Assembly (NCBI GenBank): GCA_012729225.1
Contig: JAAYDO010000052.1
Coordinates: forward strand, 21,619 to 85,618
Length of the DNA stretch: 64,000 nt
Direction: 5' to 3'
From: Bacteroidales bacterium
GTDB lineage: Bacteria; Bacteroidota; Bacteroidia; Bacteroidales; Bacteroidaceae
Shown here: positions 1 through 64,000 of the stretch, piece by piece
Layout of the letters: the number at the start of each line of letters is the position of its first letter
Position numbering within the stretch: position 1 is the stretch's first letter
Made by a program: the position numbers and the translations under genes
Notes under the pieces: generated by a model
Databases searched by the model: none
What the model saw: the letters and a program-made list of their open reading frames with translations, nothing else
What the model was told of the DNA's origin: nothing

Positions 1-391
1 ATACAACAAAATTGCCTATAGTATGATAAAGAGATCGAAACCTTGTTACCCTCTGAAGCATTTTTTCATCCGGCTCAAAGTGATTGAGTCCCAAGAATCC
101 CCCTTCTTCCACTGGCTTTCCAAAAGTGGTGTTGAAGGTATTAATGGTATCACCTCGATACTTCCAATCTCCAAGTGTATCATAATTCATGTTTTTCCAT
201 ACACCTTCAAATACCAAAGCATAGATTGCTCTGGATATATTCGTGTTATCGCAGTCAAAAGAACTACCATTACAGGACCCATATTTTCTGTCACCTTGCA
301 ACTGGGCAATATCGAAACTAACAAGTTTGTTTATATTGCCTTGTAGCTTTTCATCCACAAAATCATTAATGAGACTAACAGGATTAATCAT
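1..391 (-). CDS. Partial CDS (C-terminus beyond left edge), hypothetical protein MINPVSLINDFVDEKLQGNINKLVSFDIAQLQGDRKYGSCNGSSFDCDN...RVTRFRSLYHTIGNFVV
   Basis: Manual reverse-strand translation from ATG at 391 is open for 130 codons to base 1; absent from the ORF track because no stop lies in the window. The 'LYHTIGNFVV' ending resembles Bacteroidales hypothetical proteins of the DUF6994 kind (from memory). Confidence 0.75.
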   Translation of the reverse strand, partial: MINPVSLINDFVDEKLQGNINKLVSFDIAQLQGDRKYGSCNGSSFDCDNTNISRAIYALVFEGVWKNMNYDTLGDWKYRGDTINTFNTTFGKPVEEGGFLGLNHFEPDEKMLQRVTRFRSLYHTIGNFVV

Positions 392-611
392 ATCGTTATT
401 CTTTTATTGTCCATGTCAAGCAATTTAATAAACCTAATGAATGAACCATTCCATTTCCTACAATAATTGGTGTCATATCCGCACCAACCATACATCTATT
501 ATATTCTGTGCCGTATTGAACACTTTTGAGTGCAACCTGATGCTTGTCATCTTTCACCCTTAGGCGAAGATGGCAAGATAAGGCTGAAATGAAAAAGAAA
601 ATCCGCAAGGG

Positions 612-1577
612 TCAATTAAGCCATGGAATCACAGATCTTATCATCTTCTTTCCGAAAAGACCTTTGGAATCATCATCAGTGAGTTCGCTCTCAATGGTGA
701 CTGACGATTGCATCAGATGGTCAAGAAGTCCCTTTTCCACGTATCTCTCCCGAACGAAGTTCATTCTTTGAGCATTGCCATGAGTGATGGCATATAATTT
801 AGACAATGTGGCATCATTCAAGGTTTGATCTGATTGGAGAAAATAGTTGCTTACTTCTGTCTCACCAAATCGCATGACTGCATGGGAGGCACATCTGATA
901 TTAGAATCTCTGAACAGACCTTTTATCTTATCCCAATTGCCAGAGAACACATATCTGGCATGGTCAAAATAGATGGAGTCAAAAATCTTCTGCACACCTC
1001 CGAAAAGTTCTGATGGAATATGGTCAAAACCGTCGAAGACGAAATATAAGGGCTGATCCATCAGACGAAAACGACGAAGAATGTCACAATAGATACTGGT
1101 CAGCCTTTCAACTCGTAGTGGTGATGGAGCGTAACCAGTCCTTTTCCCATACAAGAACCAGCATAGTTGATTCAGCAGGTCATGTTCCATCACCTCCGGA
1201 TTCAAGCGTCCTCTCTCCATTCCATTATAAAAATAGCTCACGCAGTTCTCAGAGTGACAATCCACAAACTGAGCCAGCAAGGTAGTGAGTCCCACACCTT
1301 TTTCGCCTGTGAAACATATCACATGATTTCGTTCCAGTTGCTCTTCGGCATCGGCTATATCTCCCCTTCGGCTCATCTCGTTCTCCGCAGGAAAAGGAAA
1401 GGTGGAACTGTAATATTTCATGTTCACCACACATGGCGCATCCGTTTCTATGCGCTGGGGATACACATACTGGAGCATGGATGGCTGATTGAGAAAGATG
1501 TTTTGTATGGAATAGGTGGCATTAGGCAGTATCTGATTCTTACCGCCCTTGATGTCTATATTCATATCGTTTGGCAT
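612..1577 (-). CDS. P-loop ATPase (AAA/STAND-like) with N-terminal GGKNQILPNAT motif
   Basis: Walker A-like CFTGEKGVGLTTLL, Walker B-like LYFVFDGFDHI. Start trimmed from 1691 to 1577 (or 1565) because the upstream part of the ORF is intergenic repeat. Confidence 0.75.
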   Translation of the reverse strand: MPNDMNIDIKGGKNQILPNATYSIQNIFLNQPSMLQYVYPQRIETDAPCVVNMKYYSSTFPFPAENEMSRRGDIADAEEQLERNHVICFTGEKGVGLTTLLAQFVDCHSENCVSYFYNGMERGRLNPEVMEHDLLNQLCWFLYGKRTGYAPSPLRVERLTSIYCDILRRFRLMDQPLYFVFDGFDHIPSELFGGVQKIFDSIYFDHARYVFSGNWDKIKGLFRDSNIRCASHAVMRFGETEVSNYFLQSDQTLNDATLSKLYAITHGNAQRMNFVRERYVEKGLLDHLMQSSVTIESELTDDDSKGLFGKKMIRSVIPWLN

Positions 1578-1594
1578 AGGTAATATTAGATTGA

Positions 1595-1682
1595 AAAACG
1601 AACAATGCTTCATTGACCAACGAACAATGCTTCGATGGTTGATGAACAATGCTTCGATAGCCAACGAAGCATTGTTCGTTTT
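1595..1682. repeat. Array A of 22-bp palindromic-core repeat family; ends form a perfect 17-bp inverted repeat
   Basis: Units at 1599, 1621, 1643, 1665, 22 bp apart: CGAACAATGCTTCATTGACCAA / CGAACAATGCTTCGATGGTTGA / TGAACAATGCTTCGATAGCCAA / CGAAGCATTGTTCG...; AAAACGAACAATGCTTC (1595-1611) vs GAAGCATTGTTCGTTTT (1666-1682). Confidence 0.95.
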
Positions 1683-1699
1683 GGGTTGCAACAGAGTGG

Positions 1700-2122
1700 T
1701 TATTTCTTAAGAGGTTTGTACTTGGCTAAAGCATCATTGATGCGGGCACGGACATTGGAGACAGAAGTGCCTTTTTCCAGTTTGGGAGCATGCGTCAGCA
1801 GGAGGCTGATGAAGCGTTCCTTCACTGCATCTTCTTTTGTCACTTTAGGCTCTTGCTCCACCATCTTAATGACAATCATGGCAAGTTCGGTGGCTGAGGT
1901 GCAGGTTGCCAACTGGGCAAGATAGCCCTTGAGGTTTTCCACATTATTTATATATAAGGCGAGCGGATGCTCTTCTGTGGAGGATGAACAGGAGGGATAG
2001 CCCTTGAGCATCTTCCGAGCAAGTTCGTCTCCATAGAAATGTTGTTCTGCCTTGGTGGCATTGGGAAGAATCTGGTTGTTTCCACCAGAAATGTTGAAAA
2101 TGATTTGAGTCTTTTCTTCCAT
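1700..2122 (-). CDS. Small protein with N-terminal GGNNQILPNAT motif, function unknown
   Basis: MEEKTQIIFNISGGNNQILPNATKAEQHFYG...; start trimmed to the internal Met at 2122; directly upstream of the ATPase gene on the same strand. Confidence 0.75.
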   Translation of the reverse strand: MEEKTQIIFNISGGNNQILPNATKAEQHFYGDELARKMLKGYPSCSSSTEEHPLALYINNVENLKGYLAQLATCTSATELAMIVIKMVEQEPKVTKEDAVKERFISLLLTHAPKLEKGTSVSNVRARINDALAKYKPLKK

Positions 2123-2202
2123 TGTGAATGAATATGTTTTAGGTTGATAATGAATGAGCAATCAATAGATCACGAACGGATTATAAACGCTTATGAACGC
2201 AT

Positions 2203-2234
2203 TTGCAAAGAGAAGCCGCCATGTTGTACCTTCG
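2203..2234 (+). promoter_or_regulatory. Candidate Bacteroidetes-type promoter (TTG ... TACCTTCG)
   Basis: TTG at 2203 and TACCTTCG at 2227-2234 approximate the -33/-7 (TTTG / TAnnTTTG) consensus. Confidence 0.45.
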
Positions 2235-2240
2235 CATCGT

Positions 2241-2374
2241 CAAAAGTCAATGACGAGTCGGGATGTGTTGATTGGCAGTTTCGAAACCAGGCCTGATGCC
2301 AAGCGACAACAAGGACTTCCGAAGTGATGATGACAATTCAACGATTTATTCATTAATAAAAAAAAGTTTTAATT
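2241..2374 (+). ncRNA. Candidate structured 5' leader of the HU-like gene
   Basis: Nested complementarity: UCGGGA 2258-2263 / UUCCGA 2317-2322; UGUUG 2266-2270 / CAACA 2307-2311; UUGGCA 2272-2277 / UGCCAA 2297-2302, enclosing GUUUCGAAAC and CAGGCCUG. Confidence 0.45.
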
Positions 2375-2956
2375 ATGATTAATTACAGCGTTTTTTTGAT
2401 GAAGAACATTCAGAAACCTGATGAACCTAAAAGGGCATTTGCCAAGAATCAGGTGAATGAGGTATGGTCTTTCGACAAGTTTGTGAAACACATTTCAGAC
2501 CACAATGGCGTATATACATGTGGCACGGTCAAGGGTGTGATTGCCGACATGTGTGACTGCCTGGTGGAGCAATTGCTCAACGGCAACAAGATTCAGATGG
2601 GTGAACTGGGCGACTTTAGTTTGTCCCTCAAGAGTGAGGGTGCTGACTCTATGACGAACTTTACGGTTAGGAACATCAAGGAGGTGAAGATTATTTTCTC
2701 TCCAGGCAAGGACTTCGAGAATCTGGTGAACCGTACTGAATTCAACATGGTGGCAAGCCGTGTGGCTCAATCTGCCACTCTCAAGGCCGAGAAGACAGGG
2801 TTGAAGACCGTGGATCTTGAATCCGTCAAGAAATCTCCCACTCCAAAACCATCTACAGAAGGTTCTGACTCTGGCGAATCTACTGGTGGCGGAACAGCAA
2901 CAGGTAGCAACACGGGTGGCGGATCTGATGATGGCGAAGAGATGGAACACAACTAA
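2375..2956 (+). CDS. HU-like (DNABII/HU-HIG type) DNA-binding protein with low-complexity acidic tail
   Basis: Shape of Bacteroidales HU-like proteins: ...GVIADMCDCLVEQLLNGNKIQMGELGDFSLSLKSEGA...FTVRNIKEVKIIFSPGKDFENL... Confidence 0.8.
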   Translation: MINYSVFLMKNIQKPDEPKRAFAKNQVNEVWSFDKFVKHISDHNGVYTCGTVKGVIADMCDCLVEQLLNGNKIQMGELGDFSLSLKSEGADSMTNFTVRNIKEVKIIFSPGKDFENLVNRTEFNMVASRVAQSATLKAEKTGLKTVDLESVKKSPTPKPSTEGSDSGESTGGGTATGSNTGGGSDDGEEMEHN

Positions 2957-3126
2957 GCGATTGGAGGTCTGGTGAAGAGTGAATCATGAAAGTAGAGATG
3001 CCAGGAATGCCAAAGGCTTACTGAATGAATTTGCTTATAGCCCTGAGTGCATTCTCTTTCATGATTCGCGATTCCAGCCTTTCTGTTGATTTTCAATTAT
3101 TATTTCATATTTAATCTCTATAACTT

Positions 3127-3249
3127 ATGGTACTTGGTCAAACAAACAACAAGATTTCGTGGACGAAAGTCCTTCATGTAGTGGTTCAGGCGGTCATCGC
3201 CGCCCTTACTGCTCTGGGTGTCAGCAGTTGCTACTCCCCTATTCTCTAA
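3127..3249 (+). CDS. Smalltalk-type small protein (40 aa) MVLGQTNNKISWTKVLHVVVQAVIAALTALGVSSCYSPIL
   Basis: Manual translation ATG 3127 to TAA 3249; one hydrophobic segment ending GVSSC; sits between HU-like and amidase genes, the recognised context of the NCBI 'smalltalk protein' family. Too short for the ORF track. Confidence 0.8.
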   Translation: MVLGQTNNKISWTKVLHVVVQAVIAALTALGVSSCYSPIL

Positions 3250-3347
3250 CATGCAGATTTGTGAAGCAGTCCAGTGCAGCAGGTGGATGTTGTGCTGGTC
3301 TGCTGAACAAAAAGATGTTCTCTGATATACTATAGTATTGTCTAAAA

Positions 3348-3827
3348 GTGTGTGATATGTATATGCTGGAAAAAGATGTGAAATACATTGTATTGCACTG
3401 CTCTGCAACCAGAAGCAATCAAGCCTACACGGTGGAGCAACTGACCCGTGACCATCAGGCTCGTGGCTTCCGCACGGTCGGCTATCACTTCTATATTCGT
3501 CAGGATGGAAGCGTGACCCAACATCGTAAACTTCTGGAGGCAGGTGCTCATGCAATGGGCTATAATCATTGCTCTATCGGTATCTGCTATGAAGGTGGAC
3601 TGGATGTGAACGGCAATCCTTGTGACACTCGCACGGAGGCTCAAAAGAGAGGTTTGCTCGATCTCTTCATCATCCTGTCAAAGATGTTTCCCGAAGCAAA
3701 GGTGGTAGGCCACTGTGAGTTGCCTCATGTTCACAAGGCATGTCCCTGCATCGACATGGAAACATGGCGCAAGGAACTGGCAGCACATGTGAAGCATTTC
3801 AAGTTTGCAAAAGACTGTTGCCGCTAA
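3348..3827 (+). CDS. N-acetylmuramoyl-L-alanine amidase (T7-lysozyme/PGRP-like)
   Basis: YIVLHCSATRSNQAYTVEQLTRDHQARGFRTVGYHFYIRQDGSV...HCSIGICYEGG...VVGHCELPHVHKACPC; catalytic His/Cys pattern. Confidence 0.9.
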   Translation: MCDMYMLEKDVKYIVLHCSATRSNQAYTVEQLTRDHQARGFRTVGYHFYIRQDGSVTQHRKLLEAGAHAMGYNHCSIGICYEGGLDVNGNPCDTRTEAQKRGLLDLFIILSKMFPEAKVVGHCELPHVHKACPCIDMETWRKELAAHVKHFKFAKDCCR

Positions 3828-3995
3828 GTAATCCTGCAGACTCTGCAATGGTTGTTGCAGAGAAGGAACAGGATAAGCCGATGTGTTCAGACCTGAAGAA
3901 CAAGGCGAAGTATGTGTATTATAGATGTAAGGCATCAGGCTTCATAGATGAGAAACTGTGCACATCACAGATGCAAGAAGCAATGCTTCATGAAA

Positions 3996-4022
3996 AGAGG
4001 CGGGTCATGATGACCCGCCTCT
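3996..4022. terminator. Strong hairpin, likely bidirectional terminator
   Basis: AGAGGCGGGTCA-TGA-TGACCCGCCTCT, perfect 12-bp stem between the amidase and oadB-like 3' ends. Confidence 0.75.
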
Positions 4023-4069
4023 TACTTCAGCAATATATGTAAGCGGTATGAATCGCTTGAGAGAACCAA

Positions 4070-5242
4070 TTATGAGAGGAATCCGAGAAGGACACCAGCG
4101 GCTACAGCAGAACCAATCACACCTGCTACGTTTGGACCCATAGCGTGCATGAGCAGGTAGTTGTGTGGATCGGCTTTGAGACCTTCATTCTGAGAGATGC
4201 GTGCCGCCATAGGAACGGCACTCACACCAGCATTACCAATGAGTGGGTTGATCTGCTGATTCTTTGGAAGGAACAGGTTCATGACATGAACAAAGATAAC
4301 ACCACTTGCGGTAGCAATGATGAATGCAAAAGCACCGAGTGCGAAGATCTTGACTGTGGCAAGCGTGAGGAACTCGGATGCCTGAGTGGAGCAACCCACG
4401 GTGAGTCCGAGAAGCATCACAACAATGTCGTTGAGAGCATTGCCTGCTGTCTTTGCAAGACGTGTGGTCTTGGTAGATTCCTTCAGGAGATTACCAAAGA
4501 AGAGCATGCCGAGCAATGGCAGACCTGATGGCACGATGAAGGTGGTGATGAGGAGTCCGACAATGGGGAAGAGCATCTTCTCTGTCTGGCTCACGGCACG
4601 TGCTGGCTCCATCTTGATTTCACGTTGCTTCTTGGTTGTGAGAAGTTTCATGATACTTGGCTGGATGACAGGCACGAGAGCCATGTAGGAATATGCGCAC
4701 ACGGCAATAGCACCCATGAGGTTTGGACTCAATTTGCTAGAGAGGAAGATGGCTGTAGGACCGTCAGCACCGCCAATGATAGCGATACCAGCTGCCTGAT
4801 TAGGCTCAAATCCCATAGCAAGTGCAATCATATATGCACCGAAGATACCAAACTGTGCTGCTGCACCAATGAGCATGAGTTTAGGATTGGCAATGAGAGC
4901 ACCGAAGTCAGTCATAGCACCAATGCCGAGGAACACAAGGGGAGGATACCATCCGAGGCGTACACCTTGATAGAAGATATTGAGCACGGAGTTGTCCTCG
5001 TAGAGGCCAATCTCAAGACCTGCTGTCTTGAACGGAATATTTCCCAAAATGATGCCGAGACCTATTGGGATGAGGAGCAAAGGCTCGAAGTTCTTCTTGA
5101 TGGCAAGCCAGATGAAGAATGCACCAACAGCAATCATGATAATGTTGGCCCACTCCACATTGGCAAAACCAGTGTAGGTGAGGAAGTCTGCAAGCTTTGT
5201 TCCGATGAATTCCATAGTGGAAATACTTTCGAGTAACATCAT
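4070..5242 (-). CDS. Sodium-ion-translocating decarboxylase subunit beta
   Basis: OadB/MmdB-like membrane protein: GIAIIGGADGPTAIFLSSKLSPNLMGAIAVCAYSYMALVPVIQP; operon context. Confidence 0.92.
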   Translation of the reverse strand: MMLLESISTMEFIGTKLADFLTYTGFANVEWANIIMIAVGAFFIWLAIKKNFEPLLLIPIGLGIILGNIPFKTAGLEIGLYEDNSVLNIFYQGVRLGWYPPLVFLGIGAMTDFGALIANPKLMLIGAAAQFGIFGAYMIALAMGFEPNQAAGIAIIGGADGPTAIFLSSKLSPNLMGAIAVCAYSYMALVPVIQPSIMKLLTTKKQREIKMEPARAVSQTEKMLFPIVGLLITTFIVPSGLPLLGMLFFGNLLKESTKTTRLAKTAGNALNDIVVMLLGLTVGCSTQASEFLTLATVKIFALGAFAFIIATASGVIFVHVMNLFLPKNQQINPLIGNAGVSAVPMAARISQNEGLKADPHNYLLMHAMGPNVAGVIGSAVAAGVLLGFLS

Positions 5243-5279
5243 GTTATTGTTTTTTTAGTGATTGACAATATTACATTTG

Positions 5280-5708
5280 TTACGCGATGACGACAAGGAT
5301 TGAACCTTCCATCACTGTATCACCCTTCTGCACCTTGATTTCCTGAATCTTACCATCATGCTCTGCATCGATATTGTTTTCCATCTTCATGGCCTCAAGC
5401 ACAACAACGGTCTGCCCCTTCTTGATTTCTTGACCAACTGTGACTTTGATATCGTTGATAGTGCCTGGCAGTGGAGCACGGAGTGCTGACACACCTGCAG
5501 CAACTGCTTCCTGAGCTGCTTTTGGAGCTTCGACAGTCTTGACAGGTGCTGCTACAGCACGCACAACTGGCTTTGGCTGAGCAACTGGCTTCTCAAGTTC
5601 TACATCAAACTCGATGCCGTTTACTTCGACTTTAGCGATGTTCTCTTCAATACCGTTGATTTTCACATTGTATGGAACACCTTGAATCTTATAATTATAT
5701 TCTTTCAT
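5280..5708 (-). CDS. Biotin carboxyl carrier subunit of methylmalonyl-CoA decarboxylase
   Basis: C-terminal VVLEAMKMENNIDAEHDGKIQEIKVQKGDTV biotinyl domain after an Ala/Pro/Val linker. Confidence 0.93.
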   Translation of the reverse strand: MKEYNYKIQGVPYNVKINGIEENIAKVEVNGIEFDVELEKPVAQPKPVVRAVAAPVKTVEAPKAAQEAVAAGVSALRAPLPGTINDIKVTVGQEIKKGQTVVVLEAMKMENNIDAEHDGKIQEIKVQKGDTVMEGSILVVIA

Positions 5709-5728
5709 GTTGTTTGTCTATTATTTAT

Positions 5729-6706
5729 TCAATTCTGCGTGATGACTTGTGGAACTTCACGGAGTTCGTGGCTCTTGTCTGACCATGTGCTTGGAGTCTG
5801 AGTGATGGTGAGGATACCTGACTCAAGGTCATGTGTTCCACCGAAGTACTCGTGGAGAGCCAAACCGATAACGGCTGCATAGGTCTCAATCTCGACACCC
5901 TTGGTCTCTGTAGTACCCTGCTTGGCCATCTCTACCATCTTGGCTGCCTTCTCGTGGATGGCACGGATGGCACGCACACGAGCAAGTTTGGCTGCACGGT
6001 TCATGGCCCAACCGAAGATGTGGAAGAAGACGAACAGAAGAACCAGACATGAGAACACAACACCCATACACATGAGTGTCATAGCTATACCGTATGGGTC
6101 TTTCTCTTTGAACTCCTTGACTGCATTGCTCTTGAAGGAGACATTGGGAGCGTTTGGAGTGACCTGTTCTGCTGGTACGACATTCCACTCATCACCTATA
6201 CGGGCATAACTGCTACCTGCTACCATTGGCTCCACACGAACAGAGTCGATGAGATCCACAGCATTTCCGTCAAACAGATAGACTGTGAAGGGTTCATCCG
6301 TAGGAAGTGTGAAATTCAAATGGAGCGTACCACGGTTGGTATTTCCATCGGCAAAGAACGTGATACGTTGCTTGGCTGATAGAGAGGTGCGTGGGTCGCC
6401 CGCAGAAATAAGAGACATGTGCTTTTCGCGCTCTGGCGCTGACATATTCTTGTCGAGCACTGCTGGATCGATTGTGAGGAAGCACTTCCTTATGTCATGG
6501 GTAGAATAAGAAGAGTTCTCAATCTCAATCCACGAAGCAGGCTCACCATATTCATCCACATAACTTTCTGATGGACACTTTACTGTGTCGCATTGCTCAC
6601 AGGAATAATGCACAAAGACCTCATTAATCTTGAATTCATGAGCACCTTGAGCAAAAGCTGTAGAGGAAGCGATGAGGAATGAAACAATTGATAGTAACTT
6701 TCTCAT
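5729..6706 (-). CDS. OadG-like decarboxylase subunit with signal peptide and lamin-tail-like N-terminal domain
   Basis: Signal peptide MRKLLSIVSFLIASSTAFAQ; ...YGEPASWIEIENSS...; single TM VFSCLVLLFVFFHIFGWAM; between BCCP and carboxyltransferase genes. Confidence 0.75.
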   Translation of the reverse strand: MRKLLSIVSFLIASSTAFAQGAHEFKINEVFVHYSCEQCDTVKCPSESYVDEYGEPASWIEIENSSYSTHDIRKCFLTIDPAVLDKNMSAPEREKHMSLISAGDPRTSLSAKQRITFFADGNTNRGTLHLNFTLPTDEPFTVYLFDGNAVDLIDSVRVEPMVAGSSYARIGDEWNVVPAEQVTPNAPNVSFKSNAVKEFKEKDPYGIAMTLMCMGVVFSCLVLLFVFFHIFGWAMNRAAKLARVRAIRAIHEKAAKMVEMAKQGTTETKGVEIETYAAVIGLALHEYFGGTHDLESGILTITQTPSTWSDKSHELREVPQVITQN

Positions 6707-6712
6707 AATGCT

Positions 6713-8278
6713 TTACAATGGAATATTGCCGTGCTTCTTAGCAGGATTTGTGAGTGACTTATTGGCAAGCTGCTCAAGTGCGCGAATCACACGGAAGCGT
6801 GTGTTGCGTGGCTCAATCACATCGTCGATGTAGCCATACTTAGCAGCTTGATAAGGATTGGCGAAGAGCTTAGAGTATTCTTCTTCCTTTTCTGCAATAA
6901 ATGCCTTGGCATCGCCACCCTCATCCTTTATCTTCTTTGCCTCGCGAGCGTAAAGCACTGCTGCTGCACCACTTGCACCCATCACGGCAATTTCTGCTGA
7001 TGGCCATGCATAGTTGATGTCGCCACGAAGTTGCTTACAAGACATCACGATGTGTGAACCACCATAAGACTTACGGAGAGTGATGGTCACCTTTGGCACT
7101 GTAGCCTCTCCATAAGCGTAGAGAAGTTTAGCACCATGAAGGATGACTGCATTGTATTCCTGACCTGTGCCTGGAAGGAAGCCTGGCACATCTACGAAAC
7201 TGACAATTGGAATATTGAAGGCATCGCAGAAACGAACGAAGCGTGCACCCTTACGAGAAGCATTGCAGTCAAGCACACCAGCAAACTTAGATGGCTGGTT
7301 GGCTACGATACCTACTGAACGTCCATTGAAGCGTGCGAAACCTACAATGATGTTCTGAGCAAAGTTAGGTTGCACCTCCAAAAACTCGCTATTATCAACT
7401 GTAGCTGCAATGACCTTATACATGTCGTATGCCTGATTTGGATTGTCTGGAATAATCTCATTGAGAGAATCCTCAAGACGGTCGATTGGGTCAGTGCATT
7501 CCACACGTGGAGTCTCCTCATGGTTGTTCTGTGGAATATAGGAGATGAGTTGCTGGATCATAGCCATTGCCTCTTCTTCTGTAGATGCGGTGAAATGAGT
7601 AACACCAGACTTGGTTGAGTGAACTGACGCACCACCGAGGCTTTCCTGATCAACATCCTCACCTGTGACAGTCTTGACCACTGCAGGACCTGTGAGGAAC
7701 ATGAAAGATGTGTTTTCCATCATGAGCGTGAAGTCGGTGAGGGCTGGTGAATACACTGCACCACCTGCACATGGACCGAAGATACCTGAAATCTGTGGAA
7801 CAACACCTGATGCCATGATGTTGCGCTGGAAGATTTCAGCATAACCAGCCAGGGCATTGATACCTTCCTGGATACGTGCACCACCTGAGTCATTGATGCC
7901 GATGACTGGAGCACCTACCTTCATTGCCATATCCATAATCTTGCAGATTTTCTGTGACATGGTCTCAGAGAGTGAACCTGCATTGACTGTGAAATCTTGA
8001 GCGAAGATGAAGACGAGACGTCCACCAATTGTACCAGAACCTGTTACCACACCATCACCAAGATACTGTTTCTTCTCCATGCCGAAGTTGGTGCAACGGT
8101 GGAGTTTGAACATGTCATACTCTTCAAAACTGCCCTCGTCAAGGAGCATGGCAATACGTTCACGGGCTGTAAACTTGCCTTTAGCGTGTTGCTTGTCGAT
8201 AGCCTTCTCGCCACCGCCAAGACGCGCTTTCTGTCGGAGTTCTATCAACTCCTGTATTCTTTCTGTTTGCTTTGACAT
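6713..8278 (-). CDS. mmdA: Methylmalonyl-CoA decarboxylase / acyl-CoA carboxylase carboxyltransferase subunit
   Basis: [50 protein letters not shown] motifs of the carboxyltransferase family. Confidence 0.92.
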
Positions 8279-8367
8279 AAAATATTTATGATTATGAAGA
8301 GTGGTGTACGATGTGACTGTACTTCTGAAAAAGAAGACTGTGCATCGTGCACCACTTATAGTTTACA

Positions 8368-8781
8368 TCATTTGTTCTGTGGCTCGCAAAGTTCTGTGAG
8401 GACACCTGCCGTGGTCTTTGGATGCAGGAAGCCAATTAACATCTGTTCTGCACCTGGACGTGGGGTCTTGTCGATAAGACGCATGCCCTTGCCTTCAGCC
8501 TCTACGAGTGCCTCTGCCACGCCATCTTCTACGGCAAATGCCACATGGTGAACGCCTTTGCCACCCTTCTCAAGCCATTTTGCCACTGCAGACTCTGGTG
8601 ATGTAGGTTCGAGAAGTTCAATCTTTACTTCACCTACCTTGAGGAAAGCAGTCTTTACCTTTTGGTCTTCTACTTCCTCCACAGCATAGCACTTGAGCCC
8701 AAGCACATTTTCAAAATAAGGAAGCACTGCATCAATGCTCTCCACACCTATTCCTAGGTGATCAATTCTTGAAATTTTCAT
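8368..8781 (-). CDS. mce: Methylmalonyl-CoA epimerase
   Basis: RIDHLGIGVESIDAVLPYFENVLGL...GKGVHHVAFAVED (VOC fold); adjacent to decarboxylase genes. Confidence 0.92.
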   Translation of the reverse strand: MKISRIDHLGIGVESIDAVLPYFENVLGLKCYAVEEVEDQKVKTAFLKVGEVKIELLEPTSPESAVAKWLEKGGKGVHHVAFAVEDGVAEALVEAEGKGMRLIDKTPRPGAEQMLIGFLHPKTTAGVLTELCEPQNK

Positions 8782-8928
8782 AATTGATGAATTTTGTTGG
8801 TTATTCTTTTATAATATGACTAGCAATAATGGTGACAAAGCTTGTTGCGGCTGTCACTACAAGTTACAAATATACGGCTTTTTGGCGAGTCATAGGGCAC
8901 GCCTCACCGAAAAAAGGCATCTACAGAG

Positions 8929-9666
8929 CTAAATATTGATGTTTCCCTTGAAATAGGTCTCAATTTCGGAAGTCAATAAAGCATAATCGCGGTCATAATC
9001 CTTGATGATAAGACCATGTTCGAGCAGAGTGATGCGCGAACAAATATCTAATGTGTGTGTAAGGTTGTGGGAGGAAACAATGATGGTTGCTCCATGCTCC
9101 TTACTGTAAGTGTCGAGCAAGTATTTCATGGCCAACTGTGAACTCGGATCAAGGAAGTTGAAAGGTTCGTCGAGAATGAGGAGCATGGGATAATGAAGCA
9201 TTGCTCCAATAATGCCTACCTTCTGTTTGTTGCCCATGGAAAGATTGCGAATGAGAGTTTTCTGACCAAGAATCTCACCATTCATAAAACTGTCAAACTG
9301 AAGGAGTCTGTCGTTGAGAATCTCATCTGTAAGCCCAGATATTTTAGCCAAGAAACGGAAATACTCCTCTGGAGTGAGATAGTCAATGAGGAAACCTGCA
9401 TCTACAAATGCACCTGTGAAGGATTTCCATGATTCACTCTTGGAGGTGTCACAAGAAACAGGAATACCATCCACTACTCCATCTACGGTCACACAGCCTG
9501 TGTCGGCATGTAGAAGATCGAGGATAATACGGAAAAGTGTTGTTTTGCCTGCACCATTGTTACCTACGAGTCCTACAACTTCGCCACTATGAATGGAATA
9601 ACGGTTGATGTCAAGCGCTTTCTTCTCTCCAAATGATTTGGTTAAGTTTTCTATTGTTACATTCAT
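8929..9666 (-). CDS. ABC transporter ATP-binding protein
   Basis: GLVGNNGAGKTTLF Walker A, LSMGNKQKVGI signature, LLILDEPFNFLDP Walker B. Confidence 0.95.
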   Translation of the reverse strand: MNVTIENLTKSFGEKKALDINRYSIHSGEVVGLVGNNGAGKTTLFRIILDLLHADTGCVTVDGVVDGIPVSCDTSKSESWKSFTGAFVDAGFLIDYLTPEEYFRFLAKISGLTDEILNDRLLQFDSFMNGEILGQKTLIRNLSMGNKQKVGIIGAMLHYPMLLILDEPFNFLDPSSQLAMKYLLDTYSKEHGATIIVSSHNLTHTLDICSRITLLEHGLIIKDYDRDYALLTSEIETYFKGNINI

Positions 9667-9670
9667 CTGA

Positions 9671-11179
9671 TCATCTTGAATTTCTGAAGCCTTCCATATT
9701 GGAATATCTACGTTTCATAAATCTCTTATATATTTGGCGAAGCCACAGGGGATGTGTGACTGTTCCTATAACTCCTATAACTATCATGGCGAGAGCAGCC
9801 ACGTGTTCGTCAAAACACTGGATAAGGGCATACATGACAAGCATGGGGAAGAAGAGGGCTGCTGCCGATACAAGCATTTGCATCTTCGTATCACGACCAC
9901 TTCGGGTGATCTTCTCATTGAGGTGAATAGTGGTGTCATTGTAGGCTGCAAGCTGAAAAAGGAATGGAAACACTGCTCCAGAGGTGAAGAATAGGCACCC
10001 AAAGGCTGTTGCAAGAGTAATTTTTCCCTCTGATACAGGAAGTAAGGAGAAAGCAAAGGGAATGAGCAACATGAAACACTGAAAGTAATACTTTGCCCTG
10101 AAAAGGGACAGGACTGTCTCTTTACGTACCATGAGACCATCAATATAGTTGCCTTCAGCACACATAATAGTGGTGAGGGTCATCACACCAAGACATGTGA
10201 AGCAGTACACACATACAAATACTCGCATGAAGACCATGTCATCGTAGATGCCTGTGAAGGAGAAGAGTCCACAAAGCAAGAGCATGCAGAGAGAACCCGT
10301 AATGAATTGTTTGCGCATTACAAGATTACGCCACACCGACTTGAGTTCAAGCTTGAGATATTCTCCAATCAAACCAAACCTGTCGAGAAAGACCATATTG
10401 TGGGTCTTGAAGAGTTTGATCATTTCCGTCTTGGCTATCTCCGCATATATAGTACCTTTCTGCATGTGATAATTGACGATGTAGAGAGGAACACCCACAG
10501 CAAAGACGATGACGAAACTCATAGGATTCCATCTACAAAAGCCTCGCATAAGGCGCATAGAACCTATGAAAGCCCACTGATGATCCATGTCATAAAAGAA
10601 CCCAAAGAAAACAAAGAGGGCTGTGAGAACAAATGGGCAAAGCAGGAAAAGGAAGTTGCGATTGATGAGAGTGCGCCACAGGAGATACCAGTAGCTATTG
10701 AGCACATACATGAGCCACCATCCAAGAATGAAGCCAACCAATCCCCAAATGCCAAAGTATTGCGGAATAGCCCGAATGCCGAATGGAATAAAGAAAAAGA
10801 ACCAGAAAAGATTATAAGGTTGGAAGCCCATACGAACCAGAAAGGTATGGAGCAAGAACTTGGTGGGGATGGGCAAAAGTTTATATTGCTTGATATTTTG
10901 TGCAGGTGTTTCCTGCATACCAAAACGTGAGATGAAGTCGAAAGAGAGAAAACCGACCATACAACCGTCAATCCAATCAAATGCTTCATAAGAGGTATTG
11001 TCAAACCAAGAAAAGGCAGAGATGCCCAGCATGATGAGATATGCAGCCCAAAAGGCGATGAAGAAGTATCCCAAAATCTTCATTGCCTTATTTTTCTCAA
11101 ACATGGGATGACGACGTGTCTGAAGGCGTTGATTGTGAGAAATCTGTTTATAGAACAACCGTATCTTGCTCAACTCCAT
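9671..11179 (-). CDS. Multi-pass membrane protein, DUF5687-like ABC permease partner
   Basis: Many hydrophobic helices; overlaps the operon of the ABC ATPase. Confidence 0.75.
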   Translation of the reverse strand: MELSKIRLFYKQISHNQRLQTRRHPMFEKNKAMKILGYFFIAFWAAYLIMLGISAFSWFDNTSYEAFDWIDGCMVGFLSFDFISRFGMQETPAQNIKQYKLLPIPTKFLLHTFLVRMGFQPYNLFWFFFFIPFGIRAIPQYFGIWGLVGFILGWWLMYVLNSYWYLLWRTLINRNFLFLLCPFVLTALFVFFGFFYDMDHQWAFIGSMRLMRGFCRWNPMSFVIVFAVGVPLYIVNYHMQKGTIYAEIAKTEMIKLFKTHNMVFLDRFGLIGEYLKLELKSVWRNLVMRKQFITGSLCMLLLCGLFSFTGIYDDMVFMRVFVCVYCFTCLGVMTLTTIMCAEGNYIDGLMVRKETVLSLFRAKYYFQCFMLLIPFAFSLLPVSEGKITLATAFGCLFFTSGAVFPFLFQLAAYNDTTIHLNEKITRSGRDTKMQMLVSAAALFFPMLVMYALIQCFDEHVAALAMIVIGVIGTVTHPLWLRQIYKRFMKRRYSNMEGFRNSR

Positions 11180-11202
11180 ATCTCTATTTCATTATTGCCT
11201 AC

Positions 11203-11808
11203 TTATCTCAAATCGACAATCTCCACATCTGGATAGTTCTTCTGATTGAACTGGAAGGTGGAAGATGTATATTTCTGATTCTTTGCGAAAGAAGTACAAC
11301 GAATAGTAGTGGTACTTCCCTTCTGAGGCGTCATTATGATGAGCGAGGGTATGTGGTTCGACTTATTGATGTGGACTGTCACCGTTTTGTAAAGTGCATC
11401 CTTCTTACCTGTGAGCAGCACTTCATAGTTCTTGCCTGTACTCTTACCCATCCTCGCTGTATAACCATTCTTATAAAAAGAGAGAAAGGAATAAGGATTC
11501 ATCTTGGCTACCGCATCAGCAGAGGGAGTGGTGACATTGACCTCTTCATTAGCCTTGACATAAGTCCACATGGTTTTGCCATCGAACCAGATGATGCTTC
11601 CACCTGTGTTGATTACAAACTTTTGCCTCTGTAACCTGATGTAGCCAGAAGAAGAACTTCCTTCTGCCTGAAAGGAAAAGCCTATTTTGACATTTCCTGC
11701 AGACTTAAGGGTTGCAGCAGCTTTGTCTAATATGGTAGTTGCATTTTGCGCTTGAAGGGTTATAGCTGCTATCAAAGCCATCAAAACGAGTGTTATCTTT
11801 TTCATCAT
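11203..11808 (-). CDS. LolA-like outer-membrane lipoprotein carrier
   Basis: Signal peptide plus FSFQAEGSSSSGYIRLQRQKFVINTGGSIIWFDGKTMWTY, a LolA-type pattern. Confidence 0.8.
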   Translation of the reverse strand: MMKKITLVLMALIAAITLQAQNATTILDKAAATLKSAGNVKIGFSFQAEGSSSSGYIRLQRQKFVINTGGSIIWFDGKTMWTYVKANEEVNVTTPSADAVAKMNPYSFLSFYKNGYTARMGKSTGKNYEVLLTGKKDALYKTVTVHINKSNHIPSLIIMTPQKGSTTTIRCTSFAKNQKYTSSTFQFNQKNYPDVEIVDLR

Positions 11809-11993
11809 ATAGAGTCTAATTTAATTATGTATCAGTTATGAACTTCTTGACATGAGTATTCATCACAAATCTTCCAACAAAGAGGAATGACGTATAACTA
11901 TCCATTAGAGAAATGACATGGCAAAAAGTTTAATGAGATAAGAATCCTTAACAATAGTGGTGTATTTAAGTTATATACAATATGACCAACCCT

Positions 11994-14561
11994 TTATAGT
12001 GTGTTGAGCAGACCTTCAAGCGTGAGAGGATCTTTGATGAGCACTTCGCGTGGCTTACTGCCCATCTGAGGTCCTACAACTCCCATCTTTTCCAACTGAT
12101 CCATAATCTTACCAGCACGATTGTATCCAATGGAATAGTTGCGCTGTATCATAGAAGTTGATCCACTCTGGTTATTAACCACAAACTTAGCAACATCACC
12201 AAACATGGGATCGAGATGACCTTTGTCCACACCACACATACCACCTCCCGCATCAGAATCCGCATCAGATACCTCTGGCAAATACATTGGATGCAGATAG
12301 GACTGCTGAGTGGCAATGTAATGGCAGATGTCGTTCACTTCTGGAGTATCGACAAATGCACACTGCACACGCACTGGTTCAGCTCCTGCCAGATAGAGCA
12401 TATCACCCTTACCTATAAGCTGATTAGCTCCAGAACGATCCAGAATCACACGTGAGTCCATCATAGAACTTACCTTAAATGCAATGCGTGTAGGGAAATT
12501 GGCCTTGATAGCACCGCTGATGATGCTGGCTTGTGGACGCTGAGTGGCAATAATCATGTGGATTCCCACTGCACGTGCCAACTGAGCAATACGACAGATA
12601 GGAAGTTCAACCTCCTTGCCTGCAGTCATGATGAGATCTCCAAACTCATCGACAATCACCACGATGTATGGCATGAATTCATGACCATTCTCTGGATTCA
12701 AACGACGATTCTTGAACATCTCGTTATATTCTTTGATGTTTCTCGCATGCGCTTTCTTCAGCATGTCATAACGAGTGTCCATTAATACACAAAGTGAGTT
12801 CAAAGTCTTCACCACTTTCTGCACATCAGTGATGATGCAATCTTCTTCTTCCTCAAGACGGGCCAAGAAATGGTTCTCTATCGGACTATACACACTAAAC
12901 TCCACCTTCTTTGGATCGACCATCACAACCTTAAGTTCAGATGGATGTTTCTTGTAGAGGAGAGAGGTGACAATAGCGTTGAGACCCACAGACTTTCCCT
13001 GGCCAGTAGCACCAGCCACAAGGAGGTGTGGAGCTTTCGCCAAATCAAACATGAACACTTCATTGCTGATGGTCTTACCTATTGCACAAGGAAGTTCCAT
13101 CTTGCTCTCCTGATAAACACGGCTATTAATCACGCTCTCCATGGAGACAATGCACTTCTTCTTGTTTGGTACTTCAATACCAATTGTTCCTTTACCTGGT
13201 ATAGGAGCAATGATACGAATTCCTTCTGCCGCAAGGGAGAGGGCTATATCGTCTTCAAGATTACGAATCTTATTGATACGTGTTCCTTCTGCAGGAACGA
13301 TCTCATAGAGTGTGATGGTAGGACCTACTGTGGCCTTGATACTTGAAATCTCCACTCCAAACTGTTTCAACACATGAATGATGCGATCTTTGTTGGCGTT
13401 CTGCTCACTCATGTCGATCTTGGGCACAGAGTCCTCCGTCTTGTCGAGAAGATTGATAGTTGGGTATTTATAATGTTCAAGATCAAGTTTTGGGTCGTAT
13501 GGAGTATTGATGTCACCACGCTCTATCTCTCCACTACCCTTTTCTGTCTGCCTTACCTCCACATTCATATCTTGTCCTGCACTGATTTGAACACCAGTCA
13601 TCTCTCTTAGATTGATGTTGAGTACATCACCATCCACTGATGACCCGTCATCGTTATCATCTATCTCATCATCGGTACTTCCTATATCACCATGGCCTAT
13701 TTCACCAAAATTCACCACATTGGTTGCCTCTTCATCCTCATTCTCTGTTGCATGGTCTATCATATCGTCAGTAAAGGCATCTTTATCATTGATAGCCTCC
13801 ATATCTACTTCGTCGTCTTCCATATCCTCATCATCCATTTCTTCATCATCGTCGTTATCATCTCTATTAACAAAACGTTTGAGCCTTTCAGGATTCATCT
13901 TATTAATAAAATTCATCCTAAAAGCGTTTCGAATAATCTCTATGGTTTTGGCACTGAGATAAATAAGATAAAGAATCGCATAAATAGCTAAAGCCGCAAA
14001 TAAGCCTGGCATACCAACCAAAGCGATAAGATGATTCACCACATTAATACCATGATTACCACCAAGTTTCACGAAAGAGCCCTCGAAGTATGGGAAAAGG
14101 TTGCCAAAAGCCGCCAAGAAAACACTCACCCACAACATGAGGAGAGTGAACAGGATAAACTTACGCACCAAAGTGAACTTAAAGATGCGCATCAATCTCA
14201 AACCGAGAATGACAAGATATGGAGGAATGATGAATGAAGCCAAGCCAAACAGGTCATTGAGGAAGAAGAATGCAGCAATAGCACCCCAAGAGCCACAGAC
14301 ATTCTTGTAGCGAAGTGTTTTATTGAATGGGTCAGCGCACTTGTCGAGCAAACTATAATCTGTCTCACCCGTGAAGAGATAAGAAACGAATGCCGCCAGA
14401 AGAAAAAAGGCAACAATGACAATACACAGACCTACACAGAATGAGAAAGTCTCCCATTTGCCAAAGCCCGCAAAGAAATCGCTTGCCGACAATTTTTCCT
14501 TTTGTGCGGCTGCATACTTATTTTTCTTGTTTTTTTTTGATTTACTCTTTTGAGTTTTCAT
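11994..14561 (-). CDS. ftsK: DNA translocase FtsK
   Basis: N-terminal TM segments, acidic linker, PHLLVAGATGQGKSVGLNAI Walker A, VVIVDEFGDLIMTAGKEVE, C-terminal gamma domain. Confidence 0.95.
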   Translation of the reverse strand: MKTQKSKSKKNKKNKYAAAQKEKLSASDFFAGFGKWETFSFCVGLCIVIVAFFLLAAFVSYLFTGETDYSLLDKCADPFNKTLRYKNVCGSWGAIAAFFFLNDLFGLASFIIPPYLVILGLRLMRIFKFTLVRKFILFTLLMLWVSVFLAAFGNLFPYFEGSFVKLGGNHGINVVNHLIALVGMPGLFAALAIYAILYLIYLSAKTIEIIRNAFRMNFINKMNPERLKRFVNRDDNDDDEEMDDEDMEDDEVDMEAINDKDAFTDDMIDHATENEDEEATNVVNFGEIGHGDIGSTDDEIDDNDDGSSVDGDVLNINLREMTGVQISAGQDMNVEVRQTEKGSGEIERGDINTPYDPKLDLEHYKYPTINLLDKTEDSVPKIDMSEQNANKDRIIHVLKQFGVEISSIKATVGPTITLYEIVPAEGTRINKIRNLEDDIALSLAAEGIRIIAPIPGKGTIGIEVPNKKKCIVSMESVINSRVYQESKMELPCAIGKTISNEVFMFDLAKAPHLLVAGATGQGKSVGLNAIVTSLLYKKHPSELKVVMVDPKKVEFSVYSPIENHFLARLEEEEDCIITDVQKVVKTLNSLCVLMDTRYDMLKKAHARNIKEYNEMFKNRRLNPENGHEFMPYIVVIVDEFGDLIMTAGKEVELPICRIAQLARAVGIHMIIATQRPQASIISGAIKANFPTRIAFKVSSMMDSRVILDRSGANQLIGKGDMLYLAGAEPVRVQCAFVDTPEVNDICHYIATQQSYLHPMYLPEVSDADSDAGGGMCGVDKGHLDPMFGDVAKFVVNNQSGSTSMIQRNYSIGYNRAGKIMDQLEKMGVVGPQMGSKPREVLIKDPLTLEGLLNTL

Positions 14562-14668
14562 TCGTCACATCAAATGAATGATCAATTAGAAAGTTTTGCA
14601 AAGGTAATATTTAATATGTATAAAAACAAATAAAAATATTGATTTTTTCACATTTGAAACTCACGAAC

Positions 14669-16000
14669 CTATTTCTCTTCACTTTTGGAATCAGTATGAG
14701 ATACTACTATTTTCTCCAAAGCCCTTAAAGATTTGCCTCTATTCAATTTGAAATAAGTCTCACGCAGACCTTCCAACCAGAGTTCCTGACGGTTTTCGTC
14801 AAATTTACGAGCATGCTCATAAGCCTCGCATGACTTCAAATAAAGTTCATTAATCTCTGCCTTTCTTTTAGCATAAGTAGGGTCAGAAAGTGAAAGGTTG
14901 AATAGAGCATACGCCTGATGTGCGTCATGGAGATAGATGTCACCTATAGCAGAATGGGCTTCAGCGTCATCAGCTTGAATTTCCACACATTTCTGAAAAG
15001 AAACAAGTGCCCTGGCATAGTCATTCATGAGCAACTGCTCTTTACCTGCCATATACCAATAGTCACGTTTCTCTGGATAAAGTTCTGTCATTCGCAACAC
15101 TTTCTCAAGAGCACGGTCATATTGCTGAAGATCATTATAATGTTTGGTCAAGGTCGCAAAGAAATACTCGGTCTCTGGATAAGACTCAAAACCTTGTTCA
15201 AGAAGCCAGACCATCTGGGTGGTATCTTTCTGCTCAGAGGCAGACTTTGCTCCTATCTCAATCAACTGAGGACGAAGTGATGAATCCTTAAGACTTTCAA
15301 TTAAGTATGTATTAACACCTTGATAGTTACTTGAACCGTATGCACTCAACACAGAGAGTACGGACACTTCAGTCCTATCATCAGGATCTTGGATAATGGT
15401 TATATCTTTTGAACCCAGAAAAACATCACTTTCCTTCGTCTTTATATACATGTCGAAAAAACGAAATGCCTGAGCATAGTTTTTCTTCTTGTAATGAAAC
15501 TTACCTGCACTAAGCATGTTGTTGCGATAAGGCAAGAGTGTCAATCCTATCCCCTTACGGAATTTGGGTGAAGCGTTCTTACCTTCCTTCAACTTATGGT
15601 TCAAAGAAATGCGTTCCACGCTATCACACTGTTCTCCCGTCACATAGAGCTCATATATATAATTGAAGAAACTTACGGTATCAGGTCTTTGATTGAGGTA
15701 TATCTTTCTGTTCTCCGCACCAATCAATTCATTCACAGCATCCATCTTGTAGCGATAAATCTGCGGATCAGCAGCTGCTTCAGGATGATTCTGAATGGCA
15801 TCAGCAACAACTTTACGCGCCTGCACAAAGTTTTTATCCTTCATGCTGGTACGATAAGATTTCACCACACTGCTCCGTTTGTAAGATGGTTTCTCATCAC
15901 CCTTTTGTGGTAAATGGAACAGTGGTATTAAAAGGAAAAACAATAATATGAATTGGGTCAAAATATGATACCTTATATAATAAAAGAAGGAATGGCCCAT
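14669..16000 (-). CDS. Tetratricopeptide-repeat membrane-anchored protein
   Basis: N-terminal TM and TPR-like helices (YARALVSFQKCVEIQADDAEAHSAIGDIYL). Confidence 0.75.
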   Translation of the reverse strand: MGHSFFYYIRYHILTQFILLFFLLIPLFHLPQKGDEKPSYKRSSVVKSYRTSMKDKNFVQARKVVADAIQNHPEAAADPQIYRYKMDAVNELIGAENRKIYLNQRPDTVSFFNYIYELYVTGEQCDSVERISLNHKLKEGKNASPKFRKGIGLTLLPYRNNMLSAGKFHYKKKNYAQAFRFFDMYIKTKESDVFLGSKDITIIQDPDDRTEVSVLSVLSAYGSSNYQGVNTYLIESLKDSSLRPQLIEIGAKSASEQKDTTQMVWLLEQGFESYPETEYFFATLTKHYNDLQQYDRALEKVLRMTELYPEKRDYWYMAGKEQLLMNDYARALVSFQKCVEIQADDAEAHSAIGDIYLHDAHQAYALFNLSLSDPTYAKRKAEINELYLKSCEAYEHARKFDENRQELWLEGLRETYFKLNRGKSLRALEKIVVSHTDSKSEEK

Positions 16001-16033
16001 CCAACGAAGGACAGGCCAAACCCTATCATTTAA

Positions 16034-18619
16034 TTAGTTAAACCACTTTACATAACAGAAGTCCTGACGGTGTGGCAGATCCTCATTCTTTGGGAACATG
16101 CGATATGCCACCTTGAAACTTCCAGCCGTAGGAATCATGTGAGTACCCTCAAATGTGTAAAGGTTACCCTCACGCTTAACCACCTGAAGAGGTTCTACTT
16201 GACTGACATGCTCACGACCGTCCTCGTCCTTATATACTGTGACGAGTTCCACACCAATAGCATCGTCAAGTCCTTGTTCATCCAAAACATAGCGAACGGT
16301 GTACTTCCGACCAGAGAGAACGTCTCCCTTGAGCATATCCTCTTCCTTCTCACAAGAAACCACGTTGATGTTGCCCCAACGAGAAGCCACAAGTTCTTTC
16401 CATGCTGCAATCTCCTTTGCTTTCTTGAAGTTGTCGGCAAAGAGTACTTTGCGACGCTCTGCCAATGGGCTATAGAACTTTGTAAAATAATCATCAAGCT
16501 GACGCTTCATCGTGTAGTGAGGAGCAATCTGAGCGATTGAGTTCTTTACAGTCTGAATCCAGCCCTCAGAGTAGCCCTTGGAATTGCGAGCATAGTAGAG
16601 TGGAAGGATGTCATTCTCAAGAAGAGAATAGATAGTAGCAGCATCAAGTTGATCCTGCTGTTCCTGATTCTGGAATGTACGCTTCTCTGTAAGCGCCCAT
16701 CCTGCACCTTCACGATAGCCTTCAAGCCACCAGCCATCAAGTACAGATAGATTGACAACACCATTCATAAGTGCCTTCTCTCCTGATGTACCTGAAGCCT
16801 CAAGCGGACGAGTTGGGGTATTCATCCAAATATCCACGCCCGTCACAAGACGGCGAGCCAACTTCATGTCATAGTTCTCAAGGAAGATAATTTTACCCAA
16901 AAACTCTGGACGACGACTTATCTCATATATCTTCTTAATCAGACCTTGACCTGCACCATCTGCAGGGTGAGCCTTGCCAGCAAAGAGGAACTGTACTGGA
17001 TAGTTAGGATTATTGACAATCTTGGCCAATCGATCAAGATCGGAGAAGAGCAGATGCGCACGCTTGTAGGTTGCAAAACGACGAGCAAAACCAATTGTCA
17101 GTGCATTTGGATTGATCTTCTCAACGATAGAAACTATACGTGAAGGATCGCCCTGATGCTTCAGCCAATCCTCCTTAAACGCCTTCTTAATATACTCGAT
17201 GAGTTTAGCCTTGAGAGCCAAACGAGTATTCCATATTTCCTGATCTGGCACATTATAGATGGCTTCCCATATCTTCTCATTTGACTGATCCTCAAGGAAA
17301 GACTTGGCAAAGTTCTTAGCATATACAGCCTTCCACTCAGATGCAGTCCATGTTGGCATGTGAACACCATTGGTCACATAGCCCACGTTATCCAACTCCT
17401 CGGGGAAGTACCCCTTCCAAATACCATTAAACATGTCCTTAGAAACCTTACCGTGAAGCCAGCTTACGCCATTCACCCAAGAACAAGTGTTGCAAGCAAA
17501 GGTGGACATACAGAAACGTTCACCCTTGTCTTCTGGATTTACACGACCCATTCCTACAAATTCATCCCAACTGATGCCAAGTTTCTCTGGATAAGCACCC
17601 ATGTACTTGCCGAAGAGAGACTCGTTAAAATAGTCGTGTCCTGCAGGTACAGGAGTGTGGACTGTATAAAGAGATGAGGTACGAACAACCTCAAGAGCCT
17701 GATTGAACGACAAACCGCTCTCCACATATTCCACAAGACGCTGAACATTTGCCAAGGCAGCATGACCCTCGTTGCAGTGATAGATATCTTTCTTGATGCC
17801 AAGCTTGTTGAGAAGCAACATACCACCAATACCGAGGAGAATCTCCTGCTTCAAACGGTTCTCCCAGTCACCACCATAGAGAGCGTGAGTGATAGAACGG
17901 TCATATTCAGAGTTCATGTTGTTATCTGTATCAAGGAGATAAAGCTTTACACGACCCACATTCACGCGCCAAACGAGTGCATGAACAGTGTAGTTATTGT
18001 AAGGAACATCCACTATCACCTGATTTCCTTCAGCATCAAGTTCACGTTCAATAGGAAGAGTTGGGAACACCTGAGCCTCGTAGTTCGCTACCTGCTGACC
18101 CTCCATTGAGAGGGTCTGAGTAAAATAACCATAGCGATAAAGAAAACCAACAGCACAGAAATCTATGTTAGAATCTGAAGCCTCTTTTACATAGTCGCCA
18201 GCAAGAATTCCCAGACCACCAGAATAAATCTTCAGCACATGGTTGAGACCATACTCCATACAGAGATATGCCACAGAAGGACGCTTCCTGTCTGGCTCAA
18301 CATCCATATATGTGCGGAAATCCTTATATATTGCGTTAATACGATCGATAATATTCTTGTCTGAGGCAATCTCCTTCATTTTATCGTGATTCATGCTGCC
18401 AAGAAACAGCACAGGATTCTGCTGTGTTTCGTGCCAAAGCTTAGCATCCATATCATTAAAGATATGACTAACTTCGTTATTCCATGACCACCAAAGGTTA
18501 TGTGCTATCTCGTCCAGAGGTTTGAGCGCATCTGGCACAGAAGAGCGCACACTAATCTCGCGCCAATTTGGCACATTAGCATTACTTGCTTGAATTCTCA
18601 TAGTTTTATTAATCTGCAT
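16034..18619 (-). CDS. glgP: Alpha-glucan (glycogen) phosphorylase
   Basis: [45 protein letters not shown] motifs of GT35. Confidence 0.93.
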
Positions 18620-18629
18620 TATATAATAA

Positions 18630-20303
18630 TTAGTTCATTCTCTCATCACGTTTTGACAATGCCTTTTGATAAGCCTCATAATAATAGCGAATAAAGTGCT
18701 TCCAAAGGGCTTTCTCTGCCAACTTTTCAGCATTCTTGCGAGCAGCACTCACCTGTTTCTTGTCAAATTTGGTGAACTGAAGAATTGTGTCGCGAATGCC
18801 ATCGCTAACCTCATCAAAATTGTAGTCTGAACGATGTATGGTTTTCACACCATCTATTATTTCACTATCCCCACCCTTCAGGCTATTAGCCCACAGTCCA
18901 AAACCTGCAAGGTCGGTGGTGATACAAGGCACATGAAAGGCCACAGATTCTGCTGGCGTGTAGCCCCAAGGCTCATAATAGGAAGGAAAGACTGTCAAGT
19001 CATTTCCAATAAGCAAATCATAGTAGTGCTTATTGAAAATTCCGTCATTGCCATCCAGATAACATGGAACAAAAATCATCTTCACCTTATCTTCCGGCAG
19101 GTTGCGAATGCCAAGCCAACTCATCTGTCCAAGCACCTTATCACTTTCCTGCTCGTGAAGCACATGCGTGATGCGTGGATCGCCAACAGGCGTATCGGAT
19201 GGACAATCACTTTTCAAGGCCTCTTTCAAATCCTCACGTGCCTCCTTCATCCAAGCAGGAACCATTACAAATGCCAAAATATTCTTTTCCAGACGGTTAT
19301 CCCAACGAAGACGGTTCAGAGCATCAACAAACACATTGATACCTTTATTTTGATATTCATAGCGTCCGCCTGTGCTCACAATGAGGGTATCATCATCAAG
19401 ATTTGAACCCATCAAAGTGTTAGCCACATTCAAGAGGATTTCGCGCGCCTCTTTTCTGGCCTTATTGAAACGTACAGCCTTTGGCACAAAATCATTTTCA
19501 AAACCATTCATCAGAATCTCGTCAGCAGGCTTATTGAGTAGATGAGCACATTCCTTACCAGTGATTTCGCTCACTGTGGTGAAGCAATCTACATTCCAAG
19601 CAGCCTGTTTTTCCACGGAATGCTTTGCTTCCACATTCAGTTCTTGAGCCATCTGATCCCCATTATAGGCATAGAGATAGTCATAGAGAGGTTTGTTGTT
19701 GGCTGCAATGGAACGACCGATAGTCGTAGCATGAGTGGTAAAGATTGTTGCCACCTCTGGCACAAAATGCTTCAAGTAAAGTGCAGCCAAACAAGTTTGC
19801 CATTCATGAGCCTGAAAAACCACATTGTCATCTTGAGTCAGTTCAAAGAAACGATAGAAACTCTCCACCACCTTACCTGCACTCCAAGAAAACATAAGGC
19901 TCTCATCATAATCACCGTATGAATGGAGTGAATTCACCCTGAACTGTTCCCATGCCCAACCAAAGATTTCATTTCTTTGTTCAAAGAAAGGTTTGAAGTC
20001 CACCAAAATTGCGATGGGCTCACCTGGCACCGCCCAGCGTCCCACACGAAACCTCAAGCCTTCTTTTTCACAGGCACTCTTGCGCCATTTGGCCAATAGT
20101 GTCTTACTTTCTTTGAAAAGAGGATTCTTACTTCCTTCCCAAAAATCAGGACCGACAAAGAACACCTTGTCATGAAGTTTTTCTTGCAGAGTTTTTGCTC
20201 TGGTGGACAAGACTGTGTATATGCCACCAACCTTATTGCAGACCTCCCAACTTGACTCAAATATATATTGTGGTTCTCGTGTCTTTTTAGCCATAATTAC
20301 CAA
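18630..20303 (-). CDS. Glycogen synthase, GT3-like
   Basis: [53 protein letters not shown]. Confidence 0.9.
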
Positions 20304-20605
20304 GAAAAAAGTTTTTCCTTAAAATAAAACTGATTGCAAAGTTACTCATTTATTTCTATTTATGAAATTTTCAGAAGAAAAATAACGACTTATAAACGCG
20401 GAAAGAAGTGCTTAATACAAATCATCGTCCAAATCGTCATTTCAACATGACACATCAATGTACGAACCTTCATAAGTTCATCAAAATGAACATGTAGCAT
20501 CGGGGTATGCAAATTCTTTTCCGAGGCATAAACATGTATTTTCTCCCCTTCTCACTTTCAAAGATCAAAACAGGATTAGTAGAATCTTCAAACCCACATC
20601 AAATC

Positions 20606-22621
<2,016 letters not shown>

Positions 22622-22712
22622 TTATTGATCTGTATGGAAACTTGACAAAGTTAGTGAAAATGAATGAAAGGAAGGAATAAAATCTAAAAAAAATTCGTTT
22701 ACCCATGAAAAG

Positions 22713-22748
22713 AAAAAAGCACTTGCTCCTTTTCAGAAGAACAAGTGC
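22713..22748 (-). terminator. Intrinsic terminator of asnA
   Basis: Minus strand GCACTTG...CAAGTGC followed by TTTTTTC. Confidence 0.8.
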
Positions 22749-22789
22749 CCATCGACAGGTTATTTAAGTTTTAGATTAGATGCTCATTT

Positions 22790-23827
22790 TTATATGAGAG
22801 GCATACCAGCCTCTGCACATTCCTTACGCATTTCATCAGGCCAAATAGATGCCTGGATTTCACCCACATGAGCCTTGTGAAGAAGAACCATGCACAAGCG
22901 GCTCTGACCTATTCCACCTCCAACAGATAGTGGAATCTCATCATTTATTAACTTTTTATGGAAGAACAAGTTGAGTCTATCCATCTTGTTTTCCAATTCA
23001 AGTTGTCGGAGCAAGGTTTCTTTATCAACCCTGATACCCATAGAACTCAATTCTATGCTGCGTTGCAACACAGGATACCAAATCAGGATGTCTCCATTCA
23101 GTCCCTTGTAGCCATCTTCATTTGGAGTGCTCCAATCGTCATAGTCGGGAGCGCGCCCGTCATGCTTCTCACCGTTTGAGAGTTTACCTCCAATACCCAT
23201 GAGAAAGACTGCGCCATATTTTTCGCAAATAGCATCCTCACGCTCTTTGGGAGTCTTGTCTGGATACATCTGCAACAATTCCTCTGCATGAATGAAATGA
23301 ATCTCCTCTGGAAGATACGGCTTGATCTGTGGATACAGCTCACACACAAGATATTCAGTCCTCAGCACTGCTGCGTATATATCTTTCACTATCTTTTTCA
23401 AGAAGGTCAGATTGCGATCTTCATTAGTGATGGTACGGCACCAGTCCCACTGATCTACATAGAGAGAGTGTGTATTGTCAAGTTCCTCATCCCCTCTAAT
23501 TGCATTCATGTCGGTATAGAGTCCGTATCCTGCGGGAATGTTATATTCTGCCAGCATCATGCGCTTCCATTTGGCAAGCGAATGAACCACCTCTGCCACC
23601 TGTTCCCCCATATCCATGATAGGGAAACTCACAGGGCGCTCCACCCCATTCAAATCATCGTTAATTCCCAATCCCCTCAATACAAAGAGAGGAGCGGTCA
23701 CACGGCGAAGGCGAAGAGCGGTAGAAAGGTTGGCCTGAAAGAAATCCTTAATCTGCTTAATGCCCAATTCTGTCTGTATAGGGTCAAGAAGTTGCTTATA
23801 CCCCTCAACCTTTATCACTTTGCTCAT
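22790..23827 (-). CDS. asnA: Aspartate-ammonia ligase (asparagine synthetase A)
   Basis: DMNAIRGDEELDNTHSLYVDQWDWC; ...SVGGGIGQSRLCMVLLHKAHVGEIQASIWP. Start trimmed to MSKVIKVEGY. Confidence 0.95.
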   Translation of the reverse strand: MSKVIKVEGYKQLLDPIQTELGIKQIKDFFQANLSTALRLRRVTAPLFVLRGLGINDDLNGVERPVSFPIMDMGEQVAEVVHSLAKWKRMMLAEYNIPAGYGLYTDMNAIRGDEELDNTHSLYVDQWDWCRTITNEDRNLTFLKKIVKDIYAAVLRTEYLVCELYPQIKPYLPEEIHFIHAEELLQMYPDKTPKEREDAICEKYGAVFLMGIGGKLSNGEKHDGRAPDYDDWSTPNEDGYKGLNGDILIWYPVLQRSIELSSMGIRVDKETLLRQLELENKMDRLNLFFHKKLINDEIPLSVGGGIGQSRLCMVLLHKAHVGEIQASIWPDEMRKECAEAGMPLI

Positions 23828-23886
23828 ATAGTTTTTTTGTATTTCAAACACGTTGACGACTTCTAACAATTTTGTCAAAAACGATG

Positions 23887-23894
23887 CAAAGTTA
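23887..23894 (-). promoter_or_regulatory. -7 box (TAACTTTG) of asnA promoter
   Basis: Reverse complement reads TAACTTTG, matching the Bacteroidetes -7 consensus TAnnTTTG. Confidence 0.6.
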
Positions 23895-24156
23895 CAATTT
23901 TATTTTCAAAACAAAAACAAAAAAAAGAAAAAATAATTGCAAAGTGTAAGAAAAACATATCAAAATCCTTACACTAAAGCATGAAAACCACACAAATGTT
24001 TAATAATATGACACCATAAAATCTCAATCCAAGCATTCATGTCGTGTCAGAATCCCCTCTTCATCAACACAAGTTCGGCTGTTCAAGCCTCTGGGGATAT
24101 AAAAATATTTTCCAAGGAAGAAAGATGAAAATTCACCCCTTCTCACCACGAACACT

Positions 24157-24200
24157 TATCGAAGGCGTATCGAAGGCATATCGAAGGCATATCGAAGCCT
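24157..24200. repeat. Four tandem 11-bp repeats TATCGAAGGC(A/G)
   Basis: TATCGAAGGCG TATCGAAGGCA TATCGAAGGCA TATCGAAGCCT. Confidence 0.95.
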
Positions 24201-24434
24201 CGCAGAAGAATATTAGAGCCATTTTTCAACAGATGTTTTTCCAAGAAAGAAGTACAGAATCACGGATATTTTTTGCCAACGAAGATGTTTTGCCATAGAA
24301 AGAACTTTTTATTTTCCCGCTCTTTTTAGCATTATCCACGTTGGCCGCATGCCTATTCAACACATCCCGTCAGGTTTTTCGCACTTTTCAGAATGTTTCA
24401 CATTTTAAATAATAGAATTGTTAAAGATTTTTCG

Positions 24435-24442
24435 TAACTTTG
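24435..24442 (+). promoter_or_regulatory. -7 box (TAACTTTG) of lon promoter
   Basis: Consensus TAnnTTTG 59 bp upstream of the lon start. Confidence 0.6.
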
Positions 24443-24500
24443 CAACCGTTTTTGAAGTATTAAAAAAGAAGATAAAAAGATTAACAGACGAATATCACGA

Positions 24501-26921
24501 ATGAAGGATTTCAAATTTGACGAAATAATTGACGAAGGACCAGTGGAAAGCAAGATCAGCTTTATCACCAGCATTGATAATATGGCAAAAGAAAATCTCG
24601 AACATGACATCATCCCCGAGAGTCTTATTGCCGTTCTGCCATTGAGGGGCATCATGTTATTTCCAAATACAATGATGCCTGTTTCTGTGGGCAGAGCCTC
24701 ATCACTGAAGTTGTTGAAAGATGCCCAGAAGCAGAACTCTATCATCTCTGTGTTTAGCCAAGTGGATGACAATGTGGACGACCCAGACTACGATCAGGTT
24801 TATCACACAGGAGTGGTGGCGAAAGTGCAGAAAATCATCAATCTGCCCGACGGAACACGCACAGCCCTCCTCCAGGCCTATAACCGTGTGCGCCTCATTG
24901 ATATGGACTCTAACGGTACATACAAGACAGGGCATGTGGAACTCTTCTCGGAGGTTGTGCCTGCCCGTGGCGACAGGGAGTTTGTGGCTGTGGTGGATGC
25001 TTGCCGCGAAACAGCCCTTAAGCTGATGCGACAAAACGAGATGTCTCTTGGCTCTGCCTTTGCGCTGAATAACATCACCGACCGAGAACTCATCATCAAT
25101 TTCACTTGTGGCAATCTCAATATCAGTAACAGTGAACGCATCATGTTGCTTGAGCAGACCAATCTTTTTGACCGTGCTTATCGGCTCTTGGGAATCCTGC
25201 AAAGGGAGTACCAATACGTGTCGCTGAAGCAGGATCTACAGATGCGAACCCGTGAGGAACTGGACAGACAGCAGAAAGAATTTTTCCTTCGTCAGGAGAT
25301 GGAGAGTATCCAAGAGCAACTGGGAGAAGGAGGTGTGGACGAAATAGAGCAGTTGCGTGCCGCTGGCATGAAAAAGAAATGGTCAGAAGCCACAGCCAAG
25401 GTGTTCAACGATGCTTTGAAAAAGATGTCACACATGAATAGCCACACACCTGACTATCAAGTGGAATACGCATATCTGCAGACTATGCTTGATTTGCCTT
25501 GGGGCGAATACACCAAGGACAATCTCAATCTCAACAATGCAGAACGTGTGCTGAACCGTGACCACTATGGAATGGAGAAGGTGAAAGAGCGCATCATAGA
25601 ACATCTTGCCGTGCTGAAGATGAGAGGCAACTTCAAAAGCCCTATCCTCTGCCTTTACGGCCCTCCAGGAGTTGGCAAGACCTCTCTCGGAAAGAGCATT
25701 GCCAAAGCCATGAAGCGAAGTTATGTGCGCATGTCATTGGGAGGTCTGCACGATGAGGCTGAGATACGTGGACATCGCCGTACTTATATTGGTGCTATGG
25801 CAGGACAGATCATTAAGAACATCCGCAAGGCTGGCAGCAGCAATCCTGTGTTCATTCTTGACGAGATTGACAAGGTAGCCCAAGCCTCCAATCAAGGCGA
25901 CCCCTCATCTGCATTGCTTGAGGTGCTTGACCCAGAACAGAATAGCGCATTCCACGACAACTACCTCGACTGCGACTTCGACCTTTCCAAGGTGATGTTT
26001 ATTGCCACAGCCAACAACATCTCAACCATACCAGCACCTTTGCTCGACCGTATGGAACTCATTGAGGTGAGTGGTTATCTGACAGAGGAGAAGGTTGAAA
26101 TAGCGAAGCGTCACCTTGTGCCAAAGGAACTTGACAATCTTGGCATGACTGATACAGGCGTGAAGATTTCCAAACCAGCCATTGAGAAGATCATCGAGGA
26201 TTACACTCGTGAATCAGGTGTGCGTGAACTCGATAAGAAAATAAACAAATTGCTCCGTAAAGTAACCCTTAAATACGCTAAGGACGGCATACTTCCAAAG
26301 GGTGAACTCAAGGTGTCAGACATTAAGGAATATCTTGGAAATGAGCCTTACAGCCGTGACAAATATCAAGGCAATGACTACTATGGTGTGGTCACAGGAC
26401 TGGCATGGACCAGTGTGGGCGGAGAGATTCTCTTCATTGAGACTTCCATTGATAATGGTAAGGGTGGAAAACTGGGTTTGACAGGCAATCTGGGAGATGT
26501 GATGAAAGAGTCAGCCACCATCGCACTTCAGTATCTTAAAGAACATTGCGATATTCTTGGGGTGCAATACGACTTCTTCGAGAATCACAACATTCATATT
26601 CATGTGCCAGAAGGTGCCACCCCTAAAGATGGTCCATCTGCAGGCATTACAATCGCCACATCTTTGGCAAGCGCCATCACAAAGCGCAAAGTGCGCAAAA
26701 ACTTAGCCATGACAGGCGAAATCACATTGCGTGGCAAGGTGCTTCCTGTTGGCGGCATTAAAGAAAAAATCCTAGCAGCCAAGCGTGCAGGCATAACCGA
26801 CATTCTCATTTGCCACAAAAACCAAAAGGACATTGAGGATATTCCTGCAAAATATGTGAAGGGCGTTACCTTCCACTATGTGGAGAACGTTAAAGACGTG
26901 TTGGATTTTGCCTTATTGTAG
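24501..26921 (+). CDS. lon: ATP-dependent protease Lon
   Basis: LCLYGPPGVGKTSLGKSIAKAM; PEGATPKDGPSAGITIATSLAS catalytic Ser motif. Confidence 0.97.
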   Translation: MKDFKFDEIIDEGPVESKISFITSIDNMAKENLEHDIIPESLIAVLPLRGIMLFPNTMMPVSVGRASSLKLLKDAQKQNSIISVFSQVDDNVDDPDYDQVYHTGVVAKVQKIINLPDGTRTALLQAYNRVRLIDMDSNGTYKTGHVELFSEVVPARGDREFVAVVDACRETALKLMRQNEMSLGSAFALNNITDRELIINFTCGNLNISNSERIMLLEQTNLFDRAYRLLGILQREYQYVSLKQDLQMRTREELDRQQKEFFLRQEMESIQEQLGEGGVDEIEQLRAAGMKKKWSEATAKVFNDALKKMSHMNSHTPDYQVEYAYLQTMLDLPWGEYTKDNLNLNNAERVLNRDHYGMEKVKERIIEHLAVLKMRGNFKSPILCLYGPPGVGKTSLGKSIAKAMKRSYVRMSLGGLHDEAEIRGHRRTYIGAMAGQIIKNIRKAGSSNPVFILDEIDKVAQASNQGDPSSALLEVLDPEQNSAFHDNYLDCDFDLSKVMFIATANNISTIPAPLLDRMELIEVSGYLTEEKVEIAKRHLVPKELDNLGMTDTGVKISKPAIEKIIEDYTRESGVRELDKKINKLLRKVTLKYAKDGILPKGELKVSDIKEYLGNEPYSRDKYQGNDYYGVVTGLAWTSVGGEILFIETSIDNGKGGKLGLTGNLGDVMKESATIALQYLKEHCDILGVQYDFFENHNIHIHVPEGATPKDGPSAGITIATSLASAITKRKVRKNLAMTGEITLRGKVLPVGGIKEKILAAKRAGITDILICHKNQKDIEDIPAKYVKGVTFHYVENVKDVLDFALL

Positions 26922-26981
26922 AAATAGGCTCGCATTTGAAAAGAACAATCCACGCTTTATTGAAAGATTTTCGATATTATC

Positions 26982-28115
26982 ATGACATTTGAACTACAAC
27001 ATACAGACTCGAAAACCAATGCACGTGCTGGACTCATCCACACCGACCATGGTGACATTCAGACACCAATCTTTATGCCTGTGGGCACTCAGGCTTCAGT
27101 CAAAGCCGTGCATCTTCATGAGTTGAAGGAAGACATCAAGGCACAGATCATCCTTGGCAACACCTACCATCTCTATTTGCGCCCAGGTCTTGAGATACTT
27201 GAGGCGGCTGGCGGTCTTCACAAATTCAACGGTTTTGACCGTCCGATGCTTACTGACAGCGGAGGTTTTCAAGTATTTTCCTTGGCTGGTATCCGCAAAA
27301 TCAAGGAGGAAGGTGTGGAGTTCCGCAGTCATATAGATGGCAGCAAACACTTCTTCACACCCGAGAAGGTGATGGACATTGAGCGTTCCATTGGTGCAGA
27401 CATTGTCATGGCATTTGATGAATGCCCTCCAGGCACCAGCGACTATGAGTATTCCAAGAAGTCGTTAGCTCTCACTGAGCGATGGCTCGACCGTTGCATC
27501 AAGCATTTCAATGAGACCGAACCCAAATACGGTTACTCACAAAGCCTTTTTCCTATCGTGCAAGGTTGCACTTACAAGGAATTGAGAATTCGTGCGGCAG
27601 AGAATGTAGCCAGCAAGGGGGCTGACGGCAATGCCATTGGCGGTTTGGCTGTTGGCGAACCTACAGATGTAATGTATGAGATGATAGAGGTGGTCAATGG
27701 CATTTTGCCGACCGACAAGCCTCGCTATCTGATGGGCGTGGGCACACCTATCAACCTGCTTGAGGGTATAGAAAGAGGAGTGGACATGTTTGACTGTGTT
27801 ATGCCTACACGTAATGGTCGTAACGCACAAATCTTCACTAAACATGGCATCATCAACCTTCGCAACAAGAGATGGGACTTTGACTTCTCCCCACTCGATC
27901 CTGATGGCACATCCTATGTGGATACTGCTTACACAAAAGCGTATGTTCATCATCTCTTCAAGGCTCAAGAATTATTGGCTATGCAGATAGCATCCATCCA
28001 TAATTTAGCCTTCTATCTCTGGCTCGTTGGTGAAGCGCGCCAACATATAGTATCTGGTGACTTCTGTATATGGAAAGCCAAGATGGTTGAGGAACTCGGC
28101 AGGAGAATTAATTAG
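26982..28115 (+). CDS. tgt: Queuine tRNA-ribosyltransferase
   Basis: MLTDSGGFQVFSLAGIRKI, VMAFDECPP, GGLAVGEP, MFDCVMPTRNGRNA. Confidence 0.97.
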   Translation: MTFELQHTDSKTNARAGLIHTDHGDIQTPIFMPVGTQASVKAVHLHELKEDIKAQIILGNTYHLYLRPGLEILEAAGGLHKFNGFDRPMLTDSGGFQVFSLAGIRKIKEEGVEFRSHIDGSKHFFTPEKVMDIERSIGADIVMAFDECPPGTSDYEYSKKSLALTERWLDRCIKHFNETEPKYGYSQSLFPIVQGCTYKELRIRAAENVASKGADGNAIGGLAVGEPTDVMYEMIEVVNGILPTDKPRYLMGVGTPINLLEGIERGVDMFDCVMPTRNGRNAQIFTKHGIINLRNKRWDFDFSPLDPDGTSYVDTAYTKAYVHHLFKAQELLAMQIASIHNLAFYLWLVGEARQHIVSGDFCIWKAKMVEELGRRIN

Positions 28116-28242
28116 TGTGTTGGGGGTTCTGCCTTTGTTTGAAATCGACCTCTCGCTAAACAGCAGGTATAGCCCCTTCTAAAAAACACTCAGGGAAAAG
28201 AGAATATACATTATATATTATAAGGAAAAAAGATTCGACACA

Positions 28243-29502
28243 TTGGTCATACTTGAAGATGAAAATGGGAAGCTTGTTCCATGCGGAAGCGAGGAAGACA
28301 TCAAGGCTTATCTAACATACAAATCGGAACAAAGGAAAAGATCCAAACACCGTTCTCTCCAATCGAGATCGGCTCATCGGCCGTCTGCCTTCAGGTGGCT
28401 GGCAGACCATTTACCCTTATCTCGACTTGACAGATACATCATCGGCAAGTTTTTGGGCACATATTTCTTCTCCATCATCCTTATCATCAGTATTGCTGTC
28501 GTATTTGATTTCAATGAGAACATCGATAAGTTTTTGCAACACGATGCACCGATGAGTGAGATCATGTTCGACTACTATCTAAACTTCATTCCATACTATT
28601 CCAATCTTTTCAGCCAGTTATTCGTTTTCATTGCTGTCATCTTCTTCACCACCAAACTGGCTGAAAACTCTGAGATTATTGCCATGCTTTCCACAGGCAC
28701 AAGCTTTGCTCGCATCTGTCGTCCATATATGATTTCAGCGGCTATCATTGCCCTGCTCAACTTTGGATTAGGATCGTATGTCATTCCTCAAGGAAATGTC
28801 AAACGTGTAAAATTTGAGAATAAATACAAGAACCGTGGTGATCAGAGCAGCAGTGCTAACGTACAGCTTGAAGTGGATAGTGGCGTGATTGCCTACTTTG
28901 GTCGCTATGAGGAAAGTCTCAAGATGGGCTTTGACTTCACGCTTGATAAATTTGAAGATAAAAAATTGGTCAAGCATCTTCAAGCCATGACTATTCAATA
29001 CGATACCCTATCTTATGAACCCAATCATTGGATTATCACGGGTTATCAGACTCGTGACCTTCAGGGTATGCGAGAAATTATCACAGAAGGCAACAAACTT
29101 GATACAGTCATTGCCATACAACCTCAAGACCTCATGGCATCCCGAGATATGGAAATGACACTCACCACCCCCGAACTTAGTCGATATATTGACAGGCAAA
29201 AAGCTCGTGGGTTTGCCAAAATCCAACAGTTCGAGGTGGAATACTATAAACGAGGAGCAACCTCTTTTGCCACCTTCATCCTCACCTTGATAGGTGTGTC
29301 CATCTCTGCGCGGAAGCGTAAAAATGGCATGGGTATTTCTTTAGGAATTGGACTGGCTCTTATCCTCACCTATATCATGTTCCAGACGGTCACTTCATCT
29401 ATGGCAACTAATGCCAGATTTCCTGCGGTCATTGCAGTGTGGATTCCCAATTTTGTGTTTGCACTCGTTGCACTCTACTATTACAAGAAAGCACCAAGAT
29501 AA
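28243..29502 (+). CDS. LptF/LptG family LPS export permease (TTG start possible)
   Basis: LDRYIIGKFLGTYFFSIILIISI...ATSFATFILTLIGVSISARKRKNGMGISLGIGLAL. Confidence 0.88.
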   Translation: MVILEDENGKLVPCGSEEDIKAYLTYKSEQRKRSKHRSLQSRSAHRPSAFRWLADHLPLSRLDRYIIGKFLGTYFFSIILIISIAVVFDFNENIDKFLQHDAPMSEIMFDYYLNFIPYYSNLFSQLFVFIAVIFFTTKLAENSEIIAMLSTGTSFARICRPYMISAAIIALLNFGLGSYVIPQGNVKRVKFENKYKNRGDQSSSANVQLEVDSGVIAYFGRYEESLKMGFDFTLDKFEDKKLVKHLQAMTIQYDTLSYEPNHWIITGYQTRDLQGMREIITEGNKLDTVIAIQPQDLMASRDMEMTLTTPELSRYIDRQKARGFAKIQQFEVEYYKRGATSFATFILTLIGVSISARKRKNGMGISLGIGLALILTYIMFQTVTSSMATNARFPAVIAVWIPNFVFALVALYYYKKAPR

Positions 29503-29590
29503 TCAAGCTAAACCAATCATTTATATATTCCATAAAATAGAAAAGAAAGGAGAAATCTCTAATTCTTGATAACATTAAAAAAATTACAAC

Positions 29591-30874
29591 GTGTATTTCG
29601 ACGAACTAAACATATCAGATGAGTTACTGGACGCACTTGATGCAATGAATTTCGAAGTGTGTTCACCCATTCAGGAAAAAGCCATTCCTGAAATTATTAA
29701 TGGTCATGACCTGATGGGTATTGCACAAACTGGCACAGGAAAGACTGCAGCATATCTGCTTCCTGTGTTAGATGCGCTAAGCCATGGCAATTACCCACAA
29801 GATGCCGTAAACTGTATCATCATGGCTCCAACTCGTGAGTTGGCTCAGCAGATAGACCAGCAGGTAGAAGGTTTTGGATATTATCTTGATGGTGTGTCAT
29901 CTGTAGCCGTCTATGGCGGAAATGACGGCGCACGTTTTGAGCAGGAGCGCCGTGGTCTTGAACTTGGTGCTTCAATCATCATCGCCACCCCAGGACGACT
30001 CATCAGCCACCTCAATGGAGGGCATATTGATCTTAAGAAGACATCATTCTTCATCTTGGACGAAGCAGACCGCATGCTCGACATGGGTTTTTACGATGAC
30101 ATCATGAAGATAGCAAGCTATCTGTCTGAAGACCGCCAAACCATCATGTTCTCTGCAACTATGCCAGCCAATATCCAAAAGCTTGCGAGCAATATTCTTC
30201 GCAATCCCGTAGAAGTGAAGATTGCAGTGTCCAAACCTGCTGAAAAGATAAAGCAGCAAGCCTATGTGTGCTATGATGGCATGAAAGATCGCATTGTGGA
30301 GAAAGTGCTTAGCGCTGATTCTCTCGATCGTGTCATTCTCTTTGCATCCTCAAAGATGAAGGTGAAGGAACTCAACATCACCCTCAAGCGCAAGGGATTC
30401 AATGTAGGGGCAATGCATAGTGATCTTGTGCAACGCGAACGCGAAGATGTCATGCTTGCCTTTAAGAACCGACGCATCAATATCCTCATTGCAACCGACA
30501 TCGTGAGCCGAGGCATAGACATTGACGATATTCAGATGGTCATCAACTACGATGTACCACGTGATCCTGAAGACTATGTGCACCGAATTGGCCGTACTGC
30601 TCGTGCAAATAGAGAAGGACAAGCCGTCACTCTTGTCACACCTAAGGGTTGGAATGACCTGCTTAAAATTGAAAGACTCATAGAGAAGGAAATTCCTAAG
30701 CCAGATCTTCCAGAAGGCTGCGGAGAGAAGCCCACTATTAGTAAATCATCTGCCTCAAAACGTACACCAGGCAGACACGGAGGCAAGGGACGCCACAACA
30801 AGCGTGGTAAAAGTCATCATGACAAGCCTCAGAAGCCCTCTTCAAACAGTAAGCAATCTAAGGTCAATACATAG
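29591..30874 (+). CDS. DEAD-box ATP-dependent RNA helicase
   Basis: GIAQTGTGKTAAYLLP, PTRELAQQ, LDEADRMLDMG, SAT, HRIGRTARA. Confidence 0.96.
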   Translation: MYFDELNISDELLDALDAMNFEVCSPIQEKAIPEIINGHDLMGIAQTGTGKTAAYLLPVLDALSHGNYPQDAVNCIIMAPTRELAQQIDQQVEGFGYYLDGVSSVAVYGGNDGARFEQERRGLELGASIIIATPGRLISHLNGGHIDLKKTSFFILDEADRMLDMGFYDDIMKIASYLSEDRQTIMFSATMPANIQKLASNILRNPVEVKIAVSKPAEKIKQQAYVCYDGMKDRIVEKVLSADSLDRVILFASSKMKVKELNITLKRKGFNVGAMHSDLVQREREDVMLAFKNRRINILIATDIVSRGIDIDDIQMVINYDVPRDPEDYVHRIGRTARANREGQAVTLVTPKGWNDLLKIERLIEKEIPKPDLPEGCGEKPTISKSSASKRTPGRHGGKGRHNKRGKSHHDKPQKPSSNSKQSKVNT

Positions 30875-30990
30875 CACAAATGGGGTGTTTTAACTTTTTT
30901 AACTACCATAAAGAATAGAATATTTTGAAGAACCCCACAAAAGACTTAATTTTGCATTCAAATAAACATTACTATCATAGTATCAGTAAA

Positions 30991-32340
30991 ATGAATAAAA
31001 TAACACTTGCCCTCGTTTCAACAGTATTTGCAATCACTTCATTTGCTCAGAACGGCATCAACACTCCCTACTCTCGCTATGGTTTCGGCATTCAGTCTGA
31101 ACGTGCCATGGGATTTAACAAAGGTATGGGAGGCGTTGCACAAGGATTCCGAAATGGAAAAGAAATCAATACTGCTAACCCTGCATCCTTTTCTTCTGTT
31201 GATTCGCTCACTGCACTCTTCGACCTTGGCATCTCTTTGCAGAACAGCAACCACAAAATGGGCAGTCTCCAACAAAATGTGCGCAACAGCAGTTTTGACT
31301 ATTTTGCGTTCCAGTTTCGTGCCTTCCGTCGTGTAGGTATGACACTTGGCATTATGCCTATCACAAATATTAAATATTCATTCGCTTCCTCCGAAGAAAA
31401 ACTTCAGGGAACAGAGAATGTCACATCCTCCTATAGTTTTAGTGGCGATGGTGGTCTTCGTGAAGTATTCTTTGGCACAGGATGGCAAATCTTCCGTCCT
31501 ATTTCCATAGGTTTTAACGCCCGCTACATCTGGGGCGATTACACCCACAATGCAAAGATGTCTCTCAGTGAAAGCAGTGCATTCAATCTCTCTCGCATCT
31601 ACACTGGTGAGGTCAGTGCCTTCAGTTGGCAAGCAGGTCTGCAATACATTCAACCTCTCAACTCAAAAGATCGCATTGTGATTGGCGCAACCTACACCTA
31701 TGGCAACAAAGCAGGAGGTGACGCAACCCGCACTACTCAGACCCTCAACTCCACAACTGTAGAAGAAGCCACTATTGATACCATCAAGAATGCCTTCCAG
31801 CTTCCACATGCCATCGCAGCAGGTTTCACCTACTATCACTCCAACAAACTTCGCATTGGAGCGGACTTTGAACTTGAGAAATGGTCTGATGTACGCTTCC
31901 CTAACAACCAGACAGGCATGTCATCAAGTGCCATCTCTGGTGTTTACACCTCTACCAAAGGTCAGCTTAATGACCGCACAAAGATTGCAGTAGGTCTTGA
32001 CTACACACCAGATTCCGAATCTTTCAAACTCACTAAGCGCATGACTTACAAGGTTGGTGGATACTACTCCAAATCTTATGCACAGGCAGACCCCACAGGT
32101 CGTGTGACCGACAAGCCTACAGAGTTTGGTGTTTCGGCAGGTGTCACCATCCCTATCAGAAACACTCACAATTGGCGTGGTGTTCCCAAACTCAATTTTG
32201 CTGTGCAGTGGACTCATACCAATATTCCATACTTCAACTCAACCACACTACGCCAGAGCACACTCTCGGAAAACTATCTTCGTTTCTGCGTGGGCTTGAC
32301 ATTCAACGAACGATGGTTCCAGAAGTGGAAAGCACAGTAA
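30991..32340 (+). CDS. Outer-membrane beta-barrel protein
   Basis: Signal peptide MNKITLALVSTVFAITSFAQ, alternating beta-strand pattern, ...VGLTFNERWFQKWKAQ end. Start trimmed from 30925. Confidence 0.75.
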   Translation: MNKITLALVSTVFAITSFAQNGINTPYSRYGFGIQSERAMGFNKGMGGVAQGFRNGKEINTANPASFSSVDSLTALFDLGISLQNSNHKMGSLQQNVRNSSFDYFAFQFRAFRRVGMTLGIMPITNIKYSFASSEEKLQGTENVTSSYSFSGDGGLREVFFGTGWQIFRPISIGFNARYIWGDYTHNAKMSLSESSAFNLSRIYTGEVSAFSWQAGLQYIQPLNSKDRIVIGATYTYGNKAGGDATRTTQTLNSTTVEEATIDTIKNAFQLPHAIAAGFTYYHSNKLRIGADFELEKWSDVRFPNNQTGMSSSAISGVYTSTKGQLNDRTKIAVGLDYTPDSESFKLTKRMTYKVGGYYSKSYAQADPTGRVTDKPTEFGVSAGVTIPIRNTHNWRGVPKLNFAVQWTHTNIPYFNSTTLRQSTLSENYLRFCVGLTFNERWFQKWKAQ

Positions 32341-32487
32341 CAGCATTCATGCCCAAGGGTAAAAAGGGAATCTAATATAGCATTTCCCCTATCACAAATA
32401 AGGGAAAAACCCTCTCTCACCCATCTACCGATGCTTTATCTTTGCATTGACAATAAAATAAAAACAATACAAAATACACAAACAATT

Positions 32488-33939
32488 ATGAAGAAGATTC
32501 TATTCGTTTGCTCACTCGCCATCATGGCACTATCTGTGTCCGCACAGAACCTCAGTGGCACTACTGTCAATGACCGTATAGGTCACGGTACAGACTCTAT
32601 CGAAGTGCTTAAAGCACTCTCCATTTATCAAGAAGCATACAAGCGTCAAGCATACGAAGAGGCTCTTGAACCTTGGGAAGAGGCTTTCAACAAAGCCCCA
32701 CTTGCCATGGTGCGTATCTATACTGATGGAGCATGGATGCTTGAACAGCTGATTCAGAAATCCTCTGACCAAGCAAAGAAGCAAGAGTATTTTGACAAAC
32801 TCATGAAGATTTATGACCAGCGTCTCGAAAACCTTGATGCACTTAATTCTTTCGCAACTCCTAAAACCACATCTACCAAGGGCAACATCCTCTGCCGTAA
32901 GGCTTATGATTATTACTACTTCTGCCCAACTGTAGATAACAATGTGGCATACAAGATGTTCAAAGAAGGCATCAACGACATGGGACCTAACACTGAAGGC
33001 TTTGTGCTCTATGGCTTTATCGAATGCTCATACAACCGCTTCCTCCAGAACAAGACCAACAACGACATTCGTCAAGACTTCATCCAAGACTATATGGAGA
33101 CAAATGACATCTGTGAACGTTTGCTTGATCAAGCAAAGGAATTCGCTGCAGACTCTATCGTAGGTGACCCTACTTCAGAAGACTCCACTAAGTGGGAGAC
33201 ACAGATCATTCTCTCTCCTGAAGCTCAGAAGATTGTGGACAGTTACCAGCCTGTTCAGTACAAAGCAAATGAACTCTTCGTCTCTTCTGGTGCTGCTGAC
33301 TGCGACGCTCTTGAGAGAATCTATAGCGCACAGGTAGAGGCAAACAAGACCAATCTTCAGTACCTCAACTCTGTACTTGCCATCCTCTCCAACTTTGAGT
33401 GTGACAAATCCAACATCTACTATGTAGCAGCCGACTATGCTTATCAGATCAACAAGACTCCAGAAGCGGCCATTGCCAAGGCTTCCAAACTTCTTAAAGG
33501 AGATGATGTGAATGGTGCCATCCAATACTTCGAGGAGGCTATCAGCCTGGAAAGCAATTCGGCAAAGAAGGCAAAATACTCCTATGCAGTAGCAGCCTTG
33601 TTATACCGTCAAGGCAAACTTGCTCAGTGTCGTGCATACTGCAAGAAGACACTCCAATATAACCCATCCAATGGTGGCGCATATCTCCTGCAGGCAAGCT
33701 GCATTGCTCGTTCAGCCACAGGCGACAACCTCACTCGCAGTTACTACTACTGTCTCGCAGTTGATTACTGCAACCGTGCCAAGACTGTCGATCCCTCTTC
33801 TGCTGTAAAGGCAAACCGTGCGGCAGAAAACTACGCTGCTCACTTCTATCCAAAGTCAGAAGCATTCTTCCAAGGCATCAAGGCTGGTCAGAAAGTTAGC
33901 GTGGCTGGTGAGACTACAATTCTCCGTCTTCGCAACTGA
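32488..33939 (+). CDS. Periplasmic tetratricopeptide-repeat protein
   Basis: Signal peptide MKKILFVCSLAIMALSVSAQ; TPR-like NGAIQYFEEAISLESNSAKKAKYSYAVAALLYRQGK. Start trimmed from 32431. Confidence 0.8.
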   Translation: MKKILFVCSLAIMALSVSAQNLSGTTVNDRIGHGTDSIEVLKALSIYQEAYKRQAYEEALEPWEEAFNKAPLAMVRIYTDGAWMLEQLIQKSSDQAKKQEYFDKLMKIYDQRLENLDALNSFATPKTTSTKGNILCRKAYDYYYFCPTVDNNVAYKMFKEGINDMGPNTEGFVLYGFIECSYNRFLQNKTNNDIRQDFIQDYMETNDICERLLDQAKEFAADSIVGDPTSEDSTKWETQIILSPEAQKIVDSYQPVQYKANELFVSSGAADCDALERIYSAQVEANKTNLQYLNSVLAILSNFECDKSNIYYVAADYAYQINKTPEAAIAKASKLLKGDDVNGAIQYFEEAISLESNSAKKAKYSYAVAALLYRQGKLAQCRAYCKKTLQYNPSNGGAYLLQASCIARSATGDNLTRSYYYCLAVDYCNRAKTVDPSSAVKANRAAENYAAHFYPKSEAFFQGIKAGQKVSVAGETTILRLRN

Positions 33940-33955
33940 TAAACACCATTCAAGT

Positions 33956-34588
33956 TTGAAAAGATCAATCACACATATCAGCATCATTGCAGCAGTCATC
34001 ATGACTGCTGCAATGATATTGTTTCCTGCTTGTAACCATGAGAAAGAAAAGACAGGACCAGACATTGGTGTGCGTGACTCCCTACCCATCCTCAAAAGCA
34101 TAGGCGTGAGCACCCTCATCAGCGACTCTGGTGTCATTCGCTACAAAATGATTGCCGAGGAGTGGTTTATCTACGACAAGAAGTCACCCCAGTATTGGTC
34201 TTTCGAGAAAGGTTTGTTCATAGAACGTTTCAACGAATCCTATCAGGTGGATGCCTTTATCTCTTGCGATACAGCCTACTACTACAACGAACAGGAACTA
34301 TGGGAACTGCGAGGGCGTGTATTTGTCAAGAATCTCAAGAAAGAGACCTTTCGCACCTCGCTTCTCTTCTGGGATCAGAGAGCACATCGCATCTACTCAC
34401 CCGCATTCATGTCAATTGATGGAGACACCCGTCAGCTCTCTGGCTATAACTTCAGCAGTAATGAGCAGATGACCGACTACATCATCCACTCATCTGCAGG
34501 ATTATTTCCGCTCTCCGACCACAATGCCACACCTGTGCCCGACCCCAACATCATGGCAGCACAAGCAGATTCAACCGACCAACAATAA
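33956..34588 (+). CDS. lptC: LPS export periplasmic protein LptC
   Basis: N-terminal membrane anchor, PDIGVRDSLPILKSIGVSTLISDSGVIRYKM..., typical LptC shape; TTG start likely, upstream part of the ORF overlaps the previous gene. Confidence 0.75.
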   Translation: MKRSITHISIIAAVIMTAAMILFPACNHEKEKTGPDIGVRDSLPILKSIGVSTLISDSGVIRYKMIAEEWFIYDKKSPQYWSFEKGLFIERFNESYQVDAFISCDTAYYYNEQELWELRGRVFVKNLKKETFRTSLLFWDQRAHRIYSPAFMSIDGDTRQLSGYNFSSNEQMTDYIIHSSAGLFPLSDHNATPVPDPNIMAAQADSTDQQ

Positions 34589-34624
34589 GCTCCTACGATT
34601 CCTCCGAATCATGGAGCTTTTTCT
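34588..34624 (+). terminator. Intrinsic terminator after lptC
   Basis: AGCTCCTACGATTC...GAATCATGGAGCT followed by TTTTTC. Confidence 0.8.
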
Positions 34625-34841
34625 ATGATGACATTCCATTTCCATCCCTCTACCATTCCGAACATCTATCAAACACCAAAATAACACCCTTCATCATAAC
34701 ATCATGCGTAAGCCATCTATGATGCTGTACCAATATATAAGAAGAGAATGTGAATGATGCCAGTCCTTCATTCACAAATCTTTATATCTTCTTCAAACAT
34801 AATGATTTATGCATACCATAGAGCACCATGCCTGTGAGATC

Positions 34842-34980
34842 AAAAACGCATGCATGGTTCATGGGTCATCGCACCATTGTTCATTGACCATCGAAGCATT
34901 GTTCGTTGGCACTTGAACAATGGTGCGTTTGCCATTGAACCATTGTGCATTGGAACATGAAAAGCACCTTGAGGCATGCG
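34842..34980. repeat. Array B of 22-bp palindromic-core repeat family
   Basis: Units at 34848, 34870, 34892, 34914, 34936 at 22-bp spacing; bounded by CAAAAACGCATGCATGG and by GCATGC. Confidence 0.93.
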
Positions 34981-35206
34981 AGATGGAAAATGGCTGGACT
35001 CCCCTACTATTTCATCCTCACACACACCTGCTTCTATTGACCCGTCCTAATCATTAAAGACAGGGTGTGGTAAAACCCCTCTTTTTTATAAAGAACAGGA
35101 ATATTTTATTGATTTTCGGTAAATTTTTCTTGTTTTATTTGGCACAAATATAAGAAATACTTACATTTGCATCGAATTATCAACTAACATCAAACATTAT
35201 TCATCA

Positions 35207-35884
35207 ATGAAAAAGAAGTTCAACATCTATTGCGGTCTGCTGATTGCAGCCATCGTGTTTGGAATAGGAGTAGATATGGCTCAGACGGGCTATATGGCAT
35301 TCAGGGGCGCACAAGCAGGTTGGGAACAGGCTAGTAGAGAAAAAAATGGAGAATGCAAGTCTAAGATTAGTCAAACCATAGACATTAACGACCTGAATGC
35401 AGTAGAGATGTTTCCCAAAAACATCATGCAACTGGACAAATGTGATAGTATCATAAATAAAAAGACAGGAGAGAAAATGCCAGTCATGATGACGCAAGCG
35501 ATTGTGTTCACAAAAGAAAGACCTCCATTGGCAAATCCAAACAAGTTTACCAGTTGGTTTATGCTGGGGCTTATTATTGCTTTCTGGGTTGTATTCATCA
35601 AGCTTGTCAAGGGTGTGAACAAGGGAGAGATCTTTGAGAAGAAGACCGAGAAGTATTTGTCCTGGGGTGGCTGGCTCTGCCTGGCAATATATATGTTGGG
35701 CTGGGTGGAAAGAGTCTGGACGTATTACAACAATGTGCAGATGTTTGAGTTTGAGAATTATGACACCATCCTCTATGAAGGCCCAGATTCAGCCATGCTC
35801 TATGCTGCATTTGGCATGTTGCTGGTGGGACAGATCTTTAAGATTGGCCGTCAGATGAAGGAAGAACAGGAATTGACAGTTTAA
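35207..35884 (+). CDS. DUF2975-like membrane protein
   Basis: Four hydrophobic segments, KLVKGVNKGEIFEKKTEKYLSWGGW; followed by a YozG-type HTH gene, the usual partner. Confidence 0.8.
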   Translation: MKKKFNIYCGLLIAAIVFGIGVDMAQTGYMAFRGAQAGWEQASREKNGECKSKISQTIDINDLNAVEMFPKNIMQLDKCDSIINKKTGEKMPVMMTQAIVFTKERPPLANPNKFTSWFMLGLIIAFWVVFIKLVKGVNKGEIFEKKTEKYLSWGGWLCLAIYMLGWVERVWTYYNNVQMFEFENYDTILYEGPDSAMLYAAFGMLLVGQIFKIGRQMKEEQELTV

Positions 35885-35900
35885 TAACAGGGCTTCGGAT

Positions 35901-36119
35901 ATGATAGTAGTTAATTTAGATGTGATGATGGCACGCAGAAAGATGTCATCGGGCGAACTTGCCGAGAAAATAGGTATTACACAGGCAAATCTCTCAGTGC
36001 TGAAGACAGGCAAGGCAAAGGCTGTGCGCTTCTCCACTCTGGAAATGATCTGCAAGGCCTTGGACTGCCAGCCGGGAGACATTCTTGAGTATCGTGATGA
36101 AGAAGAATCCTCCAACTAA
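35901..36119 (+). CDS. Small Cro/C1-type HTH transcriptional regulator
   Basis: MIVVNLDVMMARRKMSSGELAEKIGITQANLSVLKTGKAKAVRFSTLEMICKALDCQPGDILEY. Confidence 0.92.
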   Translation: MIVVNLDVMMARRKMSSGELAEKIGITQANLSVLKTGKAKAVRFSTLEMICKALDCQPGDILEYRDEEESSN

Positions 36120-36162
36120 CGTGTCTAAGAAAAGATTAAGAACGTAAAACTGATAGAGTAAA

Positions 36163-37029
36163 ATGAAAAAGTATTTGTACCCATTTTTGATTGTGGTTGC
36201 CATTATGGTCATTCAAGCAATGGCTGGTGTGGCTATCTTTTTGTTTGCCTTCATCAAGAACCCGCATCTATTAAACAACCCAGAGGCGATACAAGACGTG
36301 AGCAACGTCATGACTATAGATTCTCTTGCATGGGCAGTGATTTTATGTGACATTCTGGTGGTTGTTCTGATAGCCTTGATGAAGATGGTGAACTGGAAGA
36401 CTGTGTATAACTTCATCCAAGTGGAATGGAAATGGAGCTTAGTTGCCATCTTAGGTGCTGTGTCTGTCACATTCTTTTTGGACTATATGAATGAAGTGAT
36501 GGGATTGCCTAATTTGATGGAAAACCAATTCATCGATTTATCCAACAATTTTGTCGGTATTCTGGGCATTGCAGTGTTAGGCCCCATCTGTGAAGAGTTG
36601 ATTTTCAGAGAAGCATTCATGGGCTACATGTTGAGAAATGGGGGTGAGAAGTGGCTGGCAATCATCCTGTCGGCTGTATTGTTTGGTGTCATACACATGA
36701 ACCCTGCCCAGATTCTATTTGCATCTGCAATTGGTCTCATCTATGGCCTCATCTACTACAAGACAGGCAATGTGGTGGTGACAAGTATCCTGCACATACT
36801 GAATAATAGTTTCTCCGTTGTCATGATGCTTATTTATGGTGAAAAGACAAAGGAAATGACACTCACCTCTGAAGTAGGCACTGCTGGTGCCATCATTCTG
36901 GCTACAATAGGTCTGGCAGTTTGCATCCTGTGTCTAAAATTCTTCTGGAAGAATGCCAAGACTTACCCTTACGAACAGGATTATCCTGAAAAGGTGGAAG
37001 TGGCAGAAGTAACTATTGAAAAAGAATAA
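36163..37029 (+). CDS. CPBP/CAAX-family intramembrane metalloprotease
   Basis: GPICEELIFREAFMGYM, LFGVIHMNPAQILFA, HILNNSFSV motifs. Confidence 0.92.
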   Translation: MKKYLYPFLIVVAIMVIQAMAGVAIFLFAFIKNPHLLNNPEAIQDVSNVMTIDSLAWAVILCDILVVVLIALMKMVNWKTVYNFIQVEWKWSLVAILGAVSVTFFLDYMNEVMGLPNLMENQFIDLSNNFVGILGIAVLGPICEELIFREAFMGYMLRNGGEKWLAIILSAVLFGVIHMNPAQILFASAIGLIYGLIYYKTGNVVVTSILHILNNSFSVVMMLIYGEKTKEMTLTSEVGTAGAIILATIGLAVCILCLKFFWKNAKTYPYEQDYPEKVEVAEVTIEKE

Positions 37030-37052
37030 AGAAAAACCAAAATAACTCAATT

Positions 37053-38840
37053 ATGAAACAATTTTTGAAATATGTGAGTGCCACAGTAGTAGGTGTCTTT
37101 GTGGTGGGAATCATCCTCACAATCCTATCCATATTAGGTTTGGCTGGCATAGCAGCCATGAACACACCCATGACTGCAGTAAGCAAGAATAGTGTGCTGG
37201 TCATCCAACTGAAAGGCTCTATCTCAGAGCGCAGTGAGGACAATCCTTTTGCAGAATTGCTGGGCAATGCAGCTCTCACCAATCAAGGTCTGGACGATAT
37301 AATAAATGCCATCAAACGTGCCAAAAGCGAGAAGAACGTGAAGGGCATATATCTGGAGGCTGGAACTTTTGCTGGAGCAATGCCTGCCACGCTGGAGGCT
37401 GTCCGCAAGGAGTTGGAAGGCTTCAAGAAGAGTGGCAAGTTTATTGTGGCATACGGTGACACCTACACACAGGGTGCATACTACCTCTGCTCTGTGGCTG
37501 ACTCTGTGATTGTGAACCCTCAAGGCATGATCAACTGGACAGGTCTAAGCAGCACAGTGACTTACTACAAAGACCTGTTGCAGAAGGTGGGCGTGGACAT
37601 GCAGGTGGTGAAGGTGGGCACTTACAAGAGTGCTGTAGAACCTTTCCTTCTGAGCGAGATGAGTGATGCCAACCGTGAACAGATTGAAACATACGAGCAT
37701 GAGATATGGACCGAGATGCTGAAGGCTGTGAGCAAGAGCCGTGGCGTGAGTGAAGCCAAACTGAATGAGGTGGCTGACTCTATGGCACTCTTCATGACTG
37801 CAGATCAGTATAAGAAGATGAAGTTAGTGGATAAGATTGCCTATAGCGATGCTGTGCGCCCTACCATTGCCAGCATGATGAAACTTGACAACCCTGATGA
37901 CTACAACACGGTGAGCGTGACGGATCTTGCAGGCATGTCAGAAAGTGAGCCAAAGGGTATCAGTGGCAAACAAATTGCTGTGTATTATGCTGTAGGAGAC
38001 ATTGTGGAGGAAGCCGCAACCACAGGATTTAACTCTGAATCACAAATCGTTGGCAAGACTGTGAGTGAAGACTTGCAGAAATTGGCCGACGATGACAAGG
38101 TGGCTGCCGTAGTGCTCCGTGTGAACTCGGGTGGCGGTTCTGCCTACGCCAGCGAACAGATTTGGCATCAGGTGATGAACATCAAGACCAATAAGCCCAT
38201 TGTGGTGAGCATGGGCGACATGGCGGCTTCGGGTGGCTACTATATCAGTTGTGCGGCTGACTATATCTTTGCAGAACCCACAACCATCACTGGCTCTATC
38301 GGCATCTTTGGCATGTTCCCTAATGCAAGCGAACTCTTGAATAACAAGTTGGGTGTACACTTCAGCACCGTGAAGACAAATGCTTTCAGCGACTTTGGCG
38401 ACTTCTCTCGTCCCTTCACAGAACAAGAGTACACAATAGCTCAGCAGTATGTGAATAGAGGCTACGAACTCTTCACAAAGCGTTGTGCTGACGGAAGAAA
38501 GATGAAGCAAGACAGCATCAAGGCTATTGGAGAAGGTCGTGTGTGGACAGGCGTACATGCAAAGAAGATAGGTCTTGTGGACGAACTTGGCGGTTTGGAG
38601 AAAGCAATTGAAAAGGCAAGGATTATGGCAAAGGCAGAGGATGCCTCTGTGGTGAACTATCCTGACAAGAAAGATTTCCTTACAAGCTTGATGGAAGAGA
38701 TGACAGGTGACAGTTATGCCGACAAGAAAATCAAAGAGAATCTGGGGGACTACTACTTCATTGTGGACAACATGAAGAGAGTAAAGCAGAAGACAGGTGT
38801 GCAGGTAAGCCTGCCCTATGCGCTCAGATTTAACTTGTAA
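37053..38840 (+). CDS. sppA: Signal peptide peptidase SppA
   Basis: VVLRVNSGGGSAYASEQIW; VSMGDMAASGGYYISCAADYIFAEPTTITGSIGIFG. Confidence 0.95.
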   Translation: MKQFLKYVSATVVGVFVVGIILTILSILGLAGIAAMNTPMTAVSKNSVLVIQLKGSISERSEDNPFAELLGNAALTNQGLDDIINAIKRAKSEKNVKGIYLEAGTFAGAMPATLEAVRKELEGFKKSGKFIVAYGDTYTQGAYYLCSVADSVIVNPQGMINWTGLSSTVTYYKDLLQKVGVDMQVVKVGTYKSAVEPFLLSEMSDANREQIETYEHEIWTEMLKAVSKSRGVSEAKLNEVADSMALFMTADQYKKMKLVDKIAYSDAVRPTIASMMKLDNPDDYNTVSVTDLAGMSESEPKGISGKQIAVYYAVGDIVEEAATTGFNSESQIVGKTVSEDLQKLADDDKVAAVVLRVNSGGGSAYASEQIWHQVMNIKTNKPIVVSMGDMAASGGYYISCAADYIFAEPTTITGSIGIFGMFPNASELLNNKLGVHFSTVKTNAFSDFGDFSRPFTEQEYTIAQQYVNRGYELFTKRCADGRKMKQDSIKAIGEGRVWTGVHAKKIGLVDELGGLEKAIEKARIMAKAEDASVVNYPDKKDFLTSLMEEMTGDSYADKKIKENLGDYYFIVDNMKRVKQKTGVQVSLPYALRFNL

Positions 38841-38943
38841 TACAACATGTATTTGAAGAAAGAGATAGTACATCCCATGCTATATACCATTCCACTTGAT
38901 TGAGGTGGATTTCAAATAAGAGAGAAGTAACCTCATGTTATAT

Positions 38944-38975
38944 GCTCCGAAAGTTTTTTGTCTAACTTTCGGGGC
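38944..38975. terminator. Hairpin downstream of sppA
   Basis: GCTCCGAAAGTT...AACTTTCGGGGC 12-bp stem with one G-U; no long U tract. Confidence 0.45.
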
Positions 38976-39649
38976 ATTTCATTCGTCCGAAACCCCACGA
39001 CAAACTTTCTCTCCCCATGCTTCTGCAATCCTTCGATAGGAGTATCGGATAATTCCAGCACCTTTTTCTTAAGTGTCATAAAGGGATGCAGGGAGAGATG
39101 GAGGCTGATACAGGAACAAACGCAAGCATTCCATGCCAACAGTGACATTGTGAATCTCATGAAATGTGAATTTATCTCTATGCTATATCCATGAGAGGGG
39201 AATCTGACACTTGGCGAGAGGCATCACGCTCTGTCTTATACCGAATTGGCGTAGTTGTTCTTCTTCTGAATTTCTCGAACTTGCATTATATTCATTTCCG
39301 AGGAAGAATGACAAGGCGATTCCAATGGGCTTACCATCTCAGTACGAGCCTTTTGGAAAAGAAAATCTAAGATAAATGCGGCATCAATCGTATTCTGAAA
39401 AATAATTGAATTCATGCACATTTATACCGTTGGAGAGTTTTTCGTTTGTATCAAATTAGAGTCAAAAGAGTCTTATTTAAGAATAAAGGAAGAGGAAAAC
39501 CAAGTTTTTTTTTGAAAAAAGTAAATTTTGCAAAGTCAAGTTTGCACTTTACAGATAAATAATGTATATTTGCATGAAAATTTGTCACGAGTGCATTTAT
39601 TGCATCATGAGTGGCATCCACGAATGAAATTCTAACAAACAAAAAACTT

Positions 39650-40831
39650 ATGGAATCTTTTTTCCGTACACATGCTTATTTGGTAGAGCATTTGAAAGCG
39701 CCTGTACGACGTGATTTGATGGATGAAATCAACTGGAAAGACCGAATGATTGGCATCAAAGGTGCTCGTGGCGTGGGTAAAACAACATTCCTGTTGCAGT
39801 ACGCCAAAGAGCATTTCTCACCGTACGACCATTCGTGTTTGTACATCAACACTAACAACTTTTACGTCCAAAACATCGGCATCTCTGAGTTTGCCGGCGA
39901 GTTCTATCATTCAGGAGGCAAGGTGTTGCTTATCGACCAAGTGTATAAGCAACCAGACTGGAGCATGCAATTGCGCGAGTGCTACGACCGCTATCCTGGA
40001 CTGAAAATCATCTTTACAGGCTCACCAGTGATGCGTCTGAAAGATGAAAACCCCGAACTGAACGGGATTGTGAAATCCTACAATTTGCGTGGCTTCTCGT
40101 TCCGTGAGTTCTTGAATCTCTCCACAGGACATCAATTCAAGTCTTACACGCTGGACGAAATCATCAGTAATCACAAGCAGATTGCCACAGCGATCTTTGA
40201 GGAGGTGAATCCTCACGACTATTTCCAGGCATACCTGCATCATGGGTTCTATCCATTCTTTCTGGACAAGGCCAACTATAGCGAGAACCTCTTGAAGAAC
40301 ATGAACATGATGATAGAGGTGGACATTCTCCTCGTCAAGCAGATTGAACTTAAATATCTTGCAAAAATCAAGCAACTCTTCTATATGCTCACTACAAGCG
40401 GAAGCAGCGTTCCAAACGTGAGTCAGTTGGCTCAGGAATTGGGAATGAGCCGCGCCACAGTGATGCACTACATCAAATATCTGGAGGAGGCAAGGCTGGT
40501 GAACATGATCTACGGCAAGGGCGACGAGTTCCCCAAAAAGCCTGCACGCGTGTTGCTCCACAACTCCAACCTGATGTTTAGTTTCTATCCTCGCTGCTTT
40601 GACGAACATGATGTGCTGGAGACCTTCTTCTGCAACACCCTCTGGAAAGACCACAAGGTGAACAAGCACGGCAACCTGTGCTCTTTCCTGGTGGATGAGA
40701 AGACAGAGTTCAAGATTGCAGAACACAGCACAAAACTGAAGAGTAAGGCAAAGGCACTCTACGCCGTGAACAAGTGTAATGTGGGCGAGGACAATCAAAT
40801 TCCTCTTTGGCTGTTCGGTTTCCTTTATTAA
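39650..40831 (+). CDS. AAA_14/DUF4143-like ATPase
   Basis: IGIKGARGVGKTTFLLQYAKE, VLLIDQVYKQPDW, C-terminal region with HTH-like SQLAQELGMSRATVMHYIKYLEEARLV and DUF4143-like end. Confidence 0.85.
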   Translation: MESFFRTHAYLVEHLKAPVRRDLMDEINWKDRMIGIKGARGVGKTTFLLQYAKEHFSPYDHSCLYINTNNFYVQNIGISEFAGEFYHSGGKVLLIDQVYKQPDWSMQLRECYDRYPGLKIIFTGSPVMRLKDENPELNGIVKSYNLRGFSFREFLNLSTGHQFKSYTLDEIISNHKQIATAIFEEVNPHDYFQAYLHHGFYPFFLDKANYSENLLKNMNMMIEVDILLVKQIELKYLAKIKQLFYMLTTSGSSVPNVSQLAQELGMSRATVMHYIKYLEEARLVNMIYGKGDEFPKKPARVLLHNSNLMFSFYPRCFDEHDVLETFFCNTLWKDHKVNKHGNLCSFLVDEKTEFKIAEHSTKLKSKAKALYAVNKCNVGEDNQIPLWLFGFLY

Positions 40832-41000
40832 ATGATTCCAATTTATCTTCATCGCTACAAGGAAAGGGAGCAGACCGTTTAGACAAGTAAACAAACAACG
40901 ACAAGAAAAAGTATATTGTTTTCGGGAACGAAAAATGCCTCACAGAGTTGTGTGGCACTCAAGCAGTACACGATTACATATTTATATATTCATTCATTTT

Positions 41001-44000
41001 ATGGGTAAAGAAAAGAAATTTATCACATGCGATGGCAACACCGCTGCAGCACATGTTGCTTACATGTTCTCAGAGGTTGCAGCCATCTACCCAATCACTC
41101 CATCGTCTCCTATGGCTGAGCACGTGGATGAGTGGGCTGTAGCAGGTCGCAAGAATCTCTTCGGCGACACTGTTCTCGTTCAGGAAATGCAGTCTGAGGC
41201 TGGTGCGGCTGGTGCTGTTCACGGCTCTCTTCAGGCTGGTGCTCTTACCACAACTTTCACAGCATCTCAGGGTCTTCTTTTGATGATTCCTAACATGTAT
41301 AAGATTGCAGGCGAGTTGCTTCCTTCTGTATTCCACGTATCTGCACGTACCATAGCCAGCCACTCACTTTGTATCTTCGGTGACCACGGAGATGTGATGG
41401 CTTGTCGCCAGACTGGTTTCGCCATGCTTTGCGAAGGCAGTGTGCAGGAGGTGATGGACCTCTCTGCTGTTGCACACTTGGCAGCACTTGACACTCGTGT
41501 GCCATTCATCAACTTCTTTGACGGTTTCCGCACCTCTCACGAGTATCATAAGATTGAGGAGATTGACATGGAAGACCTCCGTCCGCTTGTGCCAATGGAC
41601 AAGGTTGCCGAGTTCCGCAGCCGCGCACTCTCTCCAGAGCACCCTGAGGCTAAGGGTATGGCTGAGAACCCTGAGACATTCTTCGCTCACCGTGAGTCTT
41701 GCAATCCTTACTATGATGAGGTGCCAGCAGTGGTTGAGAAATACATGGCAGAGATTTCCAAGATTACAGGTCGTGAGTACAAGCCATTTACATACTATGG
41801 AGCAGAGGACGCTACTGAGGTGATCATCCTCATGGGTTCTGCCACAGAAGCTGCTCGCGAGGCGATTGACCACGCCAATGCCGATGGCAAGAAGTATGGT
41901 ATGGTGAGCGTTCACTTGTACCGTCCATTCTCTGTAGAGCGTCTGCTCGCTGCTGTTCCTAAGTCAGTGAAGCGCATCGCTGTGCTTGACCGCACAAAGG
42001 AGCCTGGTGCAAATGGTGAACCTCTCTACCTCGACGTAAAGGATGCTTTCTATGGTCAGGAGAATGCCCCTGTGATTGTGGGCGGTCGTTATGGCCTCGG
42101 TTCTGCCGACGTGACTCCAACCATGATTCTCACTGTTTACAAGAACCTCGAACTTCCAGAGCCAAAGAACCACTTTACTTTGGGTATTGTGGATGATGTC
42201 ACTTTCCGTTCTCTCCCATTGGAAGAGGAAATGGCCCTCGGTGGCGAAGGCATCTTCGAGTCTAAGTTCTTCGGTTTGGGAGCTGATGGTACAGTAGGTG
42301 CTAACAAGAACTCAGTGAAGATTATTGGTGACAACACCAACAAGTATTGCCAGGCTTACTTCTCTTATGACTCTAAGAAGTCAGGTGGTTTCACTTGCTC
42401 TCACCTCCGTTTCGGCGACACACCTATCCGTTCTACTTATCAGATTAAGACTCCTAACTTCGTGGCATGCCACGTGCAGGCTTACCTCCGCATGTATGAC
42501 GTGCTTCGTGGTCTTCGTCAGAACGGTCAGTTCCTCCTCAACACAATCTTTGAGGGCGAGGAACTCGTGAACTTCCTTCCAAACAACGTGAAGAAGTATT
42601 TTGCAGAGAAGAACATCACAGTTTACTATATCAACGCTACCAAGATTGCTCAGGAAATTGGTCTTGGCAACCGTACCAACACGATTCTCCAGTCTGCATT
42701 CTTCCGCATCACAGAGGTGATTCCTGTGGAACTTGCTGTAGAGCAGATGAAGAAGGCTATCGTGAAATCTTACGGTAAGAAGGGCGAAGACATTGTGAAC
42801 ATGAACTACGCTGCCGTGGATCGTGGTGGTGAATACAAGAAACTCGACGTGGATCCAGCATGGAAGGATCTCCCATCTGATCCCGAAGAGGCTAACGACG
42901 ACCCTGAATTCATCAACAATCTCGTTCGTCCTATCAACGCACAGAACGGTGACCTTCTCCCTGTATCTGCTTACAAGGGCTATGAAGACGGTATGTGGGA
43001 ACAGGGCACATCTGCTTATGAGAAGCGTGGTGTGGCTGCCTTCGTTCCAACTTGGGACAGCGAGAACTGTATTCAGTGTAACAAATGTGCATTCGTATGT
43101 CCTCACGCATGTATTCGTCCATTCGTTATGGATGATGCTGAGGCAGCGGGCATCGAGGCTGACAAACTCGACATGGTTGCTCCACCAGCATTTAAGGGCA
43201 TGAAGTTCCGCATACAGGTGAGCGTCATGGACTGCTTGGGATGTGGCAACTGCGCTGATGTGTGTCCTGGCAAGAAGGGCAACAAGTCTCTCAAGATGGT
43301 TCCACTTCAGCAAGAACTTGATGAGGCACAGAACTGGGAATACTGCATGAAGAACGTGAAATCTAAGCAGGATCTCATCGATTATAAGGCCAACCCACGT
43401 GTAAGTCAGTTTGCCACCCCACTCTTCGAGTTCTCTGGCGCATGTTCAGGTTGTGGTGAAACTCCATACGTGAAACTCATCACTCAGCTCTTCGGCGACC
43501 GTGAGATGGTGGCTAACGCTACAGGTTGCTCTTCTATCTACTCTGGTTCTATTCCATCCACTCCATACACAAAGAACGAAAAGGGTCAAGGTCCTGCATG
43601 GTCTAACTCACTCTTCGAGGACTTCTGCGAATATGGTCTGGGTATGGCTATTGCCAACAAGAAGATGAGAAGCCGTATTGTGGCAATGCTCAACGAACTC
43701 CTTGCAAAGGAAGACACTCCTGCAGAGTTTAAGGCAGCAGCAGAAGAATGGATTGCTGGCAAGGAAAATGCAGACGCTTCTAAGGCAGCAGCAGCGAAAC
43801 TCGCTCCTGCTATTGAGGCTGGCCGCAACGCTGGTTGCCCTATCTGCAAGCAACTTTCCGAACTCTCTCACTATCTCGTGAAGAGAAGCCAGTGGATTAT
43901 TGGTGGTGACGGCGCATCTTATGATATTGGTTACGGAGGTCTCGACCACGCTCTCGCTTCTGGCGAGGACATCAACATCTTCGTGCTCGATACAGAAGTT

Positions 44001-44555
44001 TATTCTAATACTGGTGGTCAGTCTTCCAAGGCTACTCCAATCGGTGCTATTGCTCAGTTTGCAGCAGGTGGTAAGCGCATCACCAAGAAAGACCTCGGTC
44101 TCATGCAATCCACTTATGGCTACGTGTATGTGGCTCAGGTGGCTATGGGTGCTGACAACGCTCAATGCTTGAAGGCCATCAGAGAGGCAGAGGCTTATCC
44201 TGGCCCATCTCTCGTGATTGCTTACGCTCCATGTATCAACCACGGCATTAAGGCTAAGGGTGCAATGGGCAAGAGCCAGGCAGAGGAAGCAAAGGCTGTC
44301 GAGTGTGGATACTGGCACTTGTGGCGTTTCGACCCACGTCTTGCAGAGCAGGGCAAGAACCCATTCCAGCTTGATTCTAAAGCCCCTAACTGGGACAACT
44401 TCCAAGACTTCCTCGATGGTGAGGTTCGTTACCTCTCTCTCAAGAAGGTAAGTCCAACAGAGGCTCAGGAACTCTTCGACGCAGCCAAGAAGGCAGCACA
44501 GCATCGCTATGCTACTTATGTGCGCATGAGCAAGATGGATTATTCTGTTGAATAA
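41001..44555 (+). CDS. nifJ: Pyruvate:ferredoxin (flavodoxin) oxidoreductase
   Basis: VAAIYPITPSSPMAEHVDEWA; CIQCNKCAFVCPHACIRP and CLGCGNCADVCPGK ferredoxin motifs; GDGASYDIGYGGLDH TPP motif. Start trimmed from 40935. Confidence 0.97.
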   Translation: MGKEKKFITCDGNTAAAHVAYMFSEVAAIYPITPSSPMAEHVDEWAVAGRKNLFGDTVLVQEMQSEAGAAGAVHGSLQAGALTTTFTASQGLLLMIPNMYKIAGELLPSVFHVSARTIASHSLCIFGDHGDVMACRQTGFAMLCEGSVQEVMDLSAVAHLAALDTRVPFINFFDGFRTSHEYHKIEEIDMEDLRPLVPMDKVAEFRSRALSPEHPEAKGMAENPETFFAHRESCNPYYDEVPAVVEKYMAEISKITGREYKPFTYYGAEDATEVIILMGSATEAAREAIDHANADGKKYGMVSVHLYRPFSVERLLAAVPKSVKRIAVLDRTKEPGANGEPLYLDVKDAFYGQENAPVIVGGRYGLGSADVTPTMILTVYKNLELPEPKNHFTLGIVDDVTFRSLPLEEEMALGGEGIFESKFFGLGADGTVGANKNSVKIIGDNTNKYCQAYFSYDSKKSGGFTCSHLRFGDTPIRSTYQIKTPNFVACHVQAYLRMYDVLRGLRQNGQFLLNTIFEGEELVNFLPNNVKKYFAEKNITVYYINATKIAQEIGLGNRTNTILQSAFFRITEVIPVELAVEQMKKAIVKSYGKKGEDIVNMNYAAVDRGGEYKKLDVDPAWKDLPSDPEEANDDPEFINNLVRPINAQNGDLLPVSAYKGYEDGMWEQGTSAYEKRGVAAFVPTWDSENCIQCNKCAFVCPHACIRPFVMDDAEAAGIEADKLDMVAPPAFKGMKFRIQVSVMDCLGCGNCADVCPGKKGNKSLKMVPLQQELDEAQNWEYCMKNVKSKQDLIDYKANPRVSQFATPLFEFSGACSGCGETPYVKLITQLFGDREMVANATGCSSIYSGSIPSTPYTKNEKGQGPAWSNSLFEDFCEYGLGMAIANKKMRSRIVAMLNELLAKEDTPAEFKAAAEEWIAGKENADASKAAAAKLAPAIEAGRNAGCPICKQLSELSHYLVKRSQWIIGGDGASYDIGYGGLDHALASGEDINIFVLDTEVYSNTGGQSSKATPIGAIAQFAAGGKRITKKDLGLMQSTYGYVYVAQVAMGADNAQCLKAIREAEAYPGPSLVIAYAPCINHGIKAKGAMGKSQAEEAKAVECGYWHLWRFDPRLAEQGKNPFQLDSKAPNWDNFQDFLDGEVRYLSLKKVSPTEAQELFDAAKKAAQHRYATYVRMSKMDYSVE

Positions 44556-44587
44556 ACACATCCATCTTCATAAAAGACTTGATAGAG

Positions 44588-44622
44588 GCAACCATAGTCC
44601 ATGTGACCATGGTTGCTTTTTT
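44588..44622 (+). terminator. Intrinsic terminator of nifJ
   Basis: GCAACCAT...ATGGTTGC followed by TTTTTT. Confidence 0.88.
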
Positions 44623-44696
44623 GTTTGTATAATTGGAAAGTAGAGAAAAAATATGTACCTTTGTGGACGATTTACATAACAAGAAAAAACCTATCA

Positions 44697-46862
44697 ATGA
44701 GACAAGTATTTATTTTACTAACAATGGTGGCAAGCCTCTCCATGAGTGCCCAGACCCCAACCTCTACACAACTGAAATCATGGACTGCCGACAATGGCAA
44801 TGGCACGTTCACCAATCCACTCTTCTACGACGAGTTTTCAGACCCCGACATCATACGTGTGGGCGACGACTATTATTTGGCTGGCACAACCATGCACACA
44901 GTGCCTGGATTGGTCATTCTCCACTCCAAGGATCTTGTGAACTGGGAGAATGTGAGCTATTGCTTCGACCGCTTTGACTTTGAAGACGACGCATTTTCGC
45001 TCAAGAATCAACAAGAGGTATATGGGCAAGGCATCTGGGCCCCTTGCATCAGATATGCCAACGACCAGTTCTATGTGTTCTCCAATGTGAATGGAAAAGG
45101 TCTCCAGTGCTATACCAGCAAGAAGATCGAAGGACCATGGAAACATCACAACATGAAAGGAAGAATCTATGACCTTGGTGTCCACTTCGACGATGATGGC
45201 AAGATATATGCCATTCATGGCTATGGAGAGGTTAAATGCACAGAACTGAACCCCGACATGAGCGGTCCTATTGAAGGCACAGAACGCGTGATCATTCCAG
45301 AGGGAAATGGTGTGGGCGAAGGGCATCACATGTATAAAATTGATGGCATGTATTACCTCATCTCCACCGATTACAAGCCTAATGGACGCACCCTCTGTTC
45401 TCGTTCCAACAGCATTTGGGGACCATACGAAACACGAGTGATCTCGGCTGATGAAACCTATGGCTATCATGCAGCAAGACTCACCCAAGTGCAGGGGCGC
45501 ATTGTGCCTAACGGGACAACGTTTGAGTTGGGACCTCTTGATGTGAATGCGACAGCCTGTACCAATGCACACCAAGGCGGTATTGTATCTACTCCTGATG
45601 GACAATGGTGGGCATTGATGATGCAGGACTTCCACTCCATTGGTCGCACAGTTTGCCTGATGCCTATGACATGGAAGGACGGTTGGCCCATGATTGGTTT
45701 TGAGGGCAACTTCGGCAGAGCCCCCCGCACTTGGTTCAAGCCCGACACACAGATGGGACAATATCCCGCTGGTGCTTCTGTTCCAGAGATGCGTGCCCCT
45801 TATGACCGCAATGAGAATTTTGACGGGAAGAAGTTGGGCCGTGTGTGGCAATGGAATCACAACCCAGAGGACAAGATGTGGGGACTGAAAGGAGGAAAGC
45901 TTCGCCTGAACACGATGCCTGCAGAGCAACTGATGTGGGCACGCAACACACTGACCCAACGTGTGATAGGACCTAACAGCATTGTGACTGTAGAACTCGA
46001 TGTGAGAGGATTGAAAGATGGAGATGTGGCAGGACTGGGCAACATCAACGTGCCTTGCATGTGGTTGGGGATTGAGAAAGGTGCGATAGATGAAACGACA
46101 GGACAGAAGAGCAACTACAGACTGAGGCTCTACGAACAGCGCACTAACACCTATCTCACAGATCAACCCATCGACCTCCCCAATGGCAAGATTTGGCTAC
46201 AATGCAGTGGTGAATTTGACAAAGACAAGATTTCCTACCTGTATAAAACAGAAGGCATGAGCCATTTTGAATATCTTGGAGAGATGCCATTATCTTATCA
46301 ACTCATCACCTTCCAAGGCTCACGCCATGCTCTCTTTGCCTACAACACAAAGGGAAAGAATGGAGGCTATGCAGAGTTTGACAACTTCACCTGCCAGGAG
46401 ACAAAGGCAGACCGCTCCAACAACATCCCCTATGGCAAGACCTTCCGCATGGTGAATCTTGCCACCAACAGACCAGCAGAGGCAACCGCACATGGCGTGC
46501 TCTACGACACCAACTACAACAACACATCCGAACAAACGCAGTTCCGCATCATTGACGAAGGTCACGGCATGGTCAAACTGCAATGTGTGGATGGCAGATA
46601 CGTGATGGTGTCGGGCGAAGGACTGGCAGGTGATGTGCGCTTCACCCACAAGGCAGAAGAGGCAGAAGTATTCCTTTGGCAAGACTATCTGGATGGAGAC
46701 TTCATGCTCTACTCACTGAGAAACCATCGCTACATAGGCAAGAGCCCCACAACGGGCAGTCCCTACTCAATGGAACTGCCTGGACCAGACCCGGCCAGAA
46801 AGAATGGCTCTGTATTGCATTGGGAAGACATAAATGAAGTGAAAGCCACATTCAAGAAATGA
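44697..46862 (+). CDS. Glycoside hydrolase family 43 protein with C-terminal beta-trefoil-like region
   Basis: FTNPLFYDEFSDPDIIRVGDDYYLAGTTMHTVPGLVILHSKDLVNWE (GH43); C-terminal RICIN/fascin-like repeats. Confidence 0.9.
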   Translation: MRQVFILLTMVASLSMSAQTPTSTQLKSWTADNGNGTFTNPLFYDEFSDPDIIRVGDDYYLAGTTMHTVPGLVILHSKDLVNWENVSYCFDRFDFEDDAFSLKNQQEVYGQGIWAPCIRYANDQFYVFSNVNGKGLQCYTSKKIEGPWKHHNMKGRIYDLGVHFDDDGKIYAIHGYGEVKCTELNPDMSGPIEGTERVIIPEGNGVGEGHHMYKIDGMYYLISTDYKPNGRTLCSRSNSIWGPYETRVISADETYGYHAARLTQVQGRIVPNGTTFELGPLDVNATACTNAHQGGIVSTPDGQWWALMMQDFHSIGRTVCLMPMTWKDGWPMIGFEGNFGRAPRTWFKPDTQMGQYPAGASVPEMRAPYDRNENFDGKKLGRVWQWNHNPEDKMWGLKGGKLRLNTMPAEQLMWARNTLTQRVIGPNSIVTVELDVRGLKDGDVAGLGNINVPCMWLGIEKGAIDETTGQKSNYRLRLYEQRTNTYLTDQPIDLPNGKIWLQCSGEFDKDKISYLYKTEGMSHFEYLGEMPLSYQLITFQGSRHALFAYNTKGKNGGYAEFDNFTCQETKADRSNNIPYGKTFRMVNLATNRPAEATAHGVLYDTNYNNTSEQTQFRIIDEGHGMVKLQCVDGRYVMVSGEGLAGDVRFTHKAEEAEVFLWQDYLDGDFMLYSLRNHRYIGKSPTTGSPYSMELPGPDPARKNGSVLHWEDINEVKATFKK

Positions 46863-47021
46863 TAGAAGACATGAGCCGTATATAAATGTAAGGCATAAGT
46901 CCCGTATCACGCAGGGCATGAGCCATACATCATGCCATACATCAGACTCTATAACAAGAGAAAGAAAAAATAATTGTTCTTTTCACAACTAATATACAAA
47001 GGGTTTTAACAAAAAAACTTA

Positions 47022-47060
47022 AAAAGAGGTGCTATTTCAAGAGAGTAGCACCTCTTTTAT
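47022..47060. terminator. Hairpin terminator between GH43 gene and rnpB
   Basis: AAAAGAGGTGCTA...TAGCACCTCTTTT, approximate coordinates. Confidence 0.75.
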
Positions 47061-47087
47061 GCTTATTTTTCCTTAACTTTGTACCTC

Positions 47088-47465
47088 GAAAGCAGTCGGA
47101 CGGTTTGTCGCTGGCGATTCCTTAGGAATTGAAAGAGGAAAGTCCGGGCAGCATAGGGCATTCCACTTCCGAAAATAGAAGCAGTCCGTGAGGGTTGAGT
47201 AATGCAGAAGAAAAAAACAACGATGGAGGCTCGCCTCTGTCGAAATGGTGAGAAGGTGAGGTAAGAGCTCACCAGCAGTATGGTGACATGCTGGCTGTGC
47301 ATCTTGGAAGCTGCAAGTTCATGTAAACTACCGCCATCAGGGTAGCCCGCCCAATTGTTCGGTAGAGGGTAGAACGCTTGAGCCATGAGGTGACTCATGG
47401 AGTAGATAAATGACAGACACGCCCTTCAGGGCGGACAGAACCCGGCTTATAGACCGACTGCTTTC
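47088..47465 (+). ncRNA. rnpB: RNase P RNA (bacterial class A)
   Basis: GAAAGCAGTCGGACGGTTTGTCGCTGG, GAGGAAAGTCCGGGC, GATAAATGACAGACACGC, ACAGAACCCGGCTTATAGACCGACTGCTTTC; 5' and 3' ends complementary; TAACTTTG at 47074-47081 as -7 box. Confidence 0.96.
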
Positions 47466-47511
47466 TTTTTGAATTTATCAAAACAACAATCATAACACAA
47501 AAGAACCTTCA

Positions 47512-48852
47512 ATGGACAAGAAAAACTTATTGACGGCAATTGTGTTGATTTTGGGTAGTCATTGTGCCTTCGCACAGAAGGTCTGGACACTTCAAGAATG
47601 TCTGGACTATGCACTCAACAACAATATCCAACTTCAACAGAAGAAAATCACTGCCGCATCCTCCCACGAAGATGTATTGCAGAGCCAGTCAGCACTCTTC
47701 CCCTCGGTGTCTTTCAGCACCAATCAGAATGCATCCTGGCGTCCTTTTGCCGAATCAACCATCAACCTCAGCAATGGTTCGATGACCACCAGCCGCAACA
47801 CTGTGAACTACAATGGCTCTTATGGCATCAACGCCAACTGGACAGTATGGAACGGCAATCGCAACACAAACACAGTGAAGCAAAACAAGCTGACCGAACA
47901 AATCAATGCCCTTGCGGTGGACCAACAGGCAAACACCATCCAGGAGCAGATTGCTCAACTCTACGTGCAGATTCTGTATGAAACAGAAGCAGTAAAGGTG
48001 TGCAAGGAAATCATCAAGTCCAGCGAGATGCAACGCAACCGTGCTCAGACCATGGTGGAATTGGGCAGTCTGGCACGTGTGGATCTTGTGCAGTTGGAAG
48101 CACAGGTCAGCCAAGACCAGTATTCCTTGGCACAGGCAGAATCTCAACTGGCAAACTACAAGTTGCAGATGAAGCAACTCTTGGAGATTCACGACAATGA
48201 GGATTTTGAGATTGCTGTACCAGAGGTGGCAGACCAGCAGGTGCTCTCCATCATCAGCGACAAACAATCAGTATATAATGTGGCGTTGGAATCTCGTCCA
48301 GAGATTCAGTCCAGCAAACTCGACATGGAGTCTGCCGACATAGCCATCGCAACAGCCCGTGCAGGCTACATGCCCACAGTCTCCATGAATGCAGGCATCG
48401 GCTCGAGCAACTCATCTGGTCAGCACACCGACTTCCTCAAGCAGGTCAAGACCAACATGAGCAACTCCCTGGGCGTGTCCATATCAGTGCCTCTCTTCGA
48501 CAACCATCAGGCCCGCACCAATATCCGCAAGGCAAAATACAACAAAATGAACAGCGAGCTTAATCTACAGACTCAGCAGAAGCAACTATACTCCACGATT
48601 GAGAACTACTGGCTGAATGCCACCACTTCTCAGCAGCAATATCTCTATGCCAAGGCAAACGTGACAAGCATGCAGGAAAGCTACGACCTCGTGAGCGAGC
48701 AGTTCAACCTCGGGCTCAAGAACATCGTGGAACTCACCACTGGCAAGAACAACCTCCTGCAAGCCCAGCAACAAATGCTTCAGACAAAATACACCGCTCT
48801 TCTCAACAAGGCGATGCTGAATTTCTATGCAGGAGAGAACATCAAACTATAA
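47512..48852 (+). CDS. TolC family outer-membrane efflux protein
   Basis: VWTLQECLDYALNNNIQLQQ...; two repeated coiled-coil halves. Confidence 0.94.
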   Translation: MDKKNLLTAIVLILGSHCAFAQKVWTLQECLDYALNNNIQLQQKKITAASSHEDVLQSQSALFPSVSFSTNQNASWRPFAESTINLSNGSMTTSRNTVNYNGSYGINANWTVWNGNRNTNTVKQNKLTEQINALAVDQQANTIQEQIAQLYVQILYETEAVKVCKEIIKSSEMQRNRAQTMVELGSLARVDLVQLEAQVSQDQYSLAQAESQLANYKLQMKQLLEIHDNEDFEIAVPEVADQQVLSIISDKQSVYNVALESRPEIQSSKLDMESADIAIATARAGYMPTVSMNAGIGSSNSSGQHTDFLKQVKTNMSNSLGVSISVPLFDNHQARTNIRKAKYNKMNSELNLQTQQKQLYSTIENYWLNATTSQQQYLYAKANVTSMQESYDLVSEQFNLGLKNIVELTTGKNNLLQAQQQMLQTKYTALLNKAMLNFYAGENIKL

Positions 48853-48902
48853 TTAAAACTACAATCCTATATCAATAACCGTCATATAACAACGATAAGA
48901 AC

Positions 48903-50087
48903 ATGAAAGCAAACAACATACTCGCTGCCCTGCTCCTCGCCGCCACATTCACGGCATGCAGCGAAAGCACGAAAGTGGAATACTTGACCGAACCTGTTCA
49001 GAAACAAGACATCAGCACCAGCATCACCGCAACAGGAACCATCGAGCCTGTGACCAAGGTGGAAGTGGGTACACAGGTGTCAGGTATTATTGACAAAATC
49101 TATGTGGACTACAACTCAGTGGTGCATCGTGGACAAATGATTGCCGAACTCGACAAGACCAACCTGCTCTCCGAACTGGCTTCTGCCCAGAGCAACCTCT
49201 CCAACGCCCAGTCTTCTCTCGACTATCAGACTGCCAACTACAAGCGTTATCAGGCACTCTACAAGAAAGGACTCGTGTCAGCCAATGACTATGAGAACAC
49301 CAAACTCTCCTACGAACAGGCGGTACAGCAAGTGAGAGTACAGCAACAGAATGTGAAGAGAGCCCAGACCAATCTCGGCTATGCCACCATCACCTCTCCT
49401 ATCGATGGCGTGGTTCTCTCCAAGGAAGTGGAGGAAGGCCAGACAGTGGCTTCTGCCATGACCACTCCTACCCTCTTTATCATCGCCCAAGACTTGACCG
49501 ACATGCGTGTGATTGCCAAGATAGACGAGGCAGACATAGGCGGTGTGAAAGAGGGACTTCATGTCACATTCACTGTCGATGCCTATCCTGACGACACCTT
49601 CGAGGGCACTGTGACCCAAGTGCGCCAGCAAGCCACCACCGAGAGCAATGTGGTGACCTATGAGGTAGTTATCTCCGCTCCCAACGAATCCCTCAAGCTT
49701 AAGCCAGGTCTTACAGCCAATGTCAGCATCTTCACGCTTGAGAAATATGGTGTCTTAGCAGTTTCTTCCAAGGCATTGCGCTTTGCTCCCAACGAGGCAC
49801 TCCTACAAGAGGGCGAGACCATAGAGGACATACAAGCCCCCAACAAGGTATGGACCAAGGAGGGCGATGTCTTTAAGGCACACAAGGTGGAAATAGGTAC
49901 AACCAACGGTATCTTCACAGAGATTCTCTCTGGTGTGAAGGCAGGCACAGAGGTTCTCTCCGAATTTGAGATAACAGGAGGCGAAGAAGAAAGTGAGGAA
50001 CAGCAGGCTTCCAACCCATTCATGCCACGCCCACGAAACAACAACGCAAACGGAAATAAATCTGGTGGCAACAACAGGTCACGGTAA
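48903..50087 (+). CDS. Periplasmic adaptor (MacA/HlyD-like)
   Basis: TATGTIEPVTKVEVGTQVSGIIDKIYVDYNSVVHRGQMIAELD; lipoprotein-like start. Confidence 0.93.
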   Translation: MKANNILAALLLAATFTACSESTKVEYLTEPVQKQDISTSITATGTIEPVTKVEVGTQVSGIIDKIYVDYNSVVHRGQMIAELDKTNLLSELASAQSNLSNAQSSLDYQTANYKRYQALYKKGLVSANDYENTKLSYEQAVQQVRVQQQNVKRAQTNLGYATITSPIDGVVLSKEVEEGQTVASAMTTPTLFIIAQDLTDMRVIAKIDEADIGGVKEGLHVTFTVDAYPDDTFEGTVTQVRQQATTESNVVTYEVVISAPNESLKLKPGLTANVSIFTLEKYGVLAVSSKALRFAPNEALLQEGETIEDIQAPNKVWTKEGDVFKAHKVEIGTTNGIFTEILSGVKAGTEVLSEFEITGGEEESEEQQASNPFMPRPRNNNANGNKSGGNNRSR

Positions 50088-50099
50088 TGCAACAAAACC

Positions 50100-50864
50100 A
50101 TGAGCGAACAGACAGAAAATAGAAAAGTCGTCATTGAACTTGACAATGTAAAACGCTACTTCCAAGTAGGCTCGGAGACAGTCAAGGCACTTCGTGGCGT
50201 AAGCTTCAAGATATATGAAGGCGAATTTGTGACCATCCAAGGCACATCAGGTTCGGGCAAGTCCACCTTGCTCAACCAATTGGGATGCCTCGACACTCCT
50301 ACCGCCGGCGAATTCTATCTGGATGGCACACCTGTGAGGAAGATGAGCAAGACCCAGCGTGCCAAACTGCGCAACCGCAAGATTGGCTTCGTGTTCCAAA
50401 ACTACAACCTTCTTGCCAACACCACGGCTGTGGAAAATGTGGAGTTGCCATTGATGTATAACAACAAATACAACAGCAAGCAACGACGCGAGGCTGCCAT
50501 CAAGGCTTTGCAGGAAGTGGGACTGGGCGATCGCCTTGACCACAAGAGCAATCAGATGTCAGGAGGTCAGATGCAGCGTGTGGCCATTGCACGTGCTTTG
50601 GTAAACAATCCCGCTGTACTTCTTGCCGATGAGGCAACAGGCAACCTTGACACCCGCACCTCCTTCGAGATGCTTGTGCTCTTTCAGAAACTCTACGAGA
50701 ATGGACACACCATCATCTTCGTGACCCACAACCCAGAGATTGCCGAGTATGCCTCACGCAACATCAACCTGCGAGACGGCAAGATTCGCGAAGACACCAT
50801 CAACACAAACATCAAGTCGGCTGCTGAAGCCTTGGCAGCACTTCCCAAACCTCAAGACGATTAA
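50100..50864 (+). CDS. ABC transporter ATP-binding protein (MacB/LolD type)
   Basis: IQGTSGSGKSTLLNQLGCLDTPTAG; MSGGQMQRVAIARAL; LLADEATGNLD. Confidence 0.96.
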   Translation: MSEQTENRKVVIELDNVKRYFQVGSETVKALRGVSFKIYEGEFVTIQGTSGSGKSTLLNQLGCLDTPTAGEFYLDGTPVRKMSKTQRAKLRNRKIGFVFQNYNLLANTTAVENVELPLMYNNKYNSKQRREAAIKALQEVGLGDRLDHKSNQMSGGQMQRVAIARALVNNPAVLLADEATGNLDTRTSFEMLVLFQKLYENGHTIIFVTHNPEIAEYASRNINLRDGKIREDTINTNIKSAAEALAALPKPQDD

Positions 50865-50867
50865 CAA

Positions 50868-52094
50868 ATGAATATACTGAATCTCCTCAAGGTCAGCATC
50901 AATGCTGTTGCCAACAACAAGATGCGCTCCTTCCTCTCCATGCTGGGTATCATCATTGGTGTGGCAGCAGTCATCATCATGATGTCTATCGGACAAGGCT
51001 CAAAGGAAAGCATCCGAAAGGAACTCTCCACCATGGGAACAAACCTGCTCACCATTCGCCCTGGTGCTGACATGCGTGGCGGTGTGCGTCAAGACCCCTC
51101 TGCCATGCAGACACTCAAGATGGCAGACTACCAGCGCATCGTGGCAGAGAAGAAATATGTCAGCTACGTGTCGCCCGAAGTCACCTCGTCGGGGCAGGTC
51201 ATCTTCGGCAACAACAACACCACCAGCACCATGTATGGCGAGAGCACAGAATATCTCGACATCAAGCAGTGGGGACTGGAAGAAGGCATCAACTTCAATG
51301 AAGAAGACATACGCAAGGCATCCAAGGTGTGTGTGGTCGGTCAGACCATTGTGAAAGAACTCTTTGGCGAGGGCAAGTCCTCCGAAGCCATAGGCAAATA
51401 CATCCGCTTCAAATCCATCCCCATGCGCATCATCGGTGTGCTGAAAACCAAGGGCTACAACTCATGGGGCATGGACCAAGACAACGTGATTATCGCACCC
51501 TACACTTGTGTGATGAAACGTATTGCCGCCCAGACCTACTTCAGTTCCATCGTCTGCTCTGCCCTCACCGAGGAACTATCCGAATCGGCCATTGAAGAAC
51601 TCACCGGCATTCTGCGCAGCAATCACAAACTCAAGGGCGATGCAGCGGATGACTTCACCATTCGCTCACAAGCCGAAATGATGGACACCATGTCGAGCAC
51701 CATGGATACTGTCACCATCATCCTTGTGGTGGCAGCCGCCTTTTCCCTCCTCGTGGCAGGTATTGGCATCATGAACATCATGCTTGTGAGTGTGACCGAA
51801 CGCACCAAAGAGATTGGTCTTCGCATGGCTGTAGGTGCCAGTGGCATGGTCATATCCCTCCAGTTCCTCATCGAGTCTGTATTGATCTCACTCACAGGAG
51901 GCATTCTCGGAGTGATCTTAGGCAGTGTGGTCAGCAACTTCGTTATTCCCCTCATGGGCATGCCTTCCAGCATACCCGCATGGTCCATTTATGTTTCCTT
52001 TGCGGTCTGCACTGTGATTGGAGTGCTCTTCGGATACATCCCAGCCCGCAAGGCAGCCAACATGGACCCTATCGAGGCTATCAGACATGAATAA
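50868..52094 (+). CDS. MacB-like ABC permease
   Basis: MRSFLSMLGIIIGVAAVIIMMSIGQGSKESI; GIMNIMLVSVTERTKEIGLRMAVGA; FtsX-like C-terminus. Confidence 0.96.
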   Translation: MNILNLLKVSINAVANNKMRSFLSMLGIIIGVAAVIIMMSIGQGSKESIRKELSTMGTNLLTIRPGADMRGGVRQDPSAMQTLKMADYQRIVAEKKYVSYVSPEVTSSGQVIFGNNNTTSTMYGESTEYLDIKQWGLEEGINFNEEDIRKASKVCVVGQTIVKELFGEGKSSEAIGKYIRFKSIPMRIIGVLKTKGYNSWGMDQDNVIIAPYTCVMKRIAAQTYFSSIVCSALTEELSESAIEELTGILRSNHKLKGDAADDFTIRSQAEMMDTMSSTMDTVTIILVVAAAFSLLVAGIGIMNIMLVSVTERTKEIGLRMAVGASGMVISLQFLIESVLISLTGGILGVILGSVVSNFVIPLMGMPSSIPAWSIYVSFAVCTVIGVLFGYIPARKAANMDPIEAIRHE

Positions 52095-52671
52095 GATGAA
52101 AACAATCCTTTCCACTCTCTTGCTATTGGTGGCAAGCAGTTCCATACAGGCGCAGTCGCTCAAAGACCTCTTTCTCAAGATGCCACAAAACCTCTGCCCT
52201 GCCCTCTCCGAGTACAACCGTCTGGAGATTGTAGATAACCAGAAGAATCAGAAGGTCATGCAAACACGCAACCTCTTCCGCACCTATTCCAAGATGGAAG
52301 AGCTCACCGACGATTATGCACGACTCACTGTGACCAAAAACTCACAGAAAGAGATGAAACTGCTCACCCTCAATGATGAAACAAAAATCATCATGGTGGT
52401 CAGCACCATCTTGGTGGACGACACACCCGACTCCTCTGTCGCCTTCTACTCTACCGACTGGCAACCTCTCCCTGCCCAAGCCTATCTCCCAGAGTCCATC
52501 TCTGAGGACATCCGCAAGATAGAGGTTGAATCAGCCACTGGTCGCCTCACCATCACCACCAACAATGCGCCCCTTCTTCTGAACTACGACGGAGTGAAGC
52601 CAACACCAATCCCCACCTCCTCCAGCACCTATGCCTGGAAGAGTGAGCAGGGAAAATACGTGAAGGAATAA
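52087..52671 (+). CDS. DUF3256-like secreted protein
   Basis: Signal peptide MKTILSTLLLLVASSSIQAQ then SLKDLFLKMPQNLCPALSEYNRLEIVD; start at 52087 overlaps the permease stop. Confidence 0.8.
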   Translation: MNKMKTILSTLLLLVASSSIQAQSLKDLFLKMPQNLCPALSEYNRLEIVDNQKNQKVMQTRNLFRTYSKMEELTDDYARLTVTKNSQKEMKLLTLNDETKIIMVVSTILVDDTPDSSVAFYSTDWQPLPAQAYLPESISEDIRKIEVESATGRLTITTNNAPLLLNYDGVKPTPIPTSSSTYAWKSEQGKYVKE

Positions 52672-52730
52672 GGCAAAGAGATGGTGGCTTCACCCCACCT
52701 TCCTCCAACGGACTTCTACCCCGAGAAAAG

Positions 52731-52862
52731 GCATGCACACTTCATTGGCAAACGAACAATGCTTCATTGGCAAATGAACAATTGTTCAAGCATCAATGCA
52801 CAATGCTTCAAGTGCCATCGAACAATGGTTCAATGACCAACGCACCATGCATGCGTTTTTGC
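52731..52862. repeat. Array C of 22-bp palindromic-core repeat family (six units)
   Basis: Units start 52731, 52753, 52775, 52797, 52819, 52841, exactly 22 bp apart; ends in CCATGCATGCGTTTTTG. Confidence 0.95.
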
Positions 52863-53041
52863 CCTATCATCCTTCCGTCTTCAGCAAACAGCTAATAGAT
52901 GACACATCAAACAAAAAACCTGAGTTGATGCTCAGTTTTTTTTGTTTGCTTGACATGTGGGCATTCACCTACTCGATGCAGGCAAGCGTGTTCAGACAAA
53001 CCACACGAAAGCGTTCCCTCCAGCATGGAGACATTGCCATG

Positions 53042-54865
53042 CTAAAAAGCAAACAACAATGGCAACACAAATGTCATCACGATACCAATAATGATTTGCA
53101 GAGGCAAGCCCACACGAATATAATCCATAAAGGTATATCTACCAGCCTTCATCACAAGCGCATTAGGCGGTGTGGAAAAAGGAGAGGCAAAACACATGCT
53201 GGCGCCAAGCGTCACCGCAAACAGGAATGGATAAGGGCTAACACCCAACTGCTGAGAAGCCACCAGAGCAATAGGCGCCATCAGCACGGCCGTGGCAGTA
53301 TTGCTGATAAACATGGTCATGAGCGAAGTGGTGAAGTAAATGCCTCCCAACAAAGCATAAGGACCCAACGAACCCAGGCTATTGACGAGCGTTTCCGACA
53401 CAATCTGCGAAACGCCTGTCTTCTCCAAAGCAGTGGACATAGGCATCATGGATGCTATCAGCACAATGCTCTCCCAGTTGATGGTCTTATAGGCGGCATC
53501 AATGCTACGGAAGCAACCTGCAAAGAAAGCAAGCAGAGCGGCGATGAGCACAGCCGTCACAGGAGCCAACGGGATGAAGTCAAACACCATCATCACAATC
53601 ATCAGCAACATGATGACTGCCGCCACAGGTGCCTTATAGTCGAGCAACACCTTCTCGGCATTCTTGTCAGGATGCCCCAACACAACCCAGTTCTCATTCT
53701 CATTGTTCAGCTGAAAGATCTTCTCCCAATCACCCTGAACCAACAGCACATCACCATTCTGCAAACGGTGTTGGCTCAACTCATCCGTGATGTACTCTTC
53801 ATCACGACGAATACCCAGAATATTGATGGAATAATCCTCACGCAAGCGAGAGTCCATGATGCGCGTACCGACCAGTCGGGAAGTGGGAAGCACCACAATC
53901 TCTGAAATGCCTATATCATAGAAATCCAGTCCCGAGCCGTGCAGATTCACCAGATGATAATCAGTCGCCAATCTCTGCATGCCCTCCTCCGAACCATAGA
54001 AGTAAATGATGTCTCCCTGCCTGATGACACTATCAGCCCAAGCCATACTCTGGTTCACCTGCTTGCCAAAAGCCTTTCTCTTCTCATTGCGAATCTCAAG
54101 AATGGTGAGTCCATACTGGTTCTGCAAGTCCAGCTGCTTCACAGTCATGCCGGCAAGACCATTCACTCCCGTTCCCACACTATATTTATAAAGATTATCC
54201 CCAAGCTGATACTCCTCAGCCAGATCCTTGAGACTTTTGCCTTGCGTCTGCTGATGAGACTTCTCCTTCTTCTTCACCAGCATGATGCTCATGGGCAGCA
54301 ACACAGCCAAACCTATGGCAATCACAATCAGCCCCACAGGGAAAAAAGAGAAAAACTCCAGACGTGCAAAGCCATTCTTCTCCAGTGTCTCACTGATCAC
54401 CAAGTTGGGAGGCGTACCAATCAGCGTGAGCATGCCACCAAGGCTACCCGCAAACGCCACAGGCATCAGCAGACGGGAAGAGCGAATGCCCGAACCCGCA
54501 GCCATACTCATGATGATAGGCATCATGATGGCCACCGTACCCGTATTGCTCACAAATGCACCTATAAACGATGTGGCCAGCATCACAAGTATGAAGGCAT
54601 ACGTCTCATTTCCCTTTGCCAGTCGAGCAATCTTGTTGCCTGCAGACTGAGCCAACCCCGTTTGAAGGATCGCCCCTCCCACAACAAACAGTCCCACCAT
54701 CATGATGACAATGGAGGAAGAGAAACCGCTCAACGCTTCTTCTGTGGTCAAAACACCCGTTGCAGTCAGCACCATAAGTGCTGCCACAGCCACAATATCG
54801 CCACGAACACGTCCCCATATAAACATGGCGATAGTGACAATCAACACAATAATAGTTATTGTCAT
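53042..54865 (-). CDS. SLC13/DASS-family permease with two RCK_C (TrkA-C) domains
   Basis: Two transporter halves, GTPPNLVISETLEKNG and ISNTATAVLMAPIALV, with central TrkA-C-like repeats. Confidence 0.92.
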   Translation of the reverse strand: MTITIIVLIVTIAMFIWGRVRGDIVAVAALMVLTATGVLTTEEALSGFSSSIVIMMVGLFVVGGAILQTGLAQSAGNKIARLAKGNETYAFILVMLATSFIGAFVSNTGTVAIMMPIIMSMAAGSGIRSSRLLMPVAFAGSLGGMLTLIGTPPNLVISETLEKNGFARLEFFSFFPVGLIVIAIGLAVLLPMSIMLVKKKEKSHQQTQGKSLKDLAEEYQLGDNLYKYSVGTGVNGLAGMTVKQLDLQNQYGLTILEIRNEKRKAFGKQVNQSMAWADSVIRQGDIIYFYGSEEGMQRLATDYHLVNLHGSGLDFYDIGISEIVVLPTSRLVGTRIMDSRLREDYSINILGIRRDEEYITDELSQHRLQNGDVLLVQGDWEKIFQLNNENENWVVLGHPDKNAEKVLLDYKAPVAAVIMLLMIVMMVFDFIPLAPVTAVLIAALLAFFAGCFRSIDAAYKTINWESIVLIASMMPMSTALEKTGVSQIVSETLVNSLGSLGPYALLGGIYFTTSLMTMFISNTATAVLMAPIALVASQQLGVSPYPFLFAVTLGASMCFASPFSTPPNALVMKAGRYTFMDYIRVGLPLQIIIGIVMTFVLPLLFAF

Positions 54866-55032
54866 GAATCCTTCTCTTTTAAATTATGGTGCAAAGGTAC
54901 GAATATTCAATGATAAAGAGAACATGTAAAACTATCCCCACAAATGACTTAACACAAATTAACGAAAGAAGCACACAATCCCTCGTGCTTCCTTTCACAC
55001 GAAGCACGACACCTTCCCCTTCCCTGCTTCGC

Positions 55033-55180
55033 TTCACACGAATGCTCACGAATGCCCATGAATCTTCATAAATAAAAAGTACCCCTATCTACTTGTACCT
55101 TCCTCTGCTATCCCGTGTACAATGGCTCGCCAGAGCCACATTCATGATCATTCATGGCTATTCATGGGCATTCGTGTGAA
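55033..55180. repeat. Two inverted clusters of 10-bp repeats (TNNNCAYGAA)
   Basis: Left arm TTCACACGAA TGCTCACGAA TGCCCATGAA TCTTCATAAA; right arm reverse complement TTCACACGAA TGCCCATGAA TAGCCATGAA TGATCATGAA. Confidence 0.85.
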
Positions 55181-55248
55181 AAAAATAAATATTCACGTGA
55201 AGCACATGATCCGAGCATTTCTGTACGTCAGAATTATTCAAGAGGCGT

Positions 55249-55281
55249 ATCGAAGCCCTATCGAAGGCATATCGAAGGCTT
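55249..55281. repeat. Three tandem 11-bp repeats TATCGAAGGC(A)
   Basis: TATCGAAGCCC TATCGAAGGCA TATCGAAGGCT, same unit as at 24157-24200. Confidence 0.93.
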
Positions 55282-55450
55282 GCAAATGGATGGGAAGGGG
55301 AATTGGAGGGCAAGTTTGAGGAGCATGGGCAGGAAAGGAGCATGACATGGTTATATTCCCCTCTTGACTGAGGAATATTTTTCTTCACAAGAGAAATGAA
55401 AAAGCAGGGTTATGAGATTGTTTTTTCTAAATAAGAAAATTTATCTAAAA

Positions 55451-55482
55451 TTTGTGAGATTAAAATATTGTTTGTAACTTTG
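55451..55482 (+). promoter_or_regulatory. Bacteroidetes-type promoter of the foldase gene
   Basis: TTTG at 55451-55454, 20-bp spacer, TAACTTTG at 55475-55482. Confidence 0.7.
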
Positions 55483-55579
55483 CATGTCTTTGTCTGCATA
55501 GAGGAAAGACCGTATTGACCTCATCAAACGACAGGGGAAAACCTATACATTGTATATAATAACAAAACAAATATAAAAA

Positions 55580-57730
55580 ATGGCAGCATTACAAAAAATC
55601 AGAAACAAGGGCGTGCTCCTTGTGACTATCATCGCCGTGGCACTTTTCTTGTTCGTGGCTGGTGACCTATTCAGAGGCGTAGAGAGCCTCTTTCAGCAGT
55701 CCAGCCAGAAGGTGGGCGAAGTGGGTGGAAAAACTGTGAACATCCAAGACTTCCAGAAACTGATGGAGGACACACAGAATTATTATGAACTTGCCCAGCA
55801 GAAGAGTTCTTTCAACGAGACTGAATTGAACCGCATCAAGGATGAGGCTTGGCAGACATACGTGCAACAGCAGTTGATTGAGAAAGAATGCAAGGAACTC
55901 GGTCTGAGCGTGAGCGACGACGAGATTTCGGAGGTGATCAAGTCTGGCATCAGCCATGTGCTTCAAGTGCCTATCTTCATGAATCAGCAGACGGGTCGCT
56001 ATGACTACACAACGGTGAAGGCTTTCCTCACTGAGTATGACAAGATGAAGAAGGCTGGCACGCCACTTCCTGAAGAGTATGAGAAGGTCTATAAGTATTA
56101 CTTGTTTGCCCAGCGTCAGATTCGCGACCAGCTTCTCGTGCAGAAGTATCAGGTGTTGCTCTCTCAGTGCTTCTTGTCTAACCCAGTGGAGGCAAAGTAT
56201 GCTTTTGACGGGCGTGCGGAGGAGTCTGAGATTTTGTTGGCCGCTATTCCTGCCACATCTGTGAAGGATGACGCTGTGAAGGTGACGGATGAGGACATCA
56301 AGGCTAAATATGAGGAGGACAAGCAGAAGTATGTGCAGTATATAGAGACTCGCGACGTGAAGATGGTGAGTGTGGCTGTGACTGCCAGCAACGAGGACAA
56401 GAAGGCTGCCGAGGCTGAGATGGACGAGGCTGTAAAGAAGTTGGCTGAGGCTACCGACAATGCCACTGCCGGCAATGTGACTCGTCAGTACACTTCTCTC
56501 ATTCCTTATTCTGATGTGATGAAGACGAAGGATGCTTTCCCTTCTATGATTTCTGCCCTGATTGACTCTATGGCTGTGGGCACTGTGAAGGCACCTGCTT
56601 TTGATGTGATGACCAACACTTACTACACTTGCAAGTTGTTGGCCAAGACAATGCAACCAGACTCTGTACTCTTCCGCCAGATTGGCGTGATCGGCAAGGA
56701 TGAGGACGACATTGCGAAGAAGGCTGACAGCATCATGGTGGCACTGAATGGAGGTGCGATATTCAAGGAGATTGCAAAGAAGTACAATCAGGTGGGCGAC
56801 TCTACATGGATCAGCACGAATCAGTATGAGAATGCTCAGTTGGATGGCGACAACGCTCTCTATATCAACACGCTGTTTGGCATGGGGGCTGGTCAGTCTC
56901 GCAAGTTGAAGCTGACCAACGGCAGCACGATTATTCTTCAGGTGATGAAGACTGCTCATCCTGTGGAGAAATATAATGTTGCGGCAATTGTGAAGGAACT
57001 CAAGTTCTCTGACGAGACTTACAATAAGGAATATAACAAGTTTGCTTCTTTCGTGGCTGCCAATACGACAGTTGAGCAGATTGAGGCTAATGCCGCAAAG
57101 AGTGGCTATACAGTTCGCCCGCTTGACGACGTGGCGGCTTCTGACCACGGCATTGCCAATGTGGGCAACACTCGTGATGCGCTCAAGTGGGTGTTTGACG
57201 AGGCGAAAGTGGGTGATGTTTCTCCTTTGTATGAATGTGGCAGCAATGACCACCTGTTGCTGGTGGCTCTCACAGGCATCAACAAGGAGGGCTTCCGCTC
57301 TATGGAGAAGATGAAGGATGACCTCGCCGCTGAAATCAGAAACGAGAAGAAGGTGGAGAAACTTTATGAGAGCGTGAAGAACATCAAGACTTTTGCTGAA
57401 GCCCAGAAGGTGAAGGATGCTGTGGTGGACACTATCAAGCATATCTCTTTCGCCGCTCCTGCATACATCGCTTCTACAGGCGCATCTGAGCCACTCGTGA
57501 GCGCAGTTGCGGCAAAGACAGCCAAGGGTGCTTTCTCTGGCGCAGTGAAGGGCAATGCTGGCGTGTATATGTTCCAGGTGACCAACAAGAACAAGACTTC
57601 TGAGAAGTTTGACGAGAAGGGCGAGAAGGCTACAATAGCCATGAACAACTACCGCAATGCTTCCAGCACAGTGATTAACTCTCTTTACCTGAAAGCCAAG
57701 GTGAAGGATCTTCGATACAAGTTCTTCTAA
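55580..57730 (+). CDS. SurA N-terminal/PpiD-like peptidyl-prolyl isomerase
   Basis: MAALQKIRNKGVLLVTIIAVALFLFVAGDLF anchor; SurA_N-like helices; parvulin-like central region. Confidence 0.9.
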   Translation: MAALQKIRNKGVLLVTIIAVALFLFVAGDLFRGVESLFQQSSQKVGEVGGKTVNIQDFQKLMEDTQNYYELAQQKSSFNETELNRIKDEAWQTYVQQQLIEKECKELGLSVSDDEISEVIKSGISHVLQVPIFMNQQTGRYDYTTVKAFLTEYDKMKKAGTPLPEEYEKVYKYYLFAQRQIRDQLLVQKYQVLLSQCFLSNPVEAKYAFDGRAEESEILLAAIPATSVKDDAVKVTDEDIKAKYEEDKQKYVQYIETRDVKMVSVAVTASNEDKKAAEAEMDEAVKKLAEATDNATAGNVTRQYTSLIPYSDVMKTKDAFPSMISALIDSMAVGTVKAPAFDVMTNTYYTCKLLAKTMQPDSVLFRQIGVIGKDEDDIAKKADSIMVALNGGAIFKEIAKKYNQVGDSTWISTNQYENAQLDGDNALYINTLFGMGAGQSRKLKLTNGSTIILQVMKTAHPVEKYNVAAIVKELKFSDETYNKEYNKFASFVAANTTVEQIEANAAKSGYTVRPLDDVAASDHGIANVGNTRDALKWVFDEAKVGDVSPLYECGSNDHLLLVALTGINKEGFRSMEKMKDDLAAEIRNEKKVEKLYESVKNIKTFAEAQKVKDAVVDTIKHISFAAPAYIASTGASEPLVSAVAAKTAKGAFSGAVKGNAGVYMFQVTNKNKTSEKFDEKGEKATIAMNNYRNASSTVINSLYLKAKVKDLRYKFF

Positions 57731-57757
57731 TCTTGCAGATTGACAATCATTCTATAG

Positions 57758-57790
57758 GAAGGGGGCTGGCATTGGTCAGCCTCCTTTTGT
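57758..57790 (+). terminator. Intrinsic terminator of the foldase gene
   Basis: GGGGGCTG...CAGCCTCC followed by TTTTG. Confidence 0.75.
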
Positions 57791-57878
57791 TAATTATTGT
57801 GCAAAGTGCTGTTTTTTTAAAAAAAATTTGGACAGAATGAAAAAAGAAGTTATATTTGCATCATAAAACGTATTGTAT

Positions 57879-58211
57879 ATGACTAAATTACTACGCAAAA
57901 TAACAGCTAAAGTTCTTCTTGCCATGGTTTGCCTTGGTGCATTTCCCATGGCTGTCTCAGCAGAGGGGGTGCAGAACGCTCAACCTCAGATAGAGCAGGA
58001 ACTGAATGCTATCAGCATTTCTGTGAGCGAATCGAGTGTGCGCGTGAAGAATGCAGATGGGCTGACAATGGATGTGTATAGCATTACAGGAGAGAAAGTC
58101 TATACGACCCGCATTGAGGGCAATTCGAAGACAATCGACCTCGGACAGATGCAACGCGGATACTACATTGTCAAGATTGGCAAGTTCACCCGTAAGATTT
58201 ATCTTCACTAA
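57879..58211 (+). CDS. Small secreted protein consisting mainly of a T9SS type A-like C-terminal domain
   Basis: Signal peptide then ISISVSESSVRVKNADGLTMDVYSITGEKVYTTRIEGNSKTIDLGQMQRGYYIVKIGKFTRKIYLH. Confidence 0.75.
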   Translation: MTKLLRKITAKVLLAMVCLGAFPMAVSAEGVQNAQPQIEQELNAISISVSESSVRVKNADGLTMDVYSITGEKVYTTRIEGNSKTIDLGQMQRGYYIVKIGKFTRKIYLH

Positions 58212-58425
58212 ACCCGTAGGGGCAGAAGACTCCCCGATTGCAAGCGCAGTGAATGCAAGACAACAAAAAGTGGAAGTCTGTTTTCTCCTTGTAGGAAACC
58301 GAGTACTTTCACTTTCTTTTTGTGTAGAACAACATTGATTCGTGCAGGACAACATTTTTAGTGTAGAACTAAAACCTAACATCATCACTACCCCTCTCCC
58401 ACACCAACAGTAGCCCAGCATTCCT

Positions 58426-58971
58426 ATGGCAAAGATAGACGAAAAGGACATACTGAAAAGAATCCAAGACCCGAAGAGCAAACGGAAGGCATTTGAAGAA
58501 ATCGTCAATGCCTACTCGCGCCAACTCTACTGGAAGATTCACTATATGGTGCAGAATCATGACGATACGGACGATGTGCTTCAGAACACACTGGTGAAGG
58601 CATGGAGGGGACTGGACAACTTCAAAGGCGACTCGGCTTTGTTCACTTGGCTCTACAGGATTGCCTACAATGAGTCTATCACATTTCTCAAACAACGGAA
58701 ACAGATGATGTCTATAGATGATGAGGATTTTGTGGAGCAGGCTAACTTTGTGGCAGATGAATATTTTGACAGCGATGAGACACAGGAGATGCTGATGCAA
58801 GCGGTGTCCACCCTGCCTCCGAAGCAAAGGCAGGTGTTCTGTATGAAATATTTTGAGGACAGGAAATATGAGGAAATCTCTGAACTGGTGGGCACAAGCG
58901 TGGGGGCTCTGAAAGCCTCCTACCACATCGCAGTGGAAAAGATTACCTTCTTTATCAAGTCAAAAGAGTAA
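58426..58971 (+). CDS. ECF-type RNA polymerase sigma factor
   Basis: DDTDDVLQNTLVKAWRGLDNFKGDSALFTWLYRIAYNESITFLKQRK; LPPKQRQVFCMKYFEDRKYEEISELVGTSVGALKASYH. Confidence 0.96.
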   Translation: MAKIDEKDILKRIQDPKSKRKAFEEIVNAYSRQLYWKIHYMVQNHDDTDDVLQNTLVKAWRGLDNFKGDSALFTWLYRIAYNESITFLKQRKQMMSIDDEDFVEQANFVADEYFDSDETQEMLMQAVSTLPPKQRQVFCMKYFEDRKYEEISELVGTSVGALKASYHIAVEKITFFIKSKE

Positions 58972-59038
58972 AAAAACAATATCCATTTAAACTATTTCAA
59001 ACTAAGATAGTCACATCTATAACTGAACACAAAAAAGA

Positions 59039-59467
59039 ATGATTATGAGTACAAAGAACAACCGAATATTTGACCCTCAGGGCGGAAAATATCCGTTCAG
59101 AGTAAATGACGAATATTTCGACAATCTGGCTGCTCGTGTCATGGACCGAATCGACGAAATCGATAAGGAACCTGTAGAGAAAGAAGAGAAATCGGAATTA
59201 AAGTCAAACGTGTTCGACATCAACAAGAATCGCCATCGCAATCTGTGGATTAGTTCTATCTCGATTGCGGCATCACTTGTGCTCATTGCCACTCTGGCGT
59301 TGAAGTTTATTCCTACGCATGCTCCAGCAGAAAATGAACAAACTGAAATGGTGGCAGCGCAAACTGCTAAGGAGAACATGGACTATAATGAGGACTTGAT
59401 GACTTATACGATGGCGGACAACATGGATATTTATTACTACTTGTTGTCTGAAGATTTCGAACAGTAA
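59039..59467 (+). CDS. Putative membrane anti-sigma partner, hypothetical
   Basis: Single TM (ISIAASLVLIATLALKFI) and position directly after the ECF sigma gene. Confidence 0.65.
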   Translation: MIMSTKNNRIFDPQGGKYPFRVNDEYFDNLAARVMDRIDEIDKEPVEKEEKSELKSNVFDINKNRHRNLWISSISIAASLVLIATLALKFIPTHAPAENEQTEMVAAQTAKENMDYNEDLMTYTMADNMDIYYYLLSEDFEQ

Positions 59468-59510
59468 AAAAATGAGAAGTAAAAGAATTTTTCAAAAACA
59501 ACACACGTCT

Positions 59511-60050
59511 ATGAAAAGATTTGGTCTTATCATCTACATATTGTTCCTCTGCCTATGTGTGAAAGCCCAAAATCCAAACTGGAATAGAGGTCAGCAACAG
59601 AATCAGCCACGTGCGGAATTCACTCCTGAACTCTACAAGAAACGCATGAATGACTTTGTGGCACGCGAAGCACACCTCACCGAAGCAGAGGGAACGAAAT
59701 TCTTTCCGCTGTTGGACGAGATGCAAGCCAAACAAAGAAACATCGCCAAGCAGCAAAGGGATATTATGATGAAGGCGTGGAGAAACACCAACATCAGCGA
59801 GAGTGACTACGAGGAGATGGTCATGAGGGTAACTGCACTTGATGTGGAAAGCCGAAAGGTGGAACAGACCTACTACAAGAAGTTTCATTCTGTGCTGAGT
59901 TGGAAGAAGGTTTATGCGGTGAGAGTTGCCTTGCAGAGATTCCAAGTAGAAGCACTGAACCAATTCCGACCCAGTGGAAGAGATAACAACAGATGGCAAG
60001 GTCCACGATGGAATTTCAACAACAATAACAATAATAACAACAATAAGTAG
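59511..60050 (+). CDS. Spy/CpxP-like periplasmic protein, hypothetical
   Basis: Signal peptide MKRFGLIIYILFLCLCVKAQ; helical charged body; poly-Asn tail. Confidence 0.65.
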   Translation: MKRFGLIIYILFLCLCVKAQNPNWNRGQQQNQPRAEFTPELYKKRMNDFVAREAHLTEAEGTKFFPLLDEMQAKQRNIAKQQRDIMMKAWRNTNISESDYEEMVMRVTALDVESRKVEQTYYKKFHSVLSWKKVYAVRVALQRFQVEALNQFRPSGRDNNRWQGPRWNFNNNNNNNNNK

Positions 60051-60300
60051 GTTGGGAAGTCTCATCAAGCAGGCTAAGAAGAAACATCATACATCATCAA
60101 TAGAGAGTAAGGAGAACTGTACAAGGGGTTCTCCTTATTTTTTATCTCTATTTTTATAATATTTAAAAGGAATAATTTGAATAGAATTGACAAAAGCACT
60201 ATCTTTGCGTATAATTAGACTGAGTGGATTCGTCCAACAAAAGAATTGTATCATCTGAACCCTTATCAACGGGGTGTGAATGACTAAAATCATATCCAAA

Positions 60301-60957
60301 ATGAGAAAAATATTCTTTGCCATCATTGCTATGGCACTTCCAATGATGATGAATGCCCAGAGCGTGGGTCTCTTGGCACGTAAGCCTCGTGTGACGGCTG
60401 CCAATTTATCTTCTTATGCAGAGAAGGGTGCTATTCCTGAAGAGAATGGCAAGGTGGTATTTAAGAAAACCGTCGCTGCTATGGCTGGCTTGAGTAAAGA
60501 AGACATCTTCAACAGAATGCAACAATGGGCAGCACTTCGCTATGAGCCTAACAGCATGGTAGGCTATGACTATCAAGACCCCAACTTCCACAAGAATCTG
60601 GAATATGCGAAGCTGAAAGTGGCTGACAGACAGAATGGGATCATTGAATGCCAAGGTGCTGAAGAACTGATCTTCTCTGTGAAACCACTGGCGAAGAACT
60701 ACACGCAGGCTTTCTATCTGCTTGATGTGAAGGTTAATCAAGGCTCTGTGGATTTCACATTGCACACAATCAACTTTAATATAGACCAAGGTGACAATGA
60801 GTTTGTACGCATGGATGCTGAAAGTTGGATCACAGATGCTGAAGCAATCAACAAGAAGGGCGAACTAAGAAAGAGACAAGGTAAGTTCCGTGTGAAGACC
60901 ATTGACCTCGTGAATCAGATAGAGAGTGAAATAGCTAACGCAATTCAAAACGAATGA
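60301..60957 (+). CDS. DUF4468-like secreted protein
   Basis: Signal peptide MRKIFFAIIAMALPMMMNAQ; VVFKKTVAAMAGLSKEDIFNRMQQWAALRY... Confidence 0.7.
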   Translation: MRKIFFAIIAMALPMMMNAQSVGLLARKPRVTAANLSSYAEKGAIPEENGKVVFKKTVAAMAGLSKEDIFNRMQQWAALRYEPNSMVGYDYQDPNFHKNLEYAKLKVADRQNGIIECQGAEELIFSVKPLAKNYTQAFYLLDVKVNQGSVDFTLHTINFNIDQGDNEFVRMDAESWITDAEAINKKGELRKRQGKFRVKTIDLVNQIESEIANAIQNE

Positions 60958-61214
60958 ATCAGGAAGAAATAGATAAAATCATTGCCGAGGCTGTTGCTGA
61001 CAGCAAGAGCAAGAACAAAAAGAAGTGGCATAAGGGCAAGGGGGATCAGGTGGCGAAGGCAAGAAGAGTGCTCAACTGGCTCTTCATGATTGGCTTTGTG
61101 GCTGCTATTATCATCTATTTTGTGCTACCAGAGCAGAGAGTGCTCTTCTTCAGCGTGGGCTTTGGAGCAATTGCACTGAAATTGGTGGAGTTCTACCTCC
61201 GCTTCATGTTTTAG
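60954..61214 (+). CDS. Small two-TM membrane protein, hypothetical
   Basis: ATG overlaps the upstream stop; LFMIGFVAAIIIYFVLPEQRVLFFSVGFGAIAL. Confidence 0.75.
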   Translation: MNQEEIDKIIAEAVADSKSKNKKKWHKGKGDQVAKARRVLNWLFMIGFVAAIIIYFVLPEQRVLFFSVGFGAIALKLVEFYLRFMF

Positions 61215-61527
61215 AACAAAGCACGGAAACAGGTCATATTCTTCGTTTCGCTCTGAAGACAAGAGGAATAAGAGACCATACGGACAAGTGGAGACCTCTT
61301 TCATTTTCCTTCTGAAAGAAAAGTAGAGAATAAGAGCCGTCTGATCTGATGCTCATTGAGAAATACAGCCAAATGGCTCTTTCCCTCTATTAGAGGTTTC
61401 ATACGAAAGTTGAGGCTGTTCTCTTAAAAGAATCTCCTCTTTCTCTCCTCTTTTTGAGAGAGCGTAGCAACCAAGGAGATTTAAAAAACTCAGGGCTGTT
61501 AGTATTATAGAAAACCGATATAAGATT

Positions 61528-63588
61528 TTGAAAGTAAAGTATTTACTCATATTCCTCTTTTTTGTTTTGCTGGCGCCTATGGTTCAGGCACAGCGTATCA
61601 TCACTGAGTTGGAGACCAATTCAGACCAGTCGATGGATGCACGTCCCGACTCTATCGAAAACAAAAAGAAAAAAGTCATCCCAACAGAAGTGAAGGCATG
61701 GACGGTGGATGAGAAGTTTGGCAACAGAACCGATACATATGTGGATACACTTCATCACATGTTCATGAACACAGACCTTCCAGAAGGAATAACCGGTCAC
61801 TACAACTCACTGGCAAATGTTGGTTCTCCACGTATGTCACGTATCTTTATGGAACGTCCCGACATGCCTTTATTCATGTTTACCTCTCCATTCGACATGT
61901 TTTATGTGGACACAAACCATTTCCGTTTCTACAACACTAAGTCGCCCTTCATGAATGTGACCTACAACTGGAACGGCTCGAAGAACACAGGTTCTGACCA
62001 TGTGAAAGCAACCTATACCAACAATGTGGGTAAGAAATTCAACTTCGGTGGTATCTTCGACTATATCTACGGTAGAGGCTACTACGACACGCAATCCACC
62101 AGCTACATCAACGCATCAACATGGGCTTCGTACATTGGTTCAAAGTATGATCTTCACTTCTACTATCAGCACAACTTCATGAAAACTGCCGAGAATGGCG
62201 GTATAGAAGACGACAACTACATCACGAATCCTGAAAACATGGAACGTGAGTTCACCTCCAACGATATTCCAACCCTACTCTCTCAAACGTGGAATCGCCA
62301 AGAGCACGATATTGCCTATCTGAACCATCACTTCAACATGGGCTTCTGGAAGGAAGAAGTGATTGACTCCGTGACAACCAAGAGAGTGTTTGTACCTGTC
62401 AGCCGTATCTTCCACACACTGAAATTTCAGAACATGATGAGAAACAACCGTGCCTTCAAAGAGACGGAAAACTATCATTCATACACCTATCTACCAGGCG
62501 ATTCAACACAAGACTACACCAAATTCTTCTATTTGAAGAACCTTGTAGGGCTATCACTCTGCGAGGGCTTCAACAAGTGGGCTGTGTTTGGCTTGAATGC
62601 TTATGTTGGCTTTGAAAGCAAAAGATACTCACTACCCGACTCCACCGTCTATGGAGGCGTGAGCACCAACACATCAGGTCTTATCGGTAAGAGATATTAC
62701 AACGAGCATAATGTAGTGGCTGGTGGTCAGATCATCCGCGAGCAAGGCAACACCGTGCATTACAACTTGGATGCTGAGTTTGTGGTGGCAGGCGAGGATA
62801 TGGGCGCTTTCGATGTGAAAGGACATGCCGAAGTGAACATTCCTGTCTTGAAAGACACTGCTCAAGTGGCAATCAATGCCTATGTGAAGAACATAGCCCC
62901 CAACTTCTATTATCGTCATTATCACGGTAAACATGCTTGGTGGGATCGTGGTGCAGACAAGGAATTTAGACAACGCATCGAAGGTGTGATCACCATTCCT
63001 CACACAGAGACAAGACTGACTGTAGGTGTGGAGAACATCAAGAACTTCAACTATTTCCAAAACAACGGCATCGTGTTTAATGCAGGAACAGACCAGCAAG
63101 CCATCAGCAATCATGTCACACCCATGCAATATTCGGACAACATCCAGGTGGTGAGTGCCAATCTGCGCCAGAATATCCATTTGGGCATCCTGCATTGGGA
63201 AAACGACATCACTTACCAAACGAGTAGCCACTCAGACGTGTTGCCTCTCCCCACCCTGTCGCTCTACACAAATCTGTATATCCGATTCAAGATTGCCAAG
63301 GTGTTGAAGACAGAGTTTGGTGCAGACATGAAATATTTCACTAAATACGATGCTCCCGACTATTCACCAGTGATTGGCATGTTCATGAATCAGAATGCAT
63401 TGAAGAAGAAAAAGATTGGAGACTATCCTCTCGTGTCTGTGTATGCCAACTTTGACTTGAAACGCACACGATTCTATGTGATGTATCATCACATCAATCA
63501 ATCAGACGGGCGATACTTCTGGGCACCAGGATACCCCATCAATCCTAAAAGCCTACGATTTGGATTGAGTTGGAACTTCTATGATTAG
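61528..63588 (+). CDS. Putative porin (Bacteroidetes outer-membrane beta-barrel)
   Basis: Signal peptide (TTG start) and beta-barrel pattern ending RFGLSWNFYD. Confidence 0.85.
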   Translation: MKVKYLLIFLFFVLLAPMVQAQRIITELETNSDQSMDARPDSIENKKKKVIPTEVKAWTVDEKFGNRTDTYVDTLHHMFMNTDLPEGITGHYNSLANVGSPRMSRIFMERPDMPLFMFTSPFDMFYVDTNHFRFYNTKSPFMNVTYNWNGSKNTGSDHVKATYTNNVGKKFNFGGIFDYIYGRGYYDTQSTSYINASTWASYIGSKYDLHFYYQHNFMKTAENGGIEDDNYITNPENMEREFTSNDIPTLLSQTWNRQEHDIAYLNHHFNMGFWKEEVIDSVTTKRVFVPVSRIFHTLKFQNMMRNNRAFKETENYHSYTYLPGDSTQDYTKFFYLKNLVGLSLCEGFNKWAVFGLNAYVGFESKRYSLPDSTVYGGVSTNTSGLIGKRYYNEHNVVAGGQIIREQGNTVHYNLDAEFVVAGEDMGAFDVKGHAEVNIPVLKDTAQVAINAYVKNIAPNFYYRHYHGKHAWWDRGADKEFRQRIEGVITIPHTETRLTVGVENIKNFNYFQNNGIVFNAGTDQQAISNHVTPMQYSDNIQVVSANLRQNIHLGILHWENDITYQTSSHSDVLPLPTLSLYTNLYIRFKIAKVLKTEFGADMKYFTKYDAPDYSPVIGMFMNQNALKKKKIGDYPLVSVYANFDLKRTRFYVMYHHINQSDGRYFWAPGYPINPKSLRFGLSWNFYD

Positions 63589-63977
63589 CAAGGTCTTTAT
63601 AGATGCGAGAAGCGAGGTTTGACAAGTGCACCGAATAGAAGAAACAAGGCAAAAAGAAATACAAACAATTGGCATGCCACTCTTCGTCATTCAGAACTTG
63701 CCGTCTCTCATTTATCAGACCTTTACACAACGAATCGCATACATCTCCAGAATAAACCCTTTATTGGTACAAAAAACATGTGGACTTCATTTGCCATTGA
63801 AATATATTTTGATGGTCAATGAAGTCCACTTTCTTTAACAGAAACCTGATAAACTTCTCACACCCTGTTCCCATGATTAGGGAGGGGTGAATAAAAGCGG
63901 GCGTGCACGAGAACAGAACAGTAGGTTTCCATATCCTTTTGACATGTCACATGATTAAAGCATTCTTCATGCTCTAA

Positions 63978-64000
63978 CGAACAATGTTTCAAGTGCCAAC
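63978..64000. repeat. Array D (start) of 22-bp palindromic-core repeat family, cut by the window edge
   Basis: CGAACAATGTTTCAAGTGCCAA followed by C at the edge; same 22-nt unit as arrays A-C. Confidence 0.75.

Follow-up and report, generated by a model that had tools for sequence, protein, structure and literature searches.

The array described here occupies positions 52731–52862 (+ strand) of a 64,000-nucleotide stretch of DNA (the window; contig 94:21619-85618), which is part of a 2.89 Mb draft genome of a Bacteroidales bacterium consisting of 213 contigs and 88.8% complete. The array lies between genes: upstream, a gene encoding a DUF3256 protein (52018–52671, + strand) ends 60 bp 5' of it, and downstream, a CitMHS-type transporter gene (53042–54865, − strand) is transcribed convergently, so that the array is flanked by two gene 3' ends. 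A terminator-like hairpin, CTGAGTTGATGCTCAG followed by a T run, is located outside the array at 52920–52935.

The array comprises six units in an exact 22-bp register. Units 2–5, all on the + strand, carry full cores: CGAACAATGCTTCA TTGGCAAA (52753–52774), TGAACAATTGTTCA AGCATCAA (52775–52796; the only perfect palindrome within the array), TGCACAATGCTTCA AGTGCCAT (52797–52818) and CGAACAATGGTTCA ATGACCAA (52819–52840). The outer units are degenerate, the one at 52731 retaining only the right half of the core (GCATGCACACTTCA) and the one at 52841 only the left half (CGCACCATGCATGC), and these two half cores carry the 22-bp register out to 52731 and 52862. A preliminary description of this locus, made from the sequence alone, had correctly placed the array, its exact register and its intergenic position; its count of six units holds for the four full cores (starting at 52753, 52775, 52797 and 52819), while the remaining two are just half cores. 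It had also set the array apart from CRISPR, and we concur: a CRISPR would have an invariant repeat and unique spacers at least about 20 nt long, whereas here the units vary and the 8-bp spacers are themselves semi-conserved.

Cores recur at exact 22-bp spacing

In the window we counted 12 occurrences of the core sequence YGMASMATKSTKCR, as compared to 0.18 expected from shuffles, and all 12 fall within three arrays, at 1599, 34870 and 52753. A scan of the whole draft yielded 265 neighbouring cores spaced exactly 22 bp apart (counted as pairs), whereas the reversed-pattern control gave no pair at all. This bears out the earlier proposal of many such arrays, far above chance. Our copy and gene-context statistics cover 790 kb of the 2.89 Mb draft, in stretches chosen partly because they contain arrays. 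Among the 146 cores found there, 91 gaps measure 22 bp and 9 measure 44 bp, with no other gap size under 200 bp; only 4 cores are isolated, and the 91 pairs belong to 42 arrays with at least two cores. Extrapolation from the 265 pairs suggests roughly 120 array-bearing places genome-wide.

While the core had been described as a degenerate palindrome, this is true of the consensus and not of most units: 9 of the 146 cores are perfectly palindromic, which is rarer than the approximately 24 predicted by random pairing of half-sites, and a GAACAA half usually stands opposite a different half (e.g. GAAGCA, GCACCA or GAACCA). The units have position-specific identities: CGAAGCATTCTTCATGCTCCAA for unit 1, CGAACAATGGTTCAATGGCCAA for unit 2, CGAACAATGCTTCAAGTGCCAA for unit 3, TGAACAATGGTGCGATGACCAA for unit 4 and TGAACCATGCGTGCGTTTTTGC for unit 5. 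Same-position units from different copies are 79.5% identical, as compared to 57% for different-position units within a copy and 58% between copies, which argues that the array was dispersed as a block, without growth by local duplication.

A dispersed element carries the array

Alignment of the arrays with their surroundings revealed a directional dispersed element of approximately 500 bp, with conserved sequence on both sides extending well beyond the array, which is its central and best-conserved part. Copies are about 450–510 bp long and number more than 45 in the 790 kb; no transposase piece was noticed within the copies that we read. Several copies end in ACGTGAGTTC / GAACTCACGT. The intact 501-bp array element on contig 202 (ACGTGAGTTCGACGAAT ... 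ATTCATCCAACTCACGT) has a perfect 7-bp duplication, TAAGACA, on both sides, and a second copy (L073) has the 7-bp duplication TATTTTA; a third (L067) has both ends and no duplication, and at L042 the duplication is just 5 bp. Many older copies have a single recognisable end, the right TIR and the duplication often being beyond recognition.

Searching the genome with the MITE end returned many copies starting with ACGTGAGTTCGACGAATT. In a series of these, the contig stops approximately 110 bp away, which is the pattern that an insertion sequence present in many copies would leave by interrupting the assembly. The contig-end pieces encode the start (MITEDKVTEIFCIADDFCKFF) and the end (FIVNLLGAIAAYCLFPKKPCINVQRTFDTQIALF) of a transposase. 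Of these short pieces, the N-terminal one (E 2e-11) and the C-terminal one (E 5e-8) both align to a Segatella copri protein annotated as an IS982 family transposase; Pfam and NCBIfam gave no match. A plasmid of Prevotella nigrescens carries an IS982-type element with the same TIR and a 7-bp duplication, ATACTTA; the frame of this element is interrupted, and it was used for its ends and pieces only. The TIR ACGTGAGTTCGACGAA is common to the insertion sequence copies of our genome, the MITE copies (C202, C105) and the P. nigrescens insertion sequence. Given the shared TIRs, the 7-bp duplications and the IS982-family transposase pieces, the element is a MITE of an IS982-family insertion sequence. 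The preliminary description, whose interpretation is partly supported, had named a match to a characterised class of repeat as a ground for refutation; by that test the array, lying inside a dispersed, directional MITE, does match a known kind of repeat. An internally deleted IS982-type element with both ends kept is present on contig 183 (L349:1500-2073), and is likely a step from insertion sequence to MITE.

MITE copies in the window are preserved to different extents. A near full-length copy at 34744–35138 (− strand; profile matches 34929–34744 and 35138–34889) has its array mid-element (34870–34949), the 5' part of another (63813–64000, + strand) is cut by the window end, and an array-only copy at 1599–1678 (+ strand) has four cores at 22 bp. 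For the array at 52731–52862, matches to the element profile are confined to 52739–52790 and 52773–52869, and we take it to be a MITE copy with the array region alone recognisable, its outer flanks lost from view. Near the 1599 array, at 2375–2956, is a gene for a DNA-binding protein of the HU-HIG domain type, in which HU is joined to an additional domain.

We also observed a second type of array, built of 11-bp direct repeats (CTCGAAGGCAT / TATCGAAGGCA), with about 30 arrays in the 790 kb at many loci. Two are in the window, at 24157–24197 (TATCGAAGGCA) and 55243–55279, and the element that bears such arrays shares its TIRs with the MITE in at least one fuller copy elsewhere (L042:378-835). 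Elsewhere, a 22-bp palindromic array of CGAAGTGTACTTCA units, with a core unlike that of the main family, lies beside a MITE copy (L025:6840-6900).

Array conservation and gene context

Column identity is 88% in the array and 70–71% in the flanks, and profile conservation is 0.84–0.88 in the array, as compared to 0.5–0.8 elsewhere in the element and approximately 0.6 at the TIR. The profiles used for finding copies were seeded on array-bearing copies; searches with flank-only profiles gave almost no array-free copy, the arrays being intact in nearly all cases (37–43 of 44 matches), even where little of the MITE flanks could still be discerned. Low scores are few and come from second hits in the same element, contig edges or weak matches. 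Array-only copies persist at 1599 and 52753 of the window. Read from these copies, the pattern suggests that the array outlasts the transposon ends after insertion, although gene conversion between copies, instead of selection, could be behind its slower decay.

Gene context was assigned with a simple ORF caller for intergenic gaps of at least 150 bp. Of 30 arrays, 18 are flanked by convergent genes and one by divergent genes; among 185 background gaps, the corresponding numbers are 51 (p=7e-5) and 47 (p=1e-3). The gene ends beside arrays are 47 3' ends and 13 5' ends. The same tendency, although weaker, is seen at loci from other Bacteroidales (p = 0.0014 and 0.02). The convergent preference may simply reflect where a 500-bp insertion is best tolerated.

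RNA-level tests

The consensus fold of 20 copies has just 5 pairs (−1.5 kcal/mol), that is, there is no conserved RNA fold across these copies. While single arrays fold better than their dinucleotide shuffles, the fold energy is no better than that of unit-shuffled arrays, and the end-to-end self-complementarity is below the level seen after unit shuffling. A selected whole-array hairpin was rejected, the unit-shuffle tests being opposite in direction. A structured RNA was likewise rejected, with neither a consensus fold nor an Rfam match: the sole Rfam match in the window is RNase P, and there is none in four loci with MITE copies. The RNase P RNA (class A) gene is located at 47092–47465 (RF00010, E 3e-66). 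We also rejected an intrinsic terminator inside the array, as no terminator-like site was detected within 52731–52862. Many arrays of other species have an A-rich flank on the left and a T-rich one on the right.

Arrays in related genomes

The exact core pair is missing from all 44 congeneric species searched, in which a BLAST search with the consensus of the element gave only two marginal matches of 35–52 bases, one each in G025 and G014 (E about 1e-4). Neither the 84,980 species genomes nor IMG/VR, searched with our own species left out, contain a stricter core pattern. Free-standing regulator arrays with a genus-wide motif were rejected on the same count (0/44 congeners). Relatives do not share the exact motif, but they do share the architecture, with other cores. 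A generic pattern of three GAASNNNNSTTC palindromes at 22-bp spacing matches at least 106 stretches in species genomes, with a chance expectation of about 0.1 by rough calculation, and Bacteroidales account for 73 of the 80 loci listed for this pattern (by record titles), among them Prevotella, Bacteroides, Parabacteroides, Phocaeicola, Hallella and rumen genomes; Prevotella lacticifex and Hallella mizrahii are two of the species with such arrays. Phage carriage was rejected, with only 17 stretches bearing the generic triple pattern in 2.9 million viral contigs.

Within the family, a pair is present in 23 of 301 genomes, in 1 to 127 copies, with a single control match. The cores are alike within a genome and different between genomes (e.g. 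GAACATATGTTC, GAAGATACCTTC, GAAGCAGGCTTC, GAACCTATGTTC), and their halves change together across species: palindromy is 0.81, as compared to 0.71 after column shuffling. One form, GAACNNNNGTTC, resembles the Gram-positive SOS box (LexA-type); LexA-type boxes were set aside, the cores varying by species and many not being of this form.

In the isolate RGIG1657 (G174), the arrays reside within MITEs of 112–165 bp with ends GGTTCTTCTGCAATTTRGTTGAAA, which we take to resemble the ISL3 type, and with 8-bp duplications (TTAAAAGA in L246, ACCTATAT in L247). Two MITE sub-families of this genome (L239-L257) have identical ends and different cores (GAACATATGTTC, GTATCTTAAGATAC) on one 22-bp grid. In the congener G043, 23 is the commonest period (19 arrays) and period 22 is nearly absent (1 array); there, several palindromic units are of unrelated sequence, some of them of 24 bp (L264-L267, L292-L311), and examples of the palindromic arrays are CTGTAGCAGTTGCTACACTGGCA, CGTACCCGAGGGGTACGCCATGC and GGTGTGAGTCACACCTATGGAAGG. 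What the arrays have in common is thus a unit that is palindromic, or nearly so, and recurs every two helical turns or so, at 22 bp in this species and at 22–24 bp elsewhere. In Parabacteroides sp. PH5-46 (L095, L119, L129, L133, L141, L166), the spacer is palindromic as well (ACAATTGT / ACATATGT), and the arrays are closed by inverted CCCACA...TGTGGG ends.

Discussion

We propose, with about even confidence, that the MITE-borne array is retained near gene ends, where its helical phasing would make it a platform for protein binding. An IS982-family transposase of this species may be able to mobilise the ~500-bp MITE, whose shared ends and duplications are directly visible, and the insertions lie mostly between convergent genes or 3' of genes. 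Judging from the conservation pattern, the transposon ends and flanks then decay and the 22-bp array stays. With its approximately five repeats, the directional 22-bp unit (CCAAYGAACAATG...) would show the same site on one helix face; a DNA-binding protein would occupy the repeated sites cooperatively, and the occupied array would act as an insulator or topological buffer where transcription units end, a role also suggested for enterobacterial BIME/REP arrays. As the array is better conserved than the transposon ends and lacks a conserved RNA fold, DNA-level recognition of the repeated 22-bp site is favoured, and a DNA-level working mode is the most likely one. The same two observations lend indirect support to the multimerising DNA-binding protein proposed earlier as a candidate partner. 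The arrays of relatives, with the same architecture and other cores, suggest that spacing matters more than letters. A more far-reaching generalisation, which we regard as unlikely, would be a Bacteroidales-wide class of 22–24 bp phased palindromic arrays of species-specific sequence, spread by any available MITE and kept at transcription-unit ends because they are used by a fast-evolving DNA-binding or topology-managing system.

Could the array instead serve transposition alone, for example through internal transposase binding or end pairing, in an ordinary MITE that has no host role and owes its conserved array to master-copy constraint or gene conversion? The clear anatomy of the element, its dispersal as a whole block and its patchy distribution, with copies homogeneous within a genome as is typical of selfish elements, are all consistent with this. 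We nevertheless consider it somewhat unlikely, since the TIRs, which are certainly needed for transposition, are far more decayed than the array, since array-only copies remain even in places that have lost every flank (1599 and 52753 of the window), and since similar arrays in MITEs with unrelated ends (G174; PMC4596501) show that the array is not bound to one transposase. 

A role in RNA appears quite improbable: were the array transcribed from the flanking genes, its long stem could terminate transcription or protect mRNA 3' ends, which would suit the location near gene 3' ends, the stronger folding of single arrays relative to dinucleotide shuffles and the A-rich and T-rich flanks in other species, but the 20 copies share no fold, arrays with shuffled unit order fold at least as well and exceed the real ones in self-complementarity, perfect palindromes are depleted and the array holds no terminator-like site. 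Finally, short tandem arrays with periods of 11 and 22–24 bp are common in Bacteroidales, and a functionless neutral repeat generated by slippage would be one more of these. We find this highly improbable, as units are no more alike within arrays (57%) than between them (58%) while same-position units reach 80%, which speaks against local amplification; moreover, the period does not drift from 22 bp, and the array is conserved above its surroundings.

Recognition of the MITE turns a single odd array into a testable class, namely unrelated small Bacteroidales transposons with two-turn palindromic arrays, and the insertion sequence copies account for a series of assembly breaks in this genome. 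If a host protein uses the arrays, as in the platform reading that we prefer, they would be a Bacteroidales counterpart to the enterobacterial REP/BIME arrays. Bacteroidales are a major gut and rumen group in which we found little description of such systems.

Comparison with known systems

Enterobacterial REP/BIME elements are present in many intergenic copies, with short palindromic units arrayed 3' of genes and with species-specific sequences. The array MITE resembles them in all these respects and differs in having DDE-type TIRs, target duplications and a fixed 22-bp register; its DDE-type ends make a REP/BIME system with a RAYT (GTAG/CGTC hairpin, Y1 transposase) unlikely. Plasmid iterons are directly repeated sites of ~22 bp on one helix face that are bound cooperatively; the arrays share with them the ~22-bp direct repeats, and are located at more than 100 chromosomal places. 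REP elements are the subject of an overview (PMC3733652).

Among published elements, the one from Porphyromonas gingivalis named BrickBuilt comes closest: a MITE with central 23-nt tandem repeats, about 19 copies, which is intergenic, species-restricted and predicted to form long stem-loops (PMC4596501). The likeness lies in an intergenic Bacteroidales MITE with an internal short tandem array, here of 22-bp units and there of ~23-nt units. The element is not BrickBuilt itself, characterised by the AGAYCATARTATCCTCTCRTRTG repeat and GAGACCTTYGCA ends: the repeat, the period (23 in BrickBuilt versus 22 here) and the ends (TIRs of ISPg1/ISPg9 type versus IS982 type) all differ. BrickBuilt also has far fewer copies, and the array units here are diverged and position-specific. 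When repeated, the BrickBuilt consensus AGAYCATARTATCCTCTCRTRTG (PMC4596501) contains, in our reading, the near palindrome TCTCRTRTGAGA. The same study mentions 22- and 23-nt direct repeats in P. gingivalis strain W83 and gives the terminal repeats of MITE239 (ACGTGAGTTCGATATAAAGGAA) and MITE700 (TCGAACTCACGT) (Table 2, PMC4596501), which are almost identical to the MITE ends here (ACGTGAGTTCGACGAATT); unlike the array MITE, MITE239 and MITE700 have no internal mini- or microsatellite (PMC4596501). ISPg3 is filed there under IS5 (PMC4596501), whereas the transposases of our genome and of P. nigrescens match IS982-family proteins. The BrickBuilt line of work is the only one on Bacteroidales array MITEs that we found in the open-access literature. 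A Bacteroidales MITE with an internal minisatellite is thus already known; new are an array MITE of IS982 type with more than 100 places, the finding that unrelated MITEs with species-specific cores show the same spacing again, and the evidence for an array that outlasts its transposon ends.
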